Source: Heterotrichella gracilis
Taxonomy: Eukaryota; Sar; Xanthophyceae; Tribonematales; Xanthonemataceae
Assembly (NCBI GenBank): GCA_032358255.1
Contig: JAULBX010029157.1
Location: forward strand, 1-40,415
DNA: 40,415 nucleotides
Direction: 5' to 3'
A program made the translations under genes and the position numbers. Shown here in pieces: positions 1 through 40,415 of this stretch. A model generated the notes under the pieces. That model saw nothing but the letters and a program-made list of their open reading frames with translations, did not search any database and was not told the DNA's origin. Every line of letters starts with the position of its first letter. Position 1 is the stretch's first letter.

Positions 1-816
1 ATAGAAAGTCTGTACGGCCGATCTTGTTGTAATAAAATTGCTTTAGAGGGCATTTCCGCCGCTTCTGTGCCATCATTTCAACCGGACATGTTACGTATTG
101 CCAAAATGATTTTCGAGGGCAAGCAAAAGAATATTGTTGATGCTAAATTAATTAAAGGCATCGCTTCATATCTGAGAAAAGGTATTAATGCTGGTTATGG
201 AGAAAACACAACCGAAAAAGATGTTGAGATGCTTTTAAGTTTAGAAAAGAACGTATTTGTTTTTTCAGGTTTTAAAACATACCAACTGTTACGCGAGATT
301 ACAGACAAGCTGAAAGACGAGAAAGGAGACCTTCGCTCCTGGACTGATTTCAAAAAACAAGTTTTAAATGTTGATCAAACATATAACATAACATATTTAA
401 AGCCTGAATATGATCATGCTATTGTAGGATCACAAATGGCGAGCCAGTGGGTTGAGATCCAAAACAACAAAGACACTCTCCCGTATTTAGAATTTGACGC
501 AACGCTTGATGGCAGAACAACAGAAACGTGCCGCTCGCTTGACGGTATGTTGTTACCTGTTGATGATCCCGCATGGCAAACTTATTACTTGCCTTTGCAT
601 TGGGGTGAGAGATCTGTTATTCGGCAGGTTGCTTCAGGTAAGGTCAGCGACAAATCGAAGATCAACTTCCCGGATCTTAAACCAATGTTTGATAATAATA
701 TTGGTATGAGCGGAGTTGCTTTTCCAAAAAGCCACCCATACTACGAAGCTTCAATTGCCGATAGTAAAAAGATAATGAAAGAAGTTAATAAAATATTACC
801 TGAAGATCTGAAGTAA
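1..816 (+). CDS. Mu F-like minor head / head morphogenesis protein (5' partial)
   Basis: The frame is open from the first base, so the gene starts left of the window; the GTG at 67 is probably internal. The C-terminal part carries the signature of the phage Mu F-like / SPP1 gp7-type minor head family: FDATLDGRTTETCRSLDG, then LHWGERSVIRQV. These proteins sit at or near the portal and assist procapsid assembly. The stop overlaps the next ATG at 816, showing translational coupling to the gpG-like gene, the same order (F then G) as in Mu. Family assignment is firm; the exact role is inferred from the family. Confidence 0.8.
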   Translation: MESLYGRSCCNKIALEGISAASVPSFQPDMLRIAKMIFEGKQKNIVDAKLIKGIASYLRKGINAGYGENTTEKDVEMLLSLEKNVFVFSGFKTYQLLREITDKLKDEKGDLRSWTDFKKQVLNVDQTYNITYLKPEYDHAIVGSQMASQWVEIQNNKDTLPYLEFDATLDGRTTETCRSLDGMLLPVDDPAWQTYYLPLHWGERSVIRQVASGKVSDKSKINFPDLKPMFDNNIGMSGVAFPKSHPYYEASIADSKKIMKEVNKILPEDLK

Positions 817-1376
817 TGGATGATTTAGGAAAACAGTTTAAGCGGTTCTACATCAATACAAAAGCGGCCCTAAGTAGCTTTCCAATGATTGCTGCAAACA
901 TAGCTGTTAACTTTTTTCAAGATAGTTTTAATAAACAAGCGTGGGTTGATAGAGCTGCTCAGCGCTGGGCCAAAAGAAAGGATCAGGGCAAGCGAAATAA
1001 AGGCAGGGCAATACTAGTGTTGACTGGCCGATTAAAACGCAGCATAAGAATAAAAAGGGCAACGTGGAGCCTCGTGCAAGTTAGTAGTGATGTGCCTTAT
1101 GCCAAGGCGCATAATGAAGGTGTGAAAGGTGTGCAATACGTGAAGCCATTTAAGCGGCAGGCAACACGTAAAGCAAGGGCAAAATCATCTTATCAAAAAT
1201 TGGGCGATGAAAGAAAAGCAACAAGGCGGATGAGAATTTTAGGAGCGCGCCACAACAATAAAGGTTTTACCCGGAAGCAAAATTTACCTAAACGTCAGTT
1301 TATGGGAAATAGCCAGGCACTTAATAACAGAATTGATAGGGAGTTTCATAAACGATTAATGAAAATTGCCGCTTAA
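816..1376 (+). CDS. Phage virion morphogenesis protein (Mu gpG-like)
   Basis: A 186-aa, very basic protein with the pattern of the phage virion morphogenesis (gpG / tail completion) family: an aromatic/Trp-rich segment (AQRWAKRK), the VLTGRLKRSIR motif, and YAKAHNEG around residue 95. Family members act in head completion or head-tail joining. It starts on the last base of the F-like gene. The C-terminal third is rich in Arg and Lys (RKARAKSS, RKATRRMRILGARH), which may be a nucleic-acid-contacting or disordered tail. Confidence 0.75.
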   Translation: MDDLGKQFKRFYINTKAALSSFPMIAANIAVNFFQDSFNKQAWVDRAAQRWAKRKDQGKRNKGRAILVLTGRLKRSIRIKRATWSLVQVSSDVPYAKAHNEGVKGVQYVKPFKRQATRKARAKSSYQKLGDERKATRRMRILGARHNNKGFTRKQNLPKRQFMGNSQALNNRIDREFHKRLMKIAA

Positions 1377-1389
1377 AAAATTTTAAACA

Positions 1390-1956
1390 ATGGTAGAAGG
1401 TCAAGATTGGATAGAAGCTTACAACGAATTGGGAGATGTAATTAACAACCCTGAAAATCCTGAAAAGGGTATGCCGGAAATTAAACACATTGATTTGTGG
1501 CATGAGCAAATTGATTATGAGGCAGAGGATTATCCTTGGCCCAGCGATTCAATATTCATTGAATTTGCAATGAGCGCTATGGCAACAAGTGGATTAAAGG
1601 TTCAGGATCTTGATACGCTAATAACATTTTATACCGTATTCGATACCCTTTCCGATTCGTATCATGCAAGCTCTACAAAAGAAATGGCACTCTCGTTTGG
1701 AACTAGATTAAAGCGTTTGCATAAATTAATGCAAGGGCGAAGCGGTACTAATTTTATGGCCCTTGATCGCATTGGCATAAGACGCGTACCAGCTCCACAG
1801 TATTTGATCGTGTACGCTCAAACATATCGTTGTATCATTCGTGATCAGGCTGCAATGGATGAGCCGGGAGAAGCAACGATAACAGGATCTAATATTACAA
1901 ATCCTCCACCATCAATACCGCAAGCCGATTATAAATTATTTGAAATAAATCTTTAG
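1390..1956 (+). CDS. Phage structural protein, possible tail/neck component
   Basis: 188 aa, acidic N-terminus, no signal peptide. Residues about 60-150 look helical (alternating hydrophobics around YTVFDTLSDSYH and RLKRLHKLMQG), followed by YLIVYAQTYRCIIRD and a Pro/Thr-rich tail. Position directly after the gpG-like gene, 13 bp downstream, is where tail terminator or gp37-like genes sit in Mu-type phages, so a neck or tail terminator role is possible. I do not recognise the family with confidence. Confidence 0.45.
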   Translation: MVEGQDWIEAYNELGDVINNPENPEKGMPEIKHIDLWHEQIDYEAEDYPWPSDSIFIEFAMSAMATSGLKVQDLDTLITFYTVFDTLSDSYHASSTKEMALSFGTRLKRLHKLMQGRSGTNFMALDRIGIRRVPAPQYLIVYAQTYRCIIRDQAAMDEPGEATITGSNITNPPPSIPQADYKLFEINL

Positions 1957-1958
1957 TT

Positions 1959-2300
1959 ATGCAAACAAACGGAATATTAATTCACCCTCGCGGTGATGCT
2001 TTCAACTTCGCTTTTGAAGTTATTGGAAAAGATTTTACTGGGCTTTTGGTACGCTCGCATTTCAGAAGGGAAGTTGATCAACCAACACCGGATATGATCT
2101 TTCAAACCTCTGACGGATCTATTAGTGTAAACATAATTAACACTAGCAAAGCTATTATCACATTAACCAAAGATGCTGTATACATGAGTGATAAGGTTGA
2201 AGGCGTTTACAACTATGATATCGAAACATTTACGGGAGCTGGCGATATCGAAACTTTATGCTTCGGTAAATTAGAAATTGTAAAAGACATAACACGATGA
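1959..2300 (+). CDS. Small phage structural protein upstream of the fibre
   Basis: 113 aa, predicted mostly beta: short strands around FAFEVIGKDFTGLLVRSHFRRE, SVNIINTSKAIITLTKD, and a C-terminal YNYDIETFTGAGDIETLCFGKLEIV. The pattern (charged polymer-like strand, then 'YNYDIE...GKLEI...D.TR') resembles small baseplate or fibre-attachment proteins encoded just before tail fibres in Bacteroidota prophages; this is inference from position and fold feel. Its stop overlaps the start of the fibre gene by 4 bases (ATGA at 2297). Confidence 0.45.
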   Translation: MQTNGILIHPRGDAFNFAFEVIGKDFTGLLVRSHFRREVDQPTPDMIFQTSDGSISVNIINTSKAIITLTKDAVYMSDKVEGVYNYDIETFTGAGDIETLCFGKLEIVKDITR

Positions 2301-4375
2301 TACAAGTTACAGTCATTAAAAAAAATGTTACGGTTGGGGCTTATCCAATCGGACTTCCGGGATCAAAATGGAGGAGTGCAAATGGCGCACCGTCTAACTC
2401 CCTTGGCAACGAAAGTGATTATTATCTAGACAACGTTTCAGGAAACGTTTACACAAAGACTTCAGGGGCTTACGTTTTACAAACAAACATAATTGGACCT
2501 ACTGGTATTAACACCTGGGGATCAATTGGCGGAACGCTTTCAGATCAAACGGATTTGCAAAGTGCTTTATCAGCCTTATTGCCGTATACTGGAGCAACTC
2601 AGAATTTAGACATGGGCTCGTTTCATGTTTATACAGGTCGTGTTGTCGGTGGAACACTTGCTGGCTCAGCAATTGATTTTTTTGGAACAACAGGGGTTGG
2701 TGTTGGCAACGCGTTTACTTTTAGAGGCGGAAATAATGGGGGCACAATAATATTAACCCTTCTACATGATGGTACAATCAGAATACCCAATAACCGCCAA
2801 ATTCAAGGTACAGATAGCGTAGGAACAAATAGGTCAATAATTTCGTGGAGCTCAGGAGACAATATTTCATTAATAGGTCGGCCAGGTATAACTGATATTG
2901 TATTAAATCCAACCGTTTCCGGTGTTGGTTTATATGTAAAATCAAACGGGGATATTGGACTAGGTTCTGCCAGCCCATCTGCAAGAGCGCACATAATTAA
3001 AACCACAGAACAACTTAGGATAGGTTACGATCTAACAAACTATATTTCTTGCACAGTAACCTCTGCCGGAGCAATTAATTTTGTATCTAACGGAACAGCG
3101 CCTGGCTTTAATTTTGGAAACGCTGCAAATACAAACCAACGTGTAGTTCGCGTAGGTCAAGACACGGCGTTTTTAGACATTGGCTCACAAATTGGTACGA
3201 CAGCGCAGTTGGCTCTTTACGCAAACAGAACATCACCAACTGCAACAAATCATTTTTTAACGAGTGATGGGAATAATACATACCTAAATACTCAAACAGG
3301 TTCTGCAATTTATATTCAAAACGCAACAAACACCTTAGCTTTTTTTACATCGGCGCAAACTTCCTTTAGCGGAATAGCTACCACTAGCGGCGCATTAAGT
3401 AATTTTATATTTACAAAACCAAATAATACAAATCAAACAACTGCAACAAACATACCGGGTTATTTATTCACTACAGGAACACGACAATGGGCTAACGGTG
3501 GTTTTGCTTTACAAGAAGAGTTTAAAATAACCTCCCCTACATACTCGCATGTTTCGGGCTCTAATACAATAGCGGTTGCGACAACGCTTAGCGTTTATGC
3601 GCCGACAACAAGTGGAGGTTTTACAACAATTACAAATAATTATTCAGCCATATTTAATAATGGAAATGGTATAAAAATTCAAACCGGATCTATAACAGGT
3701 GAGGGTGTGGTTATTGGCAATTTAGTTGGGGGAGCAACTAATGGCGCAATATATTTAGCTCAGGCAACGCCAAGCTCTACTAATTACTCTTTAAGGGGTG
3801 ATGGCGCTGTAACAATTGTAAACGGTAATGCTAATAGCGTTTTATTAAGGGTTTCAGATGTAAATCAGATAAACGTTGGAACAACTTCGCAAATATTTAC
3901 TCCAAGCGGCGCAACTTCGGGAGCTGTAACCGCTTTTACTTTTACAAAGGCTGGTTATTCAGGACAAACGGCAACGACAAATATACCCGGATTTTTATTT
4001 ACAACAGGTAGCAGGACGTGGTTAAATGGCGCTTTAACATTGCAAGAAGAGGTAAGAATAACCGCTCCGATTTATTCTCACGTTTCAGGAAGTAATACGA
4101 TTACATACGCAACAACATTATCCGTAAGCAAACCAACAACAAGCGGCGGCTTTACAACACTTACAAATTCATTAGCAGCAATACTTAATGGATCAGTATC
4201 TATTGGAAATAGTCTGGCGCCTACTTTAGGAGCTGGTGATGGTGTTTTATTTATTGCAAACGCAACAACGGTTCCAACGACGAATCCGACTGGCGGCGGA
4301 ATAGTTTATGTTGAGGCTGGCGCTTTAAAGTATCGTGGATCATCAGGAACAGTAACAGTTTTAGGTATAGCATAA
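2297..4375 (+). CDS. Tail fibre-like protein with internal duplication
   Basis: 692 aa, rich in Thr, Asn, Gly and Ser. The N-terminal 60 residues may be the attachment part, followed by a short GPTGI collagen-like turn and a TLSDQTDLQSALS segment typical of phage fibres. Residues about 372-455 and 549-632 are a diverged duplication: both contain NIPG(Y/F)LFTTG, LQEE, YSHVSGSNTI and PTTSGGFTT. The C-terminus (GGGIVYVEAGALKYRGSSG) resembles the terminal segment of many Bacteroidota fibre proteins. Probable receptor-binding or spike-extending protein. I see no copy of the DGR variable repeat in it. Confidence 0.7.
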   Translation: MIQVTVIKKNVTVGAYPIGLPGSKWRSANGAPSNSLGNESDYYLDNVSGNVYTKTSGAYVLQTNIIGPTGINTWGSIGGTLSDQTDLQSALSALLPYTGATQNLDMGSFHVYTGRVVGGTLAGSAIDFFGTTGVGVGNAFTFRGGNNGGTIILTLLHDGTIRIPNNRQIQGTDSVGTNRSIISWSSGDNISLIGRPGITDIVLNPTVSGVGLYVKSNGDIGLGSASPSARAHIIKTTEQLRIGYDLTNYISCTVTSAGAINFVSNGTAPGFNFGNAANTNQRVVRVGQDTAFLDIGSQIGTTAQLALYANRTSPTATNHFLTSDGNNTYLNTQTGSAIYIQNATNTLAFFTSAQTSFSGIATTSGALSNFIFTKPNNTNQTTATNIPGYLFTTGTRQWANGGFALQEEFKITSPTYSHVSGSNTIAVATTLSVYAPTTSGGFTTITNNYSAIFNNGNGIKIQTGSITGEGVVIGNLVGGATNGAIYLAQATPSSTNYSLRGDGAVTIVNGNANSVLLRVSDVNQINVGTTSQIFTPSGATSGAVTAFTFTKAGYSGQTATTNIPGFLFTTGSRTWLNGALTLQEEVRITAPIYSHVSGSNTITYATTLSVSKPTTSGGFTTLTNSLAAILNGSVSIGNSLAPTLGAGDGVLFIANATTVPTTNPTGGGIVYVEAGALKYRGSSGTVTVLGIA

Positions 4376-4752
4376 TGAGAACAGTATTTTTAATATTACT
4401 AAGCTTAAAGCTTAGCGCACAGCCACCTAAGTGGTTCGATGACAAGACGGCACATTTTTATGTTGCCGCAGGATCTGCTTATGCTGCTAGCGAAATTGTT
4501 TATCAAACAACAGATCTTGACGGTTTGTCTCCTTTAGTAGGTACCGGCTTTGCTTTAGCAATTACATGGGGTAAGGAGCTTATTTGGGACGGCATGATGC
4601 ACCGAGGAACTAAAAGCATGGCAGATGGAACTGTTGGCAGTTTTGGGGCTTTTAGTGGCGGCATGGTTTACAGGGTTAAAATTGATGTATACGACCGTAA
4701 ACAAGAACGAGAGCTTTCGAAGCTGGAGAGATCCATACGAATTTTAGATTAA
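4375..4752 (+). CDS. Exported small protein, DUF2279/YfiM-like, possible lysis role
   Basis: 125 aa with a short signal peptide (VFLILLSLKLSAQ). After it, WFDDKTAHFYVAAGSAYAASE resembles the 'DK..HF..g...a' start of YfiM/DUF2279-type periplasmic proteins, with two Gly/Ala-rich hydrophobic stretches (about 55-65 and 85-95) and a charged C-terminal tail. It begins on the last base of the fibre gene stop and ends the late operon, right before the bidirectional terminator. As the last late gene it could be a lysis accessory protein; this is inference. Confidence 0.5.
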   Translation: MRTVFLILLSLKLSAQPPKWFDDKTAHFYVAAGSAYAASEIVYQTTDLDGLSPLVGTGFALAITWGKELIWDGMMHRGTKSMADGTVGSFGAFSGGMVYRVKIDVYDRKQERELSKLERSIRILD

Positions 4753-4754
4753 CA

Positions 4755-4780
4755 AAAAAGCCCCAATTAAGGGGCTTTTT
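4755..4780. terminator. Bidirectional terminator between late and early operons
   Basis: Perfect 10-bp stem: AAAAAGCCCC at 4755-4764 and GGGGCTTTTT at 4771-4780 with a 6-nt loop. A-run and T-run flank both sides, so it can act in both directions. It lies between the stop at 4752 (+) and the stop at 4767-4769 (-). Confidence 0.9.
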
Positions 4781-5258
4781 CTTTTATTACGTCATTAATA
4801 TTTTCATATCGATACTCTTCAAATGATTCGATTGCTTTGCAATTAGGACATTGTTCTAAATTATACTCGCCATCACTATCCGTTTCAATCTCTGATACTT
4901 TGCAAAGCTTGCCGCAATCCAAACACTTCAGCTCCGGATCTTCATATTGATATAAATAATTTGGCTCCGGCATGTGATAGACAAATTCAACGTTATTATC
5001 TACATTAATTGTCCAAGGTGTTTTAAGATCTGAAAAAAGTTTTTGTTTTGATTCGTTTAGAAGATACCCTTCAATCCGGGCAGGATCTTCAAAGCTGCCG
5101 TAAACTTGTGTAACAATAACATCTTCCTCTTGTTTTAAAAATTCTGGCAGCGGACCGGCAATACTGAATTTTATATCACGAGCTCCAAAAACAGCAGTTT
5201 GAGTTTTACCAGCTGTTGGGTTCTTTATAATACTTTCCCGAACGATTTTTATAAGCAT
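4767..5258 (-). CDS. Zinc-ribbon phage protein of unknown function
   Basis: 163 aa. The C-terminal half has a CLDCGKLC...CPNC arrangement (residues about 113-140), i.e. CxxC...CxxC, which looks like a zinc ribbon; the N-terminal 100 residues are predicted mixed alpha/beta with no motif I recognise. It starts one base after the stop of the upstream exported TPR-like gene, so the two form a pair at the 3' end of the leftward transcript. Its last codons run into the bidirectional terminator hairpin. Confidence 0.55.
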   Translation of the reverse strand: MLIKIVRESIIKNPTAGKTQTAVFGARDIKFSIAGPLPEFLKQEEDVIVTQVYGSFEDPARIEGYLLNESKQKLFSDLKTPWTINVDNNVEFVYHMPEPNYLYQYEDPELKCLDCGKLCKVSEIETDSDGEYNLEQCPNCKAIESFEEYRYENINDVIKEKAP

Positions 5259-5259
5259 T

Positions 5260-5775
5260 TTAATTAGTTTTTAAAAGAGAATTAATATTTGCAAGATCTT
5301 CTGTTGCTATCTGCTTTATTTTGCCTTCAGCTTTAGGGCTGTATTTCTCAATTTCAGTTTTGGCGGTTTGATAAATTGGTAAAAGGGCCTTTTGATCGCT
5401 TTCCTTGGCTTTTAAATCAAAAAACTGGATGTCGGAGCACTTTACCTTGGCCGTTGCGAGATAAAGCTTTATTTCGGCGTTATTCGCGTATTTAGAATCC
5501 AGCTCTGTAAATAGCTTTATTGATTCCTCCAATAGAGGCTTTTTAGAATAGGCGCGGCCATATTGCCAGTATAGGTTTGCTTTCTTTCTAATAACCAGAG
5601 AATCGCCGGGATACGTTTTAAACAAGTAGGTAAAAACCGTGTCGGCGGTTTTAAGGTCGTTGCTATACAAAGAAGCATCTGCGCTTTTAATGAGATCTTC
5701 TTTTGTGTTTGCCTTTTGTGCGAATGCTACAAACGATAAAAAGGCGATTGTCAGAGTTAGTATTGTTTTTTGCAT
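5260..5775 (-). CDS. Exported TPR-like protein, candidate lysogenic-conversion gene
   Basis: 171 aa with a clear signal peptide (MQKTILTLTIAFLSFVAFAQ, likely cut after AFA) and helical repeats: ADASLYSNDLKTADTVFTYLF and RAYSKKPLLEESIKLFTELD look like TPR units. No lipobox Cys, so periplasmic or secreted. A hairpin with a T-run lies directly upstream (5795-5816), which would end the early transcript and leave this gene and the zinc-ribbon gene with their own promoter. That makes it a candidate moron expressed in the lysogen. The function is unknown. Confidence 0.55.
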   Translation of the reverse strand: MQKTILTLTIAFLSFVAFAQKANTKEDLIKSADASLYSNDLKTADTVFTYLFKTYPGDSLVIRKKANLYWQYGRAYSKKPLLEESIKLFTELDSKYANNAEIKLYLATAKVKCSDIQFFDLKAKESDQKALLPIYQTAKTEIEKYSPKAEGKIKQIATEDLANINSLLKTN

Positions 5776-5794
5776 GGTAGTGTAAATTTACAAA

Positions 5795-5816
5795 AAATCC
5801 CCATTAAAGGGGATTT
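5795..5816 (-). terminator. Intrinsic terminator inside the leftward operon
   Basis: Stem GGGGATTT (5816-5809 read on the minus strand as AAATCCCC) pairing with AAATCCCC at 5795-5802, loop of 6; on the minus strand it is followed by TTTTTTG. It separates the main early operon from the 5260-5775 / 4767-5258 gene pair. Confidence 0.7.
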
Positions 5817-5821
5817 AAGGA

Positions 5822-6166
5822 TTAATTAACAAATAGTTCAAAAACGCTGATATGATCTGTGGTTAGTTTTTTGTCCTCATCCATTTTTTGAAGATCCTTT
5901 TTAATTGATCTAAGCTCAGCTTCAGTAAACTCATAATCAAACGTTGCTTTTTCTCCCTCGTCGTTCCAACTTAGAGAGCCGTTTGCCAGTGTTTCAATTT
6001 TATATTTTAACATCTCCTCTTGCGATATTTTTGTTTTCTCTTTTATGTCCCTGTTAAGCAACATAGTTTCAAAGCTGCCTTGCGGAGTTAAACAAGAAGG
6101 CAATACAATCCTATCAAGTAATGACAGTGTTTTTTTTGTTGTTTTTTGATTGTTACTATTTTCCAT
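5822..6166 (-). CDS. Hypothetical phage protein
   Basis: 114 aa, Lys/Asn-rich N-terminus then LSLLDRIVLPSCLTPQGSFETMLL and a charged helical C-terminal half (EFTEAELRSIKKDLQKMDEDKKLT). No signal peptide or membrane segment. It is the last gene before the internal terminator at 5795-5816. The phrase 'LDRIVLP..L...G.fe.mi.n.dI..K' recurs, as far as I recall, in small Bacteroidota phage proteins of unknown role; I cannot give a function. Confidence 0.5.
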   Translation of the reverse strand: MENSNNQKTTKKTLSLLDRIVLPSCLTPQGSFETMLLNRDIKEKTKISQEEMLKYKIETLANGSLSWNDEGEKATFDYEFTEAELRSIKKDLQKMDEDKKLTTDHISVFELFVN

Positions 6167-6203
6167 ATTATTACCCGGTTACCTGCGCACCGGAAGGTTT
6201 TAG

Positions 6204-6593
6204 TTATTCTCTCTTAAGCATCCTTTTAAAGGTTTCGTACTGATCCTGAACTTTACTTTCAGGGTAAGATAGCATTCGCTCAATTGCTTCCTCCTGCGTT
6301 TCTATTCCGCCATATGTTGCAGATACACGGACGTTCTCAAAATCGGCTATTATCTTAACTTGCCATGTTGTTTCCTCTTCGTCTTTGTCCTCTTCAGCAA
6401 TTAATAAAACTTGCGCTTTGTGTTTTTCAAGTATTACCAATCTGCAAAAAGGATTTTCAACATCGGGCGATATCACACGCTTTGCTTTTATAAAATTTAC
6501 AAGCTCTTGTTTACTAAGCTTCATCATTTCATTTTCCCACTCAGGGCCGAAAGGAACAAACGGTTTTTGGTTTTCTTTTTCTGTTGTTGGCAT
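6204..6593 (-). CDS. Hypothetical phage protein
   Basis: 129 aa, acidic (EEDKDEEET around residue 68), no signal peptide. N-terminal third is helical (WENEMMKLSKQELVNFIKAK), the middle is strand-rich (CRLVILEKHKAQVLLIAEE, TWQVKIIADFENVRVSATYGG), the C-terminus helical. It sits between the RT-coupled 98-aa gene and the next small gene in the same transcript. Family not recognised. Confidence 0.5.
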   Translation of the reverse strand: MPTTEKENQKPFVPFGPEWENEMMKLSKQELVNFIKAKRVISPDVENPFCRLVILEKHKAQVLLIAEEDKDEEETTWQVKIIADFENVRVSATYGGIETQEEAIERMLSYPESKVQDQYETFKRMLKRE

Positions 6594-6604
6594 GATTTTT
6601 TAAT

Positions 6605-6901
6605 TTAAGTGAATTTAAATCGTTCGTTATCTTCTACAATTGTTGTTTTAAAAGGGAAAGCGTCTTTAGGTATTTTTTCTATCATTTCAATAAGGAAACC
6701 GGAGCCGGTGAAAACAACGTGTTTTGTATCGTTCAAGCTAATCTGAATATGCAAACACTTTCCTGAGTTGAATTTTGAAGGCTCAATTTTAAAAGCGTGA
6801 ACAATAATTTCACGGTTTAAAACTTTGTGCATTTTTACTTTGTCACCTGTAAAGCTTTGTGTTTCGTTTGGCTGTATGTTTAAGTCTTTAAAGTCTTTCA
6901 T
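6605..6901 (-). CDS. RT-coupled small phage protein, unknown function
   Basis: 98 aa. Its ATG overlaps the RT stop codon (ATGA, 6901-6898), so it is translationally coupled to the DGR reverse transcriptase. Predicted all-beta with a C-terminal FPFKTTIVEDNERFKFT and a central LHIQISLNDTKHVVFTGSGFLIEMI, which looks OB-fold- or SSB-like to me but carries no decisive motif. It does not look like Avd, which is a helical bundle of about 120 aa. Could be a general phage replication protein or a DGR accessory factor; the sequence does not decide. Confidence 0.55.
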   Translation of the reverse strand: MKDFKDLNIQPNETQSFTGDKVKMHKVLNREIIVHAFKIEPSKFNSGKCLHIQISLNDTKHVVFTGSGFLIEMIEKIPKDAFPFKTTIVEDNERFKFT

Positions 6902-7848
6902 GCTGCTAATTTGTTTAATAGATTAATTGTATTTGCGTGTTTTGCCCAACCTTTATACGAGGCAATTGATGCTGCGTTTTTTCTTTTTGCAAGCATTCGT
7001 GCGAAACTTTTTTTAATGCTTTTACGAAGCATGGTATGTGTGTGATAAAAACGATACCCAACAAAATCAATACTACGAGCCGAAACAGGAAACGCTTGAT
7101 AATTATCTTTAACGATTAACTTTAATTCGTCATTTAAATAACGCTTAATGTCAGATAAAAGGGAGTGCAATTCAGGCTTGTTACTGGAAAGGATTACAAG
7201 ATCATCTGCATAACGGAAATAGTATTTTACTTTTTTTTGCTCTTTAATCCAATGATCAAAATAAGAAAGATAAAAGTTAGCGAAATACTGGCTCAAATAG
7301 TTTCCAATTGGAACACCAGCGGCACTATCAATTATCTCATCAAGCAACCAAAGCATTTCAGCATCTTTAATTTTACGGCGTAGTAAAGCTTTTAAAATAT
7401 CATGGTCAATGTTTGGGTAAAACTTCTTTATATCCATTTTAAGGCAATATTGAGTTCCCACCTTGTCGGTTAGTGCTTTTTGCACAGCTCGTGCGGCTGC
7501 GTGTATTCCTTTGCCTTTTATACAGCTATACGTATCCGTAGTGAAAGTGTTAACGAACATTTTTTCTAAAACATTCATTATAGCGTGATGTGTAATGCGA
7601 TCAGGAAAATAAGGGAGGCAGAATACCTCCCTTTCTTTTGGTTCATACACTTTGAATGTTTTGTATTGTGATGTTTTGTAAGTCCTGTTAAGCAACATTT
7701 CGTGAAGCTTGAAGATGTTACTTTCCTGGTCTCTGTTATGAACTTGAACGCCGTATTGGTTTGCTTTTCCCTTGCTGGCTTTTTTATCTGCAAGGCGTAA
7801 GTTTTCAATACTGATTACTTGTTGGTATATGTTGTTTATTCTTTTCAT
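6898..7848 (-). CDS. DGR-type reverse transcriptase
   Basis: 316 aa. RT motifs in order: LKMDIKKFYPNI with the first catalytic Asp at D139; GVPIGNYLSQ at 179-187, matching the DGR-specific GxxxSQ form of motif 4; FRYADD with catalytic D215/D216; and DFVGYRF near 260-267. DGR RTs copy the template RNA into cDNA while misincorporating opposite adenines, then the cDNA replaces the variable repeat. The identity is settled by context: the template repeat lies 103 bp upstream and two variable-repeat genes upstream of that. The protein is short for the family (usually about 330-400 aa) but has all catalytic residues. Confidence 0.95.
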   Translation of the reverse strand: MKRINNIYQQVISIENLRLADKKASKGKANQYGVQVHNRDQESNIFKLHEMLLNRTYKTSQYKTFKVYEPKEREVFCLPYFPDRITHHAIMNVLEKMFVNTFTTDTYSCIKGKGIHAAARAVQKALTDKVGTQYCLKMDIKKFYPNIDHDILKALLRRKIKDAEMLWLLDEIIDSAAGVPIGNYLSQYFANFYLSYFDHWIKEQKKVKYYFRYADDLVILSSNKPELHSLLSDIKRYLNDELKLIVKDNYQAFPVSARSIDFVGYRFYHTHTMLRKSIKKSFARMLAKRKNAASIASYKGWAKHANTINLLNKLAA

Positions 7849-8058
7849 TCCTTTGCTTCAAAAGGTCGCTTTCCCTTTCGGTACTAACACCCTTTTTTAT
7901 TTCTTTATTTTTTGCCTTGTTGGCAAGGTCTGTGTTGTTAATTCTATCTCGCATAGGTGCGAGCTGACATTCGAATTCGTGTTATCGTTATCGTAATCGT
8001 TGTACGAGAAACTGACACCCGGAGAAGCTCAGCCCATACAACACACAACCTCAATTTA
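7849..8058 (-). ncRNA. DGR template RNA region
   Basis: 210-bp non-coding stretch between the second target gene and the RT, containing the template repeat at 7951-8028. In known DGRs the template RNA extends from the end of the target gene through TR to the RT start, with the 3' part folding to prime or engage RT. Exact ends cannot be set from sequence. Transcription would come from the leftward phage operon; I see no strong dedicated promoter. Confidence 0.75.
7951..8028 (-). repeat. DGR template repeat (TR)
   Basis: 78 nt, with 20 adenines on the minus strand. It aligns without gaps to VR1 (8137-8214; 15 mismatches) and over 71 nt to VR2 (8520-8590; 14 mismatches). Every mismatch in both alignments is at a template adenine. 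Read in the VR frame, the template has many AAC/AAT/GAT/TAC codons, the usual DGR design that lets adenine mutation reach many residues without creating stops. Confidence 0.97.
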
Positions 8059-8433
8059 CTATTCGATTAAAAAATAATCTTTATGCAGCTGCTCAAATTG
8101 CTGACCTGCATACTCAGCAAGCTTGCTTGATTTGAAGCAAAGGCGCGAGCCGACACGCGAACTCGTGAGAACGCCATCGCAACCGTCGTACGAGAAACCG
8201 ACACCCGGAGAAGCCCCTTTCTCACCCATTCTAAACCAAGGGTAATATTTCCACTCGCTCCAATCTTCCCAATTAGGTTTCCAGCCCTTGTTTAATGCTT
8301 GCGCGATTATTACAAGTTGGTAATGAGCCACAATTGCTTTGCGTTGTTGCTCAGGCAATGCACTTACATCAGGCAATGTGTTTGATATTCCTAATGCTTT
8401 ACAAGCATCATCGAATGTTTTGATTTCTTTCAT
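8059..8433 (-). CDS. DGR variable protein 1 (target protein)
   Basis: 124 aa. Layout: helical N-terminus starting KTFDDACKALGIS, a WKPNW/EWKYYPWF segment at about 52-67, the variable repeat at residues about 73-99 (GVGFSYDGCDG...RVGSRLC), then a conserved tail FKSSKLAEYAGQQF. It shares the whole architecture with the 159-aa protein encoded just upstream, consistent with duplication. This looks like the small DGR target family of Bacteroidota prophages; a C-type-lectin-like fold is the usual DGR scaffold but I cannot confirm it here. No signal peptide or membrane segment. Ligand unknown. Confidence 0.88.
   Translation of the reverse strand: MKEIKTFDDACKALGISNTLPDVSALPEQQRKAIVAHYQLVIIAQALNKGWKPNWEDWSEWKYYPWFRMGEKGASPGVGFSYDGCDGVLTSSRVGSRLCFKSSKLAEYAGQQFEQLHKDYFLIE
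8137..8214 (-). repeat. DGR variable repeat VR1
   Basis: 78-nt match to the template at 7951-8028. 63 positions are identical and 15 differ, all 15 at template adenines (15 of 20 adenines changed). Outcomes include G, C and T. Identity stops just beyond the conserved 3' end CGCGCCTTTGC, where the initiation-of-homing site is expected. Confidence 0.97.
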
Positions 8434-8445
8434 GTTGTTGGGGTT

Positions 8446-8925
8446 TTAAATTAAAAAGTCGTTGTAAATATTTTGAAATTGTTTACCTGCATAAATTGCA
8501 AGATCGCTCGTTTTAAAAGAAAGGCGCGAGCCGACACCCGAAGACGCGTTACCGAGATCGTAACCGTAGTACGAGAAACCGACACCCGGATTGAACTTAA
8601 ACCACGGATAGTATTTGTATTCACTAGAGTTTGAATAATCAGGTGTCCAGCCTTCATTTAACGCTTTAGCAATTATTGTAAGCTTTGCGTGTGCTTGGTG
8701 TGATAACATATCTTTATCAGTACCATTGTAATCCAATAGTGTTTTTATGTTATCTGATGCGCCAACTATTTCAAGGGCATCATCAAATGTTTTAACCCGA
8801 TCTTTAATGTCTTTTGGTTTAAACAGATCTTCCCCGAAAAGGGCTTCTAATACTTTTTTTACTTCTGTGCTTGCCTGTTTATAGGCGCCGATGGCATTTG
8901 CCTGACTGATTTCTGCTTTTTGCAT
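8446..8925 (-). CDS. DGR variable protein 2 (target protein)
   Basis: 159 aa. It has an extra N-terminal helical segment (AIGAYKQASTEVKKVLEALFG) relative to variable protein 1, then the shared KTFDDALEIVG, AKALNEGWTPDY, SEYKYYPWFKF, the variable repeat at residues about 113-136 (GVGFSYYGYDLG...GVGSRLS) and the shared FKTSDLAIYAGKQF tail. The open frame through the VR is intact. It starts 10 bp before the preceding 74-aa gene ends and lies 12 bp upstream of variable protein 1, so both targets are in one transcript with TR and RT. Confidence 0.88.
   Translation of the reverse strand: MQKAEISQANAIGAYKQASTEVKKVLEALFGEDLFKPKDIKDRVKTFDDALEIVGASDNIKTLLDYNGTDKDMLSHQAHAKLTIIAKALNEGWTPDYSNSSEYKYYPWFKFNPGVGFSYYGYDLGNASSGVGSRLSFKTSDLAIYAGKQFQNIYNDFLI
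8520..8590 (-). repeat. DGR variable repeat VR2
   Basis: 71-nt gap-free match to the template. 14 positions differ, all at template adenines. VR1 and VR2 carry different base choices at many of those positions, so they were diversified independently and one is not a simple copy of the other. Confidence 0.97.
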
Positions 8926-8935
8926 GGTTTTATTT

Positions 8936-9160
8936 TTATTGGTTTATATACATTTCTTTTGGGTAAACTAAATTGTAAAGTGGTGATGGTTTCCTCTCTT
9001 CTACATATTCAAATTTTACTGGGATTTTTGCGGGATCTTTTTCTTTTGGTTTGTATTTGCAGTATTTCAATTTTGTAAATAAGGCCCTCTGCTTTTTTTC
9101 TTTCTCCGCTGCAATTATTGCCTTTATTACTTCAACATCTATCTTCCAATAATTCCGCAT
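8936..9160 (-). CDS. Small hypothetical phage protein
   Basis: 74 aa, Lys-rich and basic (AAEKEKKQRALFTKLKYCKYKPKEKD), with a helical N-terminal half starting VEVIKAIIAAEKEKK and a Pro-rich C-terminus. It precedes the first DGR target by 10 bp. Compact operon spacing and intact frame support a real gene. Function not recognised. Confidence 0.5.
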   Translation of the reverse strand: MRNYWKIDVEVIKAIIAAEKEKKQRALFTKLKYCKYKPKEKDPAKIPVKFEYVEERKPSPLYNLVYPKEMYINQ

Positions 9161-9191
9161 GTTACTTCTTGGTTAGTTACTATTTAGTTAG

Positions 9192-9476
9192 TTAATATGT
9201 TGGATTTACTAATGAATCTATAATTGGGCGTAGCTTCAGATATATGTCTCCGCTCAGTTTACTAACAAAAGCAGAGTCTTTTTTTTGTCCATTAAAAAGG
9301 CATAAATGTTTAATCAAAAAGAAGTAAATATCATAGTGTCCACCGTCAGGCGGACTTTTTAAATGATCTGAATGGTCTTGAACAGCGATACTATAAGCTC
9401 CTAATGTTGGCATAAGTATTTGGCATTTATCGCCGTTTAAAAATTCAATTGTTTGGTATACCCCTTCTTTATTCAT
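9192..9476 (-). CDS. Small hypothetical phage protein
   Basis: 94 aa without signal peptide or membrane segment. Contains a short beta-like start (YQTIEFLNGDKCQILMP) and a PPDGGHYDIYFFLIKHLCLF stretch. It is spaced 31 bp from the gene downstream and 29 bp from the 56-aa gene upstream, in the same direction. No family recognised. Confidence 0.5.
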   Translation of the reverse strand: MNKEGVYQTIEFLNGDKCQILMPTLGAYSIAVQDHSDHLKSPPDGGHYDIYFFLIKHLCLFNGQKKDSAFVSKLSGDIYLKLRPIIDSLVNPTY

Positions 9477-9505
9477 TAGTTACTTTTTTGTGAGTTACAT
9501 TTATG

Positions 9506-9676
9506 TTACTTTTTTTCTCTTTTTGTTTTATGGCCTTTGTATGTTCTGATTGAATATTGTAACTGCTGAAGTTTTCTTTCCAGCTTCGCGATATATTCCA
9601 GCTTGTCGTGTTCCTTGATCTTATCAAAAACCTTTGTAGAGAAGCCTTCAAAATTGAATTCAAGTTGTTGTGCCAT
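9506..9676 (-). CDS. Very small coiled-coil phage protein (56 aa)
   Basis: ATG at 9676, TAA at 9508-9506. The product begins MAQQLEFNFEGFSTKV and continues KIKEHDKLEYIAKLERKLQQ, a heptad-like helix, ending in a basic tail. I prefer this frame to a longer overlapping TTG-started frame (9469-9663) because it has an ATG, sensible composition and fits the operon spacing (10 bp after the start of the next gene upstream ends at 9687). A 'QLEFNF' start recurs in small Bacteroidota phage proteins from memory. Function unknown. Confidence 0.6.
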   Translation of the reverse strand: MAQQLEFNFEGFSTKVFDKIKEHDKLEYIAKLERKLQQLQYSIRTYKGHKTKREKK

Positions 9677-9686
9677 TATCATAGTT

Positions 9687-10136
9687 TTAATAATTAATCT
9701 CGTCGCTCCAAGTAATTAACTGCCCTTTAAACGTCTTTTTTTGAAACCAACATTCAAAGTCGTCAAGACTCTCAAAGCCATCGTTTGCGGCAATAATTTT
9801 AAGTTTGTCAATCTTTATTTTTTTGCCGTTAAGCTTGTAATCACCTTTAGGCGTGATCTCAAACGTGTACACTTTTTTTACCTGAAGCGAATTAAACATT
9901 ACAAACATTTGTTTTGAATTGTAAGGGCGACCTTCCCAATACTTTGCATTAAAATAGTCGCCAACCTTCCAGTTAAATCCATCACGAATTGTATGGAGCT
10001 TAGGAGTAAACTCGTCAAAATTGTGTTGTGCCTTTGGCAAAGCAAACGGCTTTAATATTTTCATTGTGAAGTAAGTTTCTTCACCTTTCCTCGGATGATA
10101 ATGAGGGTACTTTTGGGCAAACATGATATATCGCAT
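9687..10136 (-). CDS. ASCH/PUA-like domain protein
   Basis: 149 aa. Motifs resemble the ASCH (PUA-like) group: KLHTIRDGFNWKVGD near residue 45, a central strand region ending KKVYTFEIT, and a C-terminal NDGFESLDDFECWF...GQLITWS. ASCH domains are thought to bind RNA or modified nucleotides and occur often in phages. The start used is the ATG at 10136; an internal ATG (MKILKPFAL) 72 bp further on would remove a short N-terminal extension and is also possible. 2 bp from the upstream gene. Confidence 0.6.
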   Translation of the reverse strand: MRYIMFAQKYPHYHPRKGEETYFTMKILKPFALPKAQHNFDEFTPKLHTIRDGFNWKVGDYFNAKYWEGRPYNSKQMFVMFNSLQVKKVYTFEITPKGDYKLNGKKIKIDKLKIIAANDGFESLDDFECWFQKKTFKGQLITWSDEINY

Positions 10137-10138
10137 GA

Positions 10139-10324
10139 TTATGATTTTTTAATTATTTGTTCGATTGAGTGTTCACTTAAATAAAATTCCCACGCCAGCT
10201 CTTCAAGAATAGCCTCGTAAGACAATTTTTGTTTGCCTCCCGGAGTTTTTACATCGCACTTCTTTTTAAATGCTGTCATGATATCGGCGTTCCTTCGCTT
10301 AACTGTTTTTGGGTTTAATGCCAT
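10139..10324 (-). CDS. Small putative HTH regulator
   Basis: 61 aa, basic N-terminus (MALNPKTVKRRNADIM) followed by YEAILEELAWEFYLSEHSIEQIIKK, which fits a helix-turn-helix (ELAWEFYLSEHSIEQII). Could be a Mor-like middle regulator or a DNA-binding accessory; assignment rests on the HTH-like pattern only. It overlaps the upstream gene's stop by one base. Confidence 0.5.
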   Translation of the reverse strand: MALNPKTVKRRNADIMTAFKKKCDVKTPGGKQKLSYEAILEELAWEFYLSEHSIEQIIKKS

Positions 10325-10734
10325 TACTGTATAAAAATTTGAGAGTTTAAATAGGAGCTGCCGTATTTCTTAGCGGTCTGCTTTTGTTTTAAGTGCGAAT
10401 TGTACATTGGTATATAGTCGAAAGCTTGTATTTGGTCGTTTTTAGATAACTTATTCCAAGCCTTCTCAGCGTCTTTGCGTCCTGAAGCTTTATAGTCGTA
10501 TCTATCCCAAAACATATCGAACGTTACAACGCGCTCTAATTCTGTTACTGCTACCTTATTGACTTTACAGCTTTGCAAAAATGTAGACTCACGCATAATA
10601 AAATAAGCTTTATCCGCAGTTGCATATTCCTCCTTTGGCTCTTCAATCTCCGCAGCCTGTAAAAGTCCATCACTGTAACTTAATCGCACGTTACAGTTAA
10701 AGCCTTTTGAGAAGTATTGATATTTCCTGATCAT
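10324..10734 (-). CDS. Phage protein with replication-accessory-like C-terminus
   Basis: 136 aa. The C-terminal half (FDMFWDRYDYKASGRKDAEKAWNKLS...YIPMY...KKYGSSYLN) matches a pattern common at the C-termini of phage replication/HTH proteins: FW..Y..K.GRK.AEKAW..L followed by a Tyr-rich 'YLN' segment. The N-terminal half is mixed and unrecognised. ATGA overlap (10734/10731) couples it to the gene upstream. Role in replication is inference. Confidence 0.5.
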   Translation of the reverse strand: MIRKYQYFSKGFNCNVRLSYSDGLLQAAEIEEPKEEYATADKAYFIMRESTFLQSCKVNKVAVTELERVVTFDMFWDRYDYKASGRKDAEKAWNKLSKNDQIQAFDYIPMYNSHLKQKQTAKKYGSSYLNSQIFIQ

Positions 10735-11051
10735 ATTAACTTGTCTATTGTTTCAAAAATATTTTGAGAGGCTATCTGATAGGGCAACCATTTGTATTTG
10801 TATGCGCAATGAAAAGCGAGCATTTCCTGCCTTTTAAGCCTGAACTTTACAAAAGTGGTGTAATCCATCATTTTTATTTCAATACGGCGCGTGAGCTGTT
10901 TTAAAACATCACAAAGCAGTATCTCTAAAGATTTACCTTCAGCTCTTTTATGCGGGGTTATAACAGCGCGAGCTTGGCAAGCTTTTAAGTGCGCAAGCAG
11001 CATCGCCATTTCCGCATAATCAACTTTGAATGTGTAATTATCTTTTAGCAT
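10731..11051 (-). CDS. Hypothetical phage protein
   Basis: 106 aa, helical, basic (KRAEGKSLEILLCDVLKQLTRRIEIKMMDYT). No membrane segment. Overlaps the GemA-like gene by 14 bp and the next gene by 4 bp. No family recognised. Confidence 0.5.
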   Translation of the reverse strand: MLKDNYTFKVDYAEMAMLLAHLKACQARAVITPHKRAEGKSLEILLCDVLKQLTRRIEIKMMDYTTFVKFRLKRQEMLAFHCAYKYKWLPYQIASQNIFETIDKLI

Positions 11052-11475
11052 AATGGCTTTTTAATAGGTTCTCAAATTGTGTAACTAATTTTGGAAGTTC
11101 GTCTTCTGTATATGCGTTAAGTTCTTTATGCAGATATCCAAACTTTTTTAGCCAAAAATTTATTCTTTCCCAATCCAGTTGCCCGGCAATTTTCCAGTTC
11201 ATCTCGTGGCAAATGCTTAAGATCTTACGACGCATCTTGTTTGCTGGTGTGTTTTCAATAACCGGACGAGGATTGCGCGGCGCTTCTACACTTGTTTTGC
11301 CAACATTATTTAAATGGTTGATCAACGCTTGGCATTCATCTACCAGCATTTTTGAACTTGATGTTTCGCGACCTTTGGTAAACTGAAAAACAAGATCTTC
11401 TTTGATATCATCAGTTATTGATAGTTTACCGATCAGGCTATGAAGTATTTTATTTTGTTGTTTGTTGCGTAGCAT
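11038..11475 (-). CDS. GemA-like (DUF1018) phage regulatory protein
   Basis: 145 aa. The first half has LIGKLSITDDIKEDLVFQFTKGRETSSSKM, as in the N-terminus of Mu gp16/GemA-type proteins (short helices, then a 'GR.TS...' turn before an E-rich helix). The second half KMRRKILSICHEMNW...LDWERINFWLKKFGYLHKELNAYTEDELPKLV fits the C-terminal domain seen in Bacteroidota homologues. In Mu, GemA modulates host gene expression and gyrase. It starts one base inside the DUF4406 stop. Confidence 0.6.
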   Translation of the reverse strand: MLRNKQQNKILHSLIGKLSITDDIKEDLVFQFTKGRETSSSKMLVDECQALINHLNNVGKTSVEAPRNPRPVIENTPANKMRRKILSICHEMNWKIAGQLDWERINFWLKKFGYLHKELNAYTEDELPKLVTQFENLLKSHYAKR

Positions 11476-11864
11476 TAGAAACGGTTTAAAAGGAGTTTAA
11501 CAAGTAATTTAATTTTAAGCCAGGTAGTGATTTTGATTTGTGGACCGAGTTCGATATCCAAAGCTGGATAAATTGGCTTTCCTAAAAAGTCTGCAAGCAA
11601 AACCTCTACAATTGCGCCCCTGCTGTTTTGCCAATCGTTAAGCACTACTATTTTTTTGGCAGGTATAACCCACTTAAGATCTTCGCACATAAAACCACTA
11701 TAAGAACCATCGTGAGCTGAATGGTCTAACTCTAGTGGGTTAATTACTTTAATGTCATTTTCGTTTGCGTGAATATTCTCTAAAAGCACGCGCGCTCTGT
11801 GAAACTTTGGTTTATTGTCATCGGCCAACCCCGATATTTTTCCTGAGATGTAAATTATTTGCAT
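11475..11864 (-). CDS. DUF4406 / nucleoside 2-deoxyribosyltransferase-like protein
   Basis: 129 aa. N-terminal IIYISGKISGL, central VINPLELDH, then MCEDLKWVIPAKKIVVLNDWQNSRGAIVEVLLADFLGKPIY: this is the DUF4406 layout, a nucleoside-deoxyribosyltransferase-like Rossmann fold whose members are common in phages. The Glu in 'GAIVEVLLA' corresponds to the family's catalytic Glu position. A basic hydrophobic C-terminal tail (TWLKIKLLVKLLLNRF) is an extra. Its ATG is 22 bp after the 3' end of the tRNA-like element. Confidence 0.75.
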   Translation of the reverse strand: MQIIYISGKISGLADDNKPKFHRARVLLENIHANENDIKVINPLELDHSAHDGSYSGFMCEDLKWVIPAKKIVVLNDWQNSRGAIVEVLLADFLGKPIYPALDIELGPQIKITTWLKIKLLVKLLLNRF

Positions 11865-11885
11865 GGTAATTGTTTTTTTATTTGA

Positions 11886-11968
11886 GACCTTGGAGGGATT
11901 TGAACCCTCGACTTTTACTTGGACAAATCATCAAACCAAGTAATGTTCCGCCGCAGAACTTCAAGGCC
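11886..11968 (-). tRNA. tRNA-like element with enlarged anticodon arm
   Basis: 83 nt. Read 5' to 3' on the minus strand: 7-bp acceptor (GGCCTTG / CAAGGTC, one G-U), two-nt linker AA, D-arm GTTC-7 nt-GAAC, one linker nt, an 8-bp stem TTACTTGG/CCAAGTAA closing a 13-nt loop, a 5-nt variable loop AAGTC, and a perfect T-arm GAGGG-TTCAAAT-CCCTC. Acceptor, variable and T-arms look canonical, but a normal anticodon arm has 5 bp and 7 nt, U8 and A14 are absent, and no CCA is encoded. No anticodon can be named. It lies 6 bp after the DUF3164 stop. Confidence 0.6.
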
Positions 11969-11974
11969 AGCCAG

Positions 11975-12601
11975 CTAAATATTGCTGAAGTTGAGATCTA
12001 TGCTTTCGTATTGTCCACCTTCGGGCTTTTGCCAAATTCGGTAGTATGTTTTGCTATCCGGTCTGCGAATCGCCTCCTGTATTAAATTTAGCGCTTCATG
12101 ATAGGCTGGATATTTCTTTTCTGAGATCCTTTCTTTATAACTTAAAAGACCCATAATCTTTTTGCTGTCCAGCTTTCCTTTTTTGTTAGAGCTGAAGGCA
12201 TCCATAATAAGCTGGCGAACCATCTCATCAACACCAACGGTACCATCTTTTAAAAAGCTATCAAACTTTTCTTTCGCTGCGCCGATTAAGTTCTCGTCGA
12301 AAGTGATATTTTCGTTAAGAGATCTTTCAACTTTTACGGTTCTGTCAAAACAATAAAGCGTATATCCGCCCTTTGTAGAGGTTTTTCCCGCCGCAAGGTC
12401 TTTCTGATAAGCCTTCTCGCAAAGATCCGCGCAGAGTTCTTTAAATGCGCTCAGAGCCTTATTTAACTTTACAGCTTCAGCTAAAATTTTACCAGCTGCT
12501 TTCTCCTTAAAAAGTTCGTGTTTATGGACACGGTTGAAAGGGATCTCCATTTTCTTTTCGTCAATCCATACTTTGCTTTCGGGTTTTTCTTTTTGTATCA
12601 T
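11975..12601 (-). CDS. DUF3164 family protein (Mu-like phage early protein)
   Basis: 208 aa. The DUF3164 pattern is clear: an early HKHELFKEKAAGKILAEAVKLNKALSAFKE helix, GGYTLYCFDRTVKVERSLNENITFDENL in the middle, LIMDAFSSNKKGKLDSKKIMGLL, and the C-terminal SKTYYRIWQKPEGGQYESIDLN. The family is nearly diagnostic of Mu-like prophages; its biochemical function is unknown. Located downstream of the replication-type genes and directly upstream of the tRNA-like element. Confidence 0.85.
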   Translation of the reverse strand: MIQKEKPESKVWIDEKKMEIPFNRVHKHELFKEKAAGKILAEAVKLNKALSAFKELCADLCEKAYQKDLAAGKTSTKGGYTLYCFDRTVKVERSLNENITFDENLIGAAKEKFDSFLKDGTVGVDEMVRQLIMDAFSSNKKGKLDSKKIMGLLSYKERISEKKYPAYHEALNLIQEAIRRPDSKTYYRIWQKPEGGQYESIDLNFSNI

Positions 12602-12619
12602 ATTTCTGTTTTTTAAATT

Positions 12620-12892
12620 TTACTGTTGTGTTTTTCTTACTGTGCTTTGTTCGGTTAGCTCCACATCGATCTCAATTCCATAACCTAATTCAGGGCGACC
12701 GTTTCTGAGATTTTCGATCTTCTTATCAATGGTGTTTATTTTACACTGCCAGTGATCACGATCGCTCATATATTTTCTTCGGTCAGGGTGATCAAAATGC
12801 TCAACGAGCCAAGAGTTAAGATCTGTAACCTTGTTTTCGCATTTTTGCTTTTCAGTCTTTAGTTCTGCAACTCTTTTTTCTGTTGATTCCAT
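12620..12892 (-). CDS. Small coiled-coil phage protein
   Basis: 90 aa, two charged helices (STEKRVAELKTEKQKCENKV and WQCKINTIDKKIENLRNG) that suggest a coiled-coil hairpin, with a HFDHPDRRKYMSDRDHW link. Overlaps the stop of the DnaA-like gene by one base. Function unknown; possibly a partner of the neighbouring DNA-binding proteins. Confidence 0.55.
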   Translation of the reverse strand: MESTEKRVAELKTEKQKCENKVTDLNSWLVEHFDHPDRRKYMSDRDHWQCKINTIDKKIENLRNGRPELGYGIEIDVELTEQSTVRKTQQ

Positions 12893-13230
12893 TAGTATTG
12901 AGGTATTGATGTATAATCAATTGTTTTACTGGTTAATCTTCGCTTTATTTCTTCTATGTTTGCTTTAAAAAACTTATCTACCTTAAGGAAGCTTAAAGCC
13001 TCTTTCGCGCCAACGCTTACTGAAGAGTGGTTTTTATTAAGTCTTGCTGCTGTTTGTGTAAGAATAAAGCCGTTTTTTCCATCGTTATGTAACAGATGAT
13101 AAAAAGCTTTACGAGCGTCTGGTATTGGCATTTTTCGAGACGTTCCTTTTAACTCTTCAACGGTTACCTTAAACACTTCACAAACCTCGTTCAAAACATC
13201 TTCTTGATATTTATATTTAACAATTTCCAT
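12892..13230 (-). CDS. DnaA domain IV-like DNA-binding protein
   Basis: 112 aa. Residues about 10-100 follow the C-terminal DnaA origin-binding domain: VCEVFKVTVEELKGTSRKMPIPDARKAF, then ILTQTAARLNKNHSSVSVGAKEA, which parallels the DnaA signature helix ending in 'HtTV..a'. Here HSSVSVG replaces DHTTVLH. No ATPase domain is present. Stand-alone DnaA-IV-like proteins in phages may bind origin or regulatory boxes. It overlaps the upstream gene by 14 bp. Confidence 0.65.
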   Translation of the reverse strand: MEIVKYKYQEDVLNEVCEVFKVTVEELKGTSRKMPIPDARKAFYHLLHNDGKNGFILTQTAARLNKNHSSVSVGAKEALSFLKVDKFFKANIEEIKRRLTSKTIDYTSIPQY

Positions 13231-13612
13231 TCTTTAATACTTTGATTTTTAATTCTTCTTTTTTTATTAGCTTGCCAACCTCTTGCACCACAAATCGGTT
13301 AGGCACAATCTTTAAATCAGCAACGTTGTGGCAGTCGTTGTATAGATCTATTATTATTTCAAGCTCGGTAGCATCCAGCGGCAAAGGCAGCTTGTTTAAC
13401 CCTGTTAATTGAACAAAATCTGTGTCTCTGTTATCCCACTGGTTGCTCCACCAAGCCCAAAAGAATTTACTGTTGTTTAATGCAGAAATAATTATTTGCT
13501 CATCACCGAAATATTTTTTCATCCAGTCTTGTGCAGCATCAAAAACCATATTGCCGTATTGCAAATCTGATAAGCTTATTGCTTTAGTAATTATTTTACT
13601 GTTTTGATTCAT
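13217..13612 (-). CDS. Hypothetical phage early protein
   Basis: I use the ATG at 13612 (131 aa), whose ATGA overlaps the upstream ATPase stop; a start at 13633 would add seven residues with a deeper overlap. The protein has an aromatic-rich motif FFWAWWSNQWDNRD near its middle, then LPLDATELEIIIDLYND. Gene order (transposase, MuB, ATPase, this gene, DnaA-IV-like) suggests a replication or transposition accessory role, but I do not recognise the family. Confidence 0.5.
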   Translation of the reverse strand: MNQNSKIITKAISLSDLQYGNMVFDAAQDWMKKYFGDEQIIISALNNSKFFWAWWSNQWDNRDTDFVQLTGLNKLPLPLDATELEIIIDLYNDCHNVADLKIVPNRFVVQEVGKLIKKEELKIKVLKNGNC

Positions 13613-14265
13613 TTTTGCGTTTCCTCTCCCCAATATTTTTCAGATCTCTCCTTTGATATTATTATCTGCTTTCCGCCGCCGTAACGAGAGGTTGGGAAAG
13701 CAATGTATCCCTCAACTCTAATTTTGATGTCGGCATCGTATCTTACAAACTTTGCTACTTTTCCGCTTGGCTCTTTTCCTTCAGCATGGCTTATAAAAAT
13801 GAATAGCTTTTTTGGGAACTCTTCTTTTAAAGCGATGTATTCTTTCTTAGTCATTCCGGTATATTGGAAGCTGTCAATAAAAATAATTCGTGGGCTTTTA
13901 CGCTTTCTCAAAAGCTCTTTTAATTCATTCATTGGCATACGGTTTAGTAACTGTATTTTTTTGCTTACCTCGGCCATGCCAGTTTCATGCAGTGCTTTTT
14001 GGATACTTTTTCTTGCGCCCTCTTCAAGCGTGTTATACAATACGGTTCCAAATTTTGTAAGATATTTTGCAAGCATTAAAGCGAATCGGGTTTTACCATT
14101 TCCACTATTGGCCCATATAATCCAAACGCCACTAAACTCGGGGATGCCTAAAGCTAATAACCACTCTCCGGTAAATTGCAACACTTCGAATACTTTACTA
14201 AGTAGTTTTGTGATTGAAACAACCCGATTCACTTTTTTTATTTTTTCAGTTCCGATCATATACAA
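13609..14265 (-). CDS. RecA/DnaB-superfamily phage ATPase
   Basis: 218 aa. Walker A at 51-59 (WANSGNGKT), Walker B-like RIIFIDSFQY around residue 105, and FIFISHAEGKEPSG with a sensor-like His near 138. The order (P-loop, Walker B, 'ISHxxGkepsG') resembles the RadA/DnaB-type RecA fold, and the length fits a single ATPase domain. It is 1 bp from the MuB-like gene. Probably a DNA-handling ATPase in phage replication or transposition; whether it loads helicase or aids homologous steps is unknown. Confidence 0.65.
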   Translation of the reverse strand: MYMIGTEKIKKVNRVVSITKLLSKVFEVLQFTGEWLLALGIPEFSGVWIIWANSGNGKTRFALMLAKYLTKFGTVLYNTLEEGARKSIQKALHETGMAEVSKKIQLLNRMPMNELKELLRKRKSPRIIFIDSFQYTGMTKKEYIALKEEFPKKLFIFISHAEGKEPSGKVAKFVRYDADIKIRVEGYIAFPTSRYGGGKQIIISKERSEKYWGEETQK

Positions 14266-15111
14266 TTACGCAGCGTTTTTCAGTGCGTGAATTTTTCTCT
14301 TTACGCGACGTAGATCCCATTCGCAATCGTTAATTACTTCTTTAATTGCAACCTGATTAGTTAATCCGTTTGCCATACAGATCTGTTGAACGTCTGTAGA
14401 AGAAACGCCTGGCAGTTCAATAAACTTTCTGCCAATACGAGAATAAAACTCTTTATACCCTTTTTTATTTAACCTTAAGCCGCGTTTAATGCGTTTCTCT
14501 AAATGATCTGTTGAGCAAATAACAATGCCACATTCGTCTTCTAATTGATTGTACAGGGTAATAAAGAAGTAAAGAACTTGATCGCTTACTTTGTCAAACT
14601 CATCAAGAATTAAAACAGGGTTCTCTTGTGTTTTTAATGTCTTCACAATTTCGCCAACCATTTCGCTAACATTCAATCCGCTTGCGTCTCTGCCGATTTT
14701 ATTAAGTAATTCTGTTAAGAATTGTTTGCGATTCCAGTACTCGGTGCATTCGATACGATACGAGCGTTTGTTTTTTTCTACAAATTGTTTGGTTGCAGTG
14801 CTTTTGCTGCTGCCAGCGTTATCAATCACAGCCATTACGTTGCTGTTTGCTGCTGCGTCTTTTAAAATGGCGGTTAAAAATTTGGTGTTACGAGTTTCAA
14901 CAAAAACCCATTCTTTTGATGAATAGCCAATTTGTTTTGCGATGTTTAACCACATTTCGTCTTTAATCTGATCCCAGTTTTCATTTAAGATCTGACTGAT
15001 AGTTGCAGAGCTTACACCCTTTAAGCTGTTAGCCGCTTTTGCTTGGCTTCCCATACGTTCGCAGTATTCTGAAAGCTTTGTTTTGATTTGTTGTTTTTTT
15101 ACGTTGTTCAT
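14266..15111 (-). CDS. MuB-like transposition ATPase (AAA+)
   Basis: 281 aa. N-terminal HTH (CERMGSQAKAANSLKGVSSATISQIL, about 17-42) as in MuB, then an AAA+ core with Walker B VLILDEF (D170/E171), a sensor-like IVICSTDHLEKRI segment, and a C-terminal DVQQI...CEWDLRRVKRKIHAL. MuB binds target DNA in an ATP-dependent manner and delivers it to MuA. The P-loop (about 96-104) reads DNAGSSKST: the Gly before the Lys is replaced by Ser, which is unusual. Located 21 bp after the transposase. Confidence 0.85.
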   Translation of the reverse strand: MNNVKKQQIKTKLSEYCERMGSQAKAANSLKGVSSATISQILNENWDQIKDEMWLNIAKQIGYSSKEWVFVETRNTKFLTAILKDAAANSNVMAVIDNAGSSKSTATKQFVEKNKRSYRIECTEYWNRKQFLTELLNKIGRDASGLNVSEMVGEIVKTLKTQENPVLILDEFDKVSDQVLYFFITLYNQLEDECGIVICSTDHLEKRIKRGLRLNKKGYKEFYSRIGRKFIELPGVSSTDVQQICMANGLTNQVAIKEVINDCEWDLRRVKRKIHALKNAA

Positions 15112-15132
15112 GATGATGATTTTTATATTGAT

Positions 15133-17154
15133 TTAAAGGTTTTTGTATATATCAAAGTCCTCTTGTCCTTCGTTTACATTTACTGGCACGAGTTCGGTTT
15201 CCTTTTTAAGGATCTCGCCAAAATCAACTGGTACCTTTTTTGCTTTTTTGCGTTTGCTATTGATGCCGAGAACTTTTGGTTTATTTAAGCCGTAATCTTC
15301 AACCGACATGTTGTTATCAGAAAGGATCTCGTCCATTTTAGTAACTCGCTCAACACGCGCGGTGTCGTTCATCTTTTTTACAGCAGCTATGTATAAGTGA
15401 TCTTCAGCCGTTTGCTCTTGCTTACCGCGCGAGATTTCAACCTTTGTAATTGCTTCTGTTACAAAACGTAGATTGTCGTTCGCATCCTTATCGTATAAAT
15501 AAATAAGGTTCATGTCTTCAGGATCAAATTTTACATAGAACTTTTTATCTATGTTCTTGCGATGCCATTCCATATCGGGTACGCGATCTGCTGTGTAAAC
15601 TGTATAAGTGTATTGCTGGTTTTTTTCTTTGAACGTAAGGCCGTAAGCGGTATATGTAACAGGTTTTTCGCGGAGTACCCAAAAGATATCTACCATGTCC
15701 CACATCTCAACTTTTGGTGTCGCTGGGTTGGTACTGTTCAAATACATTTCCATTCTGCTGATTCCTGTTTTTGGGTGCGGCGCGCTGTTCCATTCGTCGC
15801 GACGTTGTTTGTACTTTAATTTGATCTCTGTTAAGGTTGGGAGGTTGGCTTTATTAGCGTTGATCATTTCCAAATTTGCTTTGCTTTCAATTCGCTTCGC
15901 CTGAATATTTTGTCCGGTAAAGAACCAATCCTGTTTTAAAAATTGACTCTGAAAACGATTAAATGCACTTTCGATTGTTTTTGATTTACCGTTATATGGT
16001 TGCGTTGCAATTGCTAGGTGTGAGATCTTTGATAAGAACGTTCCGGCAATAAGTTTTTTGTGACCACCTTGGTTATCAAATCCAAGTTGGTAGGGTTTAT
16101 GCCCTGCAAATTGTACGGCCATTTTATAAGCGCTGTATTGCGTTTGATAATCTTCCGACTCGCTAACATAGTAACCTAAAAGAACCTCGCTATATGCGTC
16201 CATTACTTCGTACACGCTTATTGTTGAGATCTTGCCCGCTTCGTTTTGGTAGAAGTAGTTTAATTTTGTACCATCTGAATACCACAAACTGTCTCGCATG
16301 GTTGGTAATTTTGTTGAGTGCTGGAAGCCAAACTTTTCTTTTGATTTTAACTCGCCGTGTCTATGCGCCCACCACATTTCTTGAATATCCTCTCTATATA
16401 AAAAAAGGTGAAGTGATAAAGAGCTGTCCAATTGTTTCCAGCCTTTCTCTGCTGCGGCTGCGTTGTATTCCACGAACAGTTGATTTTCATTTGCAACTTT
16501 TCTTACGCGATCAGCCCATCTTGACAACACCCATAGTTTTGCATCAGGATTAATTTTTTCACTATTGATGTTGCCGTAGTTTTTGTGTACTAAACCGTAA
16601 TACCCGCTTTGATTGTAACGTGCAAGCGCGCGTTGTAAGCTTCTTGCGTTTGTCGGTAAAGAGTGGCTATATTTAGTTTTGTCTAAACTATTTATAACCT
16701 CGCTCATGTTTTCCCAAACCTTTGTTGCGCGACCGCCTAAAGCTTTACAGCGAGCCTTGCGATTTGAAACCATTAATTGAATGGTGTTGAGAAGATCTGC
16801 ATTAACACAATATTCTTTTTGCTTTGCTTCTGAAAGAGAGAGGTCTTCGTTGTACCTATAATCTCTGAAGTAAATAATTGCGGCGGTGTCCTTTATAATA
16901 AAATCCTGAAAAGCTTCGTGTTTTACAGTCTTGTATGGATCTCCAAACTTTTCAATTATTGCTTCTTTCCATTCGGTTGGCAGCAATTCATAATTAACTA
17001 AAGCTTGGCGACCTGGGCATGCGCTGCGCTCTTTTTTCAGGGTTTTACGGATACACATTTTTTTGTAAACATCGTATGATATAAAAAGCATCGCTTCGTA
17101 TAAAGTCTCAGCTGTTATGCATAGTGTGTTTTGGTGATATTCGTAAACCTTCAT
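15133..17154 (-). CDS. MuA-like DDE transposase
   Basis: 673 aa, close to MuA's 663. N-terminal DNA-binding region (a winged-helix type start, then LPTEWKEAIIEKFGDP), a bipartite DNA-binding middle (LPTNARSLQRALARYNQSGYYG at about 166-188), the catalytic core, and a Mu C-type beta-barrel (about 530-600). Catalytic triad: D294 in WYSDGTKLN, D360 in LGFDNQGGHKK and E395 in KTIESAFNRF; the D-E spacing of 35 resembles retroviral integrase more than Mu's own longer spacing. It cuts and joins phage ends to target DNA in integration and replicative transposition. Confidence 0.95.
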   Translation of the reverse strand: MKVYEYHQNTLCITAETLYEAMLFISYDVYKKMCIRKTLKKERSACPGRQALVNYELLPTEWKEAIIEKFGDPYKTVKHEAFQDFIIKDTAAIIYFRDYRYNEDLSLSEAKQKEYCVNADLLNTIQLMVSNRKARCKALGGRATKVWENMSEVINSLDKTKYSHSLPTNARSLQRALARYNQSGYYGLVHKNYGNINSEKINPDAKLWVLSRWADRVRKVANENQLFVEYNAAAAEKGWKQLDSSLSLHLFLYREDIQEMWWAHRHGELKSKEKFGFQHSTKLPTMRDSLWYSDGTKLNYFYQNEAGKISTISVYEVMDAYSEVLLGYYVSESEDYQTQYSAYKMAVQFAGHKPYQLGFDNQGGHKKLIAGTFLSKISHLAIATQPYNGKSKTIESAFNRFQSQFLKQDWFFTGQNIQAKRIESKANLEMINANKANLPTLTEIKLKYKQRRDEWNSAPHPKTGISRMEMYLNSTNPATPKVEMWDMVDIFWVLREKPVTYTAYGLTFKEKNQQYTYTVYTADRVPDMEWHRKNIDKKFYVKFDPEDMNLIYLYDKDANDNLRFVTEAITKVEISRGKQEQTAEDHLYIAAVKKMNDTARVERVTKMDEILSDNNMSVEDYGLNKPKVLGINSKRKKAKKVPVDFGEILKKETELVPVNVNEGQEDFDIYKNL

Positions 17155-17156
17155 GA

Positions 17157-17387
17157 TTAATTTTGATCGTCTAATAGTTGTTGAAGAATTTTGTCGGACC
17201 TTTCAGTTCCTTTTTTTACGGCCTCATTTAAAGCCTTTGCTGCTTTAATAAATAATTTGGCCCTTGGCGTATTTGGTTCTCGCGTATCCTGTGAGGGATT
17301 TATAAGCTTGCGAGCATACTCGTTGCTTATTTTACATTTTCGGGCGAGATCTGTCAGAAGATGGCCTTTTACAAAATTTAATTCCAT
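17157..17387 (-). CDS. Small HTH protein (Ner-like position)
   Basis: 76 aa with a helix-turn-helix LTDLARKCKISNEYARKLIN at about 12-31 and a charged helical tail. First gene of the leftward operon, 2 bp before the transposase start, the place of ner in Mu. Ner represses early and repressor transcription in Mu; this assignment rests on position and the HTH, not on detectable identity. Confidence 0.65.
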   Translation of the reverse strand: MELNFVKGHLLTDLARKCKISNEYARKLINPSQDTREPNTPRAKLFIKAAKALNEAVKKGTERSDKILQQLLDDQN

Positions 17388-17405
17388 AAGTGATATTTTT
17401 TATAC

Positions 17406-17429
17406 ATTTGTACTTAGTACGGTACAAAT
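17406..17429. promoter_or_regulatory. Palindromic operator candidate in early leader
   Basis: ATTTGTAC at 17406-17413 and GTACAAAT at 17422-17429 form 8-bp inverted arms with an 8-bp spacer. It lies just downstream of the inferred early -7 box and differs from the repressor-type palindrome next to it, so it may be the site of a second regulator such as the Ner-like protein. Confidence 0.55.
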
Positions 17430-17455
17430 ATATTTCAATTTGAAATATAAAGCAA
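17425..17455 (-). promoter_or_regulatory. Early leftward promoter (Bacteroidota type)
   Basis: On the minus strand TATATTTG (17432-17425) matches the Bacteroidota -7 consensus TAnnTTTG exactly, and TTG at 17455-17453 lies 20 nt upstream, the expected -33 distance. The repressor palindrome at 17429-17449 sits between the two boxes. Drives the ner-like/transposase operon. Confidence 0.65.
17429..17449. promoter_or_regulatory. Repressor operator candidate O1
   Basis: Perfect 21-bp palindrome: TATATTTCAA, one central T, TTGAAATATA. Its core ATTTCAATTTGAAAT recurs as ATTTCAGATTGAAAT at 18334-18348. A further half site ATTTCA is at 17484-17489 just before the repressor ATG. Binding here would block the early promoter. 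Confidence 0.65.
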
Positions 17456-17506
17456 GATAATATTTCTAAATTATATATAATATATTTCATTTTAGTATAA
17501 CTGCCT

Positions 17507-18190
17507 ATGAATCAAGATGAAAAAATTGCCGACAGGCTTAGGTTAATAAGAAAAGAACTTGAGTTGGGCCAAGAAGAGTTTGCGGTCGAACTCGGCACTA
17601 CGCAAGGAAACATATCTAACTATGAAGCTGGAAGGCGCGAGCCGTCTACTGATTTTATAGTATTGATCTCGGATAAGTACAATGTGCCAATTGAGTGGTT
17701 ATTAAAAGGCGTTGGAACGCCGTTTACAAAGGATTTAAAGGTCGTTAATGAGCCGGGATCTAAGTATATTAAGAAAGATAGGGTTGATAAGGGCCTTCCG
17801 TTGATTCCGTTTGATGCAATGGCAGGATATGCCAACGGAAACTCCCAAATAACCTACATGGAGTCGGAACGGTATATTATACCCGATTTCACAAGTAGGA
17901 AAGCAGACTTTTTAATTAAAATCACTGGTACCAGTATGTCTCCCAAATATTATAGTGGCGACATTATAGCTTGTAAGATTGTTCCAAAGGAAACCTTTAT
18001 TCAGTGGGGCAAGGTCTATGTTATGGATACAGTTCAGGGCGTAATGTGCAAACGTCTTTACGCCTGTAAAGAAAAAGATGATCATGTGATGGCGGTTAGT
18101 GAAAATAAGGAACTTTACCCTGAATTTCAGCTACCCAAAAAGGAAATAAAAAAGCTGGCGATCGTTGTAGGCTTAATAAGACTTGAATAA
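17507..18190 (+). CDS. CI/LexA-type phage repressor (XRE HTH + peptidase S24)
   Basis: 227 aa. N-terminal XRE HTH at about 7-65 (LGTTQGNISNYEAGRREPS), C-terminal S24 peptidase: cleavage site A106-G107 (DAMAGYAN), catalytic Ser143 in GTSMSP and Lys182 in VMCKRL. Such repressors hold lysogeny and self-cleave when RecA is activated. It is divergent from the transposase operon across a 119-bp region containing operator palindromes, and the half site before its ATG suggests autoregulation. Mu's own repressor is not S24-type, so induction here is probably SOS-linked. Confidence 0.92.
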   Translation: MNQDEKIADRLRLIRKELELGQEEFAVELGTTQGNISNYEAGRREPSTDFIVLISDKYNVPIEWLLKGVGTPFTKDLKVVNEPGSKYIKKDRVDKGLPLIPFDAMAGYANGNSQITYMESERYIIPDFTSRKADFLIKITGTSMSPKYYSGDIIACKIVPKETFIQWGKVYVMDTVQGVMCKRLYACKEKDDHVMAVSENKELYPEFQLPKKEIKKLAIVVGLIRLE

Positions 18191-18333
18191 TACCTTCCTT
18201 TTCCCCTTTTTATGTATTCTCCCCTGTTTTTGTTGGGCTTATTAGGCTATTTCGCTGCCTTTCAATCACTTGTATTATAAAGGCTTGGCAAAAATGGGGG
18301 GTTAAAGTTCTATAAATTTGGATTTAAACAGAT

Positions 18334-18348
18334 ATTTCAGATTGAAAT
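18334..18348. promoter_or_regulatory. Repressor operator candidate O2
   Basis: ATTTCAGATTGAAAT, same 6-bp arms and 3-bp spacer as O1 at 17432-17446. It is downstream of the repressor gene, about 310 bp from the phage end, so its role may be in controlling transposition rather than transcription. Confidence 0.55.
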
Positions 18349-18381
18349 GTTTTACTAAACAGTTTGTTTTAGCCCTTGAAG

Positions 18382-18417
18382 TGTCCCCCCATGTGTCCCC
18401 CCATTTGTCCCCCCGAT
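18382..18417 (+). repeat. Triple 12-bp direct repeat with C6 tracts
   Basis: Three tandem units beginning TGTCCCCCC at 18382, 18394 and 18406, exact 12-bp period. A further CCCCCCAT core is present in inverted orientation at 18294-18301 (ATGGGGGG). The last unit abuts the first transposase-site-like motif at 18416. Function unknown. Confidence 0.85.
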
Positions 18418-18427
18418 GGTAGTTTTT
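18416..18427 (-). promoter_or_regulatory. Transposase-binding-site-like motif, internal copy 2
   Basis: Plus strand ATGGTAGTT (minus AACTACCAT), one of four copies of AACTWCCAT in the same orientation within 250 bp of the phage end. In Mu, transposase binds several same-oriented or mixed sites with asymmetric spacing near each end. Confidence 0.55.
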
Positions 18428-18446
18428 GTACTTTTTGAGCCTTAAA

Positions 18447-18458
18447 ATGGAAGTTATT
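18447..18458 (-). promoter_or_regulatory. Transposase-binding-site-like motif, internal copy 1
   Basis: Plus strand ATGGAAGTT (minus AACTTCCAT), 31 bp from the copy at 18416 and 177 bp from the nearer terminal pair member. Confidence 0.55.
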
Positions 18459-18491
18459 TTTGTCATTCCCTCGCGATTTTAATAATAGCTT

Positions 18492-18525
18492 AAAAGCCTT
18501 GTTACTGTTGATTTACACGGCTTTT
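18492..18525 (+). terminator. Hairpin/terminator near phage end
   Basis: AAAAGCC (18492-18498) pairs with GGCTTTT (18519-18525) across a 20-nt loop and is followed by T. It resembles the stronger hairpin at 18560-18595, including a shared 'TTTACACGGCTTTTT'-like right side, so the two look like diverged tandem copies. Confidence 0.5.
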
Positions 18526-18559
18526 TAGTTTAACCATTTAATCAGGCCGTTTTTAATTG

Positions 18560-18595
18560 AAAAAGCCCGTATAAATCAATATACACGGGCTTTTT
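18560..18595. terminator. Intrinsic terminator between repressor and phage end
   Basis: AAAAAGCCCGT (18560-18570) pairs with ACGGGCTTTTT (18585-18595), 11-bp stem, T-run on the plus side and T-run on the minus side too. Would stop repressor transcription from leaving the phage and host transcription from entering it. Confidence 0.75.
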
Positions 18596-18617
18596 GATGT
18601 TTTTTTATGTTCGGTTA

Positions 18618-18661
18618 TCGAAAATGGTAGTTAAATGTAATTTGAATGGAAGTTAAATACA
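18618..18661 (-). promoter_or_regulatory. Inferred phage terminus with two tandem 22-bp transposase sites
   Basis: Read on the minus strand from 18661: TGTATTTAACTTCCATTC... then, exactly 22 bp on, TACATTTAACTACCATT... . The TGTA start fits Mu-type ends (5'-TG), and two abutting 22-bp units right at the end parallel Mu R1/R2. The next five host bases, CCTAA (18662-18666), would be the target duplication if Mu's 5-bp rule holds. The other end is outside the window, so this cannot be checked here. Confidence 0.65.
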
Positions 18662-18833
18662 CCTAAAGGGATGTTTTGTTTTTTTGTTAATAACCTTCAA
18701 AATTGGGCTTTTTTGTAGTGTTTATGCGGCTTTTTTGGCTTTTTGGGTTATCTTTGATATGTATTATTTGTTTTATAGCCCCTACAAAGCATTGTAAAAA
18801 AAAATATATATTTAAAACCGGTATACATTTTAA
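18662..18833. other. Host intergenic DNA beside the prophage
   Basis: T- and A-rich stretch with no open frame of note and no recognisable RNA. Contains several TTTTTTGG runs. I see nothing functional in it apart from the terminator that follows. Confidence 0.6.
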
Positions 18834-18868
18834 AAACGAGGTTATCCAAAAATTGAATAACCTCGTTT
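18834..18868 (-). terminator. Terminator of the lipocalin-like lipoprotein gene
   Basis: 12-bp perfect stem AAACGAGGTTAT / ATAACCTCGTTT with an 11-nt loop, 4 bp after the stop at 18873 (minus sense), followed on that strand by TTTTTA. Confidence 0.85.
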
Positions 18869-18872
18869 AATA

Positions 18873-19298
18873 TTATTGTTTGTATTTAGTAATTGTTTTA
18901 TCGCCGTTTGCAGCAGTAGTTCTTAACCAAAGTTCTTTGGATTTTAAACGTAAGATACGATAGGCCACTTCTTTTGAACCTGCGGTGCTCGATGTTAAAT
19001 AAATATCATCTTTATCTTCGCCCCATTTGTAAGTTCCATCATCGGTAAAATTTCCACTTACTTTATATTTTTCATCTTTAGTAAGCGTTAAAACATAGCT
19101 ATCGCCAACAAGCGCTTTCACATCTGCTGTTTGATCAGTACCATTTGTACTTACATTTTCTATTTTCCACTCCCCTGCAAGGCGTGCCTTTTTTGATAAC
19201 AGGCTAAATTTCGGTCCTTCTTCATATTTACTGCAAGATGGCACCGCAATACTTACTAATAATGCAAGCGCAATAACTTTCATGATCTTTGTCTTCAT
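18873..19298 (-). CDS. Lipocalin-like lipoprotein
   Basis: 141 aa. Lipoprotein signal with lipobox VPSC (Cys at about 22). The mature part follows small Bacteroidota lipocalin-like lipoproteins: LAGEWKIENVSTNG, a Y/K-rich DSYVLTLTKDEKYKVSG, GTYKWGEDKDDIYL, and a C-terminal YRILRLKSKELWLRT. Likely an outer-membrane-anchored beta-barrel of unknown ligand. It is the first host gene beyond the prophage and is intact. Confidence 0.75.
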   Translation of the reverse strand: MKTKIMKVIALALLVSIAVPSCSKYEEGPKFSLLSKKARLAGEWKIENVSTNGTDQTADVKALVGDSYVLTLTKDEKYKVSGNFTDDGTYKWGEDKDDIYLTSSTAGSKEVAYRILRLKSKELWLRTTAANGDKTITKYKQ

Positions 19299-19392
19299 AA
19301 ATTTTTGTATTTAAATAATATAATAAATATAGATCACACCCCATAAAAATAGAATGCAAAATAAGATTGAGAAATTTTATTGAAAAATAAGA

Positions 19393-19932
19393 CTAAGCGA
19401 ACTGAGGTGGCTTAATTTGTTTTAAAGAAAACTGATCGTCACTAAAAACCCATTCGGCAATAGGTTTTTGACTAACACGTACGTAAAAAGAATGCACTTG
19501 ACTTTCGTGAGGATCTTCTAAGTAATTAAAGTTTAAAAGTATTTTTACAAGATCGAGGTAATTATGCTGAATATCTTTATTTGCACAAAAAAAGTTCTGG
19601 AACAATTTATTCTCAGCTTTGTCTTCAATGATCTTTACAATAAAATGATCTTTTACTTTTGTTACAGAAACTACTTCGTGGTATTGGCCATTAATTACCA
19701 ACTCTTTGTTTTTTTCTTTCCACTCAAATCCGTTTTTATTGATGTAAATATCGTTAGATGAAAATTTAACCTCAACCACCTCATTTGTTGTTGAACTGAT
19801 CAATTGTTGTCTGAAGTCTTTTTTTTGTGCTTTGATGTACGAAATGAAGAATAAAAAACGAAAGCTCATAACGCCGATAAGTAAAAGAAGTATAAACGGT
19901 GACAGGCTTTTTAACATTTTCATTCTATACAA
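19393..19932 (-). CDS. Membrane-anchored hypothetical protein
   Basis: 179 aa with one N-terminal membrane segment (FILLLLIGVMSFRFLFFISYI, residues about 13-33) and a soluble C-terminal domain of mixed strands. Starts are possible at M1, M4 or M6; M4 or M6 gives a more typical short basic lead (MKMLKSLSP). No family recognised. Stands alone between two terminated units. Confidence 0.55.
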   Translation of the reverse strand: MYRMKMLKSLSPFILLLLIGVMSFRFLFFISYIKAQKKDFRQQLISSTTNEVVEVKFSSNDIYINKNGFEWKEKNKELVINGQYHEVVSVTKVKDHFIVKIIEDKAENKLFQNFFCANKDIQHNYLDLVKILLNFNYLEDPHESQVHSFYVRVSQKPIAEWVFSDDQFSLKQIKPPQFA

Positions 19933-19957
19933 AAATAGCCATTTCTAAGCACAAAAA

Positions 19958-19991
19958 AAATCCCTTCTACAACACAAAGTAGAAGGGATTT
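19958..19991. terminator. Intrinsic terminator after the PKD lipoprotein operon
   Basis: AAATCCCTTCTAC (19958-19970) pairs perfectly with GTAGAAGGGATTT (19979-19991); on the minus strand it is followed by a T-run (complement of 19953-19960). Lies about 100 bp after the stop at 20095. Confidence 0.85.
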
Positions 19992-20094
19992 ACGCTCTAA
20001 ACACAGAACTAACACAGAACTATAGAACAGCAAAAAATTGTTTACCTGCTAATAATACGTTGGGTATTACCAAAAGGTTGGGTAATTAACTTAA

Positions 20095-21213
20095 TTATTT
20101 GTAAGCTATAGCAATTACGGCCTCTCCATCCTTAATTTCGAGCAAATTAGCGCCGTTATATACCGTACAATTGAATTTTATCTTAATTTTCTTAAAAGGT
20201 TGACTGCTATCAACTGCCTGGTAATTTTCCACCGAAACAATTTCAAAATGACTGTTCTTTGATTGGTTTACCTGACCTAAGGTGTAAACATTACCCTTTG
20301 GATCGTTAATTAGAATACTTACCGTAGAAAGCGATTTAGGGTTTAATACCGGTGTAAAATTAGCGTTGAAATTAGGGTCGGCTATTGGACCGTTAATAGC
20401 TGGAATCTTGTAATACGCTTCACAAGTATCATTGTTTGCATCAACAACTGTAAGTTTTGCTATATACAAATTAGGACTAAGATACTCATGCGTTGGCGAA
20501 GGTTCCATAGAATTATAACCATCTCCAAAATCCCACAAATAAGTAAAAGGTGCCTTACCTGTAATATTTGTAGTAGAGAATTTGTAATTAAACACAGAAA
20601 AAGGACTGATCCTGTATACGTTTAAGTTTGTTTGAACAGGGTTACCGATCCTGTATACATTTGTATGACTCATGCTACTGGCTGTAGGACTAGTAACTGA
20701 CACCCCTAAGGAAGCACTATATGTTGTATTTGCTTTAAACGTTTTATTGCAGTTTGCAGAATTCCAGGTACCACCGTCGCTAAACAACCAATTAAAAGTG
20801 GCTTGTTGTGTAGACTGGTGAGGCACAAAATTACCTGTGTAATAAAGCGGTTCAAGAGCAGCATCATTATATTGATAAGAGGTGAACATCAAAGTACTAT
20901 CGATGTTCATAACGCCATCCGGTGAAGTTTTATAGTCGTTTAACATAACCGTTAAACCAAAACCACAATTACCCGAACAATCTTTTTGTTTTAACTCGCC
21001 TTTAAAAACATACACGTCGTTTGAGTCTTTGTAATAAGACGATCTCATGTAATAAGCATTTACACCCGCTTCCATATCAACAGGAAAACCCGCGATATCG
21101 CACTTAAAATAAAAAACCGGCCCCGGCTCCTCTTCTTTTGGAGGGAGGGATTTTTTATTACATGAGTTAAAGAATAACCCAATCAATATCAGAACGAGTA
21201 CATGTGTTTTCAT
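20095..21213 (-). CDS. PKD-domain lipoprotein
   Basis: 372 aa. Lipobox FNSC near residue 18. Residues about 210-275 form a PKD domain (YLWDFGDGYNSMEPSPTHEY, then AKLTVVDANNDTC). N- and C-terminal parts are beta-rich and unrecognised; CDIAGFPVDMEAG...CSGNCGFGL has four Cys that may form disulfides. It is the third gene of the sigma factor operon, 3 bp after the membrane/beta-barrel gene, so probably a surface protein under that regulator. Confidence 0.75.
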   Translation of the reverse strand: MKTHVLVLILIGLFFNSCNKKSLPPKEEEPGPVFYFKCDIAGFPVDMEAGVNAYYMRSSYYKDSNDVYVFKGELKQKDCSGNCGFGLTVMLNDYKTSPDGVMNIDSTLMFTSYQYNDAALEPLYYTGNFVPHQSTQQATFNWLFSDGGTWNSANCNKTFKANTTYSASLGVSVTSPTASSMSHTNVYRIGNPVQTNLNVYRISPFSVFNYKFSTTNITGKAPFTYLWDFGDGYNSMEPSPTHEYLSPNLYIAKLTVVDANNDTCEAYYKIPAINGPIADPNFNANFTPVLNPKSLSTVSILINDPKGNVYTLGQVNQSKNSHFEIVSVENYQAVDSSQPFKKIKIKFNCTVYNGANLLEIKDGEAVIAIAYK

Positions 21214-21216
21214 ATA

Positions 21217-22671
21217 TTATTTTTCAAATAAAGTGTATTGTAACCCTACTCTTAAACCAATTGGCTTTTGTGAATAATTGTTTGATGTTGTATTTTTAAA
21301 GATATCACGCACACCATACATAATCTCGGTATTTAAGAACATGCGTTTGTTTAACTGCGCCTTGTAAAAGGCAGAGATAAGAACGTTGTTTAACCTAACA
21401 CCTTCGTAAATACCAGAGCTTTTTGACGTCATTTCGTTTGATTTAATATCGTCTGTTAAACGGTATGTTTCAACAACATTTTTTGAAGAGAACAAGAAAC
21501 TTGGATTAACCGACGCACCAATTTGATGAGAAGGGCTAACGGCATAATATACTTTAACCGGAACAGAGAAGTAGAAAAGAGATTGTGTAGTAATTACAGT
21601 GTTTGTAGAAGTTGAACCTAAACCGTAAACAGATTTAGAACTTTCGTAAAACGATTGTTTGATGTTACCAACATTATAAAATTGTGAACCCGCGCTAAAA
21701 CCGAATTTCTTATTTAAGAATTTACCGTAATTAACGCCTGCATACCAGTTAAAACCTCTACCATCTTTACCATCTTTAGAATCCCAACCTAATAAGAAAG
21801 CACCGCCGGCCTCAGCATTTAAGAAGCTCATACGTTTTTTACCTTTACGACGGTAATCTTCATCGTACCAGTTAGGTATTTTAAGTGCACCTAGTTTAAC
21901 GTTGCGATTAGAATAAACAATATTTAATTTTGAATCTATTCTGCTAAGAGCATTGTGTTCTAATAGGACATCTCCATCATACATTGTTTTATTTGTCGAA
22001 CCGTCTGCCCAACCTGTTGCATCGGGATCATTCAATCGTCCATCCTGATTAAGTGTATTTGCACCTTTTTTACCAAAGTTATTTTTTGAAGTAGAAGAAT
22101 ATTTGTTTTCCTTTTTACCTTTGGTAACAGTTGAATTGTTTCCTTTTTCAGATGATGAACTATTTTCTGAATTATAATTGTTAGAAGCTTTGTTATCTAC
22201 AGACGAGTTTTTATTATCAACTGCATTTGTGTTGTTTGAATTTACAGCTAATACAGTGTTGATATTGTTAGCGTTGTTACCTGTGTAATTTGCTAAACCT
22301 ACTGTTTGGTTATTGCTGTTATTTGAAGCTAATAAATTATTATCTGAATTGTAGTTAGTGTTATTGTTTGAATTTGCACTTTGAGCTTGTGCAGATGAAC
22401 CATCATTATTGTTTGAACCCGTATTACCTGATGCCAATTGACCCTTGATACCAGAAGGGCCTTGTATCTTATAAACCGCAATACTTGCAGATGTAATACC
22501 AAGGAACAATAGACCCAGGAATAAAAATTTACCCCAACCGCGGCTGGTAGCAAGTCTTCTTTCTGCGTCTAATTGCATGCTCAGTTTGTTCCAATTTTGC
22601 TCATCAAATGGAAACTCTGCCTCATCAACTTTTTTTCTGATGATCTTATCAAACTTTTGTTCTGGGTTCAT
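21217..22671 (-). CDS. Anti-sigma-like protein with Asn-rich linker and beta-barrel domain
   Basis: 484 aa. Residues 1-45 are a short cytoplasmic helical part (FDKIIRKKVDEAEFPFDEQNWNKL), followed by one membrane segment (about 48-68), a low-complexity Asn/Ser linker (about 80-215) and a C-terminal domain (about 280-484) with alternating strands like an outer-membrane beta-barrel (AGVNYGKFLNKKFGFSAGSQFY; VGLQYTLFEK at the end, aromatic terminal region). It directly follows an ECF sigma gene, so the N-terminus probably binds the sigma factor. A single chain spanning inner membrane to outer-membrane barrel is unusual. Confidence 0.65.
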   Translation of the reverse strand: MNPEQKFDKIIRKKVDEAEFPFDEQNWNKLSMQLDAERRLATSRGWGKFLFLGLLFLGITSASIAVYKIQGPSGIKGQLASGNTGSNNNDGSSAQAQSANSNNNTNYNSDNNLLASNNSNNQTVGLANYTGNNANNINTVLAVNSNNTNAVDNKNSSVDNKASNNYNSENSSSSEKGNNSTVTKGKKENKYSSTSKNNFGKKGANTLNQDGRLNDPDATGWADGSTNKTMYDGDVLLEHNALSRIDSKLNIVYSNRNVKLGALKIPNWYDEDYRRKGKKRMSFLNAEAGGAFLLGWDSKDGKDGRGFNWYAGVNYGKFLNKKFGFSAGSQFYNVGNIKQSFYESSKSVYGLGSTSTNTVITTQSLFYFSVPVKVYYAVSPSHQIGASVNPSFLFSSKNVVETYRLTDDIKSNEMTSKSSGIYEGVRLNNVLISAFYKAQLNKRMFLNTEIMYGVRDIFKNTTSNNYSQKPIGLRVGLQYTLFEK

Positions 22672-22680
22672 GTTTTTATT

Positions 22681-23232
22681 TTATACTCTAATTAATATAT
22701 TTTTCCCTATTTGTTCTTTTAGTTTTTCTCTCGCTGCGTTCAAATGCCACTTAGAAGTTCCTTCGCTAATGCCAAGCATTTCGCCAACCTCTTTGTGCGA
22801 ATAACCGTCAATAACATACAAGTTAAATACTTGCTTTGTTGCCTGCGGTAATTTATTTATCTCGTCGTAAATTTGTTTGCAGCTAATGTTACTTAGCGCA
22901 TCGTTCACATCGGCATAATCAGATGAGTCGTAATATTCATCAACATAAGTAACGCGTTCTTTTTCGCGTTTTTGTTTTCTGTATTCATCAATTAAAGTGT
23001 TCACCATTATCCGGCGGATCCAAACTTTAAAAGGAATCTCAGTTTTATAAGTACCTATGTTTCTTAGAATTTTAAGGAACCCCATATTTAAAATTTCTGA
23101 GGCTGTATCTTTATCTTTGTTGTAACGCATGCAAATACTCATCAAATAACTATACGATACTTTGTAAAGTTCATACTCCGCCCTGCGATCCTGCTTTACG
23201 CACATTGCAATAAGTTCGGGAGTAATGTTCAT
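22681..23232 (-). CDS. ECF-type RNA polymerase sigma factor
   Basis: 183 aa. Region 2 at about 20-80 (YLMSICMRYNKDKDTASEILNMGFLKIL...FKVWIRRIMVNTLIDEYRK) and region 4 at about 125-175 (LPQATKQVFNLYVIDGYSHKEVGEMLGISEGTSKWHLNAAREKL). Directs RNA polymerase to envelope-type regulons. First gene of the three-gene operon with the anti-sigma-like protein and the PKD lipoprotein; 9 bp separates it from the next gene. Confidence 0.93.
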   Translation of the reverse strand: MNITPELIAMCVKQDRRAEYELYKVSYSYLMSICMRYNKDKDTASEILNMGFLKILRNIGTYKTEIPFKVWIRRIMVNTLIDEYRKQKREKERVTYVDEYYDSSDYADVNDALSNISCKQIYDEINKLPQATKQVFNLYVIDGYSHKEVGEMLGISEGTSKWHLNAAREKLKEQIGKNILIRV

Positions 23233-23353
23233 AGATGGTATTTCTCTATTTATTATACGTTTAAAGTTAAGTAAAAGTTGGGTAAACTTTATAATGTAAG
23301 TTGTTAAAAGTCAGTAAAATAGAGTGAATCGTATGGATAAATGAGTAAAAAAA

Positions 23354-23384
23354 GATCCCAAAGGCCAATAAAACCTTTGGGATC
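23354..23384. terminator. Intrinsic terminator downstream of accD
   Basis: GATCCCAAAGG (23354-23364) pairs with CCTTTGGGATC (23374-23384); 11-bp perfect stem, 9-nt loop, T-run on the minus strand (complement of 23347-23353). Confidence 0.85.
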
Positions 23385-23407
23385 ATATAAAATAAAGAAA
23401 GTTTTAT

Positions 23408-24253
23408 CTAACTCTTAAACATTTTAAGAAGCGCGCCAAGCTTATCTTTTAGCTCAGTACGTGGAATAATTTTGTCAAGGAAACCGTGCTCTAATACAAA
23501 CTCAGCCGTTTGGAATCCTTTTGGAAGATCTTTACCAATAGTTTCTTTTACAACACGTGGACCCGCAAAACCGATCAATGAACCCGGCTCTGCGATGTTA
23601 AGATCGCCTAACATGGCATAACTTGCGGTAACACCACCCGTTGTAGGATCGGTCAATAAAGAGATGTAAGGGATACCGGCTTTATCTAACTGACTTAATT
23701 TAGCAGATGTTTTTGCCATTTGCATTAAAGAAAAAGCAGCTTCCATCATACGCGCCCCACCACTTTTTGAAATGATAAGCAAAGGCGTTCTTGTCTTAAG
23801 ACAGTAATCGATGGAGCGTGCAATTTTTTCACCCACAACGCTTCCCATACTGCCGCCTATGAAAGAAAAATCCATGCAACATATCATAAGAGGATTACCG
23901 TTAACGTTACCGTAAGCGCTTCTTAAAGCATCTTTCAGCCCCGTTTTTTTAATAGTATCTGTTAGCCTGTCGGTATATTTTTTTGTATCGGTAAAGTCAA
24001 GCGGGTCGCCGCTTACAAGATTTTCGTTAAGCTCAGTAAATTGATTATCGTCAAAAATCACTTCAAAATATTCTTTACTTCCAATACGCTCATGATGCGC
24101 GCACTCAACACAAACGTATTTATTGGCGGCATGTTCCTGGGCTGTATTTATTTTTTTGCACGAAGGGCACTTGTACCATAGTCCTTCAGGAGTTTCCTTC
24201 TTCTCTTTTGTAGAAGTTGTAATACCTGATTTTAATCTTTTAAACCAACCCAT
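23408..24253 (-). CDS. accD: Acetyl-CoA carboxylase carboxyltransferase subunit beta
   Basis: 281 aa. N-terminal zinc ribbon with C29, C32, C48 and C51 (CPSC...CVEC), then the crotonase-fold carboxyltransferase with [53 protein letters not shown] and GFAGPRVV. Transfers CO2 from carboxybiotin to acetyl-CoA, making malonyl-CoA for fatty acid synthesis, together with AccA. Full length for the family. Followed by a strong terminator; the aldolase gene lies upstream across a repeat-containing gap. Confidence 0.97.
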
Positions 24254-24255
24254 TT

Positions 24256-24334
24256 TTATTTAAGATTTTAGATTTAAAAATCTAAGATTTAAAAGACAGC
24301 AAATCTGACTTCTTAAATCTTAAATCTAACTTTT
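24256..24334. repeat. AT-rich inverted-repeat cluster
   Basis: Several copies and inverted copies of TTAGATTTAA / TTAAATCTAA-like words (e.g. TTAGATTTAAAAATCTAA forms a palindrome). Fills the gap between fba and accD. Looks like a small dispersed intergenic repeat of Bacteroidota type. Confidence 0.6.
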
Positions 24335-25390
24335 TTAAGCTATTGTTATTGATTTATCCAAATACACATCTTGCACGGCATTCAACAACTGAATTCCTTC
24401 TGCGATTGGTTTTTGGAATGCTTTTCTTCCGCTAATTAAGCCTTGGCCACCCGCTCTTTTATTAATTACGGCAGTTGTTACAGCCTCAGAAAGATCGCTT
24501 GCACCTTTGCTTTCGCCACCACTGTTAATTAAGCCCATTCGGCCCATATAACAATTAGCAACCTGGTAACGACAAAGATCTATTGGATGATCTGTAGTCA
24601 ACTCTGAATAAACTTTTGGATGTGTTTTACCAAAGTTAATAGCGTTATAACCGCCATTTTTATCGGATAGTTTTTGTTTAATGATATCTGCCTGTATAGT
24701 TACACCTAAATGATTTGCTTGTGACGAAAGATCGGCTGCTGTATGGTAATCAACACCATCTTTTTTAAAGGCATTGTTACGGGTATAGCACCATAAAATG
24801 GTTGCCATTCCTAACTCATGTGCTCTTTCAAAAGCCTTTGCTACCTCTACTATCTGGCGAGATGATTCAGGTGATCCAAAATAAATTGTAGCTCCTACTG
24901 CCACTGCACCCATGTTCCAGGCTTCTTCCACCGAACCAAACATGATCTGATCGAATTTGTTTGGGTAGGTTAAAAACTCATTATGATTAATTTTTACAAT
25001 AAAAGGTATTTTATGAGCGTATTTTCTGGAAACGGAGGCCAATACACCAAACGTTGAAGCCACTGCGTTACAACCACCTTCTATTGCCAGTTTCACAATA
25101 TTCTCACTGTCAAAATAAATAGGATTTGGTGCAAAACTGGCACCTGCGCTGTGTTCAATTCCTTGATCAACCGGCAAAATGCTCATGTAACCGGTGCCCG
25201 CTAATCTTCCGTTATTATATAACTGATTTAGGCTTCTTAATACTTGTGGGTTGCGGTTAGAAGGTGAGAACATACGATCAACAAAATCATAACCGGGTAA
25301 ATGAAGGTGTTCTTTAGAGATTGTTTTACAGGTATGATTTAAAAGATCGTTGGCATTACTGCCTAATAATTCTACTATTTTGGTTGTCAT
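24335..25390 (-). CDS. fbaB: Class I fructose-bisphosphate aldolase (DhnA/FbaB type)
   Basis: 351 aa. The DhnA-type class I aldolase is recognisable by [70 protein letters not shown] and the C-terminal [15 protein letters not shown]...[18 protein letters not shown] phosphate-binding part. It splits fructose-1,6-bisphosphate through a Schiff-base lysine, serving glycolysis and gluconeogenesis. Family length matches. Single gene with its own upstream gap of 180 bp. Confidence 0.93.
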
Positions 25391-25525
25391 GTAACTTAAA
25401 ATTTAAGGTAGCAAATATACAGAAAGTAGTTGAGTTTTTTATAAAAAAACGAGGAGTAATGCCGTAATGGAAAGCAATTATTGTTTGTATTTTTTTAAAA
25501 GATCGCTACCGGCATATAACAAAAA

Positions 25526-25547
25526 AACCCCGCCAACCGGCAGGGTA
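25526..25547 (-). terminator. Terminator of the SiaA/B/C-like operon
   Basis: ACCCTGCC (read on minus) pairs with GGCGGGGT across AACC/GGTT, one mismatch, followed by TTTTTTT. 23 bp after the siaC-like stop. Confidence 0.8.
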
Positions 25548-25569
25548 ATATATTTAGTAAACTAAAATA

Positions 25570-25950
25570 TTATTCGTTAACCATTACCATTTTAAATGGC
25601 ACGTTGATGATGGCTTGGTAATCTTCACCAGCTTCTAACATATCCTCATCATCTTCTTCATAATGCCAGTTAATAGTAACAGCGCTACCTCCTTTGTTAA
25701 TACCTTCTAACTTCTTAAATACATCTAAGATGCATTTTGAAGATGATGTATTAAAATACTCCAACTGCACATTAACAGTTGTAGCAGTTTTTGCAGCGCT
25801 AGAATATTTATCCAGTGCATCAACTAAAGGTTTATAAAATTCAATAGAATTCTCAGGAATTGAACGTCCCTTGATCTCTAAAATTCCACCATTTAAGTCA
25901 AAACTGATACTTGGTGTTTTTGGTGTGCCTTCGATAGCGTATTTGTCCAT
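25570..25950 (-). CDS. siaC: SiaC family regulatory phosphoprotein (DUF1987)
   Basis: 126 aa, usual length. N-terminal TPSISFDLNGGILEIKGRSIPENS is the SiaC/DUF1987 hallmark, as is LEYFNTSSSK; T68 lies in that motif and coincides with the threonine phosphorylated in Pseudomonas SiaC (from memory). SiaC is a switch protein: SiaB phosphorylates it, the PP2C SiaA dephosphorylates it, and in Pseudomonas the free form activates the diguanylate cyclase SiaD. No siaD is visible in this cluster, so the output partner here is unknown. Last gene of the operon, 11 bp after siaB. Confidence 0.9.
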   Translation of the reverse strand: MDKYAIEGTPKTPSISFDLNGGILEIKGRSIPENSIEFYKPLVDALDKYSSAAKTATTVNVQLEYFNTSSSKCILDVFKKLEGINKGGSAVTINWHYEEDDEDMLEAGEDYQAIINVPFKMVMVNE

Positions 25951-25961
25951 AATTGTATTTT

Positions 25962-26534
25962 TTAATTTTGTTGTGATACTTTTATATTGAGTGTAAAGAA
26001 AGAAACTTTATTGTCAATTTCCAAAAAATCGTACTCTAATTTTTCACCAGTTTTTCTGGCTATATCAATCATCCCTAATCCGCCTCCGCCTTTTAACGAC
26101 ATTTCGCCGTTATTAAGCACCTTTTTATAGTATTCCTTAAGTTCTTCTTTTGATAACGAATTTACCTCATCCAAACGTCTTTTAAGGCCATTTATATTCT
26201 CATTAAGGATATAATTGCCAGTAAATATAGAGTATTTTCCGTCAAGTTTGCCGATCATAAAAATAGCTGAGCGATTATTGTCTCCGGTAAAATTAGAAGA
26301 ATCGTCTAAATGGTGATATAAATTCTGCAAACACTCTACCAATACATTGTAAACCTTCTTTTTCATTTTAGGTTCTTCCTGCATGTTTTCCATCTTATTC
26401 TCCATTATCTGAAGAATAGAGGTTAGAAGGTCTGATGTAATTTCCCCTTTAAATGAAAGCAAAATATTATTTCGCTCCATTTTGTCATATATATCAAAAA
26501 CATCTACCATTTTTCGGTCTGTCAGCATTTCCAT
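25962..26534 (-). CDS. siaB: SiaB family protein kinase
   Basis: 190 aa. GHKL-type fold: NVLVECLQNLYHHLDD carries the N-box (Glu/Asn) and KGGGGLGMIDIARKTGEKLEYDF the glycine-rich ATP-lid motif. Length and the 'NILLSFKGEITSDLLTSIL' start agree with SiaB/DUF6272. It should phosphorylate the SiaC-like protein encoded next to it. The start codon at 26534 gives a short lead before the conserved part (MVDVFDIYDKM); M8 is an alternative. 5 bp from the upstream lipoprotein gene. Confidence 0.88.
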   Translation of the reverse strand: MEMLTDRKMVDVFDIYDKMERNNILLSFKGEITSDLLTSILQIMENKMENMQEEPKMKKKVYNVLVECLQNLYHHLDDSSNFTGDNNRSAIFMIGKLDGKYSIFTGNYILNENINGLKRRLDEVNSLSKEELKEYYKKVLNNGEMSLKGGGGLGMIDIARKTGEKLEYDFLEIDNKVSFFTLNIKVSQQN

Positions 26535-26539
26535 TCGGG

Positions 26540-27415
26540 TTATTTCAATTTAAATGCTACTGTGCTTCCGTTAACGGTAAATGTTGCGTCATCGTCGCAA
26601 GTACCGTTTCCAAAATCCACGGTCCTTGTTTTGAAACCTTCTGGGGTAAGTTCTAATATTCCTTTATCAATATATTGACATTGTTTATGTTTAATTAATG
26701 GTGATGCTTGTGGTATATTAACCGAAAAAGCTTTTCCCACACGGTTAACACCGTTTGCGGTACCAAATACTTCAACAATAGGATCTGTTCCTGAGGGGTT
26801 ACCTTTTCCATAATTAGTGAAGGTTCTGTCAAAGCTATATTTTATGGTCCAGTTTGGACTTGAACAAACACCGTTAATTAATTTTATATTAAAAGTAGTG
26901 CTTATTGATGTAGTAGCTAACGTTGTAACAACCATACTATCACAAGAATAACCTATACCAGAAGCTTTGTGGTTGATCAGTTTTAAGATCATTTGGCTAC
27001 CAACCAATTTTAAAGGCCCGGTAATTCTGATATTCCATTTACCGGTTCTTACTTTTCCATCGGTAAAAGAAGCCGGACAAGCAACCGGTAAAAGATTTAA
27101 TTCATAAACAGGGGGCACAAGATATTTATTGTTAGCGTTTAATGTAGTATCGGCAGTTGTTCTATTTAACCAAGTTAAAGTATCGCAAGCCGGTGGCGAC
27201 ATTAACCTACCATTATTAGTACCTGTTCCTTTAGTATTAATTGCATGTCCATTAGTCGCCGGAACGATCATCATGTACTCTTGATCAGCCACAGCGTTGT
27301 CAACCGAAGATTGGGTCTCATTGTCCACTTCTACAGTTTCTTTTTTATGACAGCCTACAAAAAATAAAGATGTAACACAGCTTAATACTAAAACTATTTT
27401 ATATGCTTTTTTCAT
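26540..27415 (-). CDS. Lipoprotein inside the Sia-type operon
   Basis: 291 aa. Lipobox FFVGC near residue 22. Mature part is Thr/Asn-rich with six or so Cys (e.g. PPACDTL, LLPVACPA, NGVCSSPNW), likely disulfide-bonded. No domain recognised. It sits between the propeller-phosphatase and siaB with tight spacing, an unusual insertion in a sia cluster; it may sense or report an envelope signal to the propeller sensor, but that is inference. Confidence 0.65.
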   Translation of the reverse strand: MKKAYKIVLVLSCVTSLFFVGCHKKETVEVDNETQSSVDNAVADQEYMMIVPATNGHAINTKGTGTNNGRLMSPPACDTLTWLNRTTADTTLNANNKYLVPPVYELNLLPVACPASFTDGKVRTGKWNIRITGPLKLVGSQMILKLINHKASGIGYSCDSMVVTTLATTSISTTFNIKLINGVCSSPNWTIKYSFDRTFTNYGKGNPSGTDPIVEVFGTANGVNRVGKAFSVNIPQASPLIKHKQCQYIDKGILELTPEGFKTRTVDFGNGTCDDDATFTVNGSTVAFKLK

Positions 27416-27473
27416 GGTGAAAATTTAAAGTTAGACAAATATAATAAATTATTTTAAATCCCAAATTCTAATG

Positions 27474-30400
27474 TTAAATTCCTATTCCAACTACTAAAAC
27501 GTCGTCTACTTGCTCGTGATTTTGCCTCCATTGATTAAAACTTAACATTAACTCCTTCTTTTGATCTTCAGGGCTATGCAAATGTATTGTGCATAACAGA
27601 TCATGGAAACGTTTTACCATGTATTTTTTACCTCTGTCGCCTCCAAATTGATCGGCATAACCATCAGATGTTAAATAGGCCATAGCAGGATTTTTTAACT
27701 TAATTAACTGCGTGGTAAACATCCGGTTTATATCCAATTGAGCGCCGCCTACGGGAAATTTATTGCCATCAAATTTTAAGAATTCTCCGGTAGAATCAAC
27801 CGTAATTAAAGGTCTATTAGCCCCTGCCCACTTTACCTCCTTAGTAGTATCGTTAATAGTAATTAAAGAAACATCCATACCATCGTTGGTATTGATTTCG
27901 TTCTGTCCTTGCCTTAAAGCTTCTTGCACGCCTTTATGTAAATTATTTAAAATATCGGCAGGGTCTGTAATTCCTTTCTCGGAAACGATCTGGTGTAATA
28001 GATTATGGCCGATCATGCTCATAAAAGCTCCTGGCACACCATGACCGGTACAATCAACAACTGCTAATATCTTTATCCCATTTTTTTCGGCAAACCAATA
28101 AAAGTCGCCACTAACAATATCCTTTGGCTGATAAAGAATAAATGCTCTGTTAAGTTTTTTAAAGATTTGGTCTTTTGATGGTAAAATAGCTTCTTGTATA
28201 CGTTTTGCATACTCAATACTGCTCGTGATATCGTTATTTTTTTCTTCGAGTTCGCGGGTCCTTTCGGCCACTTTATTTTCGAGTATCTTATTCTCTTTTT
28301 TAATAGCTCTGGTGCGGTATTGAGTAAAGGCATAAATACTTCCGCCTGCAAAAATCACAAGGAAAAAATAAAATAATTTTGTTTTCCAAAATGGAGGAAC
28401 CACTTCAATTGTGATCTCAAAAGGATTATCATTCCAAACACCATCGTTATTGGTTGCTTTAACTAAAAATTTATACTCACCCCCCGGCAATTCAGTATAA
28501 GACACATAGCGTACATTTGTCGGCGCAGACCAATCATTATCATATCCCTCTAATTTATATTTGAATTTGTTCTTTGAAGGATCGGTATAATCCAATGCCG
28601 CTAACTCAAATTGAAAATAGTTTTCCCGCCAACTTAATTTTAAATATTTTTTGTAAGCGATGAAAGAATCTACACTTATATCTTTTCCTCCTCTTTTATA
28701 ACCCGTAATAAAAGAATTTGGGGCCAATAAGTTATCTTTAATTAATGTTGGTCTGAATACATTATATCCTTTTGAACCTCCAAAATACATAGTACCGGAT
28801 GGGGATACAAAAGCGGCACCAACGTTATATTCGGTATTTAATAAACCGTCTTTAATACCATAACTTTTAAAAATGATCTCATTTTCCTTCTGCATAGGAT
28901 CAAATTTAATGATACCATAATTGGAACTCATCCAAAAATTATTTACACTGTCTTTTAAGAGGGAATATAGATAGGTGTTAGGTAAACCATCTTTTTCATA
29001 AAAATTATAAAAAGTTTTGTTTGGTAGAAATTTACTAAGTCCTGCAGAAGTTGCCACCCATATGTTCCCATTCTTATCTTCATTTACACCGAATACAATA
29101 TTAGTTGCAATATTCTCTGGCTTTCCCTCATTTTTATAAACTTGCTCGATATTTAATTTGTCGCCAAGAGGAAACTCTTTTAGTTTTAACAGACCACCGT
29201 CGTAGGTGCCAATCCATACCACTCCTTTAGAATCTTTAAAAATGGTATTGATATTCAAATTAGGTAAACCTTCTTTTGTACCAAAGTGTTTCACTTCCAA
29301 TGTTTTTAAATTAACTCTAAATAAGCCATCTCCGAAGGTTCCTACAAATAAATTACCGTTCCCATCGCCTTTGAGGCACAATACCGTTCCTCCAAGTTTT
29401 TTATCGATAATTGTTTTTACTGTTTTTGTTGCCCTGTCAAAACGCAGTAACCCTATGCCCCAAGTGCCTAACCAATACATATTACTATGTTCTTCATAAA
29501 TAGAAAGTACACTGTTATCGTCCAATATATCAGAATGATCTGTAACCTGACCATTCTTATCCATAAAGACAAAAATATTCTCGCCTCCAATAATGCGTTC
29601 TTTATTTTTTGTTTCATAAAATGAATATAAATTATGAAATTGATGTTGTTTATCATCTTCAACATCTGGAAATTTTACTGATTTAAAAAAAGAAACATTT
29701 ACTCCGCCTAATTGCGTTCCCAACCATGAGTTATTTTGATTATCTAAAAAAACAGTCTTGATTATATTGTCATTTATTTTAAAAGGATTTGAATTTTCTT
29801 TATTCTCGTTATTAATTATCTTACCACTTAATAAATTATAAACAACAAACCCATAAGATGTGCCTGCGTATAAACGGTTGCCATTTATTAAAAAATAATT
29901 TATAACATTTAAACTCGCATTTGGACTATTGGTAAACAGGATTTGTTGATCTATTTCAAAAGTATTAATGTCTGTTTTGAATATCCCTGATTTTATTGTG
30001 CCTAAATAAAGCTTTCCAGCATACTCTTGCATACAAGTAATTGATTCCAGATCTAAAGGTTTGTAATCAAATAAATTTGGATTAATAAAATTTACCCTTT
30101 CTAACTTATTGTTTGAAAAAAGCCATAAGCCTTTTTCTTTAGTGCCAAGAAAAAATTTACCATTAATTTCTTTAATACAATTTATACTTATTTGTCCTTC
30201 AATCGGAAATTCATAGCGTTTAACCGCCTTTGTAGATATATTTACAGAAAATAAACCATCATCACTCCCTAAAATTATATTGTCATTATTCATGACAGCA
30301 ATAGCATTGATCTTAACATTCGTACCTTTTACATTGTTTAACCTTGTAAATTGTAACGTTATGGGGTTGAAAAAATTAATACCATCGCGCGTTCCCACAA

Positions 30401-30689
30401 TAATAAGATCTGGTCGTAATTGTTTTAAACAGGTAATTTCAGAACTTGAAAGCGACTGTAAGGTGGTAGGGTCATTCTTAAAAATGGTAAAACCATATCC
30501 ATCATACTTGTTAAGACCATCCTGTGTGCCAAACCACATAAAACCCCTATCATCCTGCATAATTGAGGTAACGTAGTTAGTACTTAAACCCTCTTCATTT
30601 GTAATGTGCTTAAAGCGTAGTTGCTGCGAATAAGAACTACTTGCAATAATAAGGGCTAATGCTGAAAATATATATTTTAAGAGCTTCAA
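27474..30689 (-). CDS. SiaA-like sensor: beta-propeller, Y_Y_Y, SpoIIE/PP2C phosphatase
   Basis: About 1070 aa. Order: signal peptide, two-component-type propeller repeats (about 30-640; e.g. DDRGFMWFGTQDGLNKYDG), a Y_Y_Y domain (about 690-765), one membrane segment (about 775-795), a coiled coil (KVAERTRELEEKNND), and a cytoplasmic SpoIIE-type phosphatase (IVSGDFYWF, VVDCTGHGVPGAFMSMIGH, LTSDGYADQFGG, QVDDVLVVGI). A periplasmic signal is thus read by the propeller and passed to a phosphatase instead of a histidine kinase; its target should be SiaC-P. No ATG: I prefer the TTG at 30689, giving KLLKYIFSALALIIA as signal start; a TTG at 30698 is possible. Confidence 0.9.
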   Translation of the reverse strand: MKLLKYIFSALALIIASSSYSQQLRFKHITNEEGLSTNYVTSIMQDDRGFMWFGTQDGLNKYDGYGFTIFKNDPTTLQSLSSSEITCLKQLRPDLIIVGTRDGINFFNPITLQFTRLNNVKGTNVKINAIAVMNNDNIILGSDDGLFSVNISTKAVKRYEFPIEGQISINCIKEINGKFFLGTKEKGLWLFSNNKLERVNFINPNLFDYKPLDLESITCMQEYAGKLYLGTIKSGIFKTDINTFEIDQQILFTNSPNASLNVINYFLINGNRLYAGTSYGFVVYNLLSGKIINNENKENSNPFKINDNIIKTVFLDNQNNSWLGTQLGGVNVSFFKSVKFPDVEDDKQHQFHNLYSFYETKNKERIIGGENIFVFMDKNGQVTDHSDILDDNSVLSIYEEHSNMYWLGTWGIGLLRFDRATKTVKTIIDKKLGGTVLCLKGDGNGNLFVGTFGDGLFRVNLKTLEVKHFGTKEGLPNLNINTIFKDSKGVVWIGTYDGGLLKLKEFPLGDKLNIEQVYKNEGKPENIATNIVFGVNEDKNGNIWVATSAGLSKFLPNKTFYNFYEKDGLPNTYLYSLLKDSVNNFWMSSNYGIIKFDPMQKENEIIFKSYGIKDGLLNTEYNVGAAFVSPSGTMYFGGSKGYNVFRPTLIKDNLLAPNSFITGYKRGGKDISVDSFIAYKKYLKLSWRENYFQFELAALDYTDPSKNKFKYKLEGYDNDWSAPTNVRYVSYTELPGGEYKFLVKATNNDGVWNDNPFEITIEVVPPFWKTKLFYFFLVIFAGGSIYAFTQYRTRAIKKENKILENKVAERTRELEEKNNDITSSIEYAKRIQEAILPSKDQIFKKLNRAFILYQPKDIVSGDFYWFAEKNGIKILAVVDCTGHGVPGAFMSMIGHNLLHQIVSEKGITDPADILNNLHKGVQEALRQGQNEINTNDGMDVSLITINDTTKEVKWAGANRPLITVDSTGEFLKFDGNKFPVGGAQLDINRMFTTQLIKLKNPAMAYLTSDGYADQFGGDRGKKYMVKRFHDLLCTIHLHSPEDQKKELMLSFNQWRQNHEQVDDVLVVGIGI

Positions 30690-30701
30690 AATAAACAACT
30701 A

Positions 30702-30739
30702 ATATAATTATAATTTATACATTTCAACAAGTATATTTA
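30702..30739. promoter_or_regulatory. Divergent promoter region siaA-like / asnB
   Basis: The 49-58 bp gap holds TATATTTA at 30732-30739, one base off the -7 consensus TAnnTTTG, directed to asnB. On the minus strand TGTATAAATTATAATTATAT (30721-30702) is identical over 20 nt to 35549-35568 in front of the OmpA-type gene. Confidence 0.45.
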
Positions 30740-30747
30740 CAAACAAA

Positions 30748-32592
30748 ATGTGCGGTATAGCAGGTATAATATATTTTGACAATAAATCGTCGGAAAAGTT
30801 TAGAAACAATCAAAAAATATTAGATCTGTTAAAACACCGAGGGCCCGATAATCAGGCATTTAAAGACTTTAATAATTGCACACTTTTTCATTCCCGCCTC
30901 GAAATTTTAGACACCAGTGGTGCAAGTAATCAGCCTTTTTTGGATAAGGAAAATAAAAATTGCCTAGTATTTAACGGTGAGATATTTAATTATAAAGAAT
31001 TTCAAAAAAAACAAAATAATATAAAAACAACCGGAGACGTTGAGGTATTATTTAACCTTGTAAAAACAGAAAAAGAGAATTGTTTAAATAAATTAAATGG
31101 CTTTTTCGCTTTCGCTTTTTTTGATGAAGAGAACAACGATCTGTTGGTAGCAAGAGATAGGTTGGGGATAAAACCGCTCTATTTTTATAAGGATGAAGAA
31201 AAATTTGCATTTTCTTCGGAACTAAAGCCCCTGATGGAATTAACCGGTAAACAGGAATTAAATTCAGATCAAATAAACACCTATTTCAGGTTAAATTATT
31301 GCGCAGGAAATGAGACTATTTTTAAAAACATTTATCGGTTATTGCCCGGCCAATTTATTAGTGTTAAAAATAAAACGGTAACCATAAAGAACTGGTACGC
31401 TGCTCCTAAAAAAACTGGAAATAACTTAACAGAATTGTTAGAAGATGCTGTAAAACTTAGGCTACACGCAGATGTTCCGGTGGGAACATTCTTAAGCGGT
31501 GGCATAGATTCCTCTATTATTTCAGCGCTTGCTAAGAAAAACAAGGCAGATCTGCATACCTTTAGCATCGGTTTTACTGAAGAAAATTATTTTGATGAAA
31601 CTAATTACGCTGAACTTGTCGCAAAACATATTAATTCTAATCATCGTACGTTCAAATTATCTGAAAACGATTTTTTAAACAATATAAACGATTTTTTAAA
31701 GTGTATTGATGAGCCATTTGCCGATTCATCGGCCTTTAATTTTTACATGCTTTCTAAATTAACCAAACAACATGTAAAGGTAGCGCTTAGCGGCGATGGC
31801 GCTGATGAGTTATTTAAAGGCTATAATAAGCATAGGGCTTTATTAATGAGTAACAGCAGTTTAAATAAATTAATTGCAGGTTCCAGTTCACCTTTTTTAG
31901 CTCTTAATAAAAGCTCCAGACAAGGTACAATAGCAAATAAAACGCGTCAATTAAAAAAATTCAACGCCCTTGTAAAGTTGGATCCAATCGAGAAACAAAA
32001 ATTCTTAGCTTCTATTTCAACTCAAAAAGAAATTGATGAATTATTAAAGCAAAAACCAAACACCAAATATTTCGATTCGTTATTTAAAACAAACGCAACT
32101 TATTCTAATTTTGAATTTGAAGATGCGTTTGACTTACAAACCGTATTAACGGATGATATGCTTGTAAAAGCCGACAGATATAGCATGCAGCATGGCATTG
32201 AGATCAGGAATCCTTTTTTGGATTACCGTGTTGTTGAGTTTGCTTTGAATTTAAGCAACAAAGAAAAAATCACTAAAAACGCACAAAAAATAATCCTTAA
32301 AAAAAGTTTCGGTAATTTATTACCTGATGAAATTTTTAAAAGAAGTAAAAAAGGTTTTGAATTGCCTTTACACAAATGGCTAAATGGGAAATTCTCATCT
32401 GAATTTGAAAGTAAATTACTTAACAAAGAAAAAATTGAAACAGAAGGCATCTTAAATTTCAATTACATCCAGGATCTAAAAGAACAATTACATTCTAAAA
32501 GTCCGGGCGATAGCGCTGCTAAACTATGGGCCGTTATTGTGTTTGAGAGTTGGTTAAACAATTTTAAAGATTACATAAAACCCAATGCCTAA
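30748..32592 (+). CDS. asnB: Asparagine synthase (glutamine-hydrolysing)
   Basis: 614 aa. Class II glutamine amidotransferase with the N-terminal nucleophile Cys (MCGIAGI, C2 exposed after Met removal), NGEIFNY, LVARDRLGIKPLY; synthetase domain with PP-loop SGGIDSS near residue 250 and SGDGADELFKGYNKH near 350. Makes asparagine from aspartate with glutamine as N donor; copies in exopolysaccharide loci amidate sugars or other carboxylates. Its stop overlaps the next glycosyltransferase by 8 bp, which favours the surface-polysaccharide setting. Confidence 0.93.
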   Translation: MCGIAGIIYFDNKSSEKFRNNQKILDLLKHRGPDNQAFKDFNNCTLFHSRLEILDTSGASNQPFLDKENKNCLVFNGEIFNYKEFQKKQNNIKTTGDVEVLFNLVKTEKENCLNKLNGFFAFAFFDEENNDLLVARDRLGIKPLYFYKDEEKFAFSSELKPLMELTGKQELNSDQINTYFRLNYCAGNETIFKNIYRLLPGQFISVKNKTVTIKNWYAAPKKTGNNLTELLEDAVKLRLHADVPVGTFLSGGIDSSIISALAKKNKADLHTFSIGFTEENYFDETNYAELVAKHINSNHRTFKLSENDFLNNINDFLKCIDEPFADSSAFNFYMLSKLTKQHVKVALSGDGADELFKGYNKHRALLMSNSSLNKLIAGSSSPFLALNKSSRQGTIANKTRQLKKFNALVKLDPIEKQKFLASISTQKEIDELLKQKPNTKYFDSLFKTNATYSNFEFEDAFDLQTVLTDDMLVKADRYSMQHGIEIRNPFLDYRVVEFALNLSNKEKITKNAQKIILKKSFGNLLPDEIFKRSKKGFELPLHKWLNGKFSSEFESKLLNKEKIETEGILNFNYIQDLKEQLHSKSPGDSAAKLWAVIVFESWLNNFKDYIKPNA

Positions 32593-33769
32593 AGTACTGC
32601 GTATCATAAACCGTTTTAATTTGGGTGGAATAACTTACAACGTCTCCTACTTAAGCAAATATTTACCGGCCGAGTACGAAACACTTTTAATTGGTGGTCC
32701 GGAAGAAGAAGGCGAAGAAAGTTCATTATATATTCCTGAATCTTTGGGCTTAAAACCAATTATTGTTCATGAACTTAAACGCAGCATCAATCCCTTAAGT
32801 GACTACTATGCGTACAAAAAAATAAAACAAATAATTAAAGAGTTTAAGCCGGATATTATACATACGCATGCCAGTAAAGCCGGAGCAATAGGACGTTTAG
32901 CAGCCTTTAGTTGTAAGGTGCCGGTGGTTGTTCACACCTTTCACGGACATGTTTTTAAAGGCTATTTTTCTTCATTTAAAACATTTATTTTTAAAACTAT
33001 CGAGCGTTACCTCTCTAAAAGAAGTAGTGCTATTGTTGCTATAAGTGGGATACAAAAAGCAGAATTAACAAAAGAATATAAAGTTTGCGCTCCGGAAAAA
33101 ACACATATAATAAAACTTGGTTTTGATCTGAAAAGATTTGCGGAAAATAAAATAACAAAACGCGAACTTTTTAGAAAAGATTTTTATGTACAACCTGAAG
33201 AGCTTGCTATAGGCATCATTGGTAGGCTTGCGCCAATAAAAAATCATTTTTTATTTATTGATGCTATCGCCTACGTTACAAAAAATTCAGATAAAAAAAT
33301 AAGCGCTTTTATTATCGGTGACGGTGAAACAAAAGAAGAACTTATAAAATATACGGAAAGCAAAGGTTTAACCTGGTCCGAGAAGGCAAAAGACCTTCAG
33401 CAAATTACATTTACAAGCTGGATAAAAGAAATTGATATTGCTTTAGCTGGACTTGATATTGTTTGTTTAACATCCAAAAACGAAGGTACCCCGGTAAGTT
33501 TGATAGAAGCGCAAGCTGCAGGAAAGTTTATTGTTACCACAAATGTTGGTGGCGTTAAAGATATTCTAAATCCAAAATGTGGATTGCTTTCAGAGGCGGA
33601 TGATTTTGAAACTTACAAAAAGAATTTACTGAACGCCGTGACAAATTTTTCTGAAATTTCTAAGAATGCTAACATAGCAAGTGAAGAAGTAATTAAAGAG
33701 TTTAGTTATACAAGATTGTGTAAGGAAATGGATGAGCTTTATAGTAAACTCTTACAGGATAAAAGATAA
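32585..33769 (+). CDS. Glycosyltransferase family 4 protein
   Basis: 394 aa. N-terminal GT-B domain starts VLRIINRFNLGGITYNVSYLS; donor domain has IGIIGRLAPIKNHFLFIDAI and SKNEGTPVSLIEAQAAG, the EX7E motif of GT4. Uses a nucleotide-sugar donor on a lipid or sugar acceptor, probably in capsule, O-antigen or glycolipid synthesis. Overlaps asnB by 8 bp. Acceptor unknown. Confidence 0.9.
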   Translation: MPKVLRIINRFNLGGITYNVSYLSKYLPAEYETLLIGGPEEEGEESSLYIPESLGLKPIIVHELKRSINPLSDYYAYKKIKQIIKEFKPDIIHTHASKAGAIGRLAAFSCKVPVVVHTFHGHVFKGYFSSFKTFIFKTIERYLSKRSSAIVAISGIQKAELTKEYKVCAPEKTHIIKLGFDLKRFAENKITKRELFRKDFYVQPEELAIGIIGRLAPIKNHFLFIDAIAYVTKNSDKKISAFIIGDGETKEELIKYTESKGLTWSEKAKDLQQITFTSWIKEIDIALAGLDIVCLTSKNEGTPVSLIEAQAAGKFIVTTNVGGVKDILNPKCGLLSEADDFETYKKNLLNAVTNFSEISKNANIASEEVIKEFSYTRLCKEMDELYSKLLQDKR

Positions 33770-33779
33770 ATGACTCATG

Positions 33780-33810
33780 ATAAATGATTGATCAGTCTTA
33801 AATCATTTAT
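33780..33810. terminator. Hairpin between convergent genes
   Basis: ATAAATGATT (33780-33789) pairs perfectly with AATCATTTAT (33801-33810), 11-nt loop; AT-rich stem and no clean T-run, with a further AATCATAAATC word behind. May serve the glycosyltransferase and prfC, or be a dispersed repeat. Confidence 0.45.
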
Positions 33811-33829
33811 CCTTAATCATAAATCAGTT

Positions 33830-35410
33830 TTAGAATTCGCTCTTCAAATGGAATTTAATGTCTGGAAATTTCTCCTGTGCCATTTGTAATAACCAGGCAC
33901 TTTCTGCTAAAAATACAGGTCTACCCTCTTTATCCAAAGCAATATGTGCATTTCTGTCCTGCATAAAAGCTTCCAGTTTCTTTTTATCATCAGCACTTAT
34001 CCATAAGGCTTTGTATAAATTAATTTGATCAAAACTTGCACTGGCGTTATACTCCGCTTTTAAACGGTGTTGTATTACCTCAAACTGTAATGCTCCAACA
34101 GTACCAATTACTTTTCTACCATCTATTTTGCGTGTAAATAATTGCGCCACACCCTCATCAGTTAATTGCTCCAAACCTTTTTGCAACTGTTTGGTCTTCA
34201 TTGGATCTGTATTGGTAACATATCTAAACAATTCGGGCGAGAAGCTTGGTATACCTTTAAATTGAAAGTTAGCGCCTTCGGTTAACGTATCGCCAATTTT
34301 AAAATTACCAGCATCGTACAAACCCACCACGTCGCCAGGAAAAGCCTCATCAATGACCGATTTTTGCTGCGCCATAAAAGCAGTTGGGTTACTAAAACGC
34401 AACTCTTTATTATCGCGCACATGATGGTAATATTTATTTCGTTCAAAAGTTCCTGAGCAGATCCTTAAAAAGGCAATTCTATCTCTGTGTTTTGGATCCA
34501 GATTAGCGTGTATTTTAAAAACAAATCCTGAGAATTTTTTATCGTCGGGCTTTACAATACCGTTATCTGTATCGCGCTCTTTTGGTCCGGGAGCTATCTC
34601 AACAAAACAATCCAGCAATTCGTTTATACCAAAATTATTTACAGCACTTCCAAAAAACACCGGACTTAATACCCCATCCAAATATTTTTGGGTATCCAGT
34701 TTGTCATACACACCATCTATCAGGTCAACATCAGCTCTTAATTGCTCAGCAAAATCAACGCCTACACGCTTATCAATTTCTTTATCGTTAATGTCTTTTA
34801 TCTTTAACCTTTCCTCAACTGTTGTTTTGCTGTCTCCCGTAAAAAGATTTAATGATCTTTCGGTTAAATTATAAACGCCTTTAAACGATTTACCAATACC
34901 AATTGGCCAGGTTAACGGACGCACTTTTATTTTCAGTTCTTTTTCAATTTCATCTAAAAGATCAAAAGGATTTTGTCCTTCGCGGTCCATTTTATTAATA
35001 AAAACTATTACCGGGGTGTTGCGCATACGGCAAACCTCCAAGAGTTTGCGGGTTTGAGGCTCAACGCCCTTCACACAATCAATAACCATTATAACGCTGT
35101 CAACTGCGCTAAGCGTGCGGTAAGTGTCTTCAGCAAAATCTTCGTGTCCGGGTGTATCTAAAATATTGACTTTATAATTTTTGTAATCAAAAGCCATAAC
35201 CGAGGTAGATACCGAGATACCACGCTGCTTCTCAATTTCCATAAAATCGGAAGTGGTTGACTTTTTGATCTTATTAGACTTTACAGCACCAGCGGTTTGT
35301 ATAGCCCCTCCAAATAACAATAGTTTTTCTGTTAAGGTAGTTTTCCCTGCATCGGGATGAGCAATGATGGCAAAAGTGCGGCGTCTGTTTATTTCCTCTG
35401 TAAAGGTCAT
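33830..35410 (-). CDS. prfC: Peptide chain release factor 3
   Basis: 526 aa, full length. G1 AHPDAGKTT at about 16-24, G2/switch region [12 protein letters not shown]3 DTPGHEDF, G4 NKMDRE; then translation-factor domains II and III with [19 protein letters not shown] and [31 protein letters not shown], typical of RF3. GTPase that recycles RF1/RF2 from the ribosome after peptide release. Convergent with the glycosyltransferase and divergent from the OmpA-type gene. Confidence 0.97.
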
Positions 35411-35548
35411 TTGTAATTAATGAGGGCGCAAATATAAAAATTTAAGTCTTAAGGCGGGAAAAAGAAATCACCAACTAAAACGATTTTCGAGGCTTATTAA
35501 CCTTTAGGCGTTTAAAAGTCTTGTTTCAATTAATGTTTTGGACAAGTC

Positions 35549-35573
35549 TGTATAAATTATAATTATATCTTTG
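35549..35573 (+). promoter_or_regulatory. Promoter of the PD40/OmpA gene
   Basis: TATCTTTG at 35566-35573 matches the TAnnTTTG -7 consensus and lies 20 bp before the ATG at 35593. A TTTTGG at 35536 is a possible -33 element with slightly long spacing. The 20 bp from 35549 recur exactly, inverted, at 30702-30721. Confidence 0.6.
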
Positions 35574-35592
35574 TTTCTTATTAAAATTAAAC

Positions 35593-38211
35593 ATGAGAAA
35601 ACTATTTACTCTAGCCCTGATCAGTTCAACCTTATTTGTTAATTCACAAATAAAATCAGGAGGATCTTACAAGGAATATTTCCAGGAAGGATCTTATCTT
35701 TTACTAGAAGATAACTTTAGCCAGGCGCAGGAAAATTTTGAGGCAGCTTATGCTATAGATTCTACCAATGCTAATGTAAATTACATGTTAGGTATCTGTT
35801 ACCTGCACTCTGCTCTACAAAAACCAAAAGCTGAATATTTTCTTGCTAAAGCCGTAACAAATGTTTCTCGTACTTACAGAACAGATGATGCCAGTGAAAA
35901 AGCCTCGGCTCCCTTAGCTCATTTATTTTATGGCGAAGCATTACACATCAATTACAAATTTGACGAAGCAATAGCACAATACGATGAGTTTAAAAAATTT
36001 GTTAGTGCAAAGGATAAGGAATGGATGAAATTAGTTGTTAGACATAAAGAAACTGCAACTTACGCAAAAGAACTAGTTGCAATTCCAATGAATGTTCAAA
36101 TAACTAATTTAGGAGACAGCGTAAACAGCCAGTATCCAGACTACAGCCCTGTTTTAAGTGCAGATGAGCGTACATTGATCTTCACTACTCGTCGCCCTAA
36201 CACAACCGGCGGCTTTAAAGAAGTTAACGGCTTGTATAATGAAGATGTGGTTGTTTGTTACAAAGATGATAATGGTAAATGGACCAGCCCTGTATCAATT
36301 TCCCCAAATATTAATACCAGTGCTATGGAAGCGGTTATTAACCTTAGTCCTGACGGTCAAACGCTAATTATATACAAAGATGGTGGCGAGGGAATGGCCG
36401 GAAACATTTACTACAGTACTTTTGATGGTAAAGACTGGACAACTTTAAAAGAGTTTGGGTCGGATGTAAATACTAAGTATCAGGAATCGCACGCGTGCTT
36501 AAGTGCTGATGGAAATGTATTGTTCTTTGTATCTGACAGACCCGGTGGCATTGGCGGAAAAGATATTTACCGTTGTATCAGGCTACCGAATGGCATTTGG
36601 AGCAAGGCTTTGAACATGGGCCCAACAATTAATACAGAGTATGATGAAGATGGCGCTTTTATTCACCCGGATGGTGTTACTTTCTTCTTTTCGTCTAATG
36701 GTCACAAAACAATGGGTGGTTATGATATTTTCTTTGCCAGTCTAAATGGTGAAAATAAATTCTCAGAGGTAACCAATCTTGGTTTCCCTATTAATACAAC
36801 AGATGATGATGTGTTCTTTGTAACATCGCCAGATGGAAAAAGGAGTTATTTATCATCAGGAAAAGATGGTGGTTATGGCGAGAAAGATATTTATATGGTT
36901 TCTATTCCCGGTGCAAAAGAAAAGCCACTTGCTTTATTTAAAGGACAGATCGTTCCAGCAGAAGGAGAAAAACTACCTGAAGACATTATCATTATTGTAA
37001 AAGATAAACAAACAGGCGAAATCGTTGGTTCTTACAGACCAAAATTAATCAATGGAACATTCTCAACAATCTTACCTCCGGGTAAAGAGTACAATTTTTC
37101 TTACCAGGCCCCTGCAGGAGAAGAGTTTTATAATGAAGATGTATTTGTTACCGGCGATCTAACATATCAGGAGATTGCAAGAGAGGTTAATTTAGAGCCT
37201 GTAAAATTATTAGGCAAGATCTCTGCTAAGAAAAAAGGAATTACTTTAATGCCACTCGTGCTGGATAATCCAAAAAGCAAAACTCCTGTTGCGGGTGCCA
37301 AATTAACATTACAAGAAAAAGGAAATGATCCTAAGATCATTGAAGCCAACGCGCAAGGTAAATTTGATGGTATAATATTAAAACCTGAGCAAAAATACAC
37401 GCTTTTTGCTGAAGTTAACGGCAAGAAGTCTGCGGTGGCTGATATCAGTACGATTGGCATTAAATCAGGTAAAGTAGTTAATCAGGTGCTTTATGTAGAT
37501 GGCGGTAAAGTGGAAACCGTTGCTGCAAAAGAAGTAACAATGGATCTTGTTGTAAAGAATACTAAGAACAAGAAACCAATTGCGAATGCAGCAGTTACTT
37601 TAACGGATGCAAATGGTGACAAAATTAATGTTACCACAGATGAAAAAGGCGTTGCGAAAATTCCTTTAATGGCAGATACAAAATATAAAGTATTGGCAGT
37701 AAGCGATGCTTCAACATCTGAAGAAATTACAATTACAACGCCGGGAGCAAAATCTAAAAAGCCATTTAATAAAACTATTTTAATTAATCTGGCAAGCGCA
37801 GTTGCAAGTAATAACAATAATACAAGTGCAAATGCCACTTCGGATCTACCGCCGAGCGAGTATGAGTTTTTCTTTACTTATAACAAAAAACAGATAAATG
37901 ATGCTGACGCAGTTTGGACCAACTTTATTGATAAGATCGTTGAATTAAGCAAACAAAAAGTGGTTACAGTGCGCATCACTTCCAGTGCATCACGCGTTCC
38001 TTGCAGAAATGGCAATAAGCGTTTAGCATCTGCGCGTGCTAAAAAACTATCTACAAGTATAAAAGATGCGGTTGCAGCAAAAGGCGGCGATGTTTCTAAA
38101 GTAAAATTCACGCGTAAAGCAAAAGTGGGCGGACCAAAATACCGTGGCGACTTTAACTTAGGACGTAAAAAATATGAAAAATTCCAATACGTGAAGGCCA
38201 AAGCGAGCTAG
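35593..38211 (+). CDS. OmpA family envelope protein with TPR and PD40 repeats
   Basis: 872 aa. Signal peptide (LFTLALISSTLFVNSQ), TPR-like helices (about 28-130), PD40/WD40-like blades (about 185-425; YPDYSPVLSADERTLIFTT, SHACLSADGNVLFFVSDRPGGIGG and further units), two carboxypeptidase-regulatory-type beta-sandwich segments (about 450-730), and a C-terminal OmpA-like part (about 755-872) with NGNKRLASARAKKLSTSIKD, matching the 'N..La.aRA..l' helix that contacts peptidoglycan. Structural envelope protein of the kind paired with gliding or adhesion factors in Bacteroidota; the OmpA part is somewhat degenerate. Followed by its own terminator. Confidence 0.88.
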   Translation: MRKLFTLALISSTLFVNSQIKSGGSYKEYFQEGSYLLLEDNFSQAQENFEAAYAIDSTNANVNYMLGICYLHSALQKPKAEYFLAKAVTNVSRTYRTDDASEKASAPLAHLFYGEALHINYKFDEAIAQYDEFKKFVSAKDKEWMKLVVRHKETATYAKELVAIPMNVQITNLGDSVNSQYPDYSPVLSADERTLIFTTRRPNTTGGFKEVNGLYNEDVVVCYKDDNGKWTSPVSISPNINTSAMEAVINLSPDGQTLIIYKDGGEGMAGNIYYSTFDGKDWTTLKEFGSDVNTKYQESHACLSADGNVLFFVSDRPGGIGGKDIYRCIRLPNGIWSKALNMGPTINTEYDEDGAFIHPDGVTFFFSSNGHKTMGGYDIFFASLNGENKFSEVTNLGFPINTTDDDVFFVTSPDGKRSYLSSGKDGGYGEKDIYMVSIPGAKEKPLALFKGQIVPAEGEKLPEDIIIIVKDKQTGEIVGSYRPKLINGTFSTILPPGKEYNFSYQAPAGEEFYNEDVFVTGDLTYQEIAREVNLEPVKLLGKISAKKKGITLMPLVLDNPKSKTPVAGAKLTLQEKGNDPKIIEANAQGKFDGIILKPEQKYTLFAEVNGKKSAVADISTIGIKSGKVVNQVLYVDGGKVETVAAKEVTMDLVVKNTKNKKPIANAAVTLTDANGDKINVTTDEKGVAKIPLMADTKYKVLAVSDASTSEEITITTPGAKSKKPFNKTILINLASAVASNNNNTSANATSDLPPSEYEFFFTYNKKQINDADAVWTNFIDKIVELSKQKVVTVRITSSASRVPCRNGNKRLASARAKKLSTSIKDAVAAKGGDVSKVKFTRKAKVGGPKYRGDFNLGRKKYEKFQYVKAKAS

Positions 38212-38234
38212 ATCAAACTAAAATAATCATAAAT

Positions 38235-38263
38235 AAAAACCACCAACATTATTGGTGGTTTTT
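38235..38263 (+). terminator. Terminator of the PD40/OmpA gene
   Basis: AAAAACCACCAA (38235-38246) pairs perfectly with TTGGTGGTTTTT (38252-38263), then ATTTTT. 24 bp after the stop. Confidence 0.9.
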
Positions 38264-38283
38264 ATTTTTAGTAAATTTACCTT

Positions 38284-39015
38284 ATGAATACTGCTGAATG
38301 GTTTAAAGATTGGTTCAATTCGCCTTATTACCATTTATTATATAATAATCGGAATGAGAATGAAGCAGGATTTTTTATTGATAATCTTTGCTCACATTTA
38401 AATTTAGCGCCAAATACCAGAGTTTGGGACCTTGCCTGTGGAAAAGGAAGACATTCTATTGCTTTAAATAAAAAAGGGCTGAATGTAGTTGGAACAGATC
38501 TTTCTCGCAATAGCATCAAAGAAGCGTTAAAATTCGGTAACGAGAGTCTGGATTTTTATGTACACGATATGCGCGATCCATTTAGAATAAATTATTTTGA
38601 TGCTGTATTTAATTTATTTACCAGCTTTGGTTATTTTGAGAACTTTAATGATAACTTTTTGGTATTTAAAAATGTGGCCAAGGCCTTAAAACCAAACGGT
38701 GTTTTTGTTTTGGATTTTTTTAACTCTCAAAAAATAATTGATTCGTTTAAACCCAATTATACAGAGCAACGAGGCGATATCACCTTTAAGATAGAAAAAA
38801 AGATAGTTGATAAATCCATCGTTAAGCGCATTGAGTTTAGCGATAACACTAAAGACTATTATTTTGAAGAATCGGTTTCTTTGTTAAAAAAAGAGGATTT
38901 TGAAGCATTTGCAAATGCAGCTGGCTTAAAATTTGAAGGTATATTTGGTAATTATAAATTAGAACCATTTGACCAAAAAACGTCTGACAATTTAATTATA
39001 TTATTTAAGAAATAA
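38284..39015 (+). CDS. Class I SAM-dependent methyltransferase
   Basis: 243 aa. Motif I VWDLACGKGRHSIALNKKG at about 42-60, acidic VVGTDLS after it, a post-I DAVFNLFTSFGYF and the strand LKPNGVFVLDFFNSQ. The N-terminal AEWFKDWFNSPYYHLLYNNR recurs in methyltransferases of small-molecule type in Bacteroidota. Substrate unknown. 2 bp upstream of the ZIP gene, so probably co-transcribed with it and priA. Confidence 0.88.
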   Translation: MNTAEWFKDWFNSPYYHLLYNNRNENEAGFFIDNLCSHLNLAPNTRVWDLACGKGRHSIALNKKGLNVVGTDLSRNSIKEALKFGNESLDFYVHDMRDPFRINYFDAVFNLFTSFGYFENFNDNFLVFKNVAKALKPNGVFVLDFFNSQKIIDSFKPNYTEQRGDITFKIEKKIVDKSIVKRIEFSDNTKDYYFEESVSLLKKEDFEAFANAAGLKFEGIFGNYKLEPFDQKTSDNLIILFKK

Positions 39016-39018
39016 GAT

Positions 39019-39750
39019 TTGAATCCGTTACTATCCATAATTTGTTTAATTGCCCCCATTCTACTGGCGGGTGGCATTGCATTGCAAATAAAGATCAACC
39101 AGGTAAATTTACGCCTACTATTGGCCTTTAGCGCAGCTTATTTATTTGCCCTGTCAATCATTCATCTTTTACCGGAAGCCTTTGAATTAGGTAATGTAAA
39201 ACAAATGGGTTTATTTATTGTGCTTGGCTTTTGCATACAGCTGTTAATAGATACCTTCAGCACAGGCATAGAACATGGTCATGTGCATTTACACAGCAGC
39301 GAATGCAAGAACCATTTACCAAAAGGAATAATTATTGGTTTGCTACTTCACTCTTATTTAGAAGGTTTGCCAATTTACAATCTAAATGCCGATAATACTT
39401 CTACCATTAACAACCAGTTGATATTAGGTTTAGCACTACACAATATTCCTATTACAATTGCCTTTGTTTCGTTGTTAAAAGAGCACGAATCTAAGAATTC
39501 GAAAAAATGGTTATTACTCTTATTATTCTCAGTAATGACGCCATTAGGTTATTTAAGCAGTTACGTTCTGCAAACATTTGGCCTCAACAATTACCAGACT
39601 TATAGTCAAATTGCTTTTGCGATGGTAATTGGTATTTTCCTACATATTTCTACAGCCATTTTATTTGAAACAAGCGAACATCATAAATACAATAAGACAA
39701 AAGTACTGATGATGGCCGGAGGAATAATCTTAGCTTATTTGATCAGTTAA
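39019..39750 (+). CDS. ZIP family metal transporter
   Basis: 243 aa, seven or eight membrane segments, a His-rich loop HGHVHLHSSECKNH at about 95, and the conserved metal-site helices GLLLHSYLEGLP and GLALHNIPITIAFV (His and Glu/Asn ligands). Moves Zn2+ or a similar divalent ion into the cytoplasm. Start codon is TTG at 39019, 3 bp after the methyltransferase stop; no better ATG is available upstream in frame. Confidence 0.88.
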   Translation: MNPLLSIICLIAPILLAGGIALQIKINQVNLRLLLAFSAAYLFALSIIHLLPEAFELGNVKQMGLFIVLGFCIQLLIDTFSTGIEHGHVHLHSSECKNHLPKGIIIGLLLHSYLEGLPIYNLNADNTSTINNQLILGLALHNIPITIAFVSLLKEHESKNSKKWLLLLLFSVMTPLGYLSSYVLQTFGLNNYQTYSQIAFAMVIGIFLHISTAILFETSEHHKYNKTKVLMMAGGIILAYLIS

Positions 39751-40415
39751 TGCAAAACGAAACCCTCTTTGCAGATGTTATTGTTCCTTTAGGTGTGCCA
39801 AATAAATACACTTACAGGGTTCCTAAAGAATTAAATACATCTGTACAAATAGGAAAAAGGGTTTTAGTTCAGTTCGGTAAAACAAAGATTTACACCGGCA
39901 TTATATACAAGATCCATACAATTGCTCCAACCAATTACCAGGCAAAATACATTGATACCATTTTAGATGATCAGCCGATTGTAAACGAAATACAATTAAA
40001 GTTCTGGGACTGGATAGCTTTTTATTACTGCGCTAACCCGGGAGATGTGATGAATGCCGCTTTGCCATCCGGTTTAAAACTGAGCAGCACCTCGCACATA
40101 CATATAAATCCTGAATTTAATTTTGAAGAGATAGATCATTCTTATTTCACAGAAAAAGAACATTTATTAATTGATACGTTGCTTGTGAGTCCTAACTTAA
40201 GTTTTGATGACGTAGCTACATTATTGAAACTAAAATCTATTCAAGGCATCGTTAATGCGTTGATCAAAAAAAATGCAGTTGTTGTTTACGAAGATGTAAA
40301 AGATAAATACAAACCAAAACTACAATCTTTCATTCGTCTGAATGAAAAATATACAAATGAAACTTTCTTAAGAGAAACATTAGATCAACTCGAAAAAAAA
40401 GCATTTAAACAAGCA
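39750..40415 (+). CDS. priA: Primosomal protein N' (PriA), N-terminal part
   Basis: The ATG at 39750 overlaps the ZIP stop (TAATG) and the frame is open to the window end (222 codons). The product begins MQNETLFADVIVPLGVPNKY and continues TYRVP...IGKRVLVQFGKTKIYTGIIY, the PriA 3'-DNA-binding domain, then FWDWIAFYYCANPGDVMNAALPSGLKL. PriA restarts stalled replication forks; transposable Mu phages need it, since it loads the replisome at strand-transfer forks. The helicase part is outside the window. Confidence 0.93.
   Translation, partial: MQNETLFADVIVPLGVPNKYTYRVPKELNTSVQIGKRVLVQFGKTKIYTGIIYKIHTIAPTNYQAKYIDTILDDQPIVNEIQLKFWDWIAFYYCANPGDVMNAALPSGLKLSSTSHIHINPEFNFEEIDHSYFTEKEHLLIDTLLVSPNLSFDDVATLLKLKSIQGIVNALIKKNAVVVYEDVKDKYKPKLQSFIRLNEKYTNETFLRETLDQLEKKAFKQA

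Follow-up and report, generated by a model that had tools for sequence, protein, structure and literature searches.

The window, that is, the whole stretch of 40,415 nt that was analysed, carries a diversity-generating retroelement (DGR) in a Mu-like prophage of Bacteroidota that has been truncated. Judging by the size of the assembly, 68.5 Mb in 903 contigs, the window is likely bacterial DNA within a eukaryote's assembly. One reverse transcriptase (RT) gene, one template repeat (TR) and two target genes, each containing a variable repeat (VR), share a common strand, and a small gene overlaps the end of the RT gene. The features are listed below.

1-1376, plus strand: late genes, Mu F-like head and neck/tail completion (PF04233, E 5.6e-8; phrog_26, E 4e-15), cut by the contig end
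6605-6901, minus strand: basic 98-aa protein, phrog_19665, candidate DGR accessory modelled as an OB fold; its start codon overlaps the RT stop
6898-7848, minus strand: DGR RT, 316 aa (PF00078, E 3.6e-20; phrog_1423, E 2.4e-125), motifs IGNYLSQ and YADD
7849-7950, minus strand: TR-RT spacer, structured RNA with a hairpin at 7913-7925 and a helix of 7887-7893 with 7863-7869
7951-8028, minus strand: TR, with 20 adenines in the sense strand, from repeat comparison within the window
7953-7965, minus strand: 3' end of the TR, putatively IMH*-like, with near-fixed differences at 7965, 7958 and 7954
8059-8433, minus strand: target 1, 124 aa, phrog_11581 family, contains VR1
8137-8214, minus strand: VR1, inside target 1
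8446-8925, minus strand: target 2, 159 aa, phrog_11581 family, contains VR2
8520-8590, minus strand: VR2, inside target 2
14266-15111, minus strand: Mu-type transposition gene B (phrog_296, E 1.3e-55)
15133-17154, minus strand: Mu-type transposition gene A (phrog_310, E 1.8e-74)
17507-18190, plus strand: phage repressor, HTH and S24 peptidase (phrog_4, E 2e-35)

The cassette is on the early-gene strand, and the contig starts within the late genes. A GemA match below its cut-off and DUF3164 also lie near the Mu genes. The first-pass annotation had placed the RT, the TR and both VRs on one strand, and the repeat coordinates bear this out (minus strand). It had also described a complete two-target DGR in a Mu-like prophage; the DGR, its two targets and the Mu-like setting stand, but the prophage runs off the contig, and the OB-fold gene and the structured TR-RT spacer were not listed.

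The motif IGxxxSQ is a mark of DGR RTs. It is present at 153 of the 154 loci of the RT family described below, and xxDD likewise at 153 of the 154. The window RT scores 122.6 bits with the group II intron RT model, for which the cut-off is 300 bits (BPP-1 RT, 99.7 bits), and its matches to Drt and retron models likewise stay under the cut-offs. Identity as a group II intron RT was rejected, since the score is far under the curated cut-off, as is that of the BPP-1 RT. Membership of a group II intron or Abi clade, which had been named beforehand as an outcome that would speak against a DGR, is not indicated by the model scores and the motif, on which this comparison is based.

Template repeat, variable repeats and near-fixed sites

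On recounting, the differences from the TR number 15 in the 78 positions of VR1 and 14 in the 71 of VR2, and all 29 are at the 20 adenines of the template (minus strand as sense strand), as had been claimed. Under random placement, the probability that every mismatch falls on adenine is 3.5e-12 for the 15 of VR1 and 1.6e-10 for the 14 of VR2. The repeat search reports a third copy at 8518-8595; by run extents, the true VR2 repeat is 8520-8590. At the 20 adenines, the two VRs have different new bases at 6 sites, the same new base at 6, a change in one VR only at 5, and no change at 3, in agreement with the earlier remark that they choose different bases at several sites. Both VRs sit in coding genes whose reading frames are intact. 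Each target has 11 diversifiable codons when four near-fixed sites are excluded, none of them convertible to a stop, and the computed repertoire per target is theoretically about 3e9 proteins.

The four near-fixed sites are at 8013, 7965, 7958 and 7954, where both window VRs have the family's near-fixed base. Among 76 TRs and 148 VRs, VRs have G opposite a TR adenine at 8013 (92 of 94 cases), 7965 (141 of 142) and 7958 (127 of 132) and T at 7954 (100 of 102), and the inner adenine sites have mixed VR bases. Adenine is present at these four positions in 48, 73, 68 and 52 of the 76 TRs, respectively. These column counts rest on pairs selected with an adenine-permissive scan (one L003 pair omitted), and their near-zero mismatch at other bases is by construction. 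Because four adenine sites are near-fixed in both VRs, 8 of the 29 differences cannot count as a sign of random mutagenesis; the mutational mark described in the first-pass annotation thus holds for the remaining 21. The near-fixed sites could be transfer borders like IMH and IMH* of BPP-1, or could reflect selection at the protein level.

Relatives of the element and their paired targets

RT relatives were taken from viral contigs (the best 80 of 304) and from bacterial and archaeal genomes (73), and with the window make up 154 loci. The record titles of the 73 are mainly of Bacteroidota groups, with some Ignavibacteria, Clostridia and others (uncounted). The RT closest to that of the window among the relatives retrieved is 79% identical. 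In 118 of the 154 loci, the sequence ahead of the RT could be aligned, without masking, with ORFs of the target family; the other 36 have no such ORF, owing to contig ends or other targets. The 118 loci hold 246 distinct VRs, of which 235 gave ungapped alignments that were counted and 11 gave gapped alignments that were left out.

In the 235 alignments, which include the window, mismatches occur at 3180 of 4700 template adenines versus 83 of 13324 other bases, and at least 75% of the mismatches in each alignment are at adenine. In a dereplicated set of 99 loci with RTs less than 95% identical, the counts are 2671 of 3961 versus 68 of 11143. Differences at other bases at a similar rate, which had been set out as the finding that would weaken the case, are therefore not seen. 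An adenine-permissive scan of the 80 viral loci gave 147 runs on the sense strand. As controls, a cytosine mask gave none there, and on the opposite strand the adenine mask gave 1 run and the cytosine mask 11. The 11 antisense cytosine runs are the same repeats paired with roles reversed.

Searching related prophages for the same TR with divergent VRs had been suggested as a check, and two pairs provide this. L083 and L010 have identical RTs and TRs; at the 20 adenines they differ 10 times in VR1 and 11 times in VR2, and at other positions 0 times in 56 and 0 times in 60, respectively. L042 and L044 are identical in RT, TR and VR1, and their VR2s differ at 11 of 20 adenines and 0 of 61 other positions. 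Rewriting in relatives has therefore been recent and can strike one target alone, and the second pair upholds the earlier proposal that the two VRs are rewritten separately. Such divergence of VRs beside a shared RT and TR is an indirect sign of retrohoming in these relatives. Among 18 pairs with identical RTs, 16 have no VR difference; many of these are probably one genome present in two collections. Pairs whose TRs are out of register by indels were omitted (L064/L065, L070/L065, L042, L044 and L046 each against L045, and L009/L022). By these repeat comparisons the window element is confirmed as a genuine DGR, ordinary by mechanism, and the DGR interpretation of the first-pass annotation is supported.

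At least two VRs, each in a target, are present in 112 of the 118 loci: two in 97, three in 14, four in 1, and a single VR in 6. In the 99 dereplicated loci, the corresponding numbers are 78, 14, 1 and 6. Three of the six single-VR loci (L081, L050 and L062) have little sequence ahead of the RT. When the label near or far was mapped on a target tree from which the VR had been excised, 3 changes were needed, whereas shuffles needed 30.4 and none of the 500 got by with so few; the tree covers 45 of 95 usable two-target loci, has few columns, and neither group is a strict clade. From this tree, the near and far targets look like two old paralogous lineages maintained side by side. Extra VRs are found 3.8 to 6.8 kb distant in L080, L076, L102 and L110.

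The targets belong to phrog_11581, a family of unknown function, and have a median pI of 5.3-5.5. The C-type lectin fold is usual for the VR domain of DGR targets. A PDB fold search with a model of target 1 gave no match; confidence in this model is mainly in the helical N-terminal part, and residues 75-77 and 79-86 have pLDDT below 50. The targets lie off the structural-gene strand and therefore need not be tail fibres.

The spacer RNA and the small protein behind the RT

The spacer between the TR and the RT is, from sequence covariation, a structured RNA related to Rfam RT-17. In 53 aligned spacers, 10 of the 12 pairs have double-sided changes, and 95.3% of the paired cells can pair, a share that falls to 77.4% in shuffles and to no more than 45.6% if the structure is slid; the structure was derived from the same 53 spacers, which favours it. 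The window scores below threshold with both RT-17 (RF03020; 28.9 of 40.4 bits) and RT-14 (RF02921; 32.9 of 48.1 bits). RT-17 is above threshold in 5 of 27 scanned relatives, each match ending beside the RT start. A model built from the 53 spacers, whose score includes sequence at the TR end and the RT start, has matches at E≤0.1 in 41 of 51 sources other than these, and at 0.001 in 39. It matches cr55_1 (E 4.5e-7) and weakly LMMB (0.02), and gave no match in BPP-1 or hankyphage. The orphan Rfam motif RT-17 is here located between the TR and RT of DGRs.

By ORF clustering, the family of the 98-aa protein (about 98-99 aa) is present in 141 of the 154 RT loci. In 122 of these its gene is at most 60 nt downstream of the RT; 10 have it at a greater distance downstream and 8 upstream, and in 1 it has an extended start. 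The 10 and 8 loci with altered positions mean that the protein stays with the RT through changes of gene order. It accompanies the RT also across a change of target family. The 13 loci with no separate gene comprise two RT fusions (L094 and L018), two cases at a contig edge (L015 and L135), eight with an RT less than 50% identical, and L152, which has a different gene. In-frame fusions of the RT and the OB domain are found in L094 (E 2.6e-40), in L018, where it is cut by the contig end, and in hankyphage (E 7e-18), in which the OB profile matches residues 327-423 of the 434-aa RT, at its C-terminus. The median pI of 67 proteins of the OB family is 8.9. In its structural model, the 98-aa protein looks like an OB fold. 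The protein is a predicted binder of single-stranded DNA or RNA.

When viral contigs were searched with an alignment of the OB protein, the best 80 of 120 relatives had an RT upstream in 79 cases, with a median gap of 5 nt between the two matches (one gap is 196 nt); in the 80th, L209, the cassette has its TR and two targets but no RT. This sample is not independent: RT-linked loci supplied the query, and many of the contigs had already come up in the RT search. Among 50,697 named phage records, tblastn at E≤0.01 gave two matches only, ANMV-1 and vir525, which have archaeal hosts; in both the OB homologue is directly after a DGR-type RT. An RT relative is present in 171 named records, most of them without a detectable OB protein.

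The OB protein is absent beside the RTs, of 55% and 53% identity, of the crAss phages cr52_1 and cr6_1, and the idea that it accompanies every RT of this kinship was dropped for that reason. Small genes behind crAss RTs were rejected as OB homologues by profile, and a divergent OB domain in the longer RTs of LMMB and cr55 was not significant. Thus no OB-fold gene is detectable after the RT in LMMB, cr55, cr52_1 or cr6_1, whereas the window has one.

The known accessory was searched for with bAvd (PF22296). It is absent from 36 of 37 viral records of relatives of at least 30 kb, and the positive control, BPP-1, matched. The sole match, in the L078 record at 366-677, is about 12 kb from the cassette of that record. 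There was no match in the hankyphage record, nor in the RT, the targets, the 98-aa gene or positions 8936-9160 of the window. A cruciform after the VR like that of BPP-1 was rejected: inverted repeats in the 45 nt after the VRs have a mean best perfect arm of 3.96 versus 3.80 in shuffles, which is no excess. The mean covers 248 rows, two of which, in L070 and L110, are second ORFs over a VR already counted.

A candidate accessory protein and competing explanations

Several known systems share part of this arrangement. The crAssphage LMMB DGR belongs to the Avd-less 'lineage 3' of Wu et al. 2018, as that classification is given in PMC7290462. It has the same target-TR-RT order, no avd gene and a related RT (47.6% identical), but its target is a tail-collar fibre, whereas the window has two small targets on the early-gene strand. 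Hankyphage (Bacteroides phage p00) is, like the window element, a Mu-like phage of Bacteroidota with an adenine-specific VR; its RT is 31.7% identical, its OB domain is a C-terminal RT fusion rather than a separate gene, and its one VR is in a very large ORF. In PMC6199706 an ORF of hankyphage is described as Avd-like by size and charge. In the archaeal virus ANMV-1, the OB homologue (AJP62065.1, 'hypothetical protein') begins 2 nt past the RT; one target, adtA, is annotated, and a figure legend marks an Avd ORF (PMC4372165). BPP-1 shares the RT, TR, VR and adenine mutagenesis with the window, but has bAvd, one annotated VR, and no OB protein in the scanned stretch. The DGRs of phages nd4 and nd12 likewise have one TR and two VRs in two genes. 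Their targets (tentaclins) are described as C-lec proteins of differing build, one of 569-579 aa (PMC10743442), unlike the two small paralogues of one family in the window.

In BPP-1, as described in PMC12875486, the spacer RNA recruits RT and Avd, and cDNA is primed inside the RNA and replaces the VR. In the element described here, the RT would copy a single TR RNA with errors opposite adenine, and the cDNA would replace VR1 and VR2, so that 11 codons are diversified per protein in a pair of small paralogues. The OB-fold protein may be a subunit of the RT complex in the place of Avd, binding template RNA or single-stranded cDNA in priming or retrohoming; it might act at the RNA as Avd would, or might shield and anneal the cDNA. 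We consider this joint explanation, a DGR of a Mu-like prophage in which one TR rewrites two paralogues with an OB protein as a substitute for Avd, to be probable with good confidence. The parts of it carried by sequence comparison are the adenine-only rewriting, the separate rewriting of VRs in a relative, the kept layout of twin targets and the conserved structure of the spacer RNA. The wider proposal, rather likely in our judgement, is that basic OB-fold proteins, separate or fused to the RT C-terminus, form a second class of DGR accessory that replaces Avd in Bacteroidota phages and some archaeal viruses, works with a conserved RNA of the RT-17 type, and handles template RNA or cDNA.

The element might instead be an ordinary Avd-less DGR, with the OB gene a phage replication SSB that merely lies behind the RT. 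OB folds are common among phage replication genes, the cassette shares the early-gene strand with MuA and MuB, and related crAss DGR RTs have no OB gene. This explanation is nevertheless unlikely, since the gene keeps to the RT where gene order or target family differs and also in archaeal viruses, forms a fusion with it in three loci, and lies in a DGR cassette at all 80 loci retrieved with the OB protein (the best 80 of 120, not an independent sample).

Decay offers another account, in which a once-active DGR sits in a dead prophage fragment with no present function. The contig end does truncate the phage, and the best RT relative among those retrieved, at 79%, is too distant for current activity to be read from the comparison. 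We regard decay as very unlikely, given the open frames of the RT, the OB gene and both targets, the YADD motif kept by the RT, and target frames that stay intact despite the rewriting of their VRs. That the locus is not a DGR at all, the repeats being duplicated genes and the RT of group II intron, retron or defence type, has a negligible probability. Targets 1 and 2 are paralogous and the RT does match group II, Drt and retron models, but these scores fall far short of the cut-offs, like that of the BPP-1 RT, and differences confined to adenine (p 2e-10 or less per VR), together with the adenine share in all 235 ungapped pairs, refute it.

A Mu-like DGR with an OB-fold accessory therefore remains the preferred reading. 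The DGR mechanism is itself already known, and the accessory is new as far as the literature search goes: it returned no described accessory, OB-fold or single-strand-binding link for this protein in DGRs, and no priority is claimed. About a quarter of DGRs are reported to be without a known accessory gene (PMC7290462), and the entry of cDNA into the target is described as incompletely understood (PMC12875486). A small OB-fold-like protein that travels with the RT and fuses to it offers a concrete candidate for this partner that can be put to the test. Hankyphage, with the domain fused to its RT and a DGR that PMC12135933 reports as active, lends itself to such a test.

Arrangement of the RT and OB genes in relatives

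The OB domain, represented in the window by a small basic protein with an OB-like model that is a candidate DGR accessory, is joined in frame to the RT in two relatives, L094 (RT residues 316-414) and L018 (RT residues 320-390, cut by the contig end), and both are natural fusions. In L124, L125, L131, L132, L115, L122, L123 and L146 the OB gene instead lies upstream of the RT, its end about 245-280 nt from it, which is the position occupied by avd in BPP-1. No ORF of the window's target family was found in these eight loci. A further locus, L209 (1787-3264), has a cassette with a TR, an OB gene and two targets, and the RT is absent between them; this cassette may be a remnant, or may be served in trans.

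Additional and distant targets

In L080, L076, L102 and L110 the TR also serves additional targets, which lie 3.8-6.8 kb away from the RT, and L110 has four distinct VRs. A distant homolog of the target is present in the Bacteroides phage LoVEphage (3869-4453), for which no RT is annotated in the 8.4 kb examined.

Origin and other features of the window

The window (1-40415) is an entire single contig of a 903-contig, 68.5 Mb assembly. Because its DNA looks bacterial, it probably entered a eukaryotic assembly as contaminant or symbiont DNA.

Three other features are present:
2297-4375, late strand, a repetitive, tail-fiber-like protein of 692 aa without a match in Pfam or PHROG
18381-18414, three tandem repeats bearing TGTCCCCCC, past the repressor gene and possibly near the phage end
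27474-30698, a host gene combining SpoIIE phosphatase, Y_Y_Y and two-component propeller domains
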